The notes under the pieces are model-generated. The model was not told the DNA's origin, searched no databases, and was given only the letters and a program-made list of their open reading frames with translations. A DNA stretch of 64,000 bases from Desulfococcus multivorans (GTDB lineage Bacteria; Desulfobacterota; Desulfobacteria; Desulfobacterales; Desulfococcaceae), in the NCBI RefSeq assembly GCF_001854245.1, contig NZ_CP015381.1, positions 62,001 to 126,000 of the forward strand. Reading direction: 5' to 3'. How positions within the stretch are numbered: position 1 is the first letter of the stretch; each line of letters opens with the position of its first letter. Shown piece by piece: positions 1-64,000 of this stretch. The translations under genes and the position numbers were made by a program.

Positions 1-2525
1 TCCGCAAGGCCCCGGGAACCTACTACATTTCCGCCGGTTGGTACGAAGAGAAAACCGAGCCCCTCTCCCAGCGCCGTCTCTGGGCCGGCTACGGTGCGGA
101 GCGGCTGCATTACGATGATCTGGTGAGGACATATGGGGTTGAGGCTGCCGACCGAACCTTCCGATTTCTGAACAGCTGGAAGACGCATTACCGTCGGGCG
201 GCCTTTATCGATACCGGCGCAGGGAAATCGTTGAAATACGAGCAATACGCCCGGGACATGGCTGAAGAATACGGCTGGGATTTCGAGCGGATCGAAGGTG
301 ACCATGCGCTGATGGAGAGGCTCCTGAAGGCGATGGAAAGCAGCGACGACATACTGGTGGTGCCGCCCCATCACGTCATTGGCTTCGACGCGCTTCGGGC
401 CGGTCTGACCGCCAATCCCGCCTGGACGGGTCGAGCTGCGGACGCCTCCGGTCCCCAGGTGATGGTGGTGGACGACGTCCGGCCCTCCCTCCCGCGGCCC
501 GACACCCGTCCCGCTTATGGGCGTGAAGAGGGGCCTCCAATGGTCAAAACCGGCTTGGGGATCGATGCGGGGGGCACCTACACTGATGCGGTGATCTATG
601 ACGTTGCCCGTGGAAAAACTCTTTCAAAGAGCAAGGCCCTGACCACAAAATGGGATTTTACCCGGGGTATCGGGGAGGCGCTCGCCGGCCTCGACGGCGA
701 GCGCCTCCGGACGGTGGAAATGGTGGCCCTCTCCACGACGCTTGCCACCAACGCCATTGTTGAGGGGGAAGGACAGAAGGTCGGTATGATCCTGATGCCG
801 CCCTACGGGCTTTTCGACAGCCGGGACATCGCCTATGAACCCAAGGCCGTGGTCTCCGGCTCTCTCGAGATTTCGGGTCAGGAGCGGACCCCCGTCGACC
901 CGGAGGAAGTCCGACGCATCGTCCGGCGGATGGTCGACCGGGATCAGGTTCGGGCCTTTGCGGTATCGGGGTTCGCGGGCAGTATCAACCCGGTTCACGA
1001 ACTGGCGGTAAAGCGGATCATCCGGGAGGAGACAGACCTCTTCGTGACCTGCGGTCATGAGCTGTCGGACATCCTCGATTTCAAGGTCCGGGCCCACACC
1101 GCCATGCTGAACGCCAGGATCATCCCACGCCTGGCCAGGCTTCTCGTGGATCTTGAAGCGGAGCTTTCCCGCTTCCACATCCACGCCCCAGTGGTGGTGG
1201 TAAAGGGGGACGGCACGCTCATGAGCGCGGCCATGGCCAAGGAGCGCCCGGTGGAGACGATACTTTCGGGACCTGCGGCCAGCGTGGCCGGCGCCCGGCA
1301 CCTTACGGGGCTTGCCGACGCTCTGGTGGTGGACATGGGGGGCACCACCACGGACACGGCGATCCTTCTGGGTGGAGGGGTATCCCTTTGTGACAGCGGC
1401 TCCAACGTGGGGGGGCACAAAACCCACGTCAAGGCTTTGGAAATCCGTACCCGTGGCCTGGGCGGCGACAGTCTGATCCAGATGGAGAAAGAGTCGATCA
1501 TCATCGGTCCCCGTCGGGTCGCCCCCATGGCCTGGCTGGGGACCCGTCACCCGGCCGCGGACCGGGCCGTCGCCTACCTGGAGACACGGATCCACCGATA
1601 TGCAGCATCCACCCGGGGCATGCAGATGCTGGCCCTGAACGGGACCCCGGAGGATATGGACCTGACCGATTCGGAGCGGGAGATCGTCGATCTCCTTGCC
1701 GAGAGGCCCTTCAGCATCGACGAAATTCTCGAAAGAACCGGGGCCATGATCGAACGGGCGTTGCCCATCCGGCGCCTCGAGGAATACGCCGTTATCCAGC
1801 GTTGTGGCCTCACCCCGACGGACCTGCTTCACATTACCGGTCGCTTCGATCGATGGGATGGTCGGACTGCGTCGCGATATGCCGCCATATACGCGGCCCT
1901 GGAGAAAAAAGATACGGCGGAGATGGCCGAAGCCATGCTGGATAAGGTCGTCCGGGATCTGGCCTTGGAATTGCTCAAGCGGGAGTTGGACGGCAAGATC
2001 GATCCGGAGGCCGTTCACACCTGTCCCGTCTGCCGCACTTTGGTGGAGAACATGTTTGCCGGCGGCAGCGATCACTACCGTGTAAAGATTGACCTCAAAC
2101 GCCCCGTCGTGGGTATCGGCGCACCCATCCACTACTTTCTGCCCCGGGCGGCAGCGGTTTTGGGGGCCAAGGCGGTCCTGCATCCGGATGCGGACGTGGC
2201 CAACGCGATCGGCGCCATTACGAGCGACGTCGTGGTCAAGCGCCACGTGCGCATCGTTCCGGATCAGGCCGGAGGATTTTTAATTGAAGGCATTTCCGGC
2301 ATCCGGCATTTCCGGCGGTTCGAAGAGGCCGACGAATATGCCCGGGATCGGCTCGTTGCCCTGGTTCGGGACCAGGCCGCCGTTTCAGGCACCAGCGCCC
2401 GAAGGGTCGAGCTCATCACCGAGGATCAGGTTCCCAGGGCTGCCGGGGGCGCGGAAATCTTCATCGGCCGTGTCATCTCTGCCACGCTGGTGGGTCGACC
2501 CGATCGGGTGCTGCAGAAAACATGA
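1..2525 (+). CDS. DUF1638-type domain fused to hydantoinase/oxoprolinase (HyuA-like) protein, 5' truncated by window
   Basis: The reading frame is open from the first bases of the window, so the true start lies upstream. The first ~135 visible residues resemble DUF1638 proteins (YYISAGWYEE, TGAGKSLKYE). From about codon 180 an ASKHA-fold hydantoinase/oxoprolinase domain begins, with phosphate-binding motifs GIDAGGTYTDAV and VVDMGGTTTDTA and the LATNAIVEG segment. No stop separates the two, so it reads as one fused polypeptide. Related proteins hydrolyse 5-oxoproline or hydantoins, or serve as ATP-dependent activators of corrinoid methyltransferases, and DUF1638 proteins often neighbour such methyltransferases. 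Substrate is not readable here. The domain assignment is firm, the role is inference. Confidence 0.8.
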   Translation, partial: RKAPGTYYISAGWYEEKTEPLSQRRLWAGYGAERLHYDDLVRTYGVEAADRTFRFLNSWKTHYRRAAFIDTGAGKSLKYEQYARDMAEEYGWDFERIEGDHALMERLLKAMESSDDILVVPPHHVIGFDALRAGLTANPAWTGRAADASGPQVMVVDDVRPSLPRPDTRPAYGREEGPPMVKTGLGIDAGGTYTDAVIYDVARGKTLSKSKALTTKWDFTRGIGEALAGLDGERLRTVEMVALSTTLATNAIVEGEGQKVGMILMPPYGLFDSRDIAYEPKAVVSGSLEISGQERTPVDPEEVRRIVRRMVDRDQVRAFAVSGFAGSINPVHELAVKRIIREETDLFVTCGHELSDILDFKVRAHTAMLNARIIPRLARLLVDLEAELSRFHIHAPVVVVKGDGTLMSAAMAKERPVETILSGPAASVAGARHLTGLADALVVDMGGTTTDTAILLGGGVSLCDSGSNVGGHKTHVKALEIRTRGLGGDSLIQMEKESIIIGPRRVAPMAWLGTRHPAADRAVAYLETRIHRYAASTRGMQMLALNGTPEDMDLTDSEREIVDLLAERPFSIDEILERTGAMIERALPIRRLEEYAVIQRCGLTPTDLLHITGRFDRWDGRTASRYAAIYAALEKKDTAEMAEAMLDKVVRDLALELLKRELDGKIDPEAVHTCPVCRTLVENMFAGGSDHYRVKIDLKRPVVGIGAPIHYFLPRAAAVLGAKAVLHPDADVANAIGAITSDVVVKRHVRIVPDQAGGFLIEGISGIRHFRRFEEADEYARDRLVALVRDQAAVSGTSARRVELITEDQVPRAAGGAEIFIGRVISATLVGRPDRVLQKT

Positions 2526-2771
2526 TGCCGCGTGTCGCGGACATGCAGCTGAGGCTGCGACGGTGATGGCCGCCGGCATGACGCACCTCCCCTTCAAGGT
2601 TGATGCCGCCATACACCCCCTTGGCACGGGAAAAGGCGAGATCGTCGAAGCATATGACCAGAATATTCGAATCGGTTTTCGAAGGTCACCTGTTTTTGCC
2701 GGATATCTTATTTTATACCGGGCGGATGCGGGAGTATCGTATTGGTGGCGGCGGGGTGCTGATTCGGCTTA

Positions 2772-3140
2772 TCACCCGAGCAGGGTGTTTATTTTTTTCA
2801 CAAGTTCCGTATTGGAGAACGGCTTGGTGATGTATGCGTCAGCCCCGAGATTCAAGCCTTTGGCGATATCCACATCCCGGCTCCGGGCCGTCAGGTAGAT
2901 CACCTTGATGTCATCCCACTCCGGTCTTTCGCGGATCATCTGAAAAATTTCATACCCATCCAGATCGGGCAGCATGATGTCCAGAAGAATCAAATCCGGC
3001 TTGGACTGGGCAATGGTTTCCAGGGCGTCCTTACCACTTTGGGCCAGTTCCACTTCAAACCGGTTTTTTTCCAGCAGGAACTTGAGGGGGACAAGGATGC
3101 TCAACTCATCATCGACGATCAGTATTTTCTTTGAACCCAT
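2772..3140 (-). CDS. Single-domain response regulator (CheY-like receiver)
   Basis: A 122-residue stand-alone receiver domain. The acidic pocket is D10-D11, the phospho-acceptor is D54 in LLDIMLP, the switch residue is T84 and the conserved lysine is K106 (TKPF). There is no output domain, so it must act through protein contacts or as a phosphorelay intermediate. A GGGAGGGG ribosome site sits just upstream of the ATG. It is transcribed away from the hybrid symporter/histidine kinase at 3637-6372, whose own cognate regulator is not otherwise visible, so the pair could be partners; that is inference. Family assignment is secure. Confidence 0.9.
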   Translation of the reverse strand: MGSKKILIVDDELSILVPLKFLLEKNRFEVELAQSGKDALETIAQSKPDLILLDIMLPDLDGYEIFQMIRERPEWDDIKVIYLTARSRDVDIAKGLNLGADAYITKPFSNTELVKKINTLLG

Positions 3141-3379
3141 ACACCCCTCCCATCTGTGTGGCAGCGATGCCGCGCCGTATCGTTTTTTGAGCCGTTTCCC
3201 GGGGTTGATGCCCTTTCGACAGATTGACGCCTATTCAAAATTGGATTATGCTGTCACTATCTGAATTATATCTGTTATTATAAGTATCAATAAATCCGAC
3301 CGGCGACAATCGCAAATTGTAGTCGTGACGTCCGTTTCACCTGCGGCGAAACCGGATTTCCGGTATGGAGGAGGCTGTC

Positions 3380-3586
3380 ATGGCACCGGACTCTCTTTGC
3401 AACAAAAGGCTTATCGCCTTGTTTTTGTTGGGCTATATATTACTGAACAACCCGTTGCTGTCGTTGTTCAATCAGCCCGGAATGGTTTGGGGGATTCCCC
3501 TGTTTTTTGGATATATTTTTGGCGTCTGGCTGTTGCTGATCATCCTGATCCTATTGGCCGTCGCTTCCGTCCCTCCGTCGTCGTGA
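3380..3586 (+). CDS. CbrX-like small two-helix membrane protein
   Basis: A 68-residue protein with two hydrophobic helices (about residues 10-30 and 36-62). I chose the ATG at 3380 rather than 3365 because GGAGGAGG at 3367-3374 lies five bases upstream of it. It ends 50 bp before a CbrA-like symporter/histidine kinase. In pseudomonads a comparably small membrane protein gene, cbrX, lies directly upstream of cbrA and is coupled to it; this gene fits that arrangement by size, topology and position. Similarity at residue level is not strong, so the name is an inference from context. Confidence 0.7.
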   Translation: MAPDSLCNKRLIALFLLGYILLNNPLLSLFNQPGMVWGIPLFFGYIFGVWLLLIILILLAVASVPPSS

Positions 3587-3636
3587 CGGCGCCATCCATG
3601 TTCCAACGCCCTCCCGCGGTACCAGGACATTAGCCC

Positions 3637-6372
3637 GTGTCGCCAATGCTGTCCACCGAGACCATTCTTTTCGCTTCCGTGTGCTATCTCGGCGCCTTGT
3701 TCGCCATCGCTTATTATGGCGACAAGCGCGCCGACGCCGGTCGCAGCATCATCAGCAACCCTTATGTCTATACCCTGTCCCTTGCGGTCTACTGTACGGC
3801 ATGGACATTTTACGGCAGCGTGGGCCGGGCTGTCCGATCGGGCCCTGAATTTCTGGCCATCTATATCGGCCCGACCCTGATGGCCGCCCTGGGATGGGTG
3901 GTGATGCGGAAAATTCTGCGGATCAGCCGCATCCACCGGATTGCCTCCATCGCCGATTTTATCGCCTCCCGGTATGGGAAAAGCGTGGCACTGGGGGGGG
4001 TGGTGGCGGTCATTGCCGTGTTGGGCGTCGTTCCTTACATCTCCCTTCAACTCAAGGCCATCTCCGTCAGCTTTCTATTGTTGAGTCATTATTCCGAAGG
4101 TGCCGTTGCCGTGGGCTTCGGGAGTCTCTTCTTTCTCAAGGACACGGCGTTTTATGTGGCTGTTCTGCTGGCGGTGTTCGCCGTTCTTTTCGGTACGCGA
4201 AAACCGAAGGTGACCGAACGCCATGAAGGCCTGGTGGCGGCCATTGCCCTGGAATCGGTGGTCAAACTGGTCGCGTTTCTGGCCATTGGGTTTTTCGTGA
4301 CTTACGGGCTTCATGACGGTGTGGCCGATCTCTTCTCCCATGCGGAGCATCGGCCTGATCTTCGTGATCTTTTCACCCTGGATATGTCCGCCGGCGCTTC
4401 CGCCGACTGGACCGTCCATGTCCTCCTCAGCATGCTGGCCATCGTTCTCCTGCCCCGACAATTTCAAATGGCCGTCGTTGAAAACGTCGATGAGGCGCAT
4501 CTGAAAAAAGCGATGTGGCTATTTCCGCTTTATCTCCTGGCCATCAATCTGTTTGTTCTGCCGGTGGCCTTGTCGGGTATGATCCAGTTTGGCGGTCAGG
4601 CCGTCGATGCCGATACTTTTGTGCTGCGTTTGCCGCTGGTTTACGGTCGGCATGCACTGGCGCTTCTGGTATTCGTCGGGGGCATGTCGGCGGCTACGGG
4701 GATGGTAATCGTGGAAACCATCGCCCTTTCCACCATGATCAGCAATAATCTGGTGATGCCCCTGTTGCTGCATATTCCCGCCCTGAGACTGGGGCGACAC
4801 AGCGATTTGGGCGCCTGGCTGGTGGCCGTCCGACACGCGGCGATTCTGTTGACGGTTCTTCTCGGCTATATCTACTTCCGTCAAACCGCCGAATATTACC
4901 CCCTCGTCGCCATCGGCCTGGTCTCTTTTGCCGCGGCGGCCCAGTTTGCGCCGGCGCTTCTGGGCGGGATATTCTGGAAGGGCGGCACCAAGGCCGGGGC
5001 CTTGAGCGGCCTCATCGCGGGCTTTCTGGTGTGGCTCTATACCTTGGTTCTTCCCACCATGACGGATGCCGGCCTGCTGTCTTCGGGATTTATCCGGGAA
5101 GGGCCCTTCGGCCTCCATTGGCTGCGGCCGTTCCATCTCTTCGGGCTTACGGGCCTGGATACCATTTCCCACGGCGTCTTCTGGAGCCTTCTCATCAATA
5201 CCGGCGCCTATATCGGTGTATCGCTTTTCAGTGAACAGTCCGTTTTGGAAAAAAACCAGGCGATCCTGTTTGTGGATGTCTTCCATTTCTCCCAGAAAGC
5301 CGAAGATTCCGCCATCTGGCGCGGGACGGCAAGAGTTCCGGACCTGACATCGCTTCTGGAACGATTTCTGGGGAAGGCGCGTACCCAGGAGGCCTTGGAT
5401 GCCTATGTCCAAAAGCACCACGCGGACCGGAATCGGCCTCTGACCGCCGATCCGGGGTTTGTCACCCATGTCGAAAAAGTCTTGACCGAAGTGATCGGTT
5501 CGGCCTCGGCTCGTGTCATGGTGGCCTCGGTGGTGACCGAAGAAAGCTTCGGCATCGAGGCGGTGATGGATATCGTTGACGAGACGCGTCAGGTCATCAT
5601 TCACAGCCACGAGTTGGAGAAGGCGACCGCCGATCTCAAGGCGGCCAATGAGCGGCTTCAGGAGCTGGATCGCCTCAAGGATGAATTTATTTCCACGGTG
5701 ACCCACGAGCTGCGCACGCCGCTCACCGCCATTCAGTCGATTGCCGAGATTTTGAGAGAGTATCCCGATACAGACAAAAAAGAACAGGGTGAGTTTCTCG
5801 AAATCATGATCAACGAAATCCATCGCCTGGCGCGTTTGATCAATCAGGTGCTCGACTTTCAGAAAATCGAAGCGGGCCGGATGGCATGGCAGGTCACCGC
5901 TTTGGATCTCGGCGGGGTGATTCGCCACGCCGTCACTGCTACGCGTCAGCTTGTCGCGGAGAAAGATCTCCGATTGACGGTGGCTTTGCCGGAACATACC
6001 CCTGAAATTTCAGGAGATCGAGATCAATTGGTGCAGGTTATGGTCAACCTGATTTCCAACGCGGTCAAGTTCTGCGACCCTCATACCGGCCGAATTCATA
6101 TCGCCATGGTTCATCAGGACAACATCCTGACGGTCAGTGTCAGAGACAACGGCGTCGGTATCAGTGAAGATGCCCAGTCGTTGATATTTGAGCAGTTTAC
6201 CCAGGTTTCGTCCGCCGGTCGCGGCCGGCCCCAGGGCAGCGGCCTGGGCCTTGCCATCACCAAGCGCATCGTAGCGTTTCACGGCGGCACCATATCCGTT
6301 CGGAGCGCGCCGGAGCAGGGGACCGTCTTTACGGTTGCCCTGCCGGTTGACCGAACGGGCGGCATGCACTAA
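3637..6372 (+). CDS. Sodium/solute symporter-like sensor histidine kinase with STAC linker (CbrA-type)
   Basis: A 911-residue hybrid. Residues ~5-530 form a multi-helix SLC5/SSS transporter-like module. Residues ~535-610 match the STAC linker (IWRGTARVPDLTSLLERFLG). A coiled coil near 650-680 leads into HisKA with phospho-acceptor H690 (VTHELRTPLT). The HATPase domain shows the N box (VNLISNAVKF), G1 (DNGVGIS) and G2 (GSGLGLAI). Such kinases sense or transport small carbon or nitrogen compounds (histidine for CbrA, acetate for CrbS). The start is GTG at 3637, with AGGA about ten bases upstream; the ATG at 3646 is possible. No response regulator follows, and the nearest is the receiver at 2772-3140 on the other strand. 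Ligand unknown. Confidence 0.9.
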   Translation: MSPMLSTETILFASVCYLGALFAIAYYGDKRADAGRSIISNPYVYTLSLAVYCTAWTFYGSVGRAVRSGPEFLAIYIGPTLMAALGWVVMRKILRISRIHRIASIADFIASRYGKSVALGGVVAVIAVLGVVPYISLQLKAISVSFLLLSHYSEGAVAVGFGSLFFLKDTAFYVAVLLAVFAVLFGTRKPKVTERHEGLVAAIALESVVKLVAFLAIGFFVTYGLHDGVADLFSHAEHRPDLRDLFTLDMSAGASADWTVHVLLSMLAIVLLPRQFQMAVVENVDEAHLKKAMWLFPLYLLAINLFVLPVALSGMIQFGGQAVDADTFVLRLPLVYGRHALALLVFVGGMSAATGMVIVETIALSTMISNNLVMPLLLHIPALRLGRHSDLGAWLVAVRHAAILLTVLLGYIYFRQTAEYYPLVAIGLVSFAAAAQFAPALLGGIFWKGGTKAGALSGLIAGFLVWLYTLVLPTMTDAGLLSSGFIREGPFGLHWLRPFHLFGLTGLDTISHGVFWSLLINTGAYIGVSLFSEQSVLEKNQAILFVDVFHFSQKAEDSAIWRGTARVPDLTSLLERFLGKARTQEALDAYVQKHHADRNRPLTADPGFVTHVEKVLTEVIGSASARVMVASVVTEESFGIEAVMDIVDETRQVIIHSHELEKATADLKAANERLQELDRLKDEFISTVTHELRTPLTAIQSIAEILREYPDTDKKEQGEFLEIMINEIHRLARLINQVLDFQKIEAGRMAWQVTALDLGGVIRHAVTATRQLVAEKDLRLTVALPEHTPEISGDRDQLVQVMVNLISNAVKFCDPHTGRIHIAMVHQDNILTVSVRDNGVGISEDAQSLIFEQFTQVSSAGRGRPQGSGLGLAITKRIVAFHGGTISVRSAPEQGTVFTVALPVDRTGGMH

Positions 6373-6430
6373 CTCTGGCGGTGAACATTGGTGGACATCT
6401 TGTCGACAGACCACATGTGGTAAATCAGAC

Positions 6431-6526
6431 CTATTTGAGCGGGATGTCGTTTTGAGCTTTGCCGTCCTGATAGACAGCCGAGAGCGCGGCATAGGTGCGC
6501 TTCAGCCGCGCCACACGCTGATTCAT
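6431..6526 (-). CDS. Possible micro-protein downstream of the DtxR gene
   Basis: A 31-codon frame (MNQRVARLKRTYAALSAVY...) starts 47 bp after the end of the DtxR-family gene on the same strand, with GGAGAAG seven to ten bases before its ATG. It is basic, has no clear domain, and I do not recognise it. The only support is the ribosome site and operon-like position, so it may be chance. Confidence 0.25.
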   Translation of the reverse strand: MNQRVARLKRTYAALSAVYQDGKAQNDIPLK

Positions 6527-6573
6527 CACACATGTCTTCTCCAAAGTCATGAGGGCGCCGGAGAAGGTGACGA

Positions 6574-7104
6574 TCAGGAAGAGATGTCGGTGTCGTCCGA
6601 GGCCGTTCGCTTCCGGCTGTAGCGCGTCATGCATTTATCCAGGCAATCCGGGCAGTTGGACTCGACGATCCTGTTCCTTGAAAAAAAGGTGTTGAAGTTG
6701 GCGATCCAATCCTCTCCGGCCCGGGGACACTGGTGAACATAGTCGATGAACTGCACCAGGCGGTTGATGGCGACCTTGTCCATGGCGTGCTCCATCCGGC
6801 AGGCGTTCTCTTCCGCCCGGTCTTCGTCGAGAAGGAGAACACAGTGCAGGAAATCTTTGATGACATGGTGGCGCCGCAGGACTTCCATGGCGATCCTTTC
6901 GCCTTCAGGAGTCAGGGTGATAAAACTGTAGGGCTTGTAGTTGACCAGCCCTTTCTCCGACAAGGTTCTCAGGGCGGAAGTAACGGTGCCGCTCAGCACG
7001 CCGATCTTCTCGGCGATGTCCTTTACCCTGGCCACGGTGTTCTCCCGCTGCAACTCCAGAATTGTTTCAAGGTAATTCTCTAAATTTTCGGAAAGCCCCT
7101 GCAT
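6574..7104 (-). CDS. DtxR/MntR-family metal-dependent transcriptional regulator
   Basis: With the ATG at 7104 (GAGGG just upstream) the protein has 176 residues. An upstream in-frame ATG at 7173 lacks a ribosome site. The N-terminus is a winged helix (YLETILELQ, ARVKDIAEKIGV, GTVTSALRTLSEKGLV, ITLTPEGERIA). It is followed by the dimerisation/metal-binding domain with the RHHVIKDFL and EENACRMEHAMD segments that hold the His, Glu and Cys metal ligands of the family. The C-terminal tail has a CPDCLDKC cluster. Such proteins repress Fe or Mn uptake genes when metal is bound. No feo or mnt gene is adjacent, so the target is unknown. AT-rich palindromes (CAAAATTTTG and AATCAAA-N5-TTTGATT) lie in the upstream gap. 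Confidence 0.9.
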   Translation of the reverse strand: MQGLSENLENYLETILELQRENTVARVKDIAEKIGVLSGTVTSALRTLSEKGLVNYKPYSFITLTPEGERIAMEVLRRHHVIKDFLHCVLLLDEDRAEENACRMEHAMDKVAINRLVQFIDYVHQCPRAGEDWIANFNTFFSRNRIVESNCPDCLDKCMTRYSRKRTASDDTDISS

Positions 7105-7312
7105 GCGCCCTCTTGTGCTTTTTTCCGGGATTGACGACGTCGGATGATGCGGCGAATTTTTTAACGATCGCATACATCAGATCAGCTGTCAAATTTTTTT
7201 CCCTCCGTCATAAAAATGTTGTTAGGCGTATCAAAATTTTGACAAATCAAATATTTTTTGATTGATGCGTCGTTTCCCGGACGGGAGTGATGGATCCGGA
7301 TGAATCTGCCGT

Positions 7313-7615
7313 TCAGGAGCCGGTGTCGTTGTGGAAGCGTGAATAGGATTCATCCAGAGCTTTTTGAATGGCGAGGATGGCATTGCCGACGTCATTTTTT
7401 CGGCCTGGCCACTCGCTGTCACCAGAGGCTTTCATTTTTTTGAATTTGGCCCATGCTGCCTCGTTTTTCTTTTTGAGGGCATCCAACTCACGGTTATATG
7501 CCGCCTTGTCCGCGTCGGCGATCCGGTCTTTTCGGGATTCCAGTGCCTCAAGCCTGGCTATGCAGGTGTTGAGTTCTTCACCGAATTTGCCTTCACACGC
7601 ATCTCGTGTTTCCAT
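7313..7615 (-). CDS. Small charged coiled-coil protein (sll1863-like stress protein family)
   Basis: A 100-residue soluble protein, rich in Lys, Glu and Ala, predicted helical for most of its length. Its opening METRDACEGKFGEEL and the LDALKKKNEAAWAKF stretch resemble small coiled-coil proteins annotated as sll1863-like stress-response proteins in proteobacteria. AAAGGAG lies seven bases upstream of the ATG. It stands alone between the DtxR gene and dnaK. Biochemical function is unknown; family placement is moderate. Confidence 0.65.
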   Translation of the reverse strand: METRDACEGKFGEELNTCIARLEALESRKDRIADADKAAYNRELDALKKKNEAAWAKFKKMKASGDSEWPGRKNDVGNAILAIQKALDESYSRFHNDTGS

Positions 7616-7659
7616 GTCTCGCTCCTTTAATTATGCAGATTATGCAGATGGTTGTTTTT

Positions 7660-7740
7660 CAACTTTCGACTTTTATGATGGTGACCGGAGAGGTGCCGGG
7701 CCGTATCCGCCCGGCACCGGCCTATCAAAGTCGAAAGTTG
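7660..7740. repeat. Dispersed palindromic repeat, full-length copy A
   Basis: Perfect 14-bp inverted arms (CAACTTTCGACTTT at 7660-7673 and its complement at 7727-7740) enclose an internal GC hairpin (GGTGCCGGG at 7692-7700 with CCCGGCACC at 7710-7718). The same arms and core recur near 31.3, 35.2 and 48.3 kb, with degraded copies near 26.4, 31.4 and 44.5 kb. All copies are intergenic. Confidence 0.9.
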
Positions 7741-7853
7741 CGTTATTTGTCGTACGGTTTTTCCCGGTATGAACACATGGTAATACCTGAGACGAAATGC
7801 TCAAGTGCGAAATTGGGCGCGCTATGCACCGTTGCATGTGCAGGAGCCCTCCA

Positions 7854-7875
7854 GGCCGGCGGTTGGATGCCGGCC
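7854..7875 (-). terminator. GC hairpin downstream of dnaK
   Basis: GGCCGGC at 7854-7860 pairs with GCCGGCC at 7869-7875 across an 8-base loop, about 30 bp after the dnaK stop. There is no U-run on either side, so it could be a Rho-assisted end or an mRNA-stabilising hairpin. Confidence 0.4.
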
Positions 7876-7905
7876 CGGCCTGAAGGTTTCCAGAATATGC
7901 TGCAT

Positions 7906-9828
7906 TTATGCAACATCCTCGTACTCGGCGTCGATGACGTCATCGACGTCCCGGGACCGACCGCCCTGCGGCGATGTCGAGGGGCCGCCGGCCGTCTTCG
8001 TTTCCGGACCCTGAGCGCCTTGGGGACCTCTCTGGTACATGGCCTCGGTCATACGATGCACAGCCTGGGTCAGGATTTCCGAGCGCTGCTGAATTTCCGC
8101 CGCATTATCGCCGGCCATGGCCTTTTTCAGGTTGTCGACGGCTGTCTCGATGTCGCGTTGAATTTCCCCGTCCACGGTGGAACCCTGCTCCCGCAGACTT
8201 TTCTCCGTCGAGTAGATCAGATTGTCGGCCTGGTTACGGGCGCTCACCAATTCCTTTCTACGACGGTCCTCTTCCTGATGCAACTCGGCCTCACGGATCA
8301 GCCGCTCGACTTCGGCCTTGTCGAGGCCGGATGCAGCCGTAATGCGGATGGACTGTTCCCGGCCGGTGGCTGTGTCCTTCGCCGATACGCTGACGATGCC
8401 GTTGGCGTCGATGTCAAAGGTCACTTCGATCTGAGGGGTTCCCCGGGGTGCCGGGGGAATGCCGACCAGTTCGAATCGCCCCAGGACTTTGTTGTCTTTG
8501 GCCATTTCGCGCTCGCCCTGCAGCACCTGTATGGTCACGGCTGTCTGATTGTCCTCGGCCGTTGAGAAGATTTCGCTTTTCCTGGCGGGAATCGTCGTGT
8601 TCTTTTCAATCAGCTTCGTCATGACGCCCCCCAGGGTTTCGATGCCGAGAGAGAGCGGTGTGACGTCGAGCAGGAGCACGTCCTTGACGTCCCCCTTGAG
8701 AACGGCGCCTTGAACGGCAGCCCCCATGGCCACCACTTCATCCGGGTTGACGCCTTTGTGGGGTTCCCTGCCGAAAATCTTCCTGACCCGCTCCTGGACG
8801 ATCGGCATCCGGGTCATGCCGCCGACCAGAATTACCTGGTCGATGTCCGATGTGGATAGACCGGCGTCTTTCAGCGCTGTTTCGCACGGGCCGGTCAGCC
8901 GATCGAGCAGATCCGAGACCAGGGATTCGAGTTTGGCCCGGGTAATACGGATGTTGAGATGCTTTGGGCCGCCGGCGTCCGCAGTGATGAACGGGAGATT
9001 GACGTCGGTTTCCAGGGTCGTGGAAAGTTCGATTTTGGCCTTTTCGGCAGCCTCCTTGAGCCGTTGGAGAGCCATCTTGTCCGTCCTCAGGTCGATTCCC
9101 TGGTCTCTTTTGAATTCGTCCGCCAGGTAATCGACCAGCCGCAGGTCGAAATCCTCCCCACCCAGGTGGGTGTCACCGCTGGTGGCCTTGACCTCGAAGA
9201 CGCCGTCGCCGATGTCGAGCACCGAAATATCAAAGGTGCCGCCGCCCAGATCAAAGACGACGATCTTGCTGTCGCTGCCTTTGTCCATGCCGTAGGCCAA
9301 AGCTGCTGCCGTGGGTTCATTGATGATTCTCAGGACGTTCAATCCGGCGATCCTGCCCGCATCCTTTGTCGCTTGACGCTGACTGTCGTCAAAATACGCC
9401 GGCACTGTGATGACGGCGTCCGTGACCGCTTCCCCGAGGTAGGTTTCGGCGCTTGCCTTGAGGTTGGACAGAATGAAGGCGGAAATCTCCGCCGGGCTGT
9501 AAGACTTGCCCTCCAGATTGATCCGTACGTCCCCGTTGGCCGCTTTTTCGATTTTATACGGCAGAACGAGTCGGTCTTTCCGGACTTCCGGAGAGTCGAA
9601 TTTTCGCCCGATCAGCCGTTTGACGCCAAAGACCGTATTTTCCGGATTGGTGACTGCCTGGCGTTTAGCGATCTGTCCTACGATCCGATCGCCGTTCCGG
9701 GTGACGGCGACTGTTGAGGGCGTTGTTCGGCCGCCCTCCGTATTGTTGATAATCACGGGCTCGCCGCCCTGCATGATCGAAATGCAGGAATTTGTCGTTC
9801 CAAGATCGATACCGATAACGTGTTTCAT
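7906..9828 (-). CDS. dnaK: Chaperone DnaK (Hsp70)
   Basis: A 640-residue Hsp70. The nucleotide-binding domain begins with [10 protein letters not shown] and holds [38 protein letters not shown] and [10 protein letters not shown]. The substrate-binding domain has [17 protein letters not shown], followed by a helical lid and a C-terminal tail ending [10 protein letters not shown], the usual DnaK end that contacts cofactors. The ATG at 9828 is preceded by AAAGGA; an in-frame start 13 codons upstream has no support. It refolds proteins with DnaJ and GrpE, but neither gene is in this window. No CIRCE element (TTAGCACTC-N9-GAGTGCTAA) is seen upstream. The region upstream is strongly AT-rich. Confidence 0.97.
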
Positions 9829-10048
9829 GGAATGTCCTTTCTTGTGCAGTGATATTATTTTTATCAATTTTTAAAAAAAGTAATATGCGTAAAAAATAAG
9901 TCAATATAAATTTGTTGGGTTTTTGTTTTTTTCGAAGTTTCCTGGGAATGAAATTCCATCCTCAAAAAAATGAAAAAACCTTTATTGATCTATTGGTCAC
10001 AAATGGATAAATTTCGAAACTGAACAGTTGAATGAGGAAAATGTCGTG

Positions 10049-10945
10049 ATGAAGGATGAAGATATCAGGGATAAGGTTGACATCCGGGATGAAGACATCA
10101 GAAGGCTCAACTTCATTCGGGATGCCGGGCGGTATGTGTTTCGAAAACACTTTCGTCAGGGCCTCCGATCCCGAATCATGGCGGTGCTGGACGCCGATGA
10201 TGTTGTGCGGGAGACCTCGGGGGAGATGGTGGACGGTATTCGTGTCTTCCCGCGGGCTCGCCCCAGAAAAATGCTCCGGATATTTACGAAACGATTTGAG
10301 CGTTCGGCTCATGCCCACGAAGAGGCCCGGACCTACAAGATCATCGAGGCGGGCCTTGGTAACCGACATGTGGCGACGTCCAGCGAATTTATCGTGACGT
10401 ATCGCCGAACGGGCCGGGGCCGTCCATGGGAGATCGTGCTGTGTGGCCTTCAAGAGTACGTTGCGGGAGAAATTCTTGATCCCTGGGGTTTTTTTTATGA
10501 AAAGCACCTCGAGGCGCTCTGCAGCAGCATTCAGGCCAAAGACGGCGATCCTCGGGGGCATTCATTCGAAAATTGGGTCCGGAACGTCCGCAAGAGCGCC
10601 GAAGATCTCATCGTCCGGCTCAAGGAAATGATTTTGAAAACAGGGTTCATCCCGGATTTGTCGGGCTTTGGCAACCTGATTCTGACCCCTGAAGGCGACA
10701 TCAAACTCGTAGACATCAACAACGTCTCAAGAGTGGTATTTGACGATGTCGTCCGCACAGACGACAGAGGGTATCCGGTATGCGACAAATCCATCGAAGT
10801 TATGGCCGTGCTGGAGCAGCAGTTGCTCGGACGGGCCGTTGATATGAATGCGCTCCTCTACAGGCACTTTCTCGACACCGAAAGAACGAACCAGGTTAAA
10901 ATCCTCGAGGAAAAATTTTACGCAGCGCACTCCGGCGGCGCGTAA
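10049..10945 (+). CDS. Protein-kinase-like fold protein of unknown role
   Basis: A 298-residue protein from the ATG at 10049 (GAGGAAAA about ten bases upstream; a TTG seven codons earlier is an alternative). The C-terminal half contains FIPDLSGFGNLILTPEG followed by IKLVDINNVSRV, which resembles the catalytic Asp-x-x-x-x-Asn and Mg-binding Asp segments of aminoglycoside-phosphotransferase or YrbL-type kinase folds. The N-terminal lobe (RKHFRQGLRSRI, EARTYKIIEAGL) could supply the nucleotide-binding Lys and Glu. It stands divergent to dnaK across about 220 bp of AT-rich DNA. Kinase-like fold is inference from two motifs; activity and substrate are unknown. Confidence 0.6.
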   Translation: MKDEDIRDKVDIRDEDIRRLNFIRDAGRYVFRKHFRQGLRSRIMAVLDADDVVRETSGEMVDGIRVFPRARPRKMLRIFTKRFERSAHAHEEARTYKIIEAGLGNRHVATSSEFIVTYRRTGRGRPWEIVLCGLQEYVAGEILDPWGFFYEKHLEALCSSIQAKDGDPRGHSFENWVRNVRKSAEDLIVRLKEMILKTGFIPDLSGFGNLILTPEGDIKLVDINNVSRVVFDDVVRTDDRGYPVCDKSIEVMAVLEQQLLGRAVDMNALLYRHFLDTERTNQVKILEEKFYAAHSGGA

Positions 10946-11123
10946 GCGCCGTATTATCGAGGCGATGGGATAGAGAGGACATTCCCCATATCATCTTTTC
11001 GGATCTCAGGCTTCAGCGGCGACGGCGAAGGTTGACATCGCCGGGAGAATACCGGACCGACGCATGATTCGGATACCGGGTTTTTCGGCGGAAGGGTTCC
11101 CGGAAACGGGATTTTCGCCGGCC

Positions 11124-11153
11124 TTGTACTCGGCGCGGCACCTGTGGTATAGG
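11124..11153 (+). promoter_or_regulatory. Candidate sigma-70 promoter of glnS
   Basis: TTGTAC at 11124-11129 and TATAGG at 11148-11153 are 18 bp apart. Transcription would start near 11160, about 30 bases before the glnS ATG. Confidence 0.45.
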
Positions 11154-11189
11154 CGAGGATCATTCAAAATCGCAGCAGGAGAAGATTCC

Positions 11190-12887
11190 ATGACAGACGC
11201 CAGACGAGACGATTCGGCCGCTCCGCCGAATTTCATTCGACATATCATCAAGGAAGACATCGCCGGCGGCAGGTACGACGGTCGGGTCGTCACGCGTTTT
11301 CCGCCCGAGCCCAACGGTTACCTCCACATCGGGCACGCCAAATCCATCTGCCTCAATTTCGGGCTGGCCAAAGAATTCGGGGGCGTCTGCCACATGCGGT
11401 TCGACGACACCAATCCCGCCAGGGAAGAGACGGAATACGTCGATTCGATCCTGGAGGATGTGAGGTGGCTTGGCTTCAGCTGGGGTGAACATCTCTATTA
11501 TGCCTCCGATTATTTCGAGCGGCTATACGATTTCGCCGTTCGCCTGATCGAGATGGGCAAGGCTTACGTGGACAGCCTCAGTCCCGATGAAATAAGGGAA
11601 TACCGGGGAACCCTGACGTCGCCGGGAAAGGAGAGTCCTTACCGGAACCGCTCCGTGGCGGAAAATCTCGATCTGTTCCAGCGCATGCGCGCGGGTGAAT
11701 TCGAGGACGGCGCGCACGTCCTGCGGGCAAAAATCGATATGTCCGAACCCAACATCATCATGCGGGACCCGGCCCTCTTCCGTATCCGCAAAGTCGGTCA
11801 CCACCGGACCGGCGATACATGGTGTATCTATCCCATGTACGATTTTACCCACTGTCTTTCGGATTCCATCGAGGGAATCACCCATTCCATCTGCACCCTG
11901 GAGTTCGAGAACAACCGGGAGCTTTACGACTGGGTCCTTGACACACTGGCGGTTTACCATCCGCAACAGATCGAGTTCGCTCGGCTCAATCTCAGCTATA
12001 CGGTGCTCAGCAAGCGTAAACTGATTCAGTTGGTGTCCGAGGGGCATGTGTCCGGCTGGGATGATCCGAGAATGCCCACCATCTCGGGATTGCGACGCCG
12101 GGGATACACGTCCGCGGCCATCCGGAATTTCTGTGAAAGGATCGGTGTGGCCCGCCGGGACAGCATGGTGGACATCGCTCTTTTGGAATACAGCATCCGG
12201 GAAGACCTGAATCGACGTGCCCCGCGAATGATGGCCGTCTTGAGACCCCTCAGGATTGTCATCGAGAACTATCCCGAGGGCGAAGTGGAAGCGCTTGAGT
12301 TTATCAACAACCCCGAAGACCCGGCGGCCGGCACCCGTAAGGTCCCGTTTTCCAGGGAGCTCTACATCGAGCAGGAGGACTTCATGGAAAATCCGCCCAA
12401 AAAATTCTTCCGATTGGCGCCGGGCCGGGAGGTGCGGCTTCGATACGCCTATTTTATCACCTGCACCGAGGTGGTGAAGGATGATGCAGGGCGGATCGTC
12501 GAGCTGCGCTGCACCTACGATCCGGCGACCAAGGGCGGAGACGCTCCCGACGGCCGGAAGGTCAAGGGAACCCTCCACTGGGTTTCGGCGGCCCATGCCG
12601 TTCCCGCGGAGGTGCGTCTCTACGATACGCTTTTCACATTGGAAAATCCAGCGGAGTGCGAGGATTTCCGGTCGTGCCTCAACCCGGATTCCCTGAAGGT
12701 CCTCACCGACTGCCGGGTGGAGCCCGATCTGGCCGATGCCCTGCCGGAGACCGGCTTTCAATTCGAACGGACGGGCTATTTCTGCGCGGACCGCGACAGC
12801 CGGCCCGGCCGACCGGTTTTCAACCGCACCGTGACGCTGCGGGACACCTGGGCCAAGATCCAGAAAAAAGAGCAGAAGCAGGCCTGA
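11190..12887 (+). CDS. glnS: Glutaminyl-tRNA synthetase
   Basis: A 565-residue class I synthetase. The HIGH signature is HIGH at residues 46-49 in [15 protein letters not shown], and the KMSKS loop reads VLSKRK at 272-277. [10 protein letters not shown] and the GlnRS-type anticodon-binding beta barrels follow. It charges tRNA-Gln directly, so this organism need not rely wholly on the GatCAB route for Gln-tRNA. The ATG at 11190 has AGGAG eight bases upstream; the longer frame from 11064 has no ribosome site. Downstream an inverted repeat AGGCTGAA/TTCAGCCT (12890-12951) flanks a small GCGC hairpin. Confidence 0.95.
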
Positions 12888-12981
12888 TAGGCTGAACCGC
12901 CATAAACCGAGGACTGAAGGCGCAGCAGCGCTTTCTTTTCGGTCTTCAGCCTGATGTTCACACAACCTTTGGGAAGGCAGC

Positions 12982-13803
12982 ATGACGACATCAGAGTCAA
13001 CCGACTGCTGCGAGCTCACCGTCTGCACCCTGGCCAGCGGGAGCCGGGGCAACGCCGTTTACATCTCGGACGGACGGACCGGACTTCTAGTGGACGCCGG
13101 GCTTTCGGGGGTGGAGATCGAGCGGCGTCTGGCCGCACGAAATCTGTGCCCGAAGAACATCGACGCCATTCTCGTCTCCCACGAGCACACGGATCACATC
13201 AAGGGCGTAGGCGTCCTCAGCCGGAAGTATTCCCTTCCCGTCTACATGACCCCCAAAACGGCCCGGGCCGTTGGGTCCAAACTGGGACGGATCGACGAGG
13301 TACGGCACTTCGAGCCGGGCGTCCGGTTTCGGGTGGATCGACTCACGATCCACCCTTTCTCCCTTTCACATGACGCGGCCGACCCTGCGGGATTTACCAT
13401 CGGCCGGAACGGCACCAGTATCGGCCTGGCCACCGACCTGGGCGTGGCCACCGCCCTTGTCAAGGCCCACCTCCGGGCTTGCACCCTGCTGATCCTCGAG
13501 GCCAACCATGATCCGGACCTCCTCATGCACGGTCCCTACCCGTGGCACCTCAAGCAGCGGGTCAAAGGTCGGACCGGCCACCTCTCCAACAGCCAATCCC
13601 GGGAACTGCTCCAGGAGGTCATCCATGAAGGGATGCGTCACGTCATTCTGGGGCACCTGAGTCAGCAAAACAACACTCCGGACCACGCCCTCCGGGAGGT
13701 CGCCCTGGCCCTGAACGGCCACAAGACCCGTATTTCCGTCGCACTTCAGGACACCTGCGGGGAACTGATCCGGGTGCAGACACCCGCTGAAAAAGCGCCT
13801 TAA
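12982..13803 (+). CDS. MBL-fold metallo-hydrolase (YycJ/WalJ-like)
   Basis: A 273-residue metallo-beta-lactamase-fold protein. The metal motif is SHEHTDH (H-x-H-x-D-H), with downstream ligands in ATDLG, EANHD and GHLSQQN. The order of motifs and length match the YycJ family, reported as 5'-3' double-strand DNA exonucleases in Gram-positive bacteria; in other phyla the role is not established. GGAAGG precedes the ATG. It follows glnS by 94 bp on the same strand and may be cotranscribed. Confidence 0.88.
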   Translation: MTTSESTDCCELTVCTLASGSRGNAVYISDGRTGLLVDAGLSGVEIERRLAARNLCPKNIDAILVSHEHTDHIKGVGVLSRKYSLPVYMTPKTARAVGSKLGRIDEVRHFEPGVRFRVDRLTIHPFSLSHDAADPAGFTIGRNGTSIGLATDLGVATALVKAHLRACTLLILEANHDPDLLMHGPYPWHLKQRVKGRTGHLSNSQSRELLQEVIHEGMRHVILGHLSQQNNTPDHALREVALALNGHKTRISVALQDTCGELIRVQTPAEKAP

Positions 13804-13884
13804 TCCCGCTGATGGATGTGCCGGAGGACGGTCCGCTGGATGCGCAGACCGAAACTTAGCCGTTAGCCGAATGGAGGGGCTCTG

Positions 13885-14088
13885 ATGAAAAAAGGAGCTG
13901 TTGCGCTTTTCCTGGAAAAACTGGCCCGGCATCTGGCCCTTCTGGCCTGCCTGGCGATCGTGGCCAGGGCCTCGGGCTGGACCGATGCCGGCCCGACGTC
14001 CATTATGGTTCTGATCGTCCTGGCCACAGCTACCCATTGGGGCGGCAGAGCGTTGTCCGGTGCCCGCCGGGAGCCGAGGTCCAGATGA
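13885..14088 (+). CDS. Small membrane protein coupled to the P-type ATPase
   Basis: A 67-residue protein with two hydrophobic segments (about 15-30 and 38-52) and a basic C-terminus. GGAGGGG lies five bases before the ATG. Its TGA stop at 14086-14088 overlaps the ATG at 14085 of the following ATPase (ATGA), the classic sign of translational coupling. I do not recognise the family. By position it could be an accessory subunit of the pump or an assembly factor; this is inference. Confidence 0.7.
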   Translation: MKKGAVALFLEKLARHLALLACLAIVARASGWTDAGPTSIMVLIVLATATHWGGRALSGARREPRSR

Positions 14089-17000
14089 TCCACGAACGCC
14101 TTCAACCGGATCACGTTCACCTGGACGTACGGGGGGCTCTGGAGCCGGTCCTCCGGCGAATGGCAGGAGGGCTGCCCCACGGGGAAGAGCTGCTGGAGAG
14201 GCTGCAACCGCTTCTCGAAGACATGGACACCCTTTTGCTCATGCCCTCCGACGATGTGGTGTTGCCCCATTTCCGGATGGCCGGCCTCGAGGAGCCCCAA
14301 CTGGCCCTGGGGATCTCACGCCGCGGGATCGCCTGCCGCGGGAAATCCCCACGCATCATCCTGTTTTTGGTGTCGCCGGAGGAGGATCCCTCGGGCCATC
14401 TTAAGCTGCTGCAGCGGGTGTCGGCCCTGCTGCCGGAGCTGGCGAAACGTCTGGCCGCCGTTCGGTCCCCCAGCCAGGCGATCCGTATCCTGGCGGAGGG
14501 GGAGCAGCACTCCATTCGCCCCACCTTTCTCAATCTTACCCAGGACCAGGTCGCCCTTGAACTCCGAACGGATTTTACAACCGGTCTGAGCGCGCCGGAA
14601 GCGGCGCGTCGCCTGGGCCTGCACGGTCCCAACCTGATTCGAAAGAAACGCCGGGTGCCCTGGCATCTGAAGCTGCTGCGCAATTTTTTCAGCTTTTTTG
14701 CGGTGCTTCTGTGGCTGGCGGCCCTGCTCTGCTATCTCCCCGGCGTGGACATGCCCCAGTTGGGGGCGGCCATCCTGATCGTGATCCTTCTGAACGGCTG
14801 GTTCTCTTTTTTACAGGAATATCGCTCCGACAAGGCCGTGGAAACGCTTCAACAGCTCATAGCCCAGCGGTGCCGCGTGGTTCGGGACGGCAGCGTCACG
14901 GAGATCGACGCCGCCCGCATCGTTCCCGGGGATCTGCTGCTGCTGGAGGCCGGCGACATCGTTCCCGCGGACGCGAGGCTTATCGAGGCGAACGAGCTGG
15001 AGGTCGACAACGCCTCCCTCACAGGGGAGTCGACCTCGGCCAAGCGCTACAAATCGGACCGGCCGGCGCTTCTGCCCGGTCGGTTTCTCTGGATCGAACT
15101 GCCCAATGTACTGTTTGCCGGGTCCATCATCATCACCGGCACGGGAAAGGCCTTGGTGTTCGGAACGGGTATGAACTCGGAGATTGGCCGGATCGCGCAG
15201 TTGACCGAGGCCGTGGCGCCCGAGAAGAGCCCCCTGCAGAAACAGCTCCAGGGCACGGTTTATGCCATTGCCCTCCTGGCCACCGTCCTGGGCATCGCCT
15301 TTCTGCTCCTGGGATGGTTGGTGGCGGGTCTGGGGTTCCTTCAGGCTATGATCTTTTTTATCGGTATTTTCGTGGCCAATGTTCCGGAAGGGCTCCTACC
15401 CACCGTCACGCTCTCCCTGGCGATGGGGGTCTCCCGGATGGCCAAGCGCAACGCCCTTGTCAAACACCTCTCCTCCGTGGAAACCCTTGGGTGCACCACC
15501 GTGATCTGCAGCGATAAAACCGGAACGCTGACCCAGAATCTCGTTATGGTCAGCCGCTTCTGGGCCGGCGGCGAACTCTACGAGGTCACCGGCGAAGGAT
15601 ACTGTCCAGAAGGCGAATTCCGCCTTGGGGGCCGGAAAATCGAACGGGAGCAGGTGACCGAGAATATCGCTGCCGCCAGGCTGCTGGAATGTGCCTACAT
15701 CTGCAACAACGCCCATCTGGAAAAGAACAGGGGCGGGTGGCGGATTCTGGGCGATCCGACCGAAGGCGCTCTGGTTGTTTTCGCCCGAAAGGCCGGTTTG
15801 CTGGGCATTCACCAGCGCCTGCATGTCAATCCGTTCGAATCGATGCGCAAGCGCATGAGCGTTTTGGTGAAGGTGGCGGCCACCCGGGAAAAAATTCTTT
15901 ATCTCAAGGGCGCTTTGGTGGAGACCCTTGAACGCTGCGACCGTATTCTTCACAACGGACGCCCCCGGGCCATTTCCGAGGACCAGCGTCGGGAAATTCT
16001 CACCGCGAGCGACACATTTGCACGCAGAGGGTATCGGATTATGGCCTTTGCCTACCGCGATGAACCCAGCTTAGCCGGCCTTCAGGATTTCGGCATTGAA
16101 TCGGCCGAACAAAAGCTGATCTTCATCGGGTTCACGGCCATGTCCGACCCGGTGAGGCCGAATGTGCCCGAGGCCGTCCGGATCTGCCACAAAGCCGGCA
16201 TCCGGGTGATCATGATCACCGGCGATTATCCCCTTACCGCCGCGAGCGTTGGCCGGGAGATCGGCCTCGGCGAGGGGAGCGACGCTCCGCCGAAGGTGTT
16301 CACCGGTGCGGAAATCGCCGACATGGCGGACAGCGAGCTCAAGGATATCCTTGCCCGGGAGGAGACGATTTTTGCGCGGGTTTCGCCTGAACAGAAGCTG
16401 CGAATCGTTTCGCAGCTCAAGGCCCTGGAAGAGGTCGTGGCGGTGACCGGTGACGGGGTGAACGACGGCCCCGCCCTGCGGCGGGCCGACATCGGCATCG
16501 CCATGGGGCGCCGCGGCGCGGGGGTGGCCAAGGAGGCGGCCCATATGATCCTGAGCGACGACAACTTTGCTTCCATCGTCGCCGCGGTGGAGGAAGGGCG
16601 TGGCGTTTTCGAGAACATCAAGCGTTTTGTCGCCTACATCCTCAACAGCAACCCCCAGGAGCTTTACCCTTACATCTTCTGGATGCTCTTTCCCGGAACG
16701 CCCCTGGCCATGACGGTCATGGGCGTGCTCGCGGTGGATATCGGCACCGATCTGATTCCAGCCATGGGACTGGGTATCGAACGGCCCGAAAGCGGCATGA
16801 TGGATCGGCCCCCGCGGCGAAAAGATGAAAAACTGCTCTCCATGGGGTTCATCCTGCGCTCCTATTTCGTCCAGGGCACCCTCCTGGCCCTGGCTTGTTA
16901 TACCAACTATTATTTTGCGGGCTGGTACATGGGGTGGTGGTCGCCGTCATCCTCTCTCGCCGTCATGCCGGCCTCACCCGAAGGCCTCGATATGAGCGAG

Positions 17001-17612
17001 GCATCAACAGCCTACCTGATGTCGCTATCCGCCTATTTTTTGCCCACGGTGACCACCCAGATCGCCAACGTTCTTTGCAAGCGATCCTGGGCCACCTCTC
17101 TTTTCAGCCGGGATTTCCTGCCTCCCCATCACCGGGAGGAGATCCTGGAGCGTATCCGCACCTGGCGGCCATTGGCATATCCGCTCCCCGAGAGGCTCGA
17201 TCGAAGCATCATCGAACAAACCTCTCCCGGCGCCGTGCGCCGACCCATCACGTTGCTCTGGCACTGGTTCGCTTTTCCCCCGCGTCTTGCGCTTCACTAT
17301 CTTTCGCGCTTTTTCCTGCTGCTGGAGCGTCCCTTGGTGCGGCCGGCAATGGCGGGATCCGGCCGTTTTCTGGCGCGACATCCGATTCTGTTGAATTTCA
17401 TCTCCAACCCATTGATTGACCTGGGGATTTTGTTCGAGGTAGTGCTTTGCTGGGCCTTTTTCTACACCGACCTGTCGCATATTTATTATTTTGCCCCGGT
17501 GCCTTGGCCCGTTTATCTCTTTGCCCTTCATGGAATCCTCATCCTGTTTGCCTTCGAGGAGACCAAAAAATATTTTCGTCGGCGGGGCCACCGATTGGAT
17601 TTTCTGGGATGA
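14085..17612 (+). CDS. Na+/K+-ATPase-type P-type ATPase with N-terminal PTS EIIA-like domain
   Basis: A 1175-residue fusion. Residues ~1-145 resemble the fructose/nitrogen PTS EIIA domain, with LPHFRMAGLEEPQLALG containing the equivalent of the phospho-acceptor histidine (H62) and LVSPEEDPSGHLKLL after it. The rest is a P2-type ATPase: LTGES, PEGLL at 434-438, phosphorylated D477 in DKTGT, TGDGVNDGPAL. PEGLL, SNPQEL and VDIGTD keep the acidic cation ligands of the Na+/K+-ATPase group rather than the Ca2+ pump motif PEGLP. I count about ten membrane segments. The start at 14085 overlaps the preceding small membrane protein gene. Cation specificity and any PTS control are inference. Confidence 0.88.
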   Translation: MIHERLQPDHVHLDVRGALEPVLRRMAGGLPHGEELLERLQPLLEDMDTLLLMPSDDVVLPHFRMAGLEEPQLALGISRRGIACRGKSPRIILFLVSPEEDPSGHLKLLQRVSALLPELAKRLAAVRSPSQAIRILAEGEQHSIRPTFLNLTQDQVALELRTDFTTGLSAPEAARRLGLHGPNLIRKKRRVPWHLKLLRNFFSFFAVLLWLAALLCYLPGVDMPQLGAAILIVILLNGWFSFLQEYRSDKAVETLQQLIAQRCRVVRDGSVTEIDAARIVPGDLLLLEAGDIVPADARLIEANELEVDNASLTGESTSAKRYKSDRPALLPGRFLWIELPNVLFAGSIIITGTGKALVFGTGMNSEIGRIAQLTEAVAPEKSPLQKQLQGTVYAIALLATVLGIAFLLLGWLVAGLGFLQAMIFFIGIFVANVPEGLLPTVTLSLAMGVSRMAKRNALVKHLSSVETLGCTTVICSDKTGTLTQNLVMVSRFWAGGELYEVTGEGYCPEGEFRLGGRKIEREQVTENIAAARLLECAYICNNAHLEKNRGGWRILGDPTEGALVVFARKAGLLGIHQRLHVNPFESMRKRMSVLVKVAATREKILYLKGALVETLERCDRILHNGRPRAISEDQRREILTASDTFARRGYRIMAFAYRDEPSLAGLQDFGIESAEQKLIFIGFTAMSDPVRPNVPEAVRICHKAGIRVIMITGDYPLTAASVGREIGLGEGSDAPPKVFTGAEIADMADSELKDILAREETIFARVSPEQKLRIVSQLKALEEVVAVTGDGVNDGPALRRADIGIAMGRRGAGVAKEAAHMILSDDNFASIVAAVEEGRGVFENIKRFVAYILNSNPQELYPYIFWMLFPGTPLAMTVMGVLAVDIGTDLIPAMGLGIERPESGMMDRPPRRKDEKLLSMGFILRSYFVQGTLLALACYTNYYFAGWYMGWWSPSSSLAVMPASPEGLDMSEASTAYLMSLSAYFLPTVTTQIANVLCKRSWATSLFSRDFLPPHHREEILERIRTWRPLAYPLPERLDRSIIEQTSPGAVRRPITLLWHWFAFPPRLALHYLSRFFLLLERPLVRPAMAGSGRFLARHPILLNFISNPLIDLGILFEVVLCWAFFYTDLSHIYYFAPVPWPVYLFALHGILILFAFEETKKYFRRRGHRLDFLG

Positions 17613-17669
17613 AAGCCCCGAGACCCCATGATTTTTCGGAATCCCTGGAAAACCACGTGTGTTATGGAT

Positions 17670-20069
17670 TCAACCCGGCAGCCCTTTCTCGGCCCTTTCC
17701 TTGAGCAGCAGGTGATAGATAATGTCACAGTACCGGTCCATCTTGACCATCCCTTCTTCGGCCGCGCTGTAACGCCAGAATCCATAGAGATTGGTGAGGT
17801 TCAGAAGTTTTTCGGAATAGAGTTTCCATGTGAAATGTTCCCGGACCCTTCGAATGCCGGCATCGGAGATCTTCTTCCAATGTTCTCCGTCCTCCCGGCA
17901 AGTCTCGAAAAATTTCCAGACGGCTTCGGCGATGAGTTCCGGTTTGCTGGTATTCATCAGGAATCCGCATCGGCAGTCCTCGATGATCTCCGACGGTCCC
18001 CCGAATTCGGGGCCGAAGGTCGGCAACCCCGAAAGCATGGCCTCAAGGATGGTCAGTCCGAAGGCTTCGAACAGCGCCGGCTGAACGAAGATGCCGCCCT
18101 GGTCGGCGATAAGCCGATAAACCTCGCCGGTCTCGCTTTTTTCAACGCTGGGCAGCCATCGCACCAGACCGCCAAGATCGAGGTTTTCGATGAGCGCATG
18201 GGCTTTTTGGATCTGCTCCTTCTCTTCCCGGTCCCGGGATTCTTCGACCCGCGTGGTGCCGGCCGCCAGGATGAGGTTGCAGTGTTCCCGCAGCTTCGGG
18301 TGTCCGCCAAAGGCCTCGATGAGCCCGGTGATGTTCTTGATCTTGTCCAGCCGCGCCATGGTGAAGATGGGCGGCTTTTCAGGATCCTCGAGATGCCCGA
18401 CGATGTCTGGAGCGTCGTCGGTGAAAAGGCGCTTCTTCCAATGAAGCTTAGGGCCTTCCACCCGGCGGTCTTTTTCGGTGTAGGGGAAATAATTGTTTTC
18501 ATCGACCCCCGGCGGAACGATATTGAATTTCGGATTGAACAGGTTGACGCCTCCCACAGCCTGATAGAGCCCGGGCAGGGTGAAAAACTGGTAGGATTCA
18601 TATTGCCCCACCGTGGTGTCGGTGCCGGCAATCTCCTGGTAGGTGCTGGTGATGACGAAATCGGACTTGTTCATGGCGATCATGTCCGCGGTGAATTGGA
18701 GGGAGAAGTTGTAATCCGGCTCCATCTGCTCCCAGTAAAGATCGGAAAACAGGTACTTGGTCTTTTCCAGAGCGTGGGCGATAGTGCATTGGATAACGTC
18801 CAGCCGGTCCGACAAAAGGCTCGCCACCAGGTTGCCGTCGGAGTAATTGCCGATAATGAGATCGGGGCGGCCTTCGAATTCGCTGACCAGCTCCCGCCGG
18901 GCATCATAGGCAAAACGATCGAGATAGGGCCAGATGTCGAACCGGGAGATCCAGTGTCGCACCGTTGCCATGCTCGCGTCCCGGAAGGGCAGACGGAGGA
19001 TCCAGCAGTTCTGGGTGCCGTGGATCTTTTCGATGCGGTGGTCGCAGGTGGTGCCTTCCGCCTCGGGAATCAGGCGGGTCAAGACAATGATTTTTGGCAT
19101 GACGTGGATGCCCGCCAGGTGGAATCGCTGGATCATATGGTTTTCCAGTGCCCGAACCTGATCGAGGATATAAATGACCTGACCACCGGTGTCGGGGCGG
19201 CCCAGGACGTTCTCCTGGCCGAACCATCCGTGGGGAGAGATGACGGCGATCTTGGAGATCATGGGAATACGGGAAACGAAGCGTTCGAGGAGATCGCTCT
19301 CGGGCTCGTTGAAGAGGTCGTAAACAAGCGACATCGTTTCCCGAGCCCGGGCCACGTTGTGACCCCATCCTTCCTCGAATCCCCGTTTTTTCAGGTAACC
19401 TTCGAATTCGTGGTAGGGGGTTTCCGGAGGCTGATTGCCCAGCCAGTCGATGGCTTTCCCCAGTTCCTCCATGAATTCCGGGATGCTGCTCAGGATATTG
19501 CCGTTCACCAGAAGCGGGTTGCCGTTGATTTTGTGGAGTTTGATGAAATTGAAAAGTTTGATTCCCCATTCCTCGGATGCCTGGAAGAGGCTGCTGGAAA
19601 GGTGTTTGTTGAGAAACCGGATGCCGTTCCCGATACTCTTGCTGTCCCGCATGGAAGGCGAATAGTCGTGGAAAGGCATGAAGTCGATGACCAGAGGCGC
19701 TTGGCGGCGCCAGGCATCTTTATCCATGACGCAGCGGTCTTTCTGTCTGAGGTAAGCTGCCGTGGAGATCTCCTCCATGAATTCGCAGTGGCGGTTGGTT
19801 TGATAAAATCGATATTTGGCGATGGCATAGCGATGCAGAATCAGAATCGTCCCGTCAATGGCGAACATCTCCGGGATCTGATTCAGAAAACGCGCCATTG
19901 TCGAGCCGGTGAGAAACACCTTGTCCCGGTCCTCGAAAACCGCTTTGAATTTCAAAAGGATATCATTTCTGAGCAGATACTTGTGATCCACGTCGAACAG
20001 AATGAGGATGAACTCTTTGAAATCCTTCTGCTCCTGCTCCGGTATCAGTCGATCTAAAAGTGATGTCAT
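17670..20069 (-). CDS. Sucrose synthase
   Basis: A 799-residue GT-B glycosyltransferase with the plant/cyanobacterial sucrose-synthase layout: an N-terminal regulatory region, SPHGWFGQ...GRPDTGGQVIYILDQ at the start of the GT domain, GNYSDGNLVA, and the E-x7-E motif in EAFGLTILEAM. It catalyses reversible cleavage of sucrose with UDP or ADP to NDP-glucose and fructose. Two ATGs compete; the one at 20069 has AGGAG six bases upstream, while 20072 would leave only three. The upstream gene's TGA (20074-20072) overlaps, so it is coupled to the sucrose-phosphate synthase gene. It ends convergently with the P-ATPase across 57 bp. Confidence 0.95.
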   Translation of the reverse strand: MTSLLDRLIPEQEQKDFKEFILILFDVDHKYLLRNDILLKFKAVFEDRDKVFLTGSTMARFLNQIPEMFAIDGTILILHRYAIAKYRFYQTNRHCEFMEEISTAAYLRQKDRCVMDKDAWRRQAPLVIDFMPFHDYSPSMRDSKSIGNGIRFLNKHLSSSLFQASEEWGIKLFNFIKLHKINGNPLLVNGNILSSIPEFMEELGKAIDWLGNQPPETPYHEFEGYLKKRGFEEGWGHNVARARETMSLVYDLFNEPESDLLERFVSRIPMISKIAVISPHGWFGQENVLGRPDTGGQVIYILDQVRALENHMIQRFHLAGIHVMPKIIVLTRLIPEAEGTTCDHRIEKIHGTQNCWILRLPFRDASMATVRHWISRFDIWPYLDRFAYDARRELVSEFEGRPDLIIGNYSDGNLVASLLSDRLDVIQCTIAHALEKTKYLFSDLYWEQMEPDYNFSLQFTADMIAMNKSDFVITSTYQEIAGTDTTVGQYESYQFFTLPGLYQAVGGVNLFNPKFNIVPPGVDENNYFPYTEKDRRVEGPKLHWKKRLFTDDAPDIVGHLEDPEKPPIFTMARLDKIKNITGLIEAFGGHPKLREHCNLILAAGTTRVEESRDREEKEQIQKAHALIENLDLGGLVRWLPSVEKSETGEVYRLIADQGGIFVQPALFEAFGLTILEAMLSGLPTFGPEFGGPSEIIEDCRCGFLMNTSKPELIAEAVWKFFETCREDGEHWKKISDAGIRRVREHFTWKLYSEKLLNLTNLYGFWRYSAAEEGMVKMDRYCDIIYHLLLKERAEKGLPG

Positions 20070-20071
20070 CA

Positions 20072-22243
20072 TCAACTCCTGCTGATAAGGCCGTAGTGGT
20101 GTAACCCATCGATAATTCCGGCCGCATAGTTTTCAGGGGAAAAATAGATTCGCCGTTTTCCCTTCAGGGTTTCGAGTTCCTGAGCGTAGTTGCCCACCAC
20201 TACTCCCATGGCGCTGCCGACGAGCATCTCCTGGTCGTTGCCCGAATCCCCGCAGACGATGATGTTTTGAAGCGGGATATCCCATTTGTAGCTGAGGTAG
20301 CGGACGGCCTTTCCCTTGGAGGCCCTGTGGGGCAGGATATCGAGGTACTTGTCATGCGAATAGATGACGGTGCAGTGGCATTTGTTGTGGTTGAGGATGG
20401 CGTTGATTTTGGCAATGCGATTATTTTTCGGCGACATGTAGTAGCTCAACTTGAAGGGGAGCTGATGCTCGCGTTCCTGAAGCTCGAGGAAGTCAAGGGA
20501 TGTCAGGAGGTTTTCGATTTTTTTCCGATCCCACCATTTGGAGATGTGGCGCTGCCAGCCTTTGTCCGTAAACGCATCGGATCGGTAGTAGATTTCCGAT
20601 CCCACCGAGGTAATGAGTATCTCGGGGAGCGCCAGCCCCTTGCGCTCGAAGAGGGCCTGAGTCGAGGTGATGGAGCGTCCTGTGGCCACGCCGAATCCAA
20701 TGCGATCCTTGTGGGTTTCCAGCAGATCGAGTAACTCATGAAGGGCGGCATCGTCTCCCATCAGGGTGTGGTCGATGTCCGTGATGACCAGAAATTCCAG
20801 CCGGATCAGCCGTTCGCCCACCGGATTCTGGGCTGATCGCTTGAAGACCTCCCGGCCGCCGAATCGATCGAAGACTTCGATTCTCTTTAGATATTTTTCG
20901 ACATGGGCATCCCAGCTGTAGTGCTGTTGGACCCCCTTGATGCCGCTGTCGGAAAAATTGCGCCAGAGGTCGTGGTCTGCGATGATGCGCTTGATGGCGT
21001 TGCTGATGGCCTTGACATCCTTGGGGTCCACCAGAATACCGTTTTTACAGTTGCGGACGATGTCCCGCGGCCCGCCGTCATTGGTGGCCACGATAGGCAC
21101 CCCGCACGAGGATGCCTCGATGAGCGTAAGCCCGAAGGGTTCCACCAGGGCGCAATTGACGAAAACTCCCTTCCGTTCGGCGGTGATGCGATAGAGCTCC
21201 GGGACTTCGTAAGTGAAGTCGTGTTTTTTAGGGATGGCCATCTTGCCGTAGAGATCGTAGCGATCCATCTGAAGGAGCATGTCGGTGAGGACCTCCTTTT
21301 CGTTCTCCCCCATCTCTTGAATGTTCTTGCGAATTCCCGCGAAGATGGCCAGGTTGGCCATGGCCTGAAGATCTCTGTCGGTGCCGTAAGCCTTGATGAG
21401 TCCGGCGATGTTCTTGCGCTTGTCCGCCCGGCAGAGCGCGAGGATGAGGGGCTTGTCCGGAAAGATGAAAAAGCGGTTGAGCTCCTCCATCACGCCCCCA
21501 TAAGCCATGAGGCTTTCCTCTTTTCTTTGTACCGAGGGCAGCATGTTCCGATAGTAGGGGTAAAAATGCTCAAGGTTGATCCCCGGAGGGATGACGGCGT
21601 ATCGTGCCAGATCCCGGTTCCGGTACATGCCGTACTGCTGTTCCACCTCCTGGCTGGTGCTGGTGACGACGAGATCCGCGTTCCTGAGAATCTCCTCCTC
21701 CACGGCGATGCGGTGATCGATGAAAAGCTTTTTCTGGATCTCTTCGGGACGCATGCCCTCATTTAATAACCGTTTTTTCTTTGGATGGCCCAGGGAGTGA
21801 CCCGTGTAGATCAAGGGGGTGCCGAAATACTCTGAAAGGGTGATGGCGACATAGCCGGCATCGGGGTAATGTCCGTGGACGATGTCGGGATGACGGCCTT
21901 CTCGTTTGATGAACTGGATGGTTTTGTCGATATACTCGTCCAGATGCGGCCAGAGGAGCTCCTTTCGCATGTATTTTTTACCGCCGCATTGAATCCGGAC
22001 GATGCGACATTTGTCGGAGACCTGCGTTACCGGCTGACTGTAATCGGCGGACACGCGTTTGTCGGCGATGAGGCGCGTAAACAGATCGACCTGGGCGACC
22101 TTTTTGTGACGGCTGAGGGTTTCGGCCAGTTCCACCACGTACTTGATTTGTCCGCCGGTGTCGGCGTCCCGGCCCAGTTCCATGGCTTCATGGCGCAGAA
22201 GACCGTGGATGCTGAAGAGTTGAAAATAGAGTCCCTGGCTCAT
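20072..22243 (-). CDS. Bidomain sucrose-phosphate synthase/sucrose-phosphate phosphatase
   Basis: A 723-residue protein. The N-terminal GT4 synthase shows GRDADTGGQIKYVVELA, HGHYPDAGYVA, TGHSLG and EPFGLTLIEA. The C-terminal HAD phosphatase has motif I D489-x-D491 (ITDIDHT) and the late motif GDSGNDQEM. It would make sucrose-6-phosphate from NDP-glucose and fructose-6-phosphate; the phosphatase domain may act in cis or aid structure. GGAGGTG precedes the ATG, which overlaps the fructokinase stop by four bases (ATGA at 22243-22240). It is the second gene of a fructokinase, SPS, sucrose synthase operon. Confidence 0.95.
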   Translation of the reverse strand: MSQGLYFQLFSIHGLLRHEAMELGRDADTGGQIKYVVELAETLSRHKKVAQVDLFTRLIADKRVSADYSQPVTQVSDKCRIVRIQCGGKKYMRKELLWPHLDEYIDKTIQFIKREGRHPDIVHGHYPDAGYVAITLSEYFGTPLIYTGHSLGHPKKKRLLNEGMRPEEIQKKLFIDHRIAVEEEILRNADLVVTSTSQEVEQQYGMYRNRDLARYAVIPPGINLEHFYPYYRNMLPSVQRKEESLMAYGGVMEELNRFFIFPDKPLILALCRADKRKNIAGLIKAYGTDRDLQAMANLAIFAGIRKNIQEMGENEKEVLTDMLLQMDRYDLYGKMAIPKKHDFTYEVPELYRITAERKGVFVNCALVEPFGLTLIEASSCGVPIVATNDGGPRDIVRNCKNGILVDPKDVKAISNAIKRIIADHDLWRNFSDSGIKGVQQHYSWDAHVEKYLKRIEVFDRFGGREVFKRSAQNPVGERLIRLEFLVITDIDHTLMGDDAALHELLDLLETHKDRIGFGVATGRSITSTQALFERKGLALPEILITSVGSEIYYRSDAFTDKGWQRHISKWWDRKKIENLLTSLDFLELQEREHQLPFKLSYYMSPKNNRIAKINAILNHNKCHCTVIYSHDKYLDILPHRASKGKAVRYLSYKWDIPLQNIIVCGDSGNDQEMLVGSAMGVVVGNYAQELETLKGKRRIYFSPENYAAGIIDGLHHYGLISRS

Positions 22244-23145
22244 GATTCACCTCCGTCGTTCATCCAATTCAGAAAGGGGCGGTAGAAGACCATATCCTCG
22301 GGTATGGCTCCGGAAAGGCCGCAGAGGGCACCGGCGAACCGGGTCGCACGCCTCAAAATCCGGGCCGGTTCCCAGCCCCGGAGGTATCCGGCCGCGAGGA
22401 CGGCGGCGTACGCGTCGCCTGCTCCCACCGTGTCCACCACGTTTTCCGATACGGACGGTTCCGCGGAAAAGACCCCGTCCCCGGTAAACAGGGTTGAACC
22501 TCGGGGGCCGCTGGTCAGGCTGACCCATTCAATGGCGAAGTTGTGCATGAGATCGTCGATAAAAAGCTTGTCGACGGTCTGGACGTTGAACTGGTTTTTG
22601 AGGATCGAAAGTTCCGCCTCACTGAGTTTGAGAATGTCGCAATGAACCAGGGATTTGGTGATGCTGTTCTGATCGTAGCAATTCTTCCTGAGATTGAGAT
22701 CGCAGAAGCATCGTGTGGAAGGCGGGCGGTTTTCGAGAATTTTCATGACGGTGGCGGATGCGGTTTCAGACCGCTGGATCAAGGTGCCGTAATAGATCAT
22801 TTCAGGCCCCTGGGCAACGGCGGCGGCTACGGCATCACTGTAGGCCAGATAATCGTATGCGACGTCGGGAACGATGGTGAACTCCGGAACGCCGTGGTCG
22901 TCCAGGCTTACGGTGACTCGCCCGGTGGCGTGGTGTGCATCCCGCTGAATGATATCGATGTCGAATCCGCGGCGGGCGAGTGCGTCGAGGACGGCATTGC
23001 CGTCATCATCCATTCCCACACGGGTGATGAACGTCACGGGAAGTCCAAAGGCTTTCAGGTGCGCGGCGAAATTGAAGGGTGCACCCCCCAGGCGTTTGCC
23101 GTCTGGAAAGTGGTCAAACAGAATTTCTCCTACAGGGAGTATCAT
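22240..23145 (-). CDS. PfkB-family fructokinase
   Basis: A 301-residue ribokinase-fold sugar kinase. GGAPFNFAAHL near the N-terminus is the first PfkB signature and DTVGAGDAYAA near residue 240 holds the catalytic Asp. Its place at the head of the sucrose operon, four bases overlapping the SPS gene, points to fructose phosphorylation: it would return fructose released by sucrose synthase to fructose-6-phosphate for SPS. GGAGGG precedes the ATG. Sugar specificity is inferred from context. Confidence 0.9.
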   Translation of the reverse strand: MILPVGEILFDHFPDGKRLGGAPFNFAAHLKAFGLPVTFITRVGMDDDGNAVLDALARRGFDIDIIQRDAHHATGRVTVSLDDHGVPEFTIVPDVAYDYLAYSDAVAAAVAQGPEMIYYGTLIQRSETASATVMKILENRPPSTRCFCDLNLRKNCYDQNSITKSLVHCDILKLSEAELSILKNQFNVQTVDKLFIDDLMHNFAIEWVSLTSGPRGSTLFTGDGVFSAEPSVSENVVDTVGAGDAYAAVLAAGYLRGWEPARILRRATRFAGALCGLSGAIPEDMVFYRPFLNWMNDGGES

Positions 23146-23348
23146 CTATGGCCCTCCTGGCGTTGTGGATGCACGGTTGTGTTACCGGCAACGAATGGCG
23201 TGTTGAACCGCCACTCTTCCGGCACGGCTGCGGTAAAGACAGGGGAGTTTAAAATTTTTGAAGCTTTTCAAGATAATGGCTTTCACTATACCTGTTGTGA
23301 GAGAACTTTTCAAATGAAGAATTTCAAAATATGTATCCGAGCCTCGAA

Positions 23349-23369
23349 AACGTGACATAAACGTGACAT
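23349..23369. promoter_or_regulatory. Phased direct repeat AACGTGACAT x2
   Basis: AACGTGACAT occurs at 23349-23358 and again at 23360-23369, an 11-bp period that puts both on the same DNA face. It lies about 200 bp upstream of the fructokinase start. A tandem-binding regulator is plausible but unnamed. Confidence 0.45.
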
Positions 23370-23441
23370 TGGTGTTGAACAGCCGATGACGAATCCCTCC
23401 CGGCGCTCATAGCGTTGCGGCCGGCCGCGGATTTTTGGATA

Positions 23442-23471
23442 CAATATCCTGCAATATCCTTGCAATATCCT
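23442..23471. promoter_or_regulatory. Phased direct repeat CAATATCCT x3
   Basis: CAATATCCT occurs at 23442-23450, 23452-23460 and 23463-23471 (periods 10 and 11 bp). On the minus strand it reads AGGATATTG three times, about 300 bp upstream of the fructokinase gene and 55 bp beyond the amylosucrase stop. A possible iteron-like operator. Confidence 0.5.
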
Positions 23472-23525
23472 ATAGACGGGTGCACAAACCGTCGCGAACA
23501 ACGCTGCGGGATCGCGACATAACCT

Positions 23526-25481
<1,956 letters not shown>

Positions 25482-25831
25482 GGGGTCTCCTATAGCGTCT
25501 CGGGGCTTTCCCCGATAGACCGTATCGCCGCGGCGTCGTGCCGATTTCCCCGAATCGCAGGATGGGGTTCGACACCGTTGGCGGTTTCCGATTAAAACTC
25601 TCGTCTCAAGGGTGAATCGGTCCCCCGACATCACCGCTTTTCGTTCAACATCATCAGACTCGGGTTGAGTTAAAGCTTACGCAATGGACCAATTCTGTCA
25701 AGGTCCCATTGATGAGCCGTCAAATCCCGATGGGTTTCAAAAAGAAAATGACGAACCCTTTCATCTCAAGCCGGCACCGGTATCGGTTTGATTGGATGAG
25801 GATTCAACCATTCCGACCGTGATGTGTCTCG
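25482..25831. other. Non-coding region upstream of amylosucrase
   Basis: 350 bp between the MarR gene end and the amylosucrase start, both on the minus strand. It contains a candidate promoter at 25674-25701 and an imperfect AATGGACC/GGTCCCATT dyad overlapping it. No gene is seen. Confidence 0.6.
25674..25701 (-). promoter_or_regulatory. Candidate sigma-70 promoter of the amylosucrase gene
   Basis: On the minus strand TTGACA (25701-25696) and TAAGCT (25679-25674) are 16 bp apart, giving a leader of about 185 bases before the amylosucrase ATG. The -35 box is perfect, the -10 is weak. Confidence 0.4.
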
Positions 25832-26359
25832 TCACGCTTCTCCGGGCGAGTCCGGCAGGTCGATGGGGCCGCCGGCCAGAATCGGTACGGCATCGATGGC
25901 TTCGGCATTCATGAGTTGGACGATGCGCTGAAGCGCACTCAGGATCATCAACTGTTCCCAGCTGTCGAGGTTGTTGAAGGCGATCAGGAACCGGTCTTGC
26001 AGCGGCGGCGGTGCTTCGGCCAGAAACCGTCGGCAGGTGTCGGTGAGATCGACATTCACGGCCCGACGGTCCTCAAGGCTTTTGTGGCGAACGATCATCC
26101 CCCGGTTTTCGAGGCGGGCGAGGATTCCGGTTACGGTGGACTGGCTCAGGCTGATGGCTTTGGCCAATTCCCCCACCGTCATTTCTCCGTTTTTACCGAT
26201 CGCTTTCAAAATGATGAGTTGCGGCCCGGTCAGGCCATAGTGTTTGGCCAGGTATCGTGAATGAAGGTCGATGGCCTGGGTGATCTGGCGGATGGCAAGC
26301 AGGACCTGGTCGGTGATCTTGTCGTCGGACGGATGACGGATATGTCTGTTTGAGTTCAT
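25832..26359 (-). CDS. MarR-family transcriptional regulator
   Basis: A 175-residue winged-helix regulator. The DNA-binding part reads MTVGELAKAISLSQSTVTGILARLENRGMIVR followed in the wing by EDRRAVNVDLT, the MarR hallmark. GGAGGA lies 12 bases before the ATG at 26359, slightly far but with no better choice. MarR proteins usually repress neighbouring stress, efflux or catabolic genes and release on ligand binding. Here it is flanked by amylosucrase downstream and a divergent promoter at 26506-26534; its target is not evident. Confidence 0.88.
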   Translation of the reverse strand: MNSNRHIRHPSDDKITDQVLLAIRQITQAIDLHSRYLAKHYGLTGPQLIILKAIGKNGEMTVGELAKAISLSQSTVTGILARLENRGMIVRHKSLEDRRAVNVDLTDTCRRFLAEAPPPLQDRFLIAFNNLDSWEQLMILSALQRIVQLMNAEAIDAVPILAGGPIDLPDSPGEA

Positions 26360-26398
26360 GGAAAGCGATTTTCCTCCAAAAATGATAATACCTCCTTT

Positions 26399-26435
26399 CA
26401 ACTTTCGGTGTCCATATGCCGGTGCCGGAAGTTGA
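26399..26435. repeat. Dispersed palindromic repeat, decayed short copy
   Basis: CAACTTTCGG...CCGGAAGTTG with one mismatch between arms and a GCCGGTGCCGG core remnant. It is a shortened copy of the element at 7660-7740. Confidence 0.6.
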
Positions 26436-26505
26436 GACCCCCTTATAGCCCAGGAAAAACAGGCGATCAACCTGTTCAGAAATATTTTCGGCAGGTATCC
26501 TGCCC

Positions 26506-26534
26506 TTGACAATATTTTCAATGCATTATATGCT
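26506..26534 (+). promoter_or_regulatory. Strong sigma-70-like promoter
   Basis: TTGACA at 26506-26511, a 17-bp spacer and TATGCT at 26529-26534. It faces right, toward 450 bp without a gene and then the coiled-coil gene at 26987. Confidence 0.5.
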
Positions 26535-26986
26535 ATGCTGATATGATGGATGGGTATAGCGGTATGAGTCTGTATCATGCTGATTTTCAACTAAATTATT
26601 TCACAATATGTTCATTCCGTGATTTCAGAATGATTTGAGCCGAAAGAACGTATCTCACAGGATAGTCTTTTCCGGCACGGTACATCCATGAAACACGGAA
26701 ATGATGGTTGAAGGGTCGCCGTTCAACCGAAAACGGTACCCGCCCCCGTTTCATCTGCCCACGATCCACCTCCGATATAACAGCATCTGACGGGCTCGAG
26801 GTCTTTTGCCGTGAAGCCCGGTGAGAAACATTCTCTGCGTCGGGGAAGCGCCTTTCGTCGACCTGTATAGGTTGGATCGGTGACGCGTGCGCCCGCAGGG
26901 GTTCAGGCCTGGTTGTCGGGCTGTTTTGATTGATGGAACGCGGGGACGGACGGCGGCAAACAACCTTTTCTAACTGAAAGGAGATT

Positions 26987-27259
26987 ATGGAAACAGAATT
27001 TACATCGAATCCGACTCAGGAAAAAGAGATCGACGTTGTTTTGCACGAGATACGGAAAGAACTGGAAAACGCTCACAAGGGGCTGCTTCACCTTCAGGAC
27101 AAACTGGGGGACAGTATGGCTCGTGCGGCACTTGGAGAGGATAACCACACCCAGATCGCCCGCATCAAGCGCCGCATCGGCGAAATAGAGGAGACCATAC
27201 AGCAGGCGCCGCTGGTGATCAGAGGGTTAAAGCGGCTGAAAACGGACAATCGTTCCTGA
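26987..27259 (+). CDS. Hypothetical coiled-coil protein
   Basis: A 90-residue acidic helical protein (EKEIDVVLHEIRKELENAHK, IARIKRRIGEIEETI) with heptad-like spacing suggesting a two-helix coiled coil. AAAGGAG precedes the ATG by four bases. No family is recognised. It ends convergent with the DUF3783 gene across a 72-bp gap with a GC hairpin. Confidence 0.65.
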   Translation: METEFTSNPTQEKEIDVVLHEIRKELENAHKGLLHLQDKLGDSMARAALGEDNHTQIARIKRRIGEIEETIQQAPLVIRGLKRLKTDNRS

Positions 27260-27266
27260 CGCTCAT

Positions 27267-27291
27267 CGGCCGGACCTTTTCGCCCCGGCCG
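27267..27291. terminator. GC hairpin between convergent genes
   Basis: CGGCCGG (27267-27273) and CCGGCCG (27285-27291) form a perfect 7-bp stem with an 11-base loop eight bases after the upstream stop. No clear U-run follows, so termination is likely but not proven. Confidence 0.5.
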
Positions 27292-27331
27292 GCTTCACCG
27301 GCAGGGGCGGTTGATGAACTCCGAAGATGCG

Positions 27332-27763
27332 TCACTGAATGGGGTATTTTTTTTGAAGCGCCTCCCTTTCCGCAACCAGATCTTTTATCAGCGCGGACAA
27401 GGTCCATTCGATTGAACTTTCCGTGAGTGCGGCCCAGAGCGCTCTCGGCTGCCCGAGCCGCCGATATCCCATCATAACATCACCGAGTTCATTTTCCGTC
27501 AGCCCCGATAGAATTACCGTCCGGTCAAGTTCCGATGCCTCTCCATGCCCTGTTCCGTCGGGCATGTCGACAACCTCCCCGAGGGTCGCGGACGCCTGTC
27601 CGGCCCCGGCCGAAATCACGGATATATCATTCATACCCAGCTCTGCCGTCATTTTTCTGAAATCATTCTGATCGGCAGGAGAAAATCCACAAACAATGAT
27701 TTTTCTTGGGCCGAACATACGTTCGTCGGAGTTGCCCACCGCTTGAAAAGTGCCGTCACTCAC
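27332..27763 (-). CDS. DUF3783-family protein
   Basis: I place the start at the GTG at 27763 because AGGAGGG lies five bases upstream; the in-frame ATG at 27718 has no ribosome site. The 143-residue product has an N-terminal Rossmann-like stretch (KIIVCGFSPADQNDFRKM) and a C-terminal DUF3783-like part (RTVILSGLTENELGDVM and SSIEWTLSALIKDLVAE). DUF3783 proteins are small and of unknown function, common in anaerobes. An FNR/CRP-like palindrome lies at 27894-27911, about 130 bp upstream. Confidence 0.7.
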   Translation of the reverse strand: MSDGTFQAVGNSDERMFGPRKIIVCGFSPADQNDFRKMTAELGMNDISVISAGAGQASATLGEVVDMPDGTGHGEASELDRTVILSGLTENELGDVMMGYRRLGQPRALWAALTESSIEWTLSALIKDLVAEREALQKKYPIQ

Positions 27764-28129
27764 GTCGTCCCTCCTGACTATAGCTTTAAAGGTTAGCGGT
27801 TGAGTGCCGAAAGGGGAGACTCGAAACATGCCGTTTCCGCGCTTACCTCTTTCGGACATCAATAAAATAAAGTGGTTAAATAGGAAAAAGTTGTTGTGGC
27901 GTTGACCACAAAACGCTATTCATAAAGTTAATTCATTGAATTCAAACAGAACAACCTATTTTAAAAATTTATCACAAATTCAGATTAATAAAATTAATTC
28001 AAATGGTTAATGGATTAAGTTTTGTTGTAGGGTTAAGCGGTACTGAAAACTCACTGCTCAAAGGGCGCTGTCGTCTCCTGACATCATCTCTTTAGGGTCG
28101 ACATTGTAAACGTTACTAATAAAAGGGTG
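27764..28129. other. AT-rich non-coding region
   Basis: 366 bp between the DUF3783 gene start and the DUF362 gene end. From about 27864 to 28060 it is far richer in A and T than the surroundings and holds the palindrome at 27894-27911. No reading frame or RNA was recognised. Confidence 0.55.
27894..27911. promoter_or_regulatory. Palindromic operator TTGTGG-N6-CCACAA
   Basis: A perfect 6+6 dyad with a 6-bp spacer, the geometry of CRP/FNR-family sites. It lies about 130 bp upstream of the DUF3783 start, with TATTTT- and TTTATT-type -10 candidates at 27864-27871. Related sites are at 30220, 30995 and 31191. Confidence 0.55.
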
Positions 28130-29236
28130 TTATATTTTCACGAGATTGTATTGACGGGTTCCAAGGCCGATCTCTTCGGCGTAGGCCAACTGGATAGGCC
28201 AATCCACATTGGGGTACAGGCCTTTGAATTTGTCTTCCCCAGCCTTATGGTGGGTGGTAAGACTTGAGCCGGGAAGGGCGTTTTCCCGATTCACGAGATC
28301 CGCCGAAGCCTGATCGATGGCTACGGGATCCCGGGCGGCCAGGATACCGATATCGCGAACGATGGGCGTATCGTTGTGATCGCAGCAGTCGCAGGCCGGC
28401 GATACGCTCGTAATGAAATTGAGGAACAGGGATTTCTGGGCCTTATGTTTGAGTACCCCTTCGGTGTATTCCACCATGTTTTCGAGGAAAACAGGGATGG
28501 CCTGGTCCCATTGGATGGCGATGGCACTGTTGGGGCAGATGAGAATGCATTCGCCGCAACCGATACACTTGCTTTCGTCAAGAACGGCCTTGTCATCCAC
28601 TATCGTGAGGGCGCCCTGGGAGCAGTGTTCGGTGCAGTCGCCGCAGCCAACGCATTTGTCCTCGGAGATCTGCGGGGAAACAGTGGAATGCTGGGCTAAT
28701 TTTCCCCGACGGGAAGCACATCCCATGCCGATGTTCTTGATGGCGCCGCCGAACCCGGCAAGCTCGTGCCCCTTGAAATGGGCTACCGATATCAGTGCAT
28801 CGGCCTGGGCGATCTCGTTGGCAACAAACACCTCAGTGAAACGTTTGCGGTTGATGGCGACTGCTGTTTCGCTCTTTCCCCGGAGACCGTCTGCGATAAT
28901 CAGCGGTGCGTCGACCACCGCATAGGAAAAACCGTTGCGGACGGCGGTGTTGAGGTGGTCTGCGGCGTTGCCGCGGGTTCCGGCGTAAAGGGTGTTGGCG
29001 TCGGTCAAAAAGGGATTGCCGCCATGCGCTTTTACCGCCTCGACGATGCGGCGAAGGAATACGGGTCGAATAAAGGCGGTATTACCCATTTCCCCGAAAT
29101 GGAGTTTCACGGCTACGATATCCCGCCTCGAAAAGATCCTGGCGATCCCGGCCGCTTCCATCAATCGACCTAACTTGGCATAAAGGTTTTCTTTCGGGTT
29201 GGCTCTCAGATCCATGAAGTGGACCGTGCTTGTCAT
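28130..29236 (-). CDS. DUF362 protein with two 4Fe-4S ferredoxin clusters
   Basis: A 368-residue protein. The DUF362 part spans about 1-180 (VAVKLHFGEMGNT, LTDANTLYAGTRGN, SVAHFKGHELAGFGGAIKN). A bacterial two-[4Fe-4S] ferredoxin insert follows with CVGCGDCTEHC and CIGCGECILIC, then a C-terminal DUF362 remainder with CDCCDHND. These soluble proteins are widespread in anaerobes and likely carry electrons, but their partner is not known. GGGAGGT precedes the ATG. It begins 15 bp after the rubredoxin-membrane gene ends, so the two form an operon. Confidence 0.9.
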   Translation of the reverse strand: MTSTVHFMDLRANPKENLYAKLGRLMEAAGIARIFSRRDIVAVKLHFGEMGNTAFIRPVFLRRIVEAVKAHGGNPFLTDANTLYAGTRGNAADHLNTAVRNGFSYAVVDAPLIIADGLRGKSETAVAINRKRFTEVFVANEIAQADALISVAHFKGHELAGFGGAIKNIGMGCASRRGKLAQHSTVSPQISEDKCVGCGDCTEHCSQGALTIVDDKAVLDESKCIGCGECILICPNSAIAIQWDQAIPVFLENMVEYTEGVLKHKAQKSLFLNFITSVSPACDCCDHNDTPIVRDIGILAARDPVAIDQASADLVNRENALPGSSLTTHHKAGEDKFKGLYPNVDWPIQLAYAEEIGLGTRQYNLVKI

Positions 29237-29251
29237 GGTTGACCTCCCTAT

Positions 29252-30097
29252 CTAGTCCCTGAACACTAATTTCCCGCCGATCAGCCCGGCAACCGCGGCG
29301 GCGAAAAGCATGATGAGGTTGACCAGGATGAAACTTCCCGGCTTGTGCTGGACAACGGCCGGATCGATCCACCACCAGACGATCACTGCGGCCGCGGAGA
29401 CCGTCACGACCGCCGCGGCGACAATTTTGGCGATGAAGCGGTTGCCGGGGAATCCTTTATAGCGTTTCTGCCATTCCACATAGCCCGAATAGAGCACGAT
29501 GGGCATGGTAAGAACCACGAAGATCATGTTGCACTGGGCCGCAATCTCGAGTGCCCGGCAGTCGAATGCGGCTGCCAGCATGACGAACAGGACGGAAAAG
29601 GGAATGACGCCGTTGGGGATGTGGACGGAAACCGGATGCACATGGTGTTTCAGTATCTGGGCGATGACCCGGTGGTGCAGGCGGGCCTTGAAAGACGCGG
29701 GCTCGGGGCCCAGGTCTACCGACCGGGGATCTGTCGCGGAACCGCCATGGCGAGGCGCCTCTGGAATCTTGGGTTTTCCTGGCTGGGAGGCTCCGGCGGT
29801 CGTTTCGCCGATGCGATTGAACAGGCTCTGATCGGCGCCGCAGACCGGGCATTCCGCCGGCGGATTGTCGCCGTCGTCCAGGGTTCCGCAAACGGTGCAC
29901 TCCCATTTGCCGTTCACTGCGCTCGTTGTCGCATCGGTCGACGGGGCCGGGATTGTCGGCTCCGGCGCCATCGAATCGATCGCCGCTTCCTTAACCTCTT
30001 CGAACATGCTTTTGTCGGCGCCGCAAACCGGACACGTATCCGGGGGCTCATCTCCCACATGAATATACCCGCATACCGTGCAGACCCACTTCTTCAT
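29252..30097 (-). CDS. Tandem rubredoxin-like domains fused to a membrane domain
   Basis: A 281-residue protein from the ATG at 30097 (AGGAG nine bases upstream). Two rubrerythrin-type rubredoxin modules sit at ~2-40 and ~75-110, each with a C-x2-C pair and a CPVCGAD pair. A linker leads to a membrane part (~160-281) of about four helices beginning HPVSVHIPNGVIPFSVLF, similar to DUF2231-like membrane domains that may bind heme through histidines. It could pass electrons between a membrane carrier and soluble partners such as the adjacent DUF362 ferredoxin protein. That coupling is inference. Confidence 0.85.
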   Translation of the reverse strand: MKKWVCTVCGYIHVGDEPPDTCPVCGADKSMFEEVKEAAIDSMAPEPTIPAPSTDATTSAVNGKWECTVCGTLDDGDNPPAECPVCGADQSLFNRIGETTAGASQPGKPKIPEAPRHGGSATDPRSVDLGPEPASFKARLHHRVIAQILKHHVHPVSVHIPNGVIPFSVLFVMLAAAFDCRALEIAAQCNMIFVVLTMPIVLYSGYVEWQKRYKGFPGNRFIAKIVAAAVVTVSAAAVIVWWWIDPAVVQHKPGSFILVNLIMLFAAAVAGLIGGKLVFRD

Positions 30098-30191
30098 GAT
30101 GTAGCTCTCCTGTCTCAATTTAAATATCGCGGTCAATGATTGGCGCAATCGTAACAAGTCGCTTCAGCAAAATTTTGACACGCCTGCAACG

Positions 30192-30235
30192 ATTATATTT
30201 TGGGTCAACAGCATTATAATGTGGTCATAACAATA
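30192..30235 (-). promoter_or_regulatory. Rubredoxin operon promoter with CRP/FNR-like site
   Basis: Minus-strand TATAAT at 30197-30192 predicts a start near 30185. TGTGG-TCATAA-CAATA at 30220-30235 is centred about 42 bp upstream of that start, the class II activation position for CRP/FNR proteins. Only one half-site is well conserved. Confidence 0.45.
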
Positions 30236-30375
30236 AATTGTGATTTTTTGCGAGACCGTGAATGATCCAAAATTCTATAACTCATATCCGATAAAGCGAG
30301 GATTCTCAAGAGCTTTTTAGGCGAGGGGATTCGGCGGGAGCTGTGTGTCGAATCGCGTGATGATGTTTCGGGCCG

Positions 30376-30398
30376 GGCATCGCCTTTGAGGCGATGCC
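30376..30398 (-). terminator. Perfect 9-bp hairpin downstream of the Cache-domain gene
   Basis: GGCATCGCC (30376-30384) and GGCGATGCC (30390-30398) form a perfect stem with a 5-base loop. No U-run is attached, so it may be a Rho-dependent end or an RNA-stability element. Confidence 0.4.
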
Positions 30399-30477
30399 GT
30401 TGGGTTGATATGTCACGGGGTTTTTAGAGGACGCGAAAGGCCTACGCTTTGTTGCGAAGCATAGCCTCGGTCGGGGC

Positions 30478-30861
30478 TCAATCTGAGTAGCCGCTGCCTA
30501 CGATGAGGTTGCCGCCGGTCTTCCTGACATAGGAATGCTTCATCGCACCCTGCCATTCATAGTCGACCCAGATGCCTTCGGGGGTTGCCTTGATGATGGC
30601 ATTGTAAACCGGCTCGGCTTTTTCCTTGAGACTCTGGCCGGTCAGGGAGGGATGGACGATCAGATTGCCGTTTTCTTCCATGATGAAGACATAAGGCTCG
30701 TAATCATTGGCCTTGAAATCCGCAGCTGCTTTTCCACCGTCGATGGCGGCCACAATGCCGTCGACATTCTTTTGAATCGCTTCCTTGTCGGCGGCGAAGA
30801 CAGTGATGGAGAGGCATAAGCCGAACACGAATACCATGGCCGGAAGTGCAAATTTTTTCAT
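30478..30861 (-). CDS. Secreted stand-alone Cache-domain protein
   Basis: A 127-residue protein with a signal peptide (MKKFALPAMVFVFGLCLSITVFA, cleavage near residue 23). The mature part reads as a single Cache sensor fold: YEPYVFIMEENGNLIVHPSLTGQ, EGIWVDYEW and KHSYVRKTGGNLIVGSGY. Cache domains normally form the extracytoplasmic part of chemoreceptors and kinases and bind small ligands; here no membrane or signalling domain follows. AAAGGAG precedes the ATG by seven bases. It may be a periplasmic ligand-binding partner for another receptor; ligand unknown. Confidence 0.85.
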   Translation of the reverse strand: MKKFALPAMVFVFGLCLSITVFAADKEAIQKNVDGIVAAIDGGKAAADFKANDYEPYVFIMEENGNLIVHPSLTGQSLKEKAEPVYNAIIKATPEGIWVDYEWQGAMKHSYVRKTGGNLIVGSGYSD

Positions 30862-30994
30862 TCCTGAACTCCTTTGCTTAAAAAAAAGTGATGGGAATGC
30901 TTCGATAATTGCCTTTCACGAAAACCTCGGCAGGGCCTTACAATTTCACCTCCTTTCCGTTGAGGGTCGAACGCTGATGGGTGAACCGCCGTAT

Positions 30995-31010
30995 TGTGGT
31001 TTTGACATTG
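30995..31010. promoter_or_regulatory. CRP/FNR-like half-conserved site upstream of the Cache gene
   Basis: TGTGG-TTTTGA-CATTG about 140 bp upstream of the Cache gene ATG, the same spacing as the sites before the DUF3783 and rubredoxin genes. One half-site is intact. Confidence 0.35.
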
Positions 31011-31190
31011 CAACAGAAGGCCCGAGGATCGCGTTTGAGGGAGGATTAGACGAAAATTGCGGCTTTCGCTTTTTGGGCCTGAACAATATTTAGTGAATAT
31101 TGTCTATTTAAAAAATATGAAATTCACTTAACACAACCTTATAATTTATGTCAAGGTATAATGCCAAAGCGTTCGCAAAAAGTCAGAAGC

Positions 31191-31206
31191 TGTGGTTATA
31201 ACCACA
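31191..31206. promoter_or_regulatory. Perfect 16-bp palindrome TGTGGTTATAACCACA
   Basis: The best copy of the TGTGG-N6-CCACA motif, followed by another TGTGG half-site at 31213. It lies about 330 bp upstream of the Cache gene and 360 bp from the nadB stop. Confidence 0.55.
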
Positions 31207-31277
31207 TTATGATGTGGTTGATCAAGAATACAGTCGCTATATTTTGTGTTCAAATCGTGCTGAAGCGACGTTTTACG

Positions 31278-31351
31278 AACTCGACTTTCGACTTTCACAG
31301 GCCGTATCTATCCGGTCACCATATTGAAAACCGAAAGTTAAGGCTGAAGGT
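31278..31351. repeat. Dispersed palindromic repeat, inverted-orientation copy
   Basis: The CGACTTTCGACTTTCA arm, the core TATCCGGTCACCAT and an ACCGAAAGTTAAGG end match the element at 7660-7740 in reverse orientation with several substitutions. Confidence 0.75.
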
Positions 31352-31421
31352 TGGAGGAATGTCCCCGTAACAAACGGGAGTGCTTATCCCCCTTCAGTCT
31401 TCAGCCTTCGGCCTTCAGTCT

Positions 31422-31455
31422 CTATCCGGTCACCATCATGAAAGTCGAAAGTTGA
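31422..31455. repeat. Dispersed palindromic repeat, half copy
   Basis: Only one arm with its flank is left (CTATCCGGTCACCATCATGA plus AAGTCGAAAGTTGA). It follows a CTTCAG-rich stretch (31391-31419) that mirrors AGGCTGAAGG at the end of the previous copy, so the two copies may once have formed a larger composite. Confidence 0.7.
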
Positions 31456-31566
31456 GTTGCGAATATATCGAGGTCGGAAAAGGGGTGGCCGTGGGTCGGG
31501 TCCAGACCTGAGTCCAAGCGCGAATATTACGATATCCGCGATGCACGATTCATGTTGTTGCGGCAC

Positions 31567-33135
31567 TTATTCTCTGAAGTGGCAGCCCTTGTTCTGGTTG
31601 TTTTCCCATGCGGCGAAAGTAACGATGATGGCGTTTCGCACCATGTTGCGAAGACCGATCAGGCTGTCGTTGACCCGGGTGACGCGGTAGAAGTGTTCGA
31701 TCTCCACCTCGAGGCTGCGGAGTTCGCGGATGGCCCGCTTGAGGCGCTGGGAATTTCTCACCAGGCCTACGTAATTCCACATGATATGGCGGATGTAGCT
31801 CATATCCTGGGCGATAAGGGCGGGGTCGGCCGCTATGGATCCCTCATCGCACCATGGGGGGATATCGCCGGCGTGGACAAGATAAGGGTTTTCCCGGTGC
31901 TTCAGGATATGTCGAGCGGTCCGGCTTCCCCAGACCAGGCCTTCCAGAAGGGATGTGCTGGCCAGGCGGTTGGCGCCGTGGACGCCGGTGCACGCCGTTT
32001 CTCCGGCAGCGTAAAGATGCCCGATGGTGCTTCTGCCCCATATATCCACCCAGATGCCGCCGCAGAAATAATGGGCCGCGGGCACTACCGGCACGAGATC
32101 CTTCGAGATGTCGATGCCGTATTGGAGGCAGGATCGACGGATATTGGGAAAATGTGATTTAATTCGACGGGCGGGAATATAAGAGCAGAGGTCCAGATAG
32201 ACGTTGGGTACGTCGTGTTTGATCATCTCTTCATGGATGCTGCGCGCGACGATGTCCCGGGGCGCCAGATCCTTCCATTCCGGGGCGTAATGTTGCATAA
32301 AAGGGGTGCCGTCGGCATGGACGAGGCGGGCGCCTTCCCCGCGTACGGCCTCGGAGATGAGGAGGTGAGGCGCCCGGCTTTGGTAGAAGGTGGTCGGATG
32401 AAACTGGATGAACTCGGCGTTGATGATTCGGGCCCCGGCCCGATTGGCCATGGCGATCCCGTCCCCCCGGGCGCCCGCGGGATTGGTGGTTCGGAGAAAC
32501 AGCTGCCCTACCCCGCCGGTGGCGAGAAGGGTCTTTTTCGCCGTGCATAGGACAACCCGTCCGGACTCCTGGTCGAAGAGATAGGCGCCGATGCAGGCCA
32601 GAGGCTCATAGACCGCCAAACGGTTCAATGAGTGATGCGATGGGGTCAAAATGTCGATGGCCGTATGAGCGGCGAGCAGTTGGATGTTGGGGTGCGTTCC
32701 GACGGCCCGGATCAGCGCGATTTGAATGGCCTTTCCCGTGGCGTCGGTGGCATGTACGATGCGGGGGATGGCATGCCCCCCCTCCCGGGCCAGAGAGAGA
32801 GCCCCGCTGTTGTCGTGGTCGAACGCAACGCCCAGTTTTTCGATAAGGATGCTTTTGACGAGTTCCGGACCCTCATCCCCCAGGATCGTGACGGCCTCGG
32901 CGTTGCAATGTCCGGCGCCGGCACGCATGACGTCCTCCGCGAGCATCGCCGTCGAGTCGTTCTCTCCTCGATAGATGATACCGCCCTGGGCGTAATAGGT
33001 GTTCGATTCGTGCGGATCCCTGGATCGCGTGACAACCGTCACCGCCAGGCCGGCCTCGGCCAGAAGAAGCGCCGCCGTGGCCCCCGCTATCCCGCTGCCG
33101 ATGATCAGTACATCGCTCTCATAATGGGTCGTCAT
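31567..33135 (-). CDS. nadB: L-aspartate oxidase
   Basis: A 522-residue flavoprotein. The FAD-binding motif GSGIAGATAAL starts at residue 13, ESNTYYAQGGI and the NAEFIQFHPT segment are NadB/fumarate-reductase-type, and GANRLASTSLLEGLVWG near the C-terminus is the NadB signature. It oxidises aspartate to iminoaspartate, using fumarate or another acceptor in anaerobes, for quinolinate synthesis. It starts 9 bp after nadA ends and is the last gene of nadC-nadA-nadB. Confidence 0.96.
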   Translation of the reverse strand: MTTHYESDVLIIGSGIAGATAALLLAEAGLAVTVVTRSRDPHESNTYYAQGGIIYRGENDSTAMLAEDVMRAGAGHCNAEAVTILGDEGPELVKSILIEKLGVAFDHDNSGALSLAREGGHAIPRIVHATDATGKAIQIALIRAVGTHPNIQLLAAHTAIDILTPSHHSLNRLAVYEPLACIGAYLFDQESGRVVLCTAKKTLLATGGVGQLFLRTTNPAGARGDGIAMANRAGARIINAEFIQFHPTTFYQSRAPHLLISEAVRGEGARLVHADGTPFMQHYAPEWKDLAPRDIVARSIHEEMIKHDVPNVYLDLCSYIPARRIKSHFPNIRRSCLQYGIDISKDLVPVVPAAHYFCGGIWVDIWGRSTIGHLYAAGETACTGVHGANRLASTSLLEGLVWGSRTARHILKHRENPYLVHAGDIPPWCDEGSIAADPALIAQDMSYIRHIMWNYVGLVRNSQRLKRAIRELRSLEVEIEHFYRVTRVNDSLIGLRNMVRNAIIVTFAAWENNQNKGCHFRE

Positions 33136-33144
33136 CTCGGCCGC

Positions 33145-34182
33145 CTATCCTATTGTCAGCATCCGCTCGACGGCGCGAGCCGCGCGTTTGCGGATGTCCT
33201 CGGGGACCTCGACGATATACCGATTGTATTTGAGGGCGTCACGGGTGTTCTCGAGGGTTATGAGCGCCATGTGGGGGCAGCGGATACGGCATAGGGGCAG
33301 GATTTCCTTGTCCGGAAAGGCTGCGGCCACGTTCTCGCCCATGGCCGACTCGGTGAGGAGCAGATAGCGCGACGCCGTCGTTTCCTCGACATACCGGATC
33401 ATGGCCGAAGTGCTGCCGGCGAAATCCGACGCATCGACGACCTCGGGGCTGCATTCGGGGTGGGCCAGCACCACAACGTCGGGATAATCCGCCCTTACCC
33501 GGGCGATATCCGCCGGCGTGAACTGCTCGTGGACCTCGCACCGGGCATCCCAGACGATCATATTCCCATCCCGCGTCGGCGGTTCCGTCCGGGACCGCTC
33601 TACACGCGGCGGAAAGATAATTTGTTTTCGGCTCCGGCGGGCCACGTTCCGCCCCAGATACTCGTCCGGCAAAAAGATGACGGTGTCCGAATCCAGGGCT
33701 TCCACCACTTTGGCGGCGTTTCCGGAGGTGCAGCAGACGTCGCACTCGGCCTTGACCTCGGCGTAGGTGTTGATATAGGTCACCACGGGTACACCGGGGT
33801 GCCGGGCCTTCAATTGTCTGACATCCTCGGCTGTAATGCCTGCGGCGAGAGAGCATCCCGCCTTTTCCGCCGGGATGAGGACGGTCTTGTCGGGGCTCAG
33901 GATCTTGGCGGTCTCCGCCATGAATTCGACGCCGCAAAAAACGATGACCTCGCAGTCGGTTCCCGCCGCCTTTCGACTCAGTTCCAGGGAATCTCCGGTA
34001 TAATCCGCGACGCTATAGTACAGGTCGGGCGACATATAGTTGTGGGCCAGGATCACGGCGTTTTTTTCCTTTTTGAGCCGGAGGATCTCGCAGGCCAGTT
34101 CGGCCTTGTGTTTCAACTCGGGTTCGGTCGCCCTGTCCCGCAGGTATTTCTTCATTTTTGACGTCATTTCCTCGATATTCAT
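33145..34182 (-). CDS. nadA: Quinolinate synthase A
   Basis: A 345-residue [4Fe-4S] enzyme that condenses iminoaspartate with dihydroxyacetone phosphate. The three pseudo-repeats are visible: VILAHNYMSPDLY and VFCGVEFMAETAKIL, CDVCCTSGNAAKV with FLPDEYLGRNV, and LAHPECSPEVVDASDFAGST. CRIRCPHMALITLE near the end completes the cluster cysteines. AAAGAGAAG precedes the ATG. It lies 22 bp after nadC and 9 bp before nadB. Confidence 0.97.
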   Translation of the reverse strand: MNIEEMTSKMKKYLRDRATEPELKHKAELACEILRLKKEKNAVILAHNYMSPDLYYSVADYTGDSLELSRKAAGTDCEVIVFCGVEFMAETAKILSPDKTVLIPAEKAGCSLAAGITAEDVRQLKARHPGVPVVTYINTYAEVKAECDVCCTSGNAAKVVEALDSDTVIFLPDEYLGRNVARRSRKQIIFPPRVERSRTEPPTRDGNMIVWDARCEVHEQFTPADIARVRADYPDVVVLAHPECSPEVVDASDFAGSTSAMIRYVEETTASRYLLLTESAMGENVAAAFPDKEILPLCRIRCPHMALITLENTRDALKYNRYIVEVPEDIRKRAARAVERMLTIG

Positions 34183-34204
34183 GATCTTCTCTTTCAGTCC
34201 CGGG

Positions 34205-35092
34205 TTACGGATGTATCGGTGGGATGTTCCGGATCAGCAGGCTGATGTCCAGAGCTTTGGCCGAATGGGTCAGCATGCCGACGGAGATGCAGTCGACCCC
34301 GGTGGCGGCAATGTCTTTCACAGTGTCCGGCGTTACGTTCCCGGACGCCTCCAGCGGCACGCGACCGGCCGCGATACGCACCGCCGTCCGCATCTGGTCC
34401 GGGGTCATATTGTCCAGCATGATCCGGTCCGGGAGGAGGGCCAGCGCCTCTTGAAGTTCGGTCAAATCCTTGACCTCGACCTCGATGGGCCGTTTTCGAT
34501 CGTCCGCCGCGCGTACGCCCGCTACGGCACGGGTGATGGAGCCGGCTGCCGTGATGTGGTTGTCTTTGATGAGGGCCATATCGTACAAACCGAACCGGTG
34601 GTTCCGCCCGCCACCCAGCCGGACCGCCCATTTGTCGAAAAGGCGCAGCCCCGGGGCCGTCTTTCGCGTGTCGAGGATGACGGCCGAGGTGCCCTTGACC
34701 GCCTCCGTGAAGCGGTGCGTGAGGGTTGCGATGCCCGACATTCGCTGGAGAAAATTGAGGGCCGTCCGTTCGCCGCTCAGAATCGCCCGTCCGGAGCCCC
34801 TCACCTCCGCGATGATCTGACCCGCCCTCACCGTTTCGCCGTCGGAGATGCGGGCGTCGAAGGTCACGGTATCGTCCAGGAGAGAGAATGTGAGGCCGGC
34901 CACTGCCAGGCCGGCGACGACGCCCGCCTCCTTGGCGGTGAACGTGCCGGTAAAGGCCGCTTCCGGCGGCACCGTGCCGAGAGTGGTGATATCCCCGTCG
35001 CCCATATCCTCCGACAGTGCGGCCAGGACCACGGCCGCCGCACCTTCGGGCATCGGCTCCGGGGAGATACCGGAGATATGTATGTCGGTCAT
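34205..35092 (-). CDS. nadC: Nicotinate-nucleotide pyrophosphorylase (carboxylating)
   Basis: A 295-residue quinolinate phosphoribosyltransferase. ALSEDMGDGDITT, SGERTALNFLQRMSGIAT, LDTRKTAPGLR, VRLGGGRNHRFGLYDMALIKDNH and VDCISVG are family signatures, including the Arg and Lys phosphate ligands. It converts quinolinate and PRPP to nicotinate mononucleotide. I use the ATG at 35092; a TTG 15 codons upstream is possible, and neither has a strong ribosome site. It heads the nadCAB operon, which makes NAD de novo from aspartate. Confidence 0.96.
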   Translation of the reverse strand: MTDIHISGISPEPMPEGAAAVVLAALSEDMGDGDITTLGTVPPEAAFTGTFTAKEAGVVAGLAVAGLTFSLLDDTVTFDARISDGETVRAGQIIAEVRGSGRAILSGERTALNFLQRMSGIATLTHRFTEAVKGTSAVILDTRKTAPGLRLFDKWAVRLGGGRNHRFGLYDMALIKDNHITAAGSITRAVAGVRAADDRKRPIEVEVKDLTELQEALALLPDRIMLDNMTPDQMRTAVRIAAGRVPLEASGNVTPDTVKDIAATGVDCISVGMLTHSAKALDISLLIRNIPPIHP

Positions 35093-35160
35093 GTTGGTAT
35101 GTCTCGTTCGGGTGGTTGTCTGCAAATCGTCATTCAACTTTTATTGAATACTTACTTACT

Positions 35161-35243
35161 CAACCTTCGACGTTCATGATGGTAACCGGATAAAGGTGCG
35201 CGGGGCCTATCCTCCCGGCACCGGCCTTTGAAAGTCGAAAGTT
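35161..35243. repeat. Dispersed palindromic repeat, full-length copy B
   Basis: Opens CAACCTTCGACGTTCATGAT, closes GAAAGTCGAAAGTTAAG, with a GGTGC...GGCACC core between. It lies directly upstream of the nadC start. Confidence 0.85.
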
Positions 35244-35330
35244 AAGTTACTTATACAATCGATTCAGCACAATGTTAAGAGGGGATTTGAATTTTATATG
35301 ATCTTACTGCCGATTCGGCGCCGTGGAAAG

Positions 35331-35369
35331 AAAAAAAGCAATCGCCGGCGATTGGGAAACAGCCGGCGA
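35331..35369 (-). terminator. Rho-independent terminator of the thiolase operon
   Basis: On the minus strand TCGCCGGC (35369-35362) pairs with GCCGGCGA (35349-35342) across a 12-base loop, followed by a run of seven U (A-run at 35331-35337 on the plus strand). It lies about 60 bp past the thiolase stop. Confidence 0.75.
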
Positions 35370-35431
35370 CAAACCGATGGAAACGACATGCGGGGAGGGG
35401 TAAAGGTTCAGGTGTCGTTCTTCGGAGGCGC

Positions 35432-36682
35432 TTAGAGCATCTCCAGGGCGCAGGCCATGGAAACCCCGCCGCCGCCGCAGAGGGTGGCGAGTCCAAGGGT
35501 TTTTCCCCGCTGTTTCATGGCGTGGATCAGGGTGACCATGATCCTTGATCCTGTAGAGCCCACGGGGTGGCCCAGGCCGATGCCGGAACCGTTAACGTTG
35601 GTGATCTCCCGGTTGAGACCGAGCTCCCGCTCGCACCCGATGTACTGGGATGCAAAGGCTTCATTGACCTCGACCAGTTCAAAATCGCCGATGCCGAGGC
35701 CGCTGCGGTTGAACAGATCCTTGACCGCGGGCACGGGAGAGAGCCCCATTACCGAAGGGTGGCATGCGCCTTTTCCCACTGCCTTGATCCGGGCGATGGG
35801 GGTCAGGTTCAGCTCTCCGGCCTTTTCCGCCGACATGATGATCATGGCCGATGACCCGTCGTTGATGCCGCTGGCGTTTCCGGCGGTAACCTTGCCGATT
35901 TCGGGTACAAAGGCCGGCGGCAGTTTCCGGAGTTGCGCCATGGTGATGCCGGGTCGAAAGTGTTCGTCCTTGTCGAAGAGGAGAGACGCTTTTTTCCGTT
36001 GAGGCACCTCGACGGGTACGATTTCCTCTCTGAAAGCGCCGTCCCGTGTTGCCCGTTCCGCATTGTTGTGGCTTCTCAGGGCTACCTCGTCCATCTCTTC
36101 CCGGCTGATGCCCAGATGCTGCGCCACGAATTCCGCTGTGTGGCCCATGATATAGGGTTTGCCCAGAAACATGCCGGCCGGAGCCGCTTCAGTGTCCACC
36201 GGACCTTCGGCGGAAAGGGGAATGAGGTGGGAGCCGCAGTGGAGCGCGTGAATCAAGGCATCGACGAAAGTGTGATCCTGGAGCCGGCAGCCCCACCGGG
36301 CGTTGGGTACGGCATAGGGAACGCCGGACATGTGTTCGACGCCGCCGGCGAGGATGACGTCGGCCATGCCCGCCTGGATCATGGCCATGCCGGAAAGAAC
36401 GGCTTCCATGCCGGAAATGCATACCCGGTTGATGGTGACGGCGGGGACGGATTCCGGTATTCCGGCCATGAGGGCCGCAACCCGGGTGACATTCAGCGTG
36501 TCGTGGTGCTCGAGACAGCATCCGTAGCGAACGTCATCGATGATGGCCGGGTCGATGCCGGCTCTTTCAATGGCGGATTTCATGGTGACACAGGCGATGG
36601 CGGCGCCGTTCATGTCTTTCAGGCTCCCGCCAAATGCCCCAATGGCCGTCCGGCAGGCTGAAACGATGACAACATCTTTCAT
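35432..36682 (-). CDS. Thiolase (acetyl-CoA C-acyltransferase)
   Basis: A 416-residue thiolase from the ATG at 36682 (AAGGAG seven bases upstream). The acylated cysteine is C88 in NRVCISGMEA, where the family usually has NRVCGSG or NRVCASG. The second-half motifs VNEAFAS, GIGLGHPVGSTG and LCGGGG carry the catalytic His and Cys. It would perform the last, thiolytic step of beta-oxidation, or condensation of acetyl-CoA. It follows the long acyl-CoA dehydrogenase gene by 125 bp and ends at a good terminator. Chain-length preference is unknown. Confidence 0.93.
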   Translation of the reverse strand: MKDVVIVSACRTAIGAFGGSLKDMNGAAIACVTMKSAIERAGIDPAIIDDVRYGCCLEHHDTLNVTRVAALMAGIPESVPAVTINRVCISGMEAVLSGMAMIQAGMADVILAGGVEHMSGVPYAVPNARWGCRLQDHTFVDALIHALHCGSHLIPLSAEGPVDTEAAPAGMFLGKPYIMGHTAEFVAQHLGISREEMDEVALRSHNNAERATRDGAFREEIVPVEVPQRKKASLLFDKDEHFRPGITMAQLRKLPPAFVPEIGKVTAGNASGINDGSSAMIIMSAEKAGELNLTPIARIKAVGKGACHPSVMGLSPVPAVKDLFNRSGLGIGDFELVEVNEAFASQYIGCERELGLNREITNVNGSGIGLGHPVGSTGSRIMVTLIHAMKQRGKTLGLATLCGGGGVSMACALEML

Positions 36683-36807
36683 GTGGGTCTCCTTTAAGGG
36701 ATTACAAATCCATCCACCACCGATATCCATGGAATTCAGCGGTGGATGGTCAATGGGATCAATTCGGATTTCGGAGAGGCGGCATGCGGTGACGCCTTGA
36801 ATACCGC

Positions 36808-38622
36808 CTATTTCCCCCCGAAGGACTCCTCGTCCATTTCCATGATGGTGCCATCGTCGGTGATGACGGCGCTCATCTTTCCGAGCGTGACGGGGAGCAG
36901 AGAACCGATGAAGAACCGGGCGCTCCTGATCTGGCCTTCATAGAAGACGACGTCTTTTTTCTTGGCGCCGCTTTCCAGTCTTTTGGCGGCGACAATCGCG
37001 CGCCACAGCAGCATCCAGGCCATGATCGTGTCCCCTGTGACCTCCATGAACGGATAGGCGACGGCGTAAGCACTCATCATTTTCTCGGAACGGGCTGTTT
37101 TTGTCATGTGAAGAGCGAGTTCCTCCAGCCGCGCAATGACATTCGAAAGCCCCTCGGCAAGTCCTTCCAGCCGGCCGACAGCCCGTGCCGCATCAGCCGT
37201 TTTTGTCATTTCGTCCAGAAGATCCCTGAAAGCCTGCCCCTGGTTGAGGCTCAGTTTCCGCCCTAACAGATCCATGGCCTGGATGCCGTTGGTGCCCTCG
37301 TAGATATGTGTGATCTTGCAGTCCCGGAGGAGCTGCTCCTGGGGATACTCTTTCGTGTATCCGTATCCGCCGAACATCTGAACCCCCATGTTGCAGACGT
37401 CGAAGGCCCGGTCCGAGGCGTATCCCTTGGCGATGGGGATCAGCACGTCGATGAGCCCCTGCCACCGGGCTTTTTCATTGGCGTCGCCGCTGATTCGGAT
37501 CATGTCTTCACAGAAACCGGTGAAATACATGATGCTGCGGATACCTTCGGTATAGGCCTTCATCGTGAGCAGCATGCGGCGGACATCCGGGTGCTGGATG
37601 ATGGGCACCGGAGGGGCATCCTTGCCCGCAGCCTGAAGATGCCGTCCCTGAACCCTCTCCCGGGCGTAATTGAGGGCATTCGTGAACGAGGCCGAAGCGC
37701 ATCCCAGGGCTTGCATACCCACGTCCAGCCGGGCCTCGTTCATCATGACGAACATGGCCCGCATGCCTTTGTTGACCTCTCCCAGCAAAGTCCCCCGGCA
37801 CTGCCCCTTGCCGCCCAGCGTCAAGGAACAGGTGGCGCTCCCGTGAATGCCCATCTTATGTTCGATGCCGGTGCAGACCACGTCGTTGAATTCACCGAGA
37901 CTGCCGTCGTCGTTGACCCGGATCTTGGGCACCAGAAAGAGAGAGATGCCCGAGGTGCCGGCCGGGGCCCCCTCGATCCGTGCCAGGACGGGATGGATGA
38001 TGTTTTCGACCAGGTCGTTCTCGCCGCTGGAAATGAAGATCTTGCTGCCGGAGATGGAATAGGTGCCGTCGTCGTTCATGACGGCGGTGGTGGTGAGTGC
38101 CCCGACATCCGATCCGGCTTCCGGTTCCGTGAGCAGCATGGTGCCGCCCCACTCGCCGGTATACATTTTTTTGAGGAACAGCTGCTTCTGTTTTTCGGTG
38201 CCGAAGATCTCCACCAGCTTTCCCGCCCCGTGGGTCAGAAGGGTGTTCAGGGTGAAAGGGAAGTTGGCGCCGTTAAAGAAGTTCTTGGCGGCCAGAGCCA
38301 CTGTGGCAGGCATCCCCTGGCCGCCCCACTCGGGGTCGTCGCACATGGCGATCCATCCGCCCTCCCTGAAGAGGCCGTGCAACTTGTGAAAGGATTCCGG
38401 GACGCGTACCTGACCTTTGTCGAAGGTGCATCCCTCCTCGTCTCCGGGTTTCAGGGTCGGGAGCATCTCCTTGACGGCCAGATTGCGGGCCTCGGAAACG
38501 ATCAGATCGATGGTCTTGCGGGTGAATTCCTCAAATTTTTCGTGTTTGGAAAGTGTTTCAACCTCCAATTGTTCGTGAAGAACAAAATCCACGTCTCTTC
38601 TGTCCAGAATAACTTGTGCCAT
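36808..38622 (-). CDS. Long-form acyl-CoA dehydrogenase (about 600 residues)
   Basis: A 604-residue flavoprotein from the ATG at 38622 (GGAGAG seven bases upstream). FAD/substrate motifs are MLLTEPEAGSDVG, KIFISSGEND and MFGGYGYTKEYP; the base is the Glu in HIYEGTNGIQ. The extra C-terminal helical domain places it with the FadE-like, PA4995-type long acyl-CoA dehydrogenases. It oxidises acyl-CoA to enoyl-CoA and hands electrons to Etf. The operon partner genes are an acyl-CoA ligase upstream and a thiolase downstream; no enoyl-CoA hydratase or 3-hydroxyacyl-CoA dehydrogenase is present here. Confidence 0.93.
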   Translation of the reverse strand: MAQVILDRRDVDFVLHEQLEVETLSKHEKFEEFTRKTIDLIVSEARNLAVKEMLPTLKPGDEEGCTFDKGQVRVPESFHKLHGLFREGGWIAMCDDPEWGGQGMPATVALAAKNFFNGANFPFTLNTLLTHGAGKLVEIFGTEKQKQLFLKKMYTGEWGGTMLLTEPEAGSDVGALTTTAVMNDDGTYSISGSKIFISSGENDLVENIIHPVLARIEGAPAGTSGISLFLVPKIRVNDDGSLGEFNDVVCTGIEHKMGIHGSATCSLTLGGKGQCRGTLLGEVNKGMRAMFVMMNEARLDVGMQALGCASASFTNALNYARERVQGRHLQAAGKDAPPVPIIQHPDVRRMLLTMKAYTEGIRSIMYFTGFCEDMIRISGDANEKARWQGLIDVLIPIAKGYASDRAFDVCNMGVQMFGGYGYTKEYPQEQLLRDCKITHIYEGTNGIQAMDLLGRKLSLNQGQAFRDLLDEMTKTADAARAVGRLEGLAEGLSNVIARLEELALHMTKTARSEKMMSAYAVAYPFMEVTGDTIMAWMLLWRAIVAAKRLESGAKKKDVVFYEGQIRSARFFIGSLLPVTLGKMSAVITDDGTIMEMDEESFGGK

Positions 38623-38659
38623 GATTCTCTCCGTTTTGTTCAATAATGGTCGATAGGGT

Positions 38660-40303
38660 TCAGCGATAGAGTCGCCGCATCACCTTTTTATCCAGCTTGC
38701 CCACGCTCGTCTTGGCGATCTCATCCACGAATTCATATCGGTCGGGGACGCCGTATTTGGGAAGTTTTCCGTCCTGAGCCGCCTGCTTCATGTGCTGCTT
38801 CAGGTCATCGGGGGTCACCTTGTCGACGAAATCGGGCTTCAGCACCACGATCATCATGGGGCGTTCACCCCATTTTTCGTCGGGAATGCCGATAGCAGCC
38901 GATTCCAGTACGGCATCGTGTTGACTCAGTATATTTTCCAGGTCCAACGAAGAGACCCACTCGCCGCCGCTCTTGATTACGTCCTTGACCCGATCGGTGA
39001 TCTGGAGATAACCGTTCTCGTCGATATGGCCGACGTCACCGCTGTGGAGCCATCCGTTTTGCCAGAGGGCTTTGGTTTTCTCCAGCGCCTTGAAATAGCT
39101 TCGGGTCAGCCAGGGGGTCCTGAATACCACTTCGCCCGCCGACATGCCGTCATGGGGAAGCGGTTTTCCATCGTCGTCCAGCACCTCGAACTCCACCAAC
39201 GGGAGCGGCAGACCGGTCTTGACGACGATGTCCAGCATCCGGTCCTCGTCCCAGTCCTTCATCTGTTTCGGGGGGACGGAGAGGCTGATGAGGGGACAGG
39301 TTTCCGACATGCCGTATCCGGTGTAGACCGTGATGCCCAAACTTTTTGCGGCCTTGGCCTGCCCCCGGGACAGCTTTGATCCGCCGATGATCACCTTCCA
39401 CCGGGAGAGATCACACGCCTTTGCCGACGGGCTCGTGGCGATCATCTGAAGAACGGTGGGCACGCAGTGGGAGAAGGTGACCTTTTCGTTGGCGATCAGT
39501 TTCAAGAGCATCTCCGGCTCGTATTTTCCAGGATAGACCTGTTTGACCCCCAGGAGGGTGGCGACGTAGGGGAGGCCCCAGGCGTGGACGTGGAACATGG
39601 GCGTGATGGGCATGTAGACGTCGTCGGACCGGAACCGTCCGATGGTTTCGTAAGCGCCCAGGGCGACAGCGGCGGAAAGGGTGTGCAGCATCAGCTGCCG
39701 GTGGGTGAAATGGACACCCTTGGGGTCCCCGGTGGTGCCGGTGGTATAGAAGGTGGTGGCTTTGGTATTTTCGTCCAGATCGGGAAAAGCATATTCCGGC
39801 AAGGCATCGGCCAGCATCTCCTCGTAGACGGCGTCGATGGCGACACGGGTCTCCGGAATCGTGCCGTGTTCGGCGATCACCACCACGGCCTCGACGTTGT
39901 CCAGCTTTTCACGGATGGTTTCCAGGATCGGCAGGAAGTCGGTGTTGATGACGATCAGTTTGGCTTCGGCGTGGTTGATGGTGTAGATGATCTGATCGGC
40001 GGAAAGCCGCCAGTTGACCATTTGCAGCACCGCACCCATCATGGGAACGGCGAAGAAGGCCTCCAGGAAACGATTGCTGTCATAGTCGAACACCGCCACC
40101 GTGTCGCCGGGTTGGATGCCTTTTTTTTCGAGGGCGTTGGCCAGGCGATGGATGCGTTCGTTCAGGTCCCTGTAAGTGTATCGCATTTTGTCGCGATAGA
40201 CGATTTCCTGATCCGGTGCATAGATCAGGGGGGTATTCAACAGTTTTTTGATGATCAGCGGATAGTCGTAAAATTCCCCGGGTTGATAATTTCTCTCCGT
40301 CAT
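38660..40303 (-). CDS. Medium/long-chain fatty-acid-CoA ligase
   Basis: A 547-residue AMP-forming ligase. The P-loop is YTTGTTGDPKG, with GYGMSETCPLI, WLHSGDVGHIDENGYLQI and DRVKDVIKSGGEWVSS, and the catalytic Lys near the C-terminus in KTSVGKLDKK. This arrangement, including the HVHAWG loop, is that of alkK-like medium-chain fatty acid ligases. It activates free acids with ATP and CoA for the adjacent dehydrogenase. GGGGGA precedes the ATG. Confidence 0.92.
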   Translation of the reverse strand: MTERNYQPGEFYDYPLIIKKLLNTPLIYAPDQEIVYRDKMRYTYRDLNERIHRLANALEKKGIQPGDTVAVFDYDSNRFLEAFFAVPMMGAVLQMVNWRLSADQIIYTINHAEAKLIVINTDFLPILETIREKLDNVEAVVVIAEHGTIPETRVAIDAVYEEMLADALPEYAFPDLDENTKATTFYTTGTTGDPKGVHFTHRQLMLHTLSAAVALGAYETIGRFRSDDVYMPITPMFHVHAWGLPYVATLLGVKQVYPGKYEPEMLLKLIANEKVTFSHCVPTVLQMIATSPSAKACDLSRWKVIIGGSKLSRGQAKAAKSLGITVYTGYGMSETCPLISLSVPPKQMKDWDEDRMLDIVVKTGLPLPLVEFEVLDDDGKPLPHDGMSAGEVVFRTPWLTRSYFKALEKTKALWQNGWLHSGDVGHIDENGYLQITDRVKDVIKSGGEWVSSLDLENILSQHDAVLESAAIGIPDEKWGERPMMIVVLKPDFVDKVTPDDLKQHMKQAAQDGKLPKYGVPDRYEFVDEIAKTSVGKLDKKVMRRLYR

Positions 40304-40423
40304 ACTTGTCCCCCATTGTTGTCATTGTGATCGTTATGAATGTTGCGGATCCTTATCATCATCATCAGTTCACGGTGCCGGTATTATTGCTTCGGTGACC
40401 TGACGCCGGTGTTTTGAACGGCG

Positions 40424-40702
40424 TCATTCCATACGGGCCCAGGCGGCATAATCCACGAGCCCGAAACGTTTAAGCTCCTGGGTGAGACCGCGAGCCAGGT
40501 CGCTTCCCCAGGGGATGGGGATCGCCCGCATCCACGTCAGTATGATCATCAGGTCGTTGGACACGGAAAGATTCGCGTACACTCTCGCGCCGACCAGCGA
40601 CGGCGCCGTCAAGGACCGCTTCATTTCCTTCAGATATCGGGCGTCGATACCCTGGTCCCCGGTGCCGCCCATCCGCACTTTAATGATTTCCAGCCATTCC
40701 AT
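40424..40702 (-). CDS. Hypothetical protein leading the fatty-acid operon
   Basis: A 92-residue protein with a beta-alpha-beta look (MEWLEIIKVRMGGT, ARVYANLSVSNDLMIILTW, LARGLTQELKRFGLVDY). It may have a dimeric ferredoxin-like fold as in antibiotic-biosynthesis-type monooxygenases, but no active site is seen. AGGGG precedes the ATG by nine bases. It starts 45 bp downstream of a candidate sigma-54 promoter and would be the first gene of the ligase-dehydrogenase-thiolase operon. Confidence 0.65.
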   Translation of the reverse strand: MEWLEIIKVRMGGTGDQGIDARYLKEMKRSLTAPSLVGARVYANLSVSNDLMIILTWMRAIPIPWGSDLARGLTQELKRFGLVDYAAWARME

Positions 40703-40747
40703 TGGTTTGCCCCTTGATTGACGGTTGCGGGATCAATGCACTTGATA

Positions 40748-40763
40748 AGCATAAAGCATACCA
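40748..40763 (-). promoter_or_regulatory. Candidate sigma-54 promoter of the fatty-acid operon
   Basis: Read on the minus strand TGGTATGCTTTATGCT has the obligatory GG-N10-GC spacing and matches most of TGGCACG-N4-TTGCW. It lies 45 bp upstream of the gene at 40702, with paired dyads about 90 bp further upstream next to a divergent sigma-54 activator. Confidence 0.6.
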
Positions 40764-40834
40764 TATTTGTATTGCCTCATAAAAACAAAGGGTAAACTAT
40801 AGAGAACGTTTTTGGCTGGAAAATAGGACAGAAA

Positions 40835-40882
40835 AACTGTTTTATTTTCCAGTTGGCATATAAACTGGAACATTGTACAGTT
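40835..40882. promoter_or_regulatory. Two AACTG-N10-CAGTT dyads (candidate enhancer)
   Basis: Dyads at 40835-40854 and 40863-40882 share AACTG-N10-CAGTT, with centres 28 bp apart. A TTCCAGTT/AACTGGAA palindrome bridges them (40847-40870). They lie between the activator gene and the sigma-54 promoter, at typical upstream-activator-sequence distance. Confidence 0.6.
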
Positions 40883-40936
40883 CTTTGGGGTCATCATCCC
40901 ATATCCTTCTGTTTGATCGTATTGCCTGGAGGCTAA

Positions 40937-42496
40937 ATGACGACGGATGAAAAAGAGTTTTTCCGTGAAGCCACCCTGAGAATCTGCAGCAGCCTGGAGA
41001 TCGAAAAAGCCCTGTGGCAAAGCCTGATGTACATTCGAGATTTCATGCCGGCACAGCAGATGAGTTTTCACGTTTACCATCGCGATCTGGGTATTGTCGA
41101 AACAGTGGCCCATGCCACGATCGATGCCGGTGAGGCCATGTCCATCAAGAGCCCTCTGTCGTCAAAAGCCCGAAAGCAGGTGGAGATTCAACGCTCCATC
41201 AGGGTCCGGGTCATCGATCGGCTGGGGGATGATCCGGTGACGAGTCCGGTGGCGGGAAGACTGGGTGCCCTCGATCTGTCGGGGGTGGTTATGGATCTCG
41301 TTCTTGAAAAAAAGCTGCTGGGGGTCTTATCGGTGTTCAATAACGGCAGGGAAAAATTCAATTCAGACCATGTCCGACTCCTGAGTCTCCTGAACGAACC
41401 TTGTGCCGTCGCCCTTACCAACAGCATGAGATACCGGGAACTCATGACGCTCCGGGATCTCCTGGCCGACGATAACCGCTATCTGCAGGATGAATTGCGT
41501 CGGATGTCGGGAGAGGAGGTTGTCGGAACCGATTTCGGATTGAAGGGGGTTATGGAGATGGTCCGTCAGGTGGCGCCGCTGGACAGCCCCGTACTGCTTC
41601 TCGGGGAGACCGGGACGGGCAAAGAGGTCATCGCGGGCGCCATCCACAAGTCGTCTCCACGAAAGGATGGTCCTTTCATCAAGGTGAATTGCGGTGCCAT
41701 TCCCGAAACGCTCATGGACAGCGAACTCTTTGGATATGAAAAAGGCGCCTTCACCGGCGCGGTGGTCCAGCAGCGCGGGCGCATCGAGCGAGCCCACGGC
41801 GGCACCCTGTTTCTCGATGAAATCGGAGAATTGTCCGCTGAGGCCCAGGTCCGACTGCTTCGGGTGCTTCAGGAAAAAGAGATCGATCGGGTCGGCGGAA
41901 GCTACCCGATCAAGGTGGACATCCGGATCATCGCGGCGACGCATCGGGACCTGGAGGAGATGATGGCCCTCAGGAAATTTCGGCACGATCTCTATTTCAG
42001 ACTCAGGGTTTTTCCCATTGTCATTCCGCCCCTGAGGGAACGAAAAATCGATATTCCCGCTCTGGTACAGCATTTTATCCTGAAGAAATCGCGCGAAATG
42101 AAGCGTCTGGTAGTGCCGTCCCCCACGCCGGACGCCATCGACCGCCTGATGGCATACCATTGGCCGGGCAACGTTCGGGAATTGGAAAACGTCGTGGAAC
42201 GCTCCCTGATCCTGAACACGGGCGATCGCCTTTTTTTCAATGAGATCGGGGCACGGCTCATGGGGAAGTCGCCGGAGAGCCGCCTTCCCCAGTCTGCAGA
42301 AACAGACAAATCGATGACGCTTGACGAGATGGTGTCCCGTCACATCCGACGGGTTCTCGACAGGTGCGGGGGCCGTGTGGAGGGAGACCATGGGGCCGCC
42401 CGGCTGCTCGGCGTCCACCCCTCCACCCTCAGGAAGCGGATGGCAAAACTCGGGATCCCTTTCGGGCGAAAGGCGAAGATATATCGGGGATCATGA
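40937..42496 (+). CDS. Sigma-54-dependent transcriptional activator with GAF domain
   Basis: A 519-residue enhancer-binding protein. Residues ~1-165 form a GAF sensor domain, a short coiled coil follows near 175-190, and the AAA+ domain shows Walker A GETGTGKE, the sigma-54 loop GAFTGA in [13 protein letters not shown], Walker [13 protein letters not shown] and [11 protein letters not shown] Fis-type helix-turn-helix ends the protein ([20 protein letters not shown]). GGAGG precedes the ATG. It is divergent from the fatty-acid operon, whose promoter region carries a sigma-54 site and two dyads. The GAF ligand, perhaps an acyl-CoA or acid, is unknown. Its stop abuts the hoxW-like stop. Confidence 0.94.
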
Positions 42497-43009
42497 AACA
42501 AGACCGCCACTGCCCCGTGAATTCCGCATGACCGGTGCTCCGGCAACGGTTTTTTTCCCCAGATCACGAAGCCTTTCCGGAATTGACGACAGGGCCTTCT
42601 CGGCCGTTTCGCTCAGGCCCTCGCCGTGATTGAAATCGACGCCTGGAACCGTCGCGAGCCATACCGGCGGCGCCTTGTGGTAAAGAAGGCGGACACAGGC
42701 CATGATCGTCGCCGGATCGAGGCCGTGTCCGAAAACGAGGGCGCGGGATTTCGCGGAGAGGGGGTGCACCCGAATCCCAGGCTGCGCATTGCCGCCTTCC
42801 GCGGAGATGACCCGGGCATCCGTGAAGACAATGCCGGAGACGTCATCCCGGGCGACGTCTTCTGCAAGCTCGGGCGTCAACTGGTGCACGGCGATATGCA
42901 GGACGTCTCCGTCGCGTTCCCGCCAGAGGCGCTCGAGCATCTCCCCCAGCCGCAGCCCCGCGCCGTCGTCCCGGCGCAGGGGGTTGCCCCAGGCGATAAT
43001 CAGCATCAT
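42491..43009 (-). CDS. hoxW: Hydrogenase maturation protease (HoxW/HycI type)
   Basis: A 172-residue endopeptidase from the ATG at 43009, five bases after the hoxH stop. IIAWGNPLRRDDGAG is the family start motif with a Ni-binding acidic residue; TDARVIS and FGHGLDPATIMAC match later motifs. It would cut the C-terminal peptide from the hydrogenase large subunit after Ni insertion. Its stop codon directly abuts that of the convergent sigma-54 activator (42491-42496), leaving no intergenic space. Confidence 0.88.
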   Translation of the reverse strand: MMLIIAWGNPLRRDDGAGLRLGEMLERLWRERDGDVLHIAVHQLTPELAEDVARDDVSGIVFTDARVISAEGGNAQPGIRVHPLSAKSRALVFGHGLDPATIMACVRLLYHKAPPVWLATVPGVDFNHGEGLSETAEKALSSIPERLRDLGKKTVAGAPVMRNSRGSGGLVS

Positions 43010-43014
43010 CGGCG

Positions 43015-44463
43015 TCAGCCCCGGATCTTTTCGTCGACCAGGCATCCCCGGGCATCCAGAATCTGAACCTGCATGGGCATTTGGCCGACGGCGTGGGTCG
43101 AACAGCTGAGACAGGGATCGTAAAGACGGATGCCGTGTTCAATCCGGTTCAACACCCCTTCGGTCACGGTCGATCCCCTGATGTAGGCCCGGGCGATCTG
43201 GGCGATGGTCCTGTTCATGGCCAGATTGTTGTTGCCGGTGGCCACCAGGAGACGAACCGCCTGGAGTATGCCGTCCTCGTTGACGCGGTACTGGTGAAAG
43301 AGGGTGCCCCGCGGTGCTTCCATGACGCCGATTCCAGTCAGCTGGTTCACGCCCGCCCGGCTGCGGAGTTGAGCGTCATGGACCAGGGGATCCTCGATGA
43401 TGCCGGCGATCCGCTCGAGGGAGAAGAGAATCTCGATGAGGCGGGCATAGTGGGCGTGAAAACTGCCCCAGACCGGCTTGTCTCCGTCGCCCAGACGCCT
43501 GAACCGCCGGAGCTCCCGGTCGGCCCGGGGCGTACCCGCGAAATCGCAGAGATTGAGTCGCGCCATGGGGCCTACCCGGTATAGACCCGGTACATCGCCT
43601 GTGCCGTCGCCGTACCCGAGGGGTCGGTAGTAAGGAAACTTGAGATAGCTCCAGGGTTGGACCGCCTCGGCGATGATCTCCTGCCATCGATGGTCCGCCA
43701 GTCCCGATTCGAGATGTCTGCCGTCGGCATCCATGACCCGAAGTACGCCGTCGTAATGCTCCAGGCCCCCTTCCGGGGTCGTCAGGCCGAGGAAGAGACT
43801 GGGAAAATTGCCGTAGCAATCCGCTTCCTGCTGAAAGGCGTCGTATCGGTCCAGGAGCAGATCGATGGCCGCATCGACGGTGTCGAAGGCCTCGGGCAGA
43901 CTCCTGCCGACGGCGTCGACATCCTCGGGCGTCAGACCTTTGCGCACGCCGCCGGGAACGGCCCAGGGCGGGTGGACGCTCTGGCCGCCGAGCATCCGGA
44001 TGATTTCCTGGCCGAACCGGCGGAGACGGATGCCTTTTCGAACCAGGTCGGGGTGTTTCGCCATGAGCCCCACCATGTTGCGCCGGGCCGGGTCGCTCTC
44101 CATGCCCAGGATCAGGTCGGGACCGCTCAGAAAAAAGAAGCTGAGGGCATGGCTTTGGACATACTGGGCGTGGTTGATGAGCCGCCGAAGGATTTCCGCG
44201 GCGGGGGGGATCCGGACGCCCAGAATGGCGTCGCCGGCCTTGGCCGAGGCCAGCATGTGGCTCACGGGACAGATACCGCAAATGCGCATGGTGATGCCCG
44301 GCATCTCCGAATAGGTGCGGCCCACGCAGAATTTTTCGAAGCCGCGGAATTCCGTTACATGGAATCGGGCATCGGCCACTTGTCCGGCATCGTCCAGGTG
44401 GATGGTGATCCTGGCATGGCCTTCGATCCGGGTCACCGGTTCTATGGTCAATTGTTGTGTCAT
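43015..44463 (-). CDS. hoxH: NAD-linked [NiFe]-hydrogenase large subunit
   Basis: A 482-residue catalytic subunit. The Ni-Fe ligands are C62/C65 ([10 protein letters not shown]) and C451/C454 (DPCLSC). The cleavage site after H457 would release a 25-residue tail. These motifs and the [12 protein letters not shown] run match the HoxH group 3d type more than periplasmic uptake enzymes. It reversibly oxidises H2 with the HoxY small subunit; electrons go to NAD through HoxFU. GAGGGGG precedes the ATG. A 181-bp gap with a decayed dispersed repeat separates it from hoxY. Confidence 0.95.
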
Positions 44464-44478
44464 ATATACCCCCTCAGG

Positions 44479-44515
44479 TTTCGACTGTCACAGGCCGGTG
44501 CCGGGAGGATACGCC
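44479..44515. repeat. Dispersed palindromic repeat, degenerate copy inside the hox operon
   Basis: TCGACTGTCACAGGCCGGTGCCGGGAGGAT retains the core of the repeat family but not both arms. It sits in the hoxY-hoxH gap. Confidence 0.6.
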
Positions 44516-44644
44516 CGCGCCCCGCGCGGTTTCGTTCAATCGCCGCTGAAGCCTGCTCCGGTCGGCCCGGAAAAGCGCTTGCGCTCAAACAGTCCGGGCC
44601 GCTGATTCGGCGGATCGCCGCGGGTCCCCTTTACCGGCCGGGCC

Positions 44645-45199
44645 TCAGCCAAAGGTGCGCATCTCTTCCGGGAGGACGATGGGCTTGCCTTTGAGCAGGG
44701 CGTCCAGGGCCGTCCAGATGCGTTCCCTGCCCGGGGGGCAACCGGGCAGGAAGGCATCCACGGAGATCACCTGGTGGAGTGGGAGCACCCGGGGCAGCAG
44801 GCGCGGCAGCGTTTCGGAAGAATGCCCGCCCGGGGGCGCTTCTCCCGGCCCTTCGGCATAGACTTCGGCAACGAGGCGGCGCGCATCCAGTCGGTTGCGC
44901 ATGGCAGGCACATTGCCCGTCACGGCGCAGTCGCCGAAACTCGCGACCATCCGGCTGTTTTCACGGATCCTGCGTGCGTCCCGCAGGTGGTCCGTGTTGA
45001 CGACGGCGCCTTCGACCAGGGTGACATCCACGTTCAGGGGAAAGGTCTTGATGTCCATGAGGGGGCTGTAGACGAGATCGACCGCTTCGAAGACCTCGAT
45101 CAACCGCTCGTCCAGATCGAGAAAGCTCATGTGGCAGCCGGAGCATCCGCCCAGCCAGGCGGTGGCCAGCCGTATCCGGGCGGTTCGGTTCAGGTCCAT
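44645..45199 (-). CDS. hoxY: [NiFe]-hydrogenase small subunit
   Basis: A 184-residue small subunit with one [4Fe-4S] cluster: C19 and C22 (WLGGCSGCH), C91 (FGDCAVTGN) and C154 (LPGCPPG) are the four proximal-cluster ligands. It lacks the extra ferredoxin-like domain of periplasmic small subunits and any twin-arginine signal, so the enzyme is cytoplasmic. It passes electrons from HoxH to HoxU. The gene starts one base after the hoxU stop. Confidence 0.94.
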
Positions 45200-45200
45200 A

Positions 45201-45923
45201 TCATTCCCCCCAATTCCATATGTTGTCGTCGCGGCCGCTCAGGATCCAGGCCAGAAAGTCCTGCCGTTTCTCCATTTCGGCAACACCGGTCCCCTTGCTG
45301 AAGATGGCGCCGGTGGGACACACCTGTACGCATTTGCCGCAAGAGGTGCAACTCCGGGTCTTTCCCCAGGGAATGTTCATGCCGGTGATGACGTTCGTAT
45401 GAATTCCCCGGCCCATCATATCGAGGGTATGGGCACCCTCGACCTCGTCGCAGACCCGGACGCACCGCGCACAGAGAATGCAACGATTGGGATCCCGGAC
45501 ATGGCGCTCGTGACTGGCGTCCACGGCAAGGTCGGGGTAGCGGTATTCATAACGGACGTGATCCACCCCGAGCCTCGCGGCCATCCGCTGAAGCTCGCAG
45601 CGGCCGTTCATGACGCACACGGCGCAAACGTGATTGCGTTCCGTAAGGAGGAGTTCGATGATCATCCTGCGATACCGCCCAAGGGTCTCTGTTTCGGTTC
45701 GCACCACCATGCCTTCCTGGGCCTGGGTGATGCAGGAGGCCGTCAATCGGGGGCTCCCCTCGACCTCGACGAGGCACAACCGGCATCCCCCTCTGGGGCT
45801 GAGGCCTTTGAGACGGCAGAGGGTGGGGATGAAGATGTCCGCGTCCTCGGCGGCTTCGAGGATGGTGCTGCCCTTCTTGGCACTGATGAGCCTGTCGTTG
45901 ATGGTGAGGGTGACGACCGTCAT
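45201..45923 (-). CDS. hoxU: Diaphorase small subunit with 2Fe-2S and 4Fe-4S clusters
   Basis: A 240-residue NuoG-N-terminal-like protein. The [2Fe-2S] domain holds C-x10-C-x2-C ([16 protein letters not shown]) and a later Cys; [14 protein letters not shown] is the His/Cys cluster; two ferredoxin motifs follow ([23 protein letters not shown]). It relays electrons between HoxY and HoxF. ATG at 45923 with GGAGG eight bases upstream; a TTG two codons earlier is less likely. Confidence 0.94.
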
Positions 45924-45980
45924 GATCAAAACCTCCGCGTTGACGTTGAAGGCCGGGCATGGGAAACCTCCCGGACGGGC

Positions 45981-47651
45981 TTATATCGCCCGGGAAACAG
46001 CGTTGTCAAAGCGACATACCCCGGCCGGGCAGTGATGATCCCGGATGTGAACCTCGTATTCGTCCCTGAAAAAACGCAAAGTGCTCAAAATCGGATTGGG
46101 TGCTGTCTGCCCCAGACCGCAGAGACTGGTATCCTTCACCATCCCGCAGAGCTCCTCGAGGTTTTCAAGGTCCTTCATGGTGGCGGCACCTTCGGTGATG
46201 CGAGTCAGGATGCGATGCATCTGCACGGTTCCCCCTCGACAGGGGCCGCATTTGCCGCAGCTTTCATCCATGCAGAACGCCATGAAAAACCTGGCCACGT
46301 CGGGCATGCAGCTGGTGTCGTCCATGACGATAAGCCCCCCTGATCCCATGATTGAGCCCAGGGCCGCCAGGGCTTCATAATCCATGGGGGTGTCGAGGTT
46401 GTCCGCAGGAATGCAGCCGCCGCTGGGCCCGCCGGTCTGTGCGGCCTTGAAGGCGCGGCCGTCCTGTATCCCGCCGCCGATGTCATATACGATCTCCCGC
46501 AGGGTGATGCCCATGGGCACTTCGATGAGGCCCGTGTTGACGGTTTTACCCGCCAGCGCGAAGATCTTGGTGCCCTTGCTCTTTTCCGTGCCCAGGCCGG
46601 CATACCATTCAGCCCCCCGATTGATGATCATGGCGACGTTCCCGAAGGTTTCGACGTTGTTGATCAGGGTCGGGGCGCCCCAGAGACCCTGTTGCGCCGG
46701 GTAGGGGGGACGGGGAACGGGTTGACCCCGGCGCCCCATGATGGACTGCATCAGGGCGGTCTCTTCGCCGCAGACAAAGGCGCCCGCGCCCATGCGGATA
46801 TCGATGCGGAAATTGAAGGGGCTGTCCAGGGCCCGGTTGCCCAGAAGTCCCGCCCGCTCGGCTTGCGTGATGGCCTTTTCGAGTCGTTTGGCGGCCAGCG
46901 GATATTCCCTTCGGACGTAGATATACCCCCGGTCCGCGCCGACGGCGTAGCCGGCGACGGCCATCCCCTCCAGCACCCGATGGGGGTCGGATTCCATCAG
47001 GGTCCGGTCCATGTAAGCGCCGGGGTCGCCTTCGTCGCCGTTGGCGACGACATACTTTCGGTCGCCGGTCGCTTTCTGCACCCGCTGCCACTTGAACCCG
47101 GTCGGGTAGCCTGCGCCGCCGCGACCCCGAAGGCCGCTTCTCAAGATCTCCACACACACGTCCGAAGGCGTCATCTCCCGAAGGACCTGCCCCAGGGCTT
47201 CATATCCGCCCGCAGCGACGCAGCTCTCCAGCCGTTCCGGGTCGATGTCGCCGCTGCCGGCAAGCACCACCTTCTCCTGCTTGGCGAAAAAGGGAATATC
47301 ATGAGAGAGGATGCGTGCGTCGAGGGACGGGACGGTCTGGCCCCTGACGTGCCGGTTCAGAATGGGCGCCACCATCTCCGGTGTCACCCGCTCGTATATG
47401 ACGTCGGCTTCACCCCTGTTTTTGATCGTTACCATCGGACCGCGGCTGCAGGGTCCCATGCATCCGCTCGTCGCGGCTTCCACCTCAGCCGCAAGCCCTT
47501 CCGCCGTGATCGCATCGGCAAACGCCGCCAGTATTTTCGACGCGCCGGAAGAAATGCACGGCGTGCTCATGCAGCAGAGAATGCGGCACCGGAACTTCGC
47601 CTGTCGTTCCTGTTCGACCTGGGCCATGGCCTTGAGTTCGATTCGGTTCAT
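45981..47651 (-). CDS. hoxF: NAD(H)-binding diaphorase subunit (NuoF-like)
   Basis: A 556-residue flavoprotein. The N-terminal thioredoxin-like [2Fe-2S] part has CCMSTPC and CMGPCSRG. The NADH site is [16 protein letters not shown] and the FMN site [13 protein letters not shown]. The SLBB domain precedes the [4Fe-4S] motif [19 protein letters not shown] end follows. It carries hydride between NAD and the Fe-S chain, giving the enzyme its NAD-reducing bidirectional character. It lies 62 bp after hoxE. Confidence 0.95.
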
Positions 47652-47713
47652 CGTATCGTTCTTCCCTTTGACGGTTAGCGGTTTCAGGGATGCATCGGGA
47701 GCGGTGGATTGGA

Positions 47714-48235
47714 TCAGTCGGCGCCGCTTACGCGCCGGCGTACCTTATCCAGGGTCGAGGCCGATGTTGCCTTTCCCAGCACGACGTCGTCCAGAACCAC
47801 CACCGGCGCCAGACCGCAGCATCCCAGGCACCGGGCCGTGTTCAAGGTCAGCTTCCCATCGGCGGTGGTGTGCCCGGCCTTGACGTCAAAACCGCTTTCC
47901 AGGGCTTCGACAATCTCGAAGGATTTTCCCACATAGCAGGCGGTGCCCAGGCAGACGATGCAGGAATGTTCCCCCTGGGGCTTGAGGGAAAAGAAGTGAT
48001 AGAAGGTGGCCACCCCGTAAACCCAGCTGGACGGGAGCCTCAGCATCCGGGCGACATACATGAGGACGTCCTCGGGAAGGTAGCCGAAGGCTTCCTGGGC
48101 GGCCGTCAGCACCTCGATAAGGGCATCCTGCTTGAACTGCTGCCGTTTGATGACGCGGTCGACGGCTTTGTACCGCGGATCTCCCATGGGGTGTGACTTT
48201 TGTTCGTCCGCCGGCTTCGGAGCGACTTGCGCCAT
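47714..48235 (-). CDS. hoxE: 2Fe-2S subunit HoxE (NuoE-like)
   Basis: A 173-residue thioredoxin-like ferredoxin. Its four ligands are in CLGTACYVG and CLGCCGLAP, and [16 protein letters not shown] and [12 protein letters not shown] are NuoE signatures. GAGAGGA precedes the ATG. Presence of hoxE marks this as the five-subunit HoxEFUYH type known mostly from cyanobacteria and some proteobacteria, possibly with a second electron entry such as ferredoxin. It is the first gene of the hox operon. Confidence 0.94.
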
Positions 48236-48546
48236 GATGATTTCCTCTCTGTAATCATGCGATCGTGTTGCATCGTGGTGCGAAGAATCAGCGTATTATG
48301 GGATGAAAGCCGAAGGTTGGATATCGGACTCAACTTTCGACTTTCATGATGGTGACCAGATAGAGGTGCCGGGAGGATACGGCCTATGAAGGTCGAAAGT
48401 TGAGTATCGAATTTATAAAATGCGACACATTGGCTTGTATATAGGGGTTTCCCATCATTTGCCTGGGGTATTCTCCTGTATATATGTCGGGATAAACCCT
48501 GAAAAGCATCCGTGATGAATGATGTCCGGATTTGGCGGGATACCCT
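48236..48546. other. Non-coding region upstream of hoxE
   Basis: 311 bp between hoxE and the end of the second sigma-54 activator gene. It contains a full dispersed repeat (48330-48403) and two TGTATATA boxes (48436-48443, 48477-48484), which read TATATACA on the minus strand and could include the hox -10 element. No gene is seen. Confidence 0.55.
48330..48403. repeat. Dispersed palindromic repeat, full-length copy C
   Basis: CAACTTTCGACTTTCATGAT at the left, GGTGCCGGGAGGATACGGCC in the core and GGTCGAAAGTTG at the right. It lies upstream of hoxE and is the copy closest to the family consensus. Confidence 0.88.
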
Positions 48547-50193
48547 TCAGCTGATCCCCAACCGTTTCATTTTTTTGTAAAGCGCGGTGCGGTGTATGCC
48601 GAGGGTTCGGGCCGCCAGCGCGCGATTTTCGTTCGCTGCCTGCAGGGCCGCTTCGATGGCGCTGCGTTCGGCCTCGGCCAAATGGTCATCCAGGGTGCCG
48701 GACAGAGGGGTTTTTGCGCCTTTGTGGAACGTGGACGGCAAATGACGGAGTTCGACGACCAGTCCCTGAGCTTTCCAGGCCATCTGGCGCATCAGGCTTC
48801 GTAATTCCCGGACATTTCCAGGCCAGGCATGCGACATGAGCGCCCCGGTCGCTTCCTCGGAGAGTTGTTGCATGAGAAGTCGCTCCCGGCGGCACACTTC
48901 GGAAAGGAAGTGTTTTGCCAAAAGGGGAATGTCTTCCGGACGCGACCTCAGCGGCGGGATCTCGATCGGGAACTCGTTGATGCGGTAGAAGAGATCGCTG
49001 CGGAATTTGCCGGCATCGACAAAAGCGGCAAGATCCCGGTTTGTGGCGACCACCAGCCGGAAGTCCACATCGATCGGGATCGTGCCCCCCAGGCGGTCGA
49101 TTCTGCGCTCTTCCAGAACCCGAAGCAGCTTGGCCTGGCTTTCGATGGGCAATTCTCCGACTTCATCCAGGAAAAGCGTTCCATCGCAGGCCAGTTCGAA
49201 CTTTCCGGGTTTGCCTTTTTTCCGGGCGCCGCTGAAGGCGCCTTCTTCGTAGCCGAATAATTCCGATTCGATCAGGTCGTGGGGAATCGCGCCGCAGTTG
49301 ATCGCGACGAAAGGCCCTTTCTTCCGATGGGAGGCTTCATGGAGAGCCTGGGCGAACAACTCCTTTCCCGTACCGCTTTCGCCCAGCAGGAGCACCGTGG
49401 CCGAAGAATCCGCTATGCGTCGGGCCTGCTCGATAACGCGCCGCATTTCCGAATTCAGGGTGAGGATGTTTTCGAAGGAACGGCGATGTCCGCGCAGTTC
49501 GTCCAGGAGCGTTTCGTAGCGTTCGACCTTCCGTTCCATCGCCCGGACGCGATCCGCCAGTTTTTCCAATTGTTCAGGACTCTGGAACAGGATTCTCCCG
49601 AAAGCGCCGATGACCCGATTGTTCCGTCTGACGGGCAGGTTGACCGTGATTTTAGTCTTGCCGTGCAGGTCGACGACCTGTGCGCTGTCGGCGATGCCGG
49701 TGCGGGCCACCTCCGCCAGGCGGCTGCCGGGCGCAAGCGTTGAAAGCGACAGACCCGCGCCGCCGCCGGATTCGAGCCCGAACCATTGTTCATTGGCCGG
49801 GCTGAGCAGGGTGATATTTCCCTTGGTGTCGACGACCGTGAGCCCCTCGTAGGGGTTGTCAAGAACCATCCGGACCATTTCCTCGTTCATCGGACAGTCA
49901 CCGTAGGGCCCCAGTATTCGATCCGCCGTCCGGACGCGCCGGAAGACCATCACCTCGGTTCGCTGACGCCCTTCGGCCTGTACAAACCAGTCATCATTCC
50001 AGAAAGTCCACTCGCCAGGTGTCAAACCGCGGAGCGCATCCGGAAGCCGTGCCCCTTTTTCGATATCCGGACCGAGGGCTTCGAAAAAATCCGTGGTCAA
50101 ACGCGCCACACGTCCGGTCTTGTCTAAAAAAACGACACCGCATCGGCAATAAGCGGCTTTGCGAAGCATGGCGGCTTCTGAACTTGTCGTCAT
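48547..50193 (-). CDS. Sigma-54-dependent transcriptional activator with PAS domain
   Basis: A 548-residue enhancer-binding protein. A short N-terminal sensor-like segment (~1-90) is followed by a PAS domain (~100-215, NPYEGLTVVDTKGNITLLSPANEQWFG), a coiled coil and an AAA+ domain with Walker A GESGTGKE and Walker B DGTLFLDEVGEL. The sigma-54 contact loop reads GAFSGA, not GAFTGA. A Fis-type helix-turn-helix ends it (ENRALAARTLGIHRTALYKKMK). I use the ATG at 50193 (GGGAG 12 bases upstream). It is divergent from the two-dehydrogenase operon and its sigma-54 promoter at 50368. Ligand unknown, probably the operon's organic acid. Confidence 0.93.
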   Translation of the reverse strand: MTTSSEAAMLRKAAYCRCGVVFLDKTGRVARLTTDFFEALGPDIEKGARLPDALRGLTPGEWTFWNDDWFVQAEGRQRTEVMVFRRVRTADRILGPYGDCPMNEEMVRMVLDNPYEGLTVVDTKGNITLLSPANEQWFGLESGGGAGLSLSTLAPGSRLAEVARTGIADSAQVVDLHGKTKITVNLPVRRNNRVIGAFGRILFQSPEQLEKLADRVRAMERKVERYETLLDELRGHRRSFENILTLNSEMRRVIEQARRIADSSATVLLLGESGTGKELFAQALHEASHRKKGPFVAINCGAIPHDLIESELFGYEEGAFSGARKKGKPGKFELACDGTLFLDEVGELPIESQAKLLRVLEERRIDRLGGTIPIDVDFRLVVATNRDLAAFVDAGKFRSDLFYRINEFPIEIPPLRSRPEDIPLLAKHFLSEVCRRERLLMQQLSEEATGALMSHAWPGNVRELRSLMRQMAWKAQGLVVELRHLPSTFHKGAKTPLSGTLDDHLAEAERSAIEAALQAANENRALAARTLGIHRTALYKKMKRLGIS

Positions 50194-50367
50194 CGGTCGA
50201 CATGTCTCCCTGTGGATACATCTTTTGCCATGCCGGTGAGGGGTGAAACTGTATCCGTCCGGCAACACAATCACAACATAGCATATTCTTCCCTCTTTTG
50301 CATATACCTTCTTTAAAGATAATTGTTTCAGAAGATTAGAAATTTAAAAGCCGTTTTTTCAAACATT

Positions 50368-50383
50368 GGCACGACCTGTGAAA
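50368..50383 (+). promoter_or_regulatory. Sigma-54 promoter of the acyl-CoA dehydrogenase operon
   Basis: TGGCACG at 50368-50374 is a perfect -24 element. The -12 region reads TGTGA where TTGC is expected, so G is kept but C is not. It is 110 bp upstream of the first dehydrogenase gene and next to a divergent sigma-54 activator. GGATACA/TGTATCC half-sites at 50214-50256 could be its enhancer. Confidence 0.6.
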
Positions 50384-50492
50384 AAGGAAAGTTTCAGAAA
50401 ACATTTTGGTGATGGTGCATTTTCAGTGAGTTGCCGGCGATTCATGCATCCGAAATCAACAGACCCTGTACTTATCCAGTTTGGAGGAGCCG

Positions 50493-51635
50493 ATGTTTAT
50501 CGACAATGAAGAATTGAGAGTTGCAGCCGACACGATACGCCAGGCCGCACGGGAACGGATCGCTCCCCTGGCCGCATCCATCGATGCGACAGGTCAGTTA
50601 AATCCGGAAGTGATCGATCTTTTGTGGGATCTGGGTCTTATGACCGCAGTCTTCCCACCGCAATACGGTGGTGCGGAGGAGCATCACGGGACCCTGCTCT
50701 GCATCGGGGTCGAGGAGATCGCGCGTCACTGTGCTTCGTCGGCCCTGATGCTGATCATCCAGGCCGTAGGCAGCTTTCCCATCATCCATGGCGCCAGACC
50801 GGAATTGCTGGATCGCGTGATGACGAGGATGGTGAAAAACCGAGAACTGGCCGCCTATCTGGTGTCGGAACCGGGTGCCGGGTCGGACGTGGCTTCGATC
50901 CGCACCACGGCGGTCCGGGACGGCGACGCTTATGTCCTTTCCGGGACCAAATGCTTTTCCACCAACGGACCGGTGGCTTCGGTCTATACAGTTCTGGCGC
51001 GAACCTCCGGCAACGGCCGGGACGGCCTCTCCTTCTTCCTGGTGGAGCGGGACACGCCCGGACTCAAGATCGGCAAGATCGAGAAAAAAATGGGACAGAA
51101 GGGTTCCCAGACCTCCGAAGTGCATCTTGACGCGGTGCGCATACCCGCCGAAAACCTGCTCGGGGAGGAAAACAAGGGATTCCGGATCGCCATGAAGGAT
51201 TTCGACATGTCCCGTCCGGCCGTCGCGGCCCAGGCCCTGGGTATCGCCGAAGGGGCCTTCGAGCAGATGGAGAACTACTCCAGGGAGCGGAAGACCTTTG
51301 GCCGACCCCTGTGCGACCATCAGATGATCCAGCAGATTATCGCCGACAGCGCGACCCTGATCGAGGCGTCGCGGGGTCTCATCTATCGCGCCGCCGCCTT
51401 GTATGATCAGGGGAAACGCAATACCAAGCTGGCTTCCATGAGCAAGGTCTTTGCCTCGGATGCGGCCATGAAGATCACCACGGATGCGATCCAGGTCTTT
51501 GGCGGATACGGCTACATGCAGGATTATCCTGTGGAGCGGATGTTCCGGGACGCCAAGTTGACCCAGATTTTCGAAGGCGCCAATCAGATCCAGCGACTGG
51601 TGATCGCCAGAGAGATCCGTAACGAAAATTCCTGA
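50493..51635 (+). CDS. Acyl-CoA dehydrogenase with canonical Glu base
   Basis: A 380-residue dehydrogenase. [32 protein letters not shown] and the C-terminal [11 protein letters not shown] place it in the short/medium-chain group, with catalytic Glu at E361. The residue matching Asp91 of the next gene is Val. I use the ATG at 50493 because GGAGG sits five bases upstream; the TTG 12 bases earlier would overlap that site. It oxidises an acyl-CoA at the alpha-beta bond and reduces Etf. It is the first gene of a dehydrogenase-dehydrogenase-ligase-oxidoreductase-EtfBA operon. Confidence 0.93.
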
Positions 51636-51672
51636 AATCCGGTTTCGACATCATTCAAGGAGAGCTTGTCTT

Positions 51673-52815
51673 ATGAAAAATTTAACGGAAGAACAGAAAG
51701 TGATGCTGGAGATGGTGCGCGATGTGGCGAACCGGGAAATCGCGCCACTCGCGATGGAACTGGATGAGAATTCGTCTTTCCCGGAACATGCCCGGAACCT
51801 GTTTGCCGAACTGGGGCTCCTGAACCCGCTTCTGCCTGCCGAATACGGCGGAACGGAAATGGACATCCTGACCTTTGTGCTGGTCCTGGAGGAAATCGGC
51901 CGGGTTTGCGCTTCCACCGCCCTGCTGTTGATCGCCCAGAGCGACGGCATGCTGCCCATCATCCATGGCGGCAGCCCTGAGCTCAAGGAAAAATTTCTGG
52001 GCCGCTTCGGCGGAAACTCTACGCTGCTGACGGCTTTTGCCGCCACTGAACCGTCGGCCGGGTCGGATCTCCTCGGCATGAAAACCCGGGCCGTCAGAAA
52101 AGGTGACAAGTACGTGATCAACGGGCAGAAATGCTTCATCACCAACGGCTCGGTGGCCGACGTCATCTCGCTTTACGCCTATACGGATCCGGAGAAAGGC
52201 GCCAAGGGTATGAGCGTCTTTGTGGTGGAAAAAGGCACCCCCGGCCTGGTTTACGGCCGCAACGAGAAAAAGATGGGGATGCGGGGCTGCGTCAACTCCC
52301 AGCTCTTTTTCGAGAACATGGAGATTCCCGCCGAAAACCTTATCGGCGCCGAAGGGGACGGGTTTGCCAATCTCATGAAAGCGCTCTCCATCAACCGGGT
52401 CTTCTGCGCGGCCCAGGCCGTGGGGATCGCTCAGGGTGCGCTGGATCGCGCCATTGAACATGCCCGAGAGCGGGTGCAGTTCGGGAAGCCCATTTCTCAT
52501 CTGGCCCCCATCCAGTTCATGATCGCCGATATGGCCACGGCGGTTGAAGCCTCCCGCCTCCTGACCCGGAAGGCGGCCGAGCTGCTCGATGACAAGGACA
52601 AGAAAGGAGCGCTCCTGGGCGGCATGGCAAAGACCATGGCCAGTGATACGGCCATGCAGGTGACCACCGACACCGTTCAGATTCTCGGGGGATCGGGCTA
52701 CATGAAGGAATACGGCGTGGAGCGGATGATGCGCGACGCCAAGCTGACCCAGATCTACACCGGAACCAACCAGATCACCCGTCTGGTCACGGGTCGTGCG
52801 TTGTTGCAGCCGTAA
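51673..52815 (+). CDS. Acyl-CoA dehydrogenase lacking the canonical Glu (Thr) with Asp91
   Basis: A 380-residue paralogue of the preceding enzyme (AATEPSAGSDLLG, FITNGSVAD, LGGSGYMKEYG). The position of the usual catalytic Glu is Thr (T363 in IYTGTNQITRL), while an Asp stands at residue 91 (AQSDGMLPI). From memory, cyclohexanecarboxyl-CoA and cyclohex-1-enecarboxyl-CoA dehydrogenases of Syntrophus and Geobacter use an Asp base near this position, so an alicyclic substrate is plausible but not shown. GGAGAG precedes the ATG. It is probably cotranscribed with its neighbours. Confidence 0.92.
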   Translation: MKNLTEEQKVMLEMVRDVANREIAPLAMELDENSSFPEHARNLFAELGLLNPLLPAEYGGTEMDILTFVLVLEEIGRVCASTALLLIAQSDGMLPIIHGGSPELKEKFLGRFGGNSTLLTAFAATEPSAGSDLLGMKTRAVRKGDKYVINGQKCFITNGSVADVISLYAYTDPEKGAKGMSVFVVEKGTPGLVYGRNEKKMGMRGCVNSQLFFENMEIPAENLIGAEGDGFANLMKALSINRVFCAAQAVGIAQGALDRAIEHARERVQFGKPISHLAPIQFMIADMATAVEASRLLTRKAAELLDDKDKKGALLGGMAKTMASDTAMQVTTDTVQILGGSGYMKEYGVERMMRDAKLTQIYTGTNQITRLVTGRALLQP

Positions 52816-52881
52816 AAAAAATCGAGGGCGCCGACAAAAAGGGCCCAGGCATCAACCCTTTTTCCAATAAGGATTAACGAC

Positions 52882-54552
52882 ATGTCGGAAAACAGAAAAT
52901 TTACCTATGACACGGCCATGTTCCGGGACACGTTCGAGAATGATTTCACCTATCTGAACGGCTTTCTGCGAAACACCCACCGGTACGCGAACCAGAACGC
53001 GATGACCTGTCCCCTTCGGGATAAAACATGGACATATCAGGATCTTGACAAAGCCTGCAATATTCTGGCCCATGCCCTGAAAGACGACGGGGTCGGCAAG
53101 GCCGACGTGGTGATGTACCAGCTTTACAACTGCGCGGAATGGGTCTTCATCTACCTGGCGTCGCAAAAGCTGGGTGCCGTCAATTGTCCGATCAACTTCC
53201 GCCTCTCCTATGGCGAGACGGCCTACATGCTCGACGACAGCAAGCCCAGGGTCTATTTCTACGACGCGGCGGACGCCGAAATGGCCCAAAGGGCCCTCGA
53301 AAAGGCGGCACACAAGCCCCAAACCATTGTCATGGTCGATATGTCCGGCAGGACAAGGCCTATTGCCGGGGCCGTCTCCTTTGAGGAATATGTCGCGGGC
53401 AGGCCGGACACGGATCCGGGAACATACCGACCCACGCATATCTATGACGAGACAACGCGTCTGTATACTTCCGGGACCACCGGGATGCCGAAGGGCGTCC
53501 CGCTGAACAATATCAACGAGATCATGAGCGCCCACGACGTCATCATGCACTTCCCCCTCAATCCCAGGGACAAGACCCTGAACATGACGCCCTGGTTTCA
53601 CCGGGGCGGGCTTTACGCGGGGGGGCCCAACCCCACGCTCTATGTGGGCGCCGAATTGATCCCTCTGCGTCATTTTGACGCCGCGACCGTCCTGGATCTG
53701 ATCGACAAACACGGCATCACCTATGTCATCGGCGCCCCCACCACGTTGGAAGGGCTTTGTGCCGAACAGCAGAAAAAACGTCGGGACCTGAGTCATCTGA
53801 AAGGCATCGTGACGATGGGGGCGCCGCTGGATCGGGCCGCGTGCATTCGCTTCCAGGAGATGCTCACCCCGAACATTTTCAACGGATACGGAACCACCGA
53901 AGCGTTCTGGAACACCTTTCTGCGGCCCTACGATCTGCCGGATATGGCGGGGGCTGCGGGCCGTTCGTGCACCGACGACGATATGGCGGTGGTGAACGTA
54001 TACCCGGACCGACTGGCCGAGCCGGACGATCATGTGAGGAAAAACAACGAGGACGTGGGCGAGGTCATTATCAAAGCCGCCGGAAAGTGCTCGTATACCT
54101 ATGCCAACCGGCCTGAAGAAGCCAGGGCGAAATATTACAAGGGGTGGCTCTATATCGGTGACCTCTGCACCTGGGACAGGAATGAATTTCTGACCGTGGT
54201 GGGCCGGAAAGACGATATGTTCATCTCCGGCGGCGAAAACATTCATCCCGTGCAGGTGGAGGCGGTGCTGAACGAACATCCGGAAGTGGCAAGCTGCGCG
54301 GTGGTGGGGCTGCCGGATCCCAAATGGGGGCAGGTGGTGGTGGCCTATGTCGTCAGGTTCAACCCCTCCCTGACGGCAAAAGATATCGACGCATTCTGCC
54401 TTCAGCATCCCATGCTGGCGAAATACAAGCGCCCTAGATACTACCGTTTCGTGGACGAACTGCCCATGACGGCCACCGGCAAAAAGGTGCACTACAAGGT
54501 CAGGCAACAGGTGGTGGCCGATGCCGAAAAGGGACTGCTGGAAAAGGTGTGA
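52882..54552 (+). CDS. AMP-forming acyl-CoA ligase
   Basis: A 556-residue adenylate-forming ligase. The P-loop is LYTSGTTGMPKG, with NGYGTTEAFWN, GWLYIGDLCTWDRNEFLTVVGRKDDMFISGGENIHP and the C-terminal catalytic Lys in MTATGKKVHYK. It would activate the acid that feeds the two dehydrogenases. The family contains fatty, alicyclic and aromatic acid ligases; substrate cannot be read from sequence alone. AAGGA precedes the ATG. Confidence 0.92.
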   Translation: MSENRKFTYDTAMFRDTFENDFTYLNGFLRNTHRYANQNAMTCPLRDKTWTYQDLDKACNILAHALKDDGVGKADVVMYQLYNCAEWVFIYLASQKLGAVNCPINFRLSYGETAYMLDDSKPRVYFYDAADAEMAQRALEKAAHKPQTIVMVDMSGRTRPIAGAVSFEEYVAGRPDTDPGTYRPTHIYDETTRLYTSGTTGMPKGVPLNNINEIMSAHDVIMHFPLNPRDKTLNMTPWFHRGGLYAGGPNPTLYVGAELIPLRHFDAATVLDLIDKHGITYVIGAPTTLEGLCAEQQKKRRDLSHLKGIVTMGAPLDRAACIRFQEMLTPNIFNGYGTTEAFWNTFLRPYDLPDMAGAAGRSCTDDDMAVVNVYPDRLAEPDDHVRKNNEDVGEVIIKAAGKCSYTYANRPEEARAKYYKGWLYIGDLCTWDRNEFLTVVGRKDDMFISGGENIHPVQVEAVLNEHPEVASCAVVGLPDPKWGQVVVAYVVRFNPSLTAKDIDAFCLQHPMLAKYKRPRYYRFVDELPMTATGKKVHYKVRQQVVADAEKGLLEKV

Positions 54553-54666
54553 TGTTGCCCCGGTAGGTGACTGCCGGGACGGTGTCCGCCGAATTTGAAC
54601 ATCAGCACATGGCGCGCCGCCAAAGGGCCGGCAACGTCAACGCTGGATCGACAGGAGAGAATGACC

Positions 54667-56658
54667 ATGGAATTTACCCGGGAAATATACTGGAACGTGG
54701 GCCACGGTGTGTTGATTCCCATGTATGCCCTGGCCTTGCTGGCCGTCGGCATTCTGGTTCACGGCGCCCTGAAGCGGATCGGGGTCTACAGGCTCGGAAA
54801 ACCCGTGAATCGCACCGATGATCTCCGGGGCCGCATCGCCGCCGCCCTGCGGGATGTGCTCTCGCAGCGGCAGGTGTTGAGGGTCCGGGCCCCGGGCCTG
54901 GCGCACAGCCTGTTTTTCTGGGGGTTTCTCGTGCTGGCCCTCGGGACGACCCTGATCTTCCTGCAGGCGGACCTGACCGATCCGGTCTTCGGCTGGAAAT
55001 TTCTGACCGGAACCTTTTACAAACTCTTTTCGCTGGTTCTGGATATTGCCGGCCTCCTGGCCCTTGTCATGCTGGGGGTGCTGTTTTACCGGCGCTACTG
55101 GGTGCGTCCGCCGGGCCTGGCGTCCGACAGGGACGATGCGATCATGCACGGGCTGCTGTTTGCCATTCTGACCACCGGTTTTGTCATCGAAGGCGCCCGC
55201 ATGGCCGTGACCGAACTCGGTGCCGGCACCGGTCTGGCCGCCTGGTCCCCGGTGGGGCTGTTCGTTGCCGGGCGGATTTCGGGCCTGGGGGAGGAAAGCC
55301 TCCGGAGCCTGCACAAGGGTGTCTGGTGGATCCACTTTTTTCTGACCCTGGGCTTCTTCGTCGTGCTGCCCCGCACCAAGTTCCGGCATATCCTGACCAC
55401 CAGCGCCAATTACGTGTTTGCCGACCATCGCCGCAAGGGGAGCACGGAAACCCTCGATCTCGAGGACGAGCAGACGGAGCGCTTCGGGGCGGCCCGGATC
55501 AGGGATCTGACCTGGAAGGACATCCTGGACGGCGACGCCTGCACCGAATGCAAGCGATGCCAGGACCGGTGTCCGGCCTGGCATACCGAAAAGCCGCTCA
55601 GCCCCATGGAAGTGATCGCTCATATCCGGGATGCCGCCTTCGGGCAGCCCGATGCGGATCTGATCGACACCATCGGGCGCGATGCCCTGTGGGCCTGCAC
55701 CACCTGTCGGGCCTGCCAGGAGATTTGTCCGGCAACCATCGAGCACGTCAACAAAATCATCGACATGCGTCGCCACCTGGTCCTCATGGCAGGCGAATTT
55801 CCGGGTGAGGAGGTCATGGTCGCGACGGACAACGTGGAGGTGAACGGAAACCCGCTCGGGCTGGCTTTTTCGGCCCGGGGAGACTGGGCCGAAGGACTGG
55901 GCGTAACCCGCCTGGCCGAGAATGCGGATGTGGACATCCTCTATTTTGTTGGCTGCTATGCCTCTTTTGACAAGCGCAACATCAAGGTGGCCCGAAGCTT
56001 TGTCCGGCTATGCGCGGCGGCCGGGATCAAGGTCGGGATCCTGGGCAAGGAAGAAAAGTGCTGCGGCGAGCCGGTGCGCAAGCTCGGCAACGAGTATCTT
56101 TACCAGGGGCTTGCCGCCGAAAACATCGGGATCATGCAGGGCTACGGCGTGAAAAAGATCGTGACGGCCTGCCCCCACTGTTTCAATACCCTGGATCGGG
56201 ACTACCGGGATCTCGGGTTTGACATCGACGTCGAACACTACGTCACCTTTCTTCAGAAACTGGTTCAGGACGGCCGCCTGAAACTCAGGCCCGGGCACTT
56301 TGCCTGCACCTATCACGACTCGTGTTACATCGGGCGTTACAACGACATCTACGAGCCTCCCCGCAGCCTGCTGTCGGCCGCCGGCGCCACCGTCCGGGAA
56401 ATGGAGCGGAACCGGGATGAGGGGTTCTGCTGCGGCGGCGGCGGCGGCCGTGTCATCGCGGACGAAAAAATCGGGACCCGAATCTGCGAAACCCGCGCGA
56501 AAATGGCGGCGGAGACCGGGACGGGAATCCTGGTTTCCAACTGTCCCTTCTGCCTGACGATGTTCGAGGACGGGGTCAAGGGCGCCGGGCTGGAAGGAAA
56601 GATGGTGCCGCGGGACATCGCCGAAATCCTGGTGGAGCGGTTGGAAAAACAAGACTGA
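54667..56658 (+). CDS. Membrane Etf:quinone Fe-S oxidoreductase (CCG-domain)
   Basis: A 663-residue protein. The first ~250 residues hold about five to six helices like the heme-b nitrate reductase gamma subunit. A ferredoxin pair follows (CTECKRCQDRCP and CTTCRACQEICP), then two CCG cysteine-rich domains (EKCCGEPVRKLG, ACPHCFNTLDRDY, CYIGRYN, GFCCGGGGG). Such proteins next to etfBA in anaerobes are proposed to move electrons from reduced Etf to menaquinone. ATG at 54667 has AGGAG nine bases upstream; 54661 is possible. It gives acyl-CoA oxidation a route into the membrane. Confidence 0.9.
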   Translation: MEFTREIYWNVGHGVLIPMYALALLAVGILVHGALKRIGVYRLGKPVNRTDDLRGRIAAALRDVLSQRQVLRVRAPGLAHSLFFWGFLVLALGTTLIFLQADLTDPVFGWKFLTGTFYKLFSLVLDIAGLLALVMLGVLFYRRYWVRPPGLASDRDDAIMHGLLFAILTTGFVIEGARMAVTELGAGTGLAAWSPVGLFVAGRISGLGEESLRSLHKGVWWIHFFLTLGFFVVLPRTKFRHILTTSANYVFADHRRKGSTETLDLEDEQTERFGAARIRDLTWKDILDGDACTECKRCQDRCPAWHTEKPLSPMEVIAHIRDAAFGQPDADLIDTIGRDALWACTTCRACQEICPATIEHVNKIIDMRRHLVLMAGEFPGEEVMVATDNVEVNGNPLGLAFSARGDWAEGLGVTRLAENADVDILYFVGCYASFDKRNIKVARSFVRLCAAAGIKVGILGKEEKCCGEPVRKLGNEYLYQGLAAENIGIMQGYGVKKIVTACPHCFNTLDRDYRDLGFDIDVEHYVTFLQKLVQDGRLKLRPGHFACTYHDSCYIGRYNDIYEPPRSLLSAAGATVREMERNRDEGFCCGGGGGRVIADEKIGTRICETRAKMAAETGTGILVSNCPFCLTMFEDGVKGAGLEGKMVPRDIAEILVERLEKQD

Positions 56659-56687
56659 ACCCTGAATTGGAGATAAAGGAAATAGCC

Positions 56688-57461
56688 ATGAAAATTCTTG
56701 TCTGCATCAAACAAGTGCCGGATATGGAATCCAAGTTCCGGATCGACGCCGATAACAAATGGTACAGCGAGGAAGAGCTTGCCTGGCGCATGAACGAATA
56801 CGACGAATATGCCGTGGAGCAGGCTGTGCGGCTTCGGGAACAGATCGGGGACGGGGCGGACCTCACCGTCCTGACCATCGGACCCGATCGGGTCCGGGAG
56901 ATGGTGAAAAAGGCGCTGGCCATGGGCTGCGACCGGGCCTTTCATGTGAAAGACGATGCCGCTCTTCTCAGGGACCCCTTCGAAATCGCGTCGCTCATCG
57001 CCGCGTTTGCCGGCGACAAAGGCTTCGATGTGATTTTCACCGGCATGCAGTCCCAGGATCGCGGCTCCGCCCAGGTGGGGGTGCTGCTGGCTGAAATGCT
57101 GGGCATCCCTGCGGTCACCACGGTCGTGGACTTCGCGTTTGCCGACGGCACGATCACCGTCAAGCGCGAACTTGAAGGCGGCGTCAAATCCATTGCGCGG
57201 ATGAAAACTCCGGCGCTGGTCACCTGCCAGCTCGGCCTGAACACCCCCCGCTATCCGACCATGCCGAACATCATGAAGGCCCGGAAGAAAGAGTTCATCA
57301 CGGTGGATTCCGCCGATCTGGCCGCGGTGGAGGCCCGGCTGGCGGCTGAAAAAATGTACTTTCCCGAGAAAAAAGGCGGCCTGGTCCTCGAGGGCGATGC
57401 GGGAAAGCTGGCCGGACAGGTGCTGGACATTCTGCGCGAAAAGACCATGGTGCTGCGATAA
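56688..57461 (+). CDS. etfB: Electron transfer flavoprotein beta subunit
   Basis: A 257-residue EtfB starting at the ATG 56688 (AAGGA seven bases upstream). MKILVCIKQVPD, MNEYDEYAVEQAVRL, GADLTVLTIGP, GMQSQDRGSAQVGVLLAE and ALVTCQLGLNTPRYPTM are family motifs, including the AMP-binding site and the recognition loop that docks to dehydrogenases. With EtfA it takes electrons from both dehydrogenases of this operon. It lies 29 bp after the oxidoreductase gene and 32 bp before etfA. Confidence 0.96.
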   Translation: MKILVCIKQVPDMESKFRIDADNKWYSEEELAWRMNEYDEYAVEQAVRLREQIGDGADLTVLTIGPDRVREMVKKALAMGCDRAFHVKDDAALLRDPFEIASLIAAFAGDKGFDVIFTGMQSQDRGSAQVGVLLAEMLGIPAVTTVVDFAFADGTITVKRELEGGVKSIARMKTPALVTCQLGLNTPRYPTMPNIMKARKKEFITVDSADLAAVEARLAAEKMYFPEKKGGLVLEGDAGKLAGQVLDILREKTMVLR

Positions 57462-57493
57462 CCAACCATTACGAGAATCAAGGAGATTTTCCC

Positions 57494-58414
57494 ATGAAAA
57501 CCCTTCTGGTCGGAGAATACAGAGATGGAAAGATACCGGCATCCACCTATGAACTGGCGGCCTTTGCCCAAAAGATCGGGGCCGAGGCAGCCATGATCCT
57601 GGTGGGCGACACGGGGGTAGTGCCGAAGTTCGACGGCAGGCTCCTGCTGGCGGATGCCGCGAAATACGGAGAATACAACCCGGACGTCCACAAAAAACTG
57701 GTGAAGGCGGCCGTCACCCGGGAAAACCCGGATGTCGTGGTTCTGGCCCACTCTTCCTACGGCTGGGACCTGGCGCCGCGCATCGCCAATCTCCTGGGTG
57801 CGGCCCAGGTATCCGAGGTCGTGGACTATGCGGACGGCGCCTTTGTGGTCCCGGTCTGCAACGCCAAGATGCGCCGCAGCCTCAAGGCAAGGACCGCAGT
57901 GACGGTGGTCACGCTCCAGGCCGGCGCCTTCAGCCCGGCCGGGGAACCCGAAGGCACACCCGATATCGAGCCCCTCGACATTCCCGACACGGCCTCCCCC
58001 GTTGAATTTGTCGGCTATGAAGCGGCGCAGAAAGCGGCGGTGGATCTGAGCCGGGCCGATGTCATCGTCAGCGCCGGCCGGGGCATCGGCAAAAAGGAGA
58101 ACGTGGCGATGATCGCGGCACTGGCCGAAGCCGTCGGCGGCCAGCTCGCCGCCAGCCGGCCGGTGGTGGATGCCGACTGGGTCGAGCATTCCCGTCAGGT
58201 GGGAACCACCGGCCAGACCGTCTCTCCTAAACTCTATATCGCATGCGGCATCTCCGGCGCCATACAGCACCTGGCCGGGATGAAAAAGTCCGAATTCATC
58301 ATCGCCGTCAACACGGACCGGGATGCCCCCATCGGTGAGGTCGCGGATGTCATGGTGCTGGCGGATCTCAAGGAGTTCATCCCCGCCTTGACGGAAAAGC
58401 TGAAGGCGCACTGA
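57494..58414 (+). CDS. etfA: Electron transfer flavoprotein alpha subunit
   Basis: A 306-residue EtfA. The N-terminal half is Etf-like; the C-terminal FAD domain shows SAGRGIGKKENV, GGQLAASRPVVDADW, QVGTTGQTVSPKLYIACGIS, GAIQHLAGM and AVNTDRDAPIG. It lacks the extra ferredoxin domain of some anaerobic EtfA proteins. Last gene of the operon. The nearest hairpin downstream (58460-58484) terminates the opposite strand. Confidence 0.96.
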   Translation: MKTLLVGEYRDGKIPASTYELAAFAQKIGAEAAMILVGDTGVVPKFDGRLLLADAAKYGEYNPDVHKKLVKAAVTRENPDVVVLAHSSYGWDLAPRIANLLGAAQVSEVVDYADGAFVVPVCNAKMRRSLKARTAVTVVTLQAGAFSPAGEPEGTPDIEPLDIPDTASPVEFVGYEAAQKAAVDLSRADVIVSAGRGIGKKENVAMIAALAEAVGGQLAASRPVVDADWVEHSRQVGTTGQTVSPKLYIACGISGAIQHLAGMKKSEFIIAVNTDRDAPIGEVADVMVLADLKEFIPALTEKLKAH

Positions 58415-58450
58415 AGACCTGGCTTCGTGTGGTCTCTTCAGCGGCGTGAC

Positions 58451-58484
58451 AAAACAAAACGGCAGGGCCTTAAACGCCCTGCCG
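58451..58484 (-). terminator. Rho-independent terminator of the micro-protein genes
   Basis: CGGCAGGGC (58460-58468) and GCCCTGCCG (58476-58484) form a perfect 9-bp stem with a 7-base loop. On the minus strand it is followed by UUUUGUUUUG (AAAACAAAAC at 58451-58460). It lies about 80 bp past the first micro-protein stop. Confidence 0.8.
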
Positions 58485-58561
58485 CAAGGTGATACGGCGT
58501 GTCCGGAAACGGATTCCGGTTTTCGGCTGAATCCGTAATTCCGGCACGTTGATCAGCTTTT

Positions 58562-58711
58562 TTAACCCGCGACGTCGATGCCCGGGTTACAGCCCAGATG
58601 GGGGTCTTCGTTTTCACATTCATGGTTCGCCCATCGCGTATCGATGTGGCCTTCTTCCCGTTCCTGCTCTGTCTCGACATAGTCCTGGATTGTATTTTCC
58701 GTATGTTTCAT
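58562..58711 (-). CDS. Micro-protein A of a tandem paralogous pair
   Basis: A 49-residue acidic protein: MKHTENTIQDYVETEQERE then EGHIDTRWANHECENEDP and HLGCNPGIDVAG. GAGGTGA lies five bases before the ATG. It shares with micro-protein B an YxETExEREEGHxDTR block, a N-H-x-C, an HLGC and the exact C-terminal IDVAG/VDVAG end. Two conserved cysteines might bind a metal or be modified. It is too short for the usual gene-length cutoffs. Family unknown to me; reality is well supported by the paralogue, ribosome site and terminator. Confidence 0.82.
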   Translation of the reverse strand: MKHTENTIQDYVETEQEREEGHIDTRWANHECENEDPHLGCNPGIDVAG

Positions 58712-58756
58712 GATATCACCTCATCGTGTTGAATGTGTGTTCGCGGCGATCGCCTC

Positions 58757-58900
58757 TCATCCCGCTACGTCGACGCCCATGTCGCAACCCAGATGTTCAT
58801 CCTTGTTATCGCAGTCGTGATTGCCTGTCCGGGTGTCCAGATGTCCTTCTTCACGCTCTTTTTCAGTTTCGATATAGTTTTGTACTTTATTCTCGGCCAT
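58757..58900 (-). CDS. Micro-protein B of a tandem paralogous pair
   Basis: A 47-residue acidic protein (MAENKVQNYIETEKEREEG then HLDTRTGNHDCDNKDEH and LGCDMGVDVAG). GGAGGTG lies five bases before the ATG at 58900, which decides against the longer frame up to 58999. It precedes micro-protein A by 45 bp. Both lack signal peptides or membrane segments and are likely cytoplasmic. No maturase, transporter or toxin partner is adjacent. Function unknown. Confidence 0.82.
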   Translation of the reverse strand: MAENKVQNYIETEKEREEGHLDTRTGNHDCDNKDEHLGCDMGVDVAG

Positions 58901-59347
58901 GACGCACCTCCATGTGCTCCGTGTTTTTTCGATGTTGGTTTCGGCTCTTCCGCCGCTTGCCTTTGACACCAATATGGGGATCCGCTCGTCATCTTTCAAT
59001 ACGGTTGGTTCGATGGGTTTTTGATGGGGCTATCCTATAAAAACAGATGGCGATCAGCCTCGGAAGAAGGCAGAGATCAAAGGGATTGACATAACGAGAA
59101 TCTTCTTATAGTATCAACATACCAACCCTACATCTTTAATGATCATCGAATCGGCAATTGACGACGCGAACACGCTGGAATCGTTTCGATCGCCTGGGCC
59201 TTCAGGCGCGGCGATATCATGGTCTATGGAAAGGCGGCTCGGTCGATCGCACGGAACGAGCGCCCGTGTTCCGCCGGTCGTCGTTTTTGCGAAATGCACT
59301 GGCTGGAGCCGCCGATTCGGCAACCCATCAAAAAAAGGAGGAACGGA
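58901..59347. other. Divergent non-coding region with cytochrome-gene promoter
   Basis: 447 bp between micro-protein B and the cytochrome gene. It contains a good plus-strand promoter (59086-59114) and a leader of about 225 bases before the cytochrome start. No further gene is convincing. Confidence 0.6.
59086..59114 (+). promoter_or_regulatory. Sigma-70 promoter of the diheme cytochrome gene
   Basis: TTGACA at 59086-59091, a 17-bp spacer and TAGTAT at 59109-59114. Confidence 0.55.
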
Positions 59348-60751
59348 ATGAAACACAAAAACTTTAAGCCGTTCGTCGGCCTGATACTCATCGCGATTTT
59401 CGTGATCGGGGTAATGGGGATGGCGGATGCGGAGGAACCTTCAAAAACCAGTTATCTCCCCGTGGCCGTTGAAGAGCCCTTTCAGAAGATTTTCGATCGG
59501 ATGAAAGGCGCGAAAGCGGATGTCATGAAACGACAGATGAATCTGCTCGACGAACGGTACGACCTGAGCGATCGTCCGGCGGAGGGCGTCATGATGTCGG
59601 GAGGGAAAAAGGCGGTTCAGGAGGGTGTCCGCGTCCAACTCTCCGCTGACATGACCTGGGAAAAGTTCGCCCAGATGACGCCTGAAGAAATCAAGGAAAA
59701 AGGCCTTTGGCCCAAAGGTTTTTACCCGTTGCCGCATCCCAATCATGTCGAGGGCGGCATGGTTTTTCCGCAGTTCCATATCGACGAGATCAACAAGCAG
59801 GAAGGTCGAGACCTGACCCGATTCGATCTGGATTTTGACCTGCCGGACCATTTCCTGCCCGAGTTTCCCCCGCCGATTTATCTGACCACAAGACCGGATC
59901 TCGGTGATGTATCCCAGGGAAAAGTCGTCACCATCATGAACTACTATGAGCTGTTCAACGGCATCCTGAACCCCAAGCAGATCGAAGGTCTGCGATTGCT
60001 GGTAACGCCTTTCCCCCAGCAGCAGTTCAATCAGACGGAAGACCGACGGTCGGAGCTTCCCAGCAGAGGCGTTACCTGTTTCGACTGCCACGTCAACGGG
60101 CATTCGAACGGGGCGACGCATCTCGTGGGCGACATCCGACCCCAGGAGTTCCGGCATCGTCTGGATATCCCAACGCTGCGCGGCGTGAATGTTCAGCGCC
60201 TGTTCGGCTCTCAACGCGCATTGAAAACCATCGAGGACTTCACCGAATTCGAGCAGAGAGCCGCCTATTTCGACGGAGACCCGGTCATCGCGACGAAGAA
60301 AGGGGTCAACGTTCTGGAGCGCGGAAGCCAGGTCCATTTCATGGCCGAATTTCAGGCCCTGCTGGATTTTCCGCCTGCCCCGAAACTGGACCTTTACGGC
60401 AAGCTGGACCCTGAAAAAGCGACGGAATCCGAGCTCAGAGGCCAGGAACTCTTCTTTGACAAGGCCAAATGCGCCGTATGTCACCCGGCACCGTATTACA
60501 CCGACAACCTGATGCACAACCTGAAAGCCGAGCGTTTCTTCAAACCGCAGATGATCAACGGCCGCATGGCCTCCGCCGACGGACCGATCAAGACATTCCC
60601 GCTTCGCGGCATCAAGGACTCCCCGCCCTACCTCCATGACGGGCGACTGCTGACCCTGGAGGATACCGTGGAGTTCTTCAACCTGATTCAGGGCCTTGGC
60701 CTCACGGAACAGGAGAAGAAAGATCTGACCGCTTTCATGAGAGCGCTGTAA
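59348..60751 (+). CDS. Secreted diheme cytochrome c peroxidase/MauG-like protein
   Basis: A 467-residue protein with a signal peptide (VGLILIAIFVIGVMGMADA). Two heme c sites are visible: CFDCH near residue 245 and CAVCH near 377, and FPLRGIKDSPPYLHDGRLLTLEDTVEFFN is the C-terminal signature of the cytochrome c peroxidase/MauG family. It would act in the periplasm, reducing peroxide or oxidising a partner with electrons from a c-type cytochrome. It is somewhat longer than the ~330-residue bacterial peroxidases, with an extended N-terminal region. GGAGGA precedes the ATG. Confidence 0.87.
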   Translation: MKHKNFKPFVGLILIAIFVIGVMGMADAEEPSKTSYLPVAVEEPFQKIFDRMKGAKADVMKRQMNLLDERYDLSDRPAEGVMMSGGKKAVQEGVRVQLSADMTWEKFAQMTPEEIKEKGLWPKGFYPLPHPNHVEGGMVFPQFHIDEINKQEGRDLTRFDLDFDLPDHFLPEFPPPIYLTTRPDLGDVSQGKVVTIMNYYELFNGILNPKQIEGLRLLVTPFPQQQFNQTEDRRSELPSRGVTCFDCHVNGHSNGATHLVGDIRPQEFRHRLDIPTLRGVNVQRLFGSQRALKTIEDFTEFEQRAAYFDGDPVIATKKGVNVLERGSQVHFMAEFQALLDFPPAPKLDLYGKLDPEKATESELRGQELFFDKAKCAVCHPAPYYTDNLMHNLKAERFFKPQMINGRMASADGPIKTFPLRGIKDSPPYLHDGRLLTLEDTVEFFNLIQGLGLTEQEKKDLTAFMRAL

Positions 60752-60849
60752 TTCGGAAAATCAGGGGCCGCTCCATATTGATCCGGCTGATCCCATGATC
60801 ATCCCTGGTCAAACCAATGCAAACGGTCATTAGGTACGGACATTGAAAC

Positions 60850-60885
60850 AAAGGGCCTGCAGCCTGTGCTGCAGGCCCTTTGTTT
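60850..60885. terminator. Strong bidirectional hairpin terminator
   Basis: A perfect 13-bp stem (AAAGGGCCTGCAG at 60850-60862 with its complement at 60869-60881) and a 6-base loop, followed by GTTTT on the plus strand. It sits between the convergent cytochrome and selenoprotein genes. Confidence 0.85.
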
Positions 60886-60915
60886 TCGAAAGCTGTCGTT
60901 AACGGGACTGCCGGT

Positions 60916-61434
60916 TCAGGATTTCAGGGATGCGATCACTTGGTCGAGATCGGCGTGATCACCGGCGAACCGGTCGCGATGAGCAAACGTGATCTCTTCC
61001 CCCGGCCCGATGACAAACAGCCCCCCCTGCTGCCACAGATCACCGTCCGTGCTGCCTTGGCGAAATCCTTTTTTCATGGCGCCAAGCCCCTTCAAGAGAG
61101 CGGTCGGCCCCAGGGTCTCGAGCAATCCCCGTTTCAGTTTGAAGGCACGATAGGCTTCAAGCGTCGGGTCCACAACCATATCACCGTCAAATTGAAATTC
61201 CTGAACGAACCGCCGGGCGCTGTCGGGGGATCCGCTGCCGATGGCCACAAGGCCGATGGTCAACTGATCCAGAACGGGTTTGACCTTCATCAGGGCAGCG
61301 ACCTGCTGCCGGGCGAACATTCAGCCGAAATGTCTCAGAAAGGCCAGCACCACGCGTCGTTCAGTGAACAGCGCGGTGAGTTGAATCTTGCGACCGTCGA
61401 GATCGAGGACGGTCAAACCGGAGATTTTCAGCAT
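60916..61434 (-). CDS. Peroxiredoxin-like (PRXL2/AhpC-TSA) selenoprotein with in-frame UGA as Sec38
   Basis: The frame from 61320 (MFARQQ...) has no plausible N-terminus. Extending it through an in-frame TGA (61323-61321) gives a 172-residue protein that starts at the ATG 61434 with GGAGGT five bases upstream. The N-terminus (MLKISGLTVLDLDGRKIQL) and AFLRHFG are typical of AhpC/TSA-like proteins; the TGA falls exactly where HFGC-x-x-C has its first redox cysteine. The SECIS-like hairpin at 61294-61310 supports Sec insertion. Resolving Cys is Ala41. Likely a peroxide- or disulfide-reducing enzyme of the cytoplasm; substrate unknown. Selenocysteine is inferred, not shown biochemically. Confidence 0.85.
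61294..61310 (-). promoter_or_regulatory. Bacterial SECIS element
   Basis: GGCAGC (61310-61305), loop AGGTC and GCTGCC (61299-61294) form a perfect 6-bp stem. The loop starts 17 bases after the UGA and its second base is G, as in bacterial SECIS elements; it resembles the AGGUCU loop of E. coli fdhF. Confidence 0.8.
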
Positions 61435-61663
61435 CAGATACCTCCATTTGGATTTCACCGTGAGCTTGTTTTTCTCGGCATATCATGGAGAAGGCGGCAA
61501 TCTCACAGCCATGCGGCACAATCATATCTCATTATCTTCTATATAAATAAGCGAAATTCGCTTCGGGGTCAAAATGATCTTTTTCCAAACCTGAGCTTCA
61601 AAATCCCTTTACACGAGGTTCCGCTACACGAGGTTCCGCCTGGGGTCGTCGCCCGACAGGCCC

Positions 61664-62599
61664 CTAAACGCTTCGTTGGCCGCAGCAGACATCCTGATGG
61701 GAAAATTCGCAGGTGGCGCAGGCCAGCGACCCGCCCCGAGGCAGTGCGCGGCGCTCTTCCGACAGGAAGGGGTCCAGGAGGCGGCGGGCATTCGCCAGCT
61801 GTTCGAGGTCGACGCCCACCGTCTCCTCTTTGCTCTTCAAGGCTTTCACCACCGCCTCGGTGGCCACGTTGCCCGTCGCCCCCGGCGCGTAGGGGCAGCC
61901 CCCGAGCCCGCCCACGCTCGCGTCGAAGATCCGGATTCCGTAAGACCACGACGTCAGCACGTTTTCCACGCCCCTGCCGTAGGTGTCGTGAAAATGAACA
62001 GCGACCCGGTCCGTGGAGATCCGGGACAACAACCCATCGAGAAGCATCCCCACTTCGTCGGGGGATGCCTTCCCGATGGTGTCGGAGATGGACACCTCAT
62101 CCACGCCCACGTCGATGAGCCGCTCCACCACCTCGATGACGGCCGCAGGTGCGATCCTGCCTTCAAATGGGCACCAGAATGCCGTCGAGACATATCCGCG
62201 CAGCGTCATCCCCGCGTCGTGGGCCCCCTTGGCCACCGGCAGAAAACGCTGAATGGCGCCCGCTATCGAGGTGTTGATGTTCTTCTGATTGAAGCTCTCG
62301 CTGGCCGCCGTAAAGAGGGAAACCTTGTCGACCTTCGCCGAGACGGCGCGGGCAAGCCCCTTTTCGTTGGGCACCAGCGCCGAATAGACCACGCCCTCCC
62401 TGCGCGCGATTTTCCGGAACACCTCCTCGGCGTCGGCAAGCTGGGGGACCCAGCGGGGAGAAACAAAGGCGGAAACCTCGATTTCGTTCACTCCCGAGAG
62501 GGAGAGGGCGTTCACGAAATCGATCTTCACCGCCGGGGGAATGACGGCGGGTTCATTCTGCAGCCCGTCCCTGGGGCCGACCTCGACGATTTTCAGCAT
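61664..62599 (-). CDS. HMG-CoA lyase-family enzyme
   Basis: A 311-residue TIM-barrel lyase of the DRE-TIM family. VEVGPRDGLQNE at the N-terminus, SAFVSPRWVPQLAD, FHDTYGRGVENVL with the metal-binding His, and GGLGGCPYAPGATGN with the catalytic Cys are hallmarks. It would split 3-hydroxy-3-methylglutaryl-CoA to acetyl-CoA and acetoacetate, as in leucine degradation. A Cys-rich tail (ACATCEFSHQDVCC) extends the C-terminus. AAAGGAGGG precedes the ATG. It is on the minus strand between the selenoprotein and the decayed island. Confidence 0.93.
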   Translation of the reverse strand: MLKIVEVGPRDGLQNEPAVIPPAVKIDFVNALSLSGVNEIEVSAFVSPRWVPQLADAEEVFRKIARREGVVYSALVPNEKGLARAVSAKVDKVSLFTAASESFNQKNINTSIAGAIQRFLPVAKGAHDAGMTLRGYVSTAFWCPFEGRIAPAAVIEVVERLIDVGVDEVSISDTIGKASPDEVGMLLDGLLSRISTDRVAVHFHDTYGRGVENVLTSWSYGIRIFDASVGGLGGCPYAPGATGNVATEAVVKALKSKEETVGVDLEQLANARRLLDPFLSEERRALPRGGSLACATCEFSHQDVCCGQRSV

Positions 62600-62965
62600 G
62601 TTCCCTCCTTTAAATTAAACCCAAGACCAACGGGAAGGCCGATAACCTCGGGCTTGATCAAGTCTGCCATTGGTCTTTATGCTGCGGCCTGGAAAGGCAT
62701 GATGGTTCATCGCTTTCGATTTTCTGCTTGGAATGCCACTATTCGTAATCCGATTTTTCCAGAACAAATCAAGACAGCAAAGCTGGTGGATTGGGCGTCA
62801 ACCTGGAGCCATTGCTATCGACGAGAGTTGTGCCACCGGGGTCGAGCCATGGCATTGAATTCCGAATCTTCGTGATCTTCTCCATGGCGCGCCTGGACCA
62901 ATGGCTCGATATCTCGGTTTCTTGAACAAGGCTGCGGACGGATTGGCAAACACGATATCCCAGAG
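62600..62965. other. Non-coding stretch at island edge
   Basis: About 366 bp between the HMG-CoA lyase start and the PglY remnant. I see no intact gene, repeat or RNA. It may hold further decayed sequence of the defence island, but I cannot align it. Confidence 0.5.
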
Positions 62966-63491
62966 TCATCCCGGTGCCGATCCGTTTTCAGGGGCTCCAC
63001 GTAGCCCTGTTCCCAGATCGCGCTGCCTGGCAACGAAACTGATGATGGGCACCGGTCGGTCCGAGGTCTGGGCCTCAACGAGCTTTGCAAGCTTCCGGCC
63101 TTCCAGTTGAACAAATGCAATGTCTGCAGAATGGCTGGCCGGCCAGAGGATCAACACGTCCAGGAGCAGGACCACCCCATCATATCCCAGGCGCTTTGCA
63201 TGCTTGCTCATCACGCTCAGGCCGTCGTCGAGATTGATGAAATTCTCGCCCGATGACTTGGCGGGCTCCTGTGCCGAAACTGCCGTGGAGTTGGGTGGCT
63301 TTGCCGGTTCCGCCCTCCAATGCCGATCGGATGAAATTCAGAGCGTGGTCAAAGCATTTGATCAGCTGGTCGGTCACCACATAATGCTTCAGGGTTTCTT
63401 CGGGGTGTTGTACGCCTTCGGTGAGCCGAAGAACGAAATCCCCTTTGTTGACCTGCTCCGGTATCGGTATCAGATCCTTGATGAGGGGCAT
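62966..63491 (-). pseudogene. Fragments of PglY/DUF6079-like phage-resistance ATPase
   Basis: The reading frame from 63491 (LIPIPEQVNKGDFVLRLTEG and [16 protein letters not shown]) matches the N-terminus of the PglY/DUF6079 family of BREX-2 systems up to the Walker A motif. A second frame from about 63260 continues with [20 protein letters not shown] and [15 protein letters not shown] up to [11 protein letters not shown]. The first frame breaks off just past HGSFGTG, so the GKSH of the Walker A is missing, and the DE Walker B is DV. The rest of the ~1200-residue protein is gone, ending at 62966. So only a deletion-scarred remnant is left. Family call is from recalled motifs. Confidence 0.7.
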
Positions 63492-63661
63492 CAGGGGCGC
63501 TCCGTTTTCGCAAGAATGGTGTTGATGTTTTGCCGGAGGACGCCGTCCTGGATCAGCCTGTTTTGATAAAATTGCGTTTCCGTCACGTTGTTCGTATAGG
63601 CTCTGATCAGCCCGACGGCATCAACGATATGTCTGAGAAAAAATCGGTTAGTCTTCTTCAT
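63491..63661 (-). pseudogene. Truncated HEPN (DUF86-like) toxin fragment
   Basis: A 56-codon frame beginning MKKTNRFFLRHIVDAVGLIR matches the N-terminal helix of HEPN-domain proteins that pair with MNT nucleotidyltransferases. It overlaps the nucleotidyltransferase end by 14 bases, as in intact operons, but stops at TGA 63493-63491 before the RX4-6H catalytic motif. The stop overlaps the ATG of the PglY fragment, so the two genes appear joined by deletion. Confidence 0.6.
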
Positions 63662-63964
63662 ACAGCAGCACGATATCTTTCTCGATGAGCGGTTTCAAAT
63701 GGGGGCTGAGGTCTTTTTCGCTGATCAGATCGATTTTTTCCCCATCAGGCGGCCGAGCTCGTATTCCAGCCTGAACCATTTCAGCCCTAGTGCGGGTCGC
63801 TGGGAGGGCGGCTTGAGTTCCACCAGCAGATCGATATCACCGGCCTCGCTGCCTTCACCCCTGGCAAAAGACCCGAATACGGATATTTTTCTGGCATAGG
63901 GTTTCAGCAAGAAAACGGCCTTGGATCTCAACTCCTCCACAGGGTCTATTTTTTTGGGTTGCAT
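63648..63964 (-). pseudogene. MNT-type nucleotidyltransferase with frameshift
   Basis: From the ATG at 63964 (AGGAG ten bases upstream) the product reads VFGSFARGEGSEAGDIDLLVE, the nucleotidyltransferase core with GSFARGE and D-x-D. In the A6 tract at 63734-63739 (minus strand) the frame slips: with seven A it would go on as KKIDLISEKDLSPHLKPLIE to a stop at 63650-63648. As given it ends early at 63725. It is the antitoxin half of a MNT/HEPN pair. Real frameshift or a base missing in the A-run are both possible. Confidence 0.7.
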
Positions 63965-64000
63965 CGGTTATCAGCTCCTATGCCGGCGGCCTCTTTTCGG

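Follow-up and report, generated by a model that had tools for sequence, protein, structure and literature searches.

Organization of the Locus

The window analyzed here, a 64,000-nucleotide stretch of the Desulfococcus multivorans genome, contains on its minus strand a gene whose reading frame is divided by a single TGA codon. The features of the locus are as follows.

60916 to 61434, minus strand: full coding sequence of 172 residues with the TGA taken as selenocysteine (Sec), for a SelL-related/AhpC-TSA_2 protein (translation, NF040769, PF13911)
61321 to 61323, minus strand: in-frame UGA, codon 38, the Sec position, at the redox-Cys site of the thioredoxin fold (sequence and aligned column)
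61312 to 61314, minus strand: codon of Ala41, where the partner Cys would sit (UxxA, not UxxC; alignment)
61294 to 61310, minus strand: putative SECIS hairpin GGCAGC-AGGTC-GCTGCC, with a 6-bp stem and the loop AGGTC at 61304-61300 (folding, alignment, codon constraint)
61440 to 61445, minus strand: Shine–Dalgarno sequence GGAGGT, with a 5-nt spacer to the ATG at 61434-61432 (sequence)
60916 to 61320, minus strand: conventional 134-residue open reading frame (ORF) from an internal ATG at 61320, immediately 3′ of the UGA (ORF list)
60846 to 60885, no strand assigned: perfect 17-bp inverted repeat past the stop codon and before the convergent gene at 59219-60751 (by eye)

The motif AFLRHFG immediately precedes the TGA at 61323-61321, and a single frame continues through to the stop TGA at 60918-60916, with one UGA in the frame besides that stop. 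An initial annotation made from the sequence had placed this TGA at a redox-Cys position, in one frame from the ATG at 61434 with GGAGGT 5 nt upstream, and all of this can be read in the sequence; the ORF list likewise agrees with its expectation that standard gene calling would return the 134-residue ORF from 61320. The replacement of the partner Cys by Ala was also correctly recognized, at residue 41, and the 172-residue protein as a whole contains no Cys. An open frame of comparable extent (at least 53 codons before and at least 134 after the TGA) surrounds 41 of the 2170 TGA codons in the six frames of the window, that of the gene itself included.

The inverted repeat past the stop codon, of which a terminator scan reports the inner part only, as terminator-like on the plus strand, is perhaps a two-way terminator. 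The convergent neighbor (59219-60751, plus strand) encodes two CxxCH motifs and has no Pfam match at 1e-5. The window also has FeS oxidoreductase and ETF genes in an order that agrees with dmul_C01000-etfA1B1. No sigma-70-type promoter was found by a promoter scan. Among 20 neighboring ORFs within the 1.5–3 kb flanks taken per locus in this and related genomes (4 of the 20 being without a Pfam match), no constant gene partner was seen, the neighbors varying by locus and including HMG-CoA lyase-like, NAD(P)H-hydrate repair, pyridine nucleotide-disulfide oxidoreductase, sigma-54 activator, and DUF362 genes, among others. Since the neighbors differ between loci, they were dropped as a guide to function.

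Family, Fold, and Putative Function

The protein lies narrowly above the cut-off of the NCBIfam profile NF040769 for SelL-related redox proteins (121.9 bits against 120), and matches the Pfam families AhpC-TSA_2 (PF13911; 86.4 bits against a gathering cut-off of 27) and PF00578 (33.1 bits against 26). The closest fold to its AlphaFold2 model (pLDDT 93.1, pTM 0.89) is that of human prostamide/PGF synthase (SelU3, which we take to be PRXL2B), with a Foldseek E-value of 5.3e-12 and a VIA-align Z-score of 22.1 over 158 aligned residues at an rmsd of 2.0; the other proteins in the fold comparison score at most 18.5, many peroxiredoxin structures lying between 16 and 18.5. The same human enzyme, 24–25% identical in these fold comparisons, is also the best sequence match in the PDB, and in the sequence alignment Sec38 falls on its Cys44 and Ala41 on its Cys47. 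In the model, Sec38 stands just before helix 1 (residues 39–57), where an attacking Cys usually lies. Thus, by the AlphaFold2 model, Foldseek, and VIA-align, the description "peroxiredoxin-like" was right as to fold.

True peroxiredoxins carry the motif PxxxTxxC/U (PMC13188914). In the alignment this motif is absent from the present protein, which has Ala (A31) at U-7 and His (H35) at U-3, and a peroxidase is therefore not supported by motif; "PRX-like2-type reductase" is a more cautious label. Accordingly, the proposal of a mono-Sec peroxidase or reductase stands as to the single Sec, in a protein without Cys, but not, by motif, as to the peroxidase. From fold and motif, the protein would be a thiol-dependent reductase with a single Sec, acting on peroxides, endoperoxides, or disulfides. 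A true one-Cys-type peroxiredoxin with Sec at the position of the peroxidatic Cys, which is compatible with decoding of the UGA as Sec, is possible but rather unlikely: the peroxiredoxin fold, with many peroxiredoxin structures among the good matches, and the PF00578 score speak for it, whereas the missing motif, with Ala and His in place of its Pro and Thr, and the greater nearness of the PGF synthase fold speak against it.

Conservation of the UGA Codon and the Protein

In a search of 58 related genomes, own genome included, 15 genomes were found to contain a match. Of the 17 matches, 15 (the present gene counted) have a single in-frame TGA, and the remaining two have no stop but Cys within the same motif. 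The alignment of Cys-containing homologues that had been proposed as a check shows Cys at the Sec column in more distant homologues. Relatives starting at the internal ATG without the AFLRHFG region, which would have spoken against a selenoprotein, were not what was observed; the relatives keep both this region and the UGA.

The phylum-wide search gave a match in 59 of 395 genomes. Its 67 matches comprise 47 with one TGA, 19 without a stop, and one with a TAA, figures to which distant groups (ULPC, UPFA/UPFC, and Cys forms) contribute and which are thus not a count for the clade of the present gene; the seven best matches (at least 179 bits) have one TGA each. For alignment, 23 sequences (alignment A2) were assembled from 12 of the 17 related-genome loci, all four loci of a further search, six of 30 phylum-search loci, and the window itself, leaving out L018 (identical with the window), L019 (from the same genome as L081), the Cys forms L031 and L034, and the distant L032. 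All 23 match NF040769 at an E-value of 1e-5. The TGA column is identical in 23 of 23 rows, and because the rows were chosen among TGA-bearing loci, only the sharing of a common column is informative.

The genus mate, an uncultured Desulfococcus, is 80% identical. Compared with it, dN/dS amounts to 0.127 for the 37 codons 5′ of the TGA and to 0.199 for the 134 codons 3′ of it; with low values on either side, purifying selection acts on the two halves as a single protein.

A tree of 35 bacterial sequences, the 23 of A2 and 12 further phylum-search loci, places the 13 closest UxxA/S sequences, that of the window included, in one group with support of 95/94. Another UxxA sequence, L033, is placed among UxxC rows, and the UxxA/S label requires at least two changes on the tree; in the simplest reading, the partner Cys would have been lost twice, with Sec retained. 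Among the sequences inspected, namely all 17 related-genome matches, 28 of the 67 phylum-wide matches, the window, and the gene represented by L032 and L099, none was a Cys form of the DLWQQGG clade.

Two side observations came from the same searches. One contig (G004:C30) bears two SelL-related TGA genes about 2.7 kb apart, L030 and L033, one with UIFC and one with UPVA. In addition, seven loci (L100, L101, L102, L104, L106, L108, and L109) form a separate TGA-bearing PRX-like group with the motifs RHLGULPC and WGP, which is apparently another Sec subfamily.

A Conserved Hairpin Downstream of the UGA

The 6-bp hairpin with an AGGTC loop was described correctly in the initial annotation, which set it 16 bases after the TGA; this distance holds for the apical loop (16 nt) and not for the stem, which begins after 10 nt. 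The bacterial SECIS (bSECIS) model calls for an apical loop 16–37 nt 3′ of the UGA with a G as the first or second base of the loop, a stem of 4–16 bp, and a minimum free energy (MFE) of at most −7.5 (PMC13188914). The present hairpin falls within these bounds, with its loop AGGUC at 16 nt, its 6 bp, and −15.3 kcal/mol for 56 nt. Folding of the single 56-nt sequence is not significant (z −0.39, with 60 of 200 shuffles folding equally well), so it was rejected as evidence for a SECIS and comparative tests were used instead. Hence, of the proposed check by folding, the fold of the single sequence gave no support, and the conserved pairing across 20 aligned sequences did.

Nowhere in the gene is synonymous conservation higher than at codons 42–47, which form the stem and rank first of 94 windows, and none of 20000 random draws was as high; this test used the 13 sequences of the closest clade in windows of five scored codons and ignored their kinship. 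The stem is absent in 3 of the 23 rows of A2 (L024, L027, and L028), and the alignment without these three (A3) was used for pairing. In its 20 rows, 94.2% of the stem cells are paired and nine cells are changed on both sides, each value reached by none of 500 shuffles, with the caveat that changes are shared among related rows. Examples of such double changes are AAGCAGC/GCTGCTT in L089 and GGCGGC/GCCGCC in L090. Two of the five pair measures lie within the range of the shuffles (59 of 500 as high for double-change pairs and 254 of 500 for further pair types), and five of the 20 rows take a different register in a 53-nt MFE fold. As judged from these alignments, the hairpin is under selection as RNA. 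Its agreement with the model, its conserved pairing, and the constraint on codons 42–47 uphold the earlier suggestion of a bacterial SECIS.

Decoding of the UGA Codon

The genes selA, selB, selC, and selD, for which a search had been proposed, are all present in the D. multivorans genome. Profile searches returned selA at 619 bits, selB at 361 bits, and selC at 77.2 bits, together with two selD genes, which score 374 and 372 bits and each contain a single in-frame TGA; the genome is therefore able to make Sec. The selD genes themselves (L068 and L069, at G000:C1:392680 and 2844887) each have a hairpin downstream of the TGA, and the five Sec genes that the genome paper, as excerpted, names (PMC5109826) include neither of them. 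A further AhpC-TSA frame in this genome (L117, G000:C1:3382842-3383141, plus strand) has a TGA at a GTSGU site and matches its Pfam profile only from position 30 onward; it could be an additional Sec gene whose start is unusual, or a gene in decay.

The genome also holds a second SelB (here SelB*; 274 bits summed), directly behind a tRNA-like gene whose score of 45.6 bits falls just short of the Rfam cut-off (47). This tRNA-like gene has, by eye, a UCA anticodon, an 8-bp acceptor stem, A1:U72, U73, and CCA, and tRNAs closely resembling it occur in G017 (L058) and G021 (L059). Two features outside the window are relevant here.

L035, 10443 to 12503 (G000:C1:1714442-1716502), minus strand: selC*-like tRNA and divergent second SelB, apart from the canonical selC and selB
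L075, 1495 to 3771 (G000:C1, about 1.621 Mb), minus strand: 758-residue fusion of a PLP-dependent (cysteine-synthase-like) domain and a second CysRS with DALR and anticodon-binding domains

A tRNA-Cys termed selC*, with the same tRNA features and accompanied by SelB*, is known from Desulfobacterales and Syntrophobacterales (PMC7609411), and selC* is described as inserting Cys at Sec UGA codons, with a posited role under selenium scarcity (PMC9437257). SelB* is 29% identical to the SelB of the same genome and retains SelB-wing_3 (PF09107, the last winged helix), with no match to SelB-wing_2; because of the retained last winged helix, SelB* might bind similar hairpins. No cysS* lies beside selB*. 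The two full-length CysRS matches of the genome are at 2.515 and 1.621 Mb, and the latter, about 92 kb from selB* and fused to the cysteine-synthase-like domain, differs from the published CysRS* in that its anticodon-binding domain is retained.

Reading of codon 38 as Cys, always or at low selenium, by way of the selC*-like UCA tRNA and SelB* therefore has to be weighed. In its favor are the presence of this pair in the genome with the published features, the reported insertion of Cys at Sec UGA codons by selC*, the possible binding of similar hairpins by SelB*, and the occurrence of a second SelB in 4 of the 13 genomes of the UxxA/S clade (G000, G017, G021, and G449). Against it, an intact SelB and no second one were found in seven of the 13 (G030, G448, G419, G126, G093, G189, and G344), which keep the UGA and the hairpin, and selC is above its cut-off in six of these seven, the exception being G419; the remaining two genomes (G001 and G447) gave no intact SelB, and several of the clade genomes are incomplete assemblies. 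The UGA and the hairpin appear alike in clade genomes with a second SelB and in those where none was found. Moreover, cysS* is not adjacent to selB*, and the unusual CysRS still has its anticodon-binding domain. Of the 11 clade genomes in which selB is intact, seven show no second selB but keep the UGA, and this favors Sec; for most of the family, no route other than canonical Sec insertion was seen, and reading of the UGA as Cys is judged improbable. A switch at residue 38 in Desulfococcus, with selC/SelB inserting Sec when selenium is available and selC*/SelB* inserting Cys under selenium scarcity, is rather unlikely, but were it true, one gene and one UGA would give two enzymes differing in reactivity, and the Cys-free protein would serve as a clean reporter of the switch. 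The coexistence of two UGA decoders in this genome, the second of the Cys type, makes the gene well suited to testing which of them acts at Sec codons.

It is hardly credible that the UGA is a true stop, with the gene broken or only the 134-residue ORF translated from the ATG at 61320: this conventional ORF is present and open frames around TGA codons are not rare in the window (41 of 2170), but the 37 codons 5′ of the UGA are under purifying selection, the upstream part and the TGA are kept in 15 of the 17 matches in related genomes, and the hairpin codons are synonymously constrained.

It is the comparative data—the kept TGA, the purifying selection on both sides of it, and the constraint on the hairpin at the RNA level—that lift a selenoprotein gene at this locus beyond chance. 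The selenoprotein reading of the initial annotation gains support from the conserved UGA, the hairpin, and the Sec machinery. Overall, it is very probable that the locus encodes a 172-residue thioredoxin-fold SelL-related/PRX-like2 (AhpC-TSA_2) selenoprotein with the UGA at codon 38 read as Sec; the frame-split gene most likely specifies one small redox protein with Sec as its sole reactive residue.

Proposed Mechanism

In the proposed mechanism, the ribosome would read the UGA at codon 38 as Sec; the codon, the hairpin, and the machinery are evident in the sequence, and the insertion itself is what we infer from them. The hairpin within the gene, with its loop 16 nt downstream of the UGA, would direct this step, being bound by SelB carrying the Sec-tRNA derived from selC. 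Sec38 would then attack an oxidized substrate, a chemistry and a substrate type suggested by the modeled fold. Because the protein has no second Cys or Sec, the intermediate of the cycle, a selenenic acid or mixed selenenyl-sulfide, would have to be resolved by an external thiol or by thioredoxin.

No signal peptide is apparent by eye, and the protein is therefore probably cytoplasmic. Three clade relatives (L020, L021, and L022) have N-termini that by eye resemble a lipobox (LTGC, AAGC, and ASGC), so the enzyme may be extracytoplasmic there.

Comparison with Known Selenoproteins

The present analysis adds a selenoprotein gene, with strong comparative support for its UGA and SECIS, to those of a model sulfate reducer. 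Five Sec genes, the peroxiredoxin dmul_C20060/70 among them, are named in the genome paper of D. multivorans (PMC5109826); the present gene is not one of the five named in that paper as excerpted. With dmul_C20060/70 it shares the peroxiredoxin fold and one Sec, but it is a separate gene: a TGA-bearing peroxiredoxin lies at 2.245 Mb, where dmul_C20060/70 is expected (a placement inferred from its gene number), and the present gene lies at 0.123 Mb.

Selenoprotein L proper has its Sec pair in the form UxxU. It is defined by two Sec residues per protein (PMC3473315), whereas the D. multivorans protein has one UGA besides its stop and reads UxxA. The relationship is with the SelL-related redox proteins of NF040769, whose profile is matched, but narrowly.

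PGF synthase has been named SelU3, and Sec forms of it occur in invertebrates (PMC3473315). The present protein has the same PRX-like fold, with the attacking Cys or Sec at the same place, a relationship known here from likeness of fold and sequence; it differs from the human enzyme in having Sec-x-x-Ala in place of Cys44-x-x-Cys47, without the partner Cys. A bacterial Sec family is thereby linked to the fold of the animal SelU/PGF synthase. Moreover, its clade retains Sec without a partner Cys, and no Cys form of it was seen among the sequences inspected in two genome searches.

The closest known kind is a family built on cd02970, which we take to be the PRX-like2 domain. In Table 1 of a 2026 review (PMC13188914), a predicted "Peroxiredoxin-like family protein (AhpC/TSA)" is assigned to cd02970 with the motif UxxS and the representative MDX2448127.1, and the entry cites Zhang and Gladyshev (2007) for an Olavius symbiont. 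The D. multivorans protein shares with that family the PRX-like2 domain, one Sec at the first motif position, and the missing partner Cys; it reads UMFA, and the clade member L086 reads UMFS, the comparison being with a family known by the review's description. As this UxxS family has already been predicted and L086 carries the corresponding motif, the present gene adds a member to a known predicted kind.
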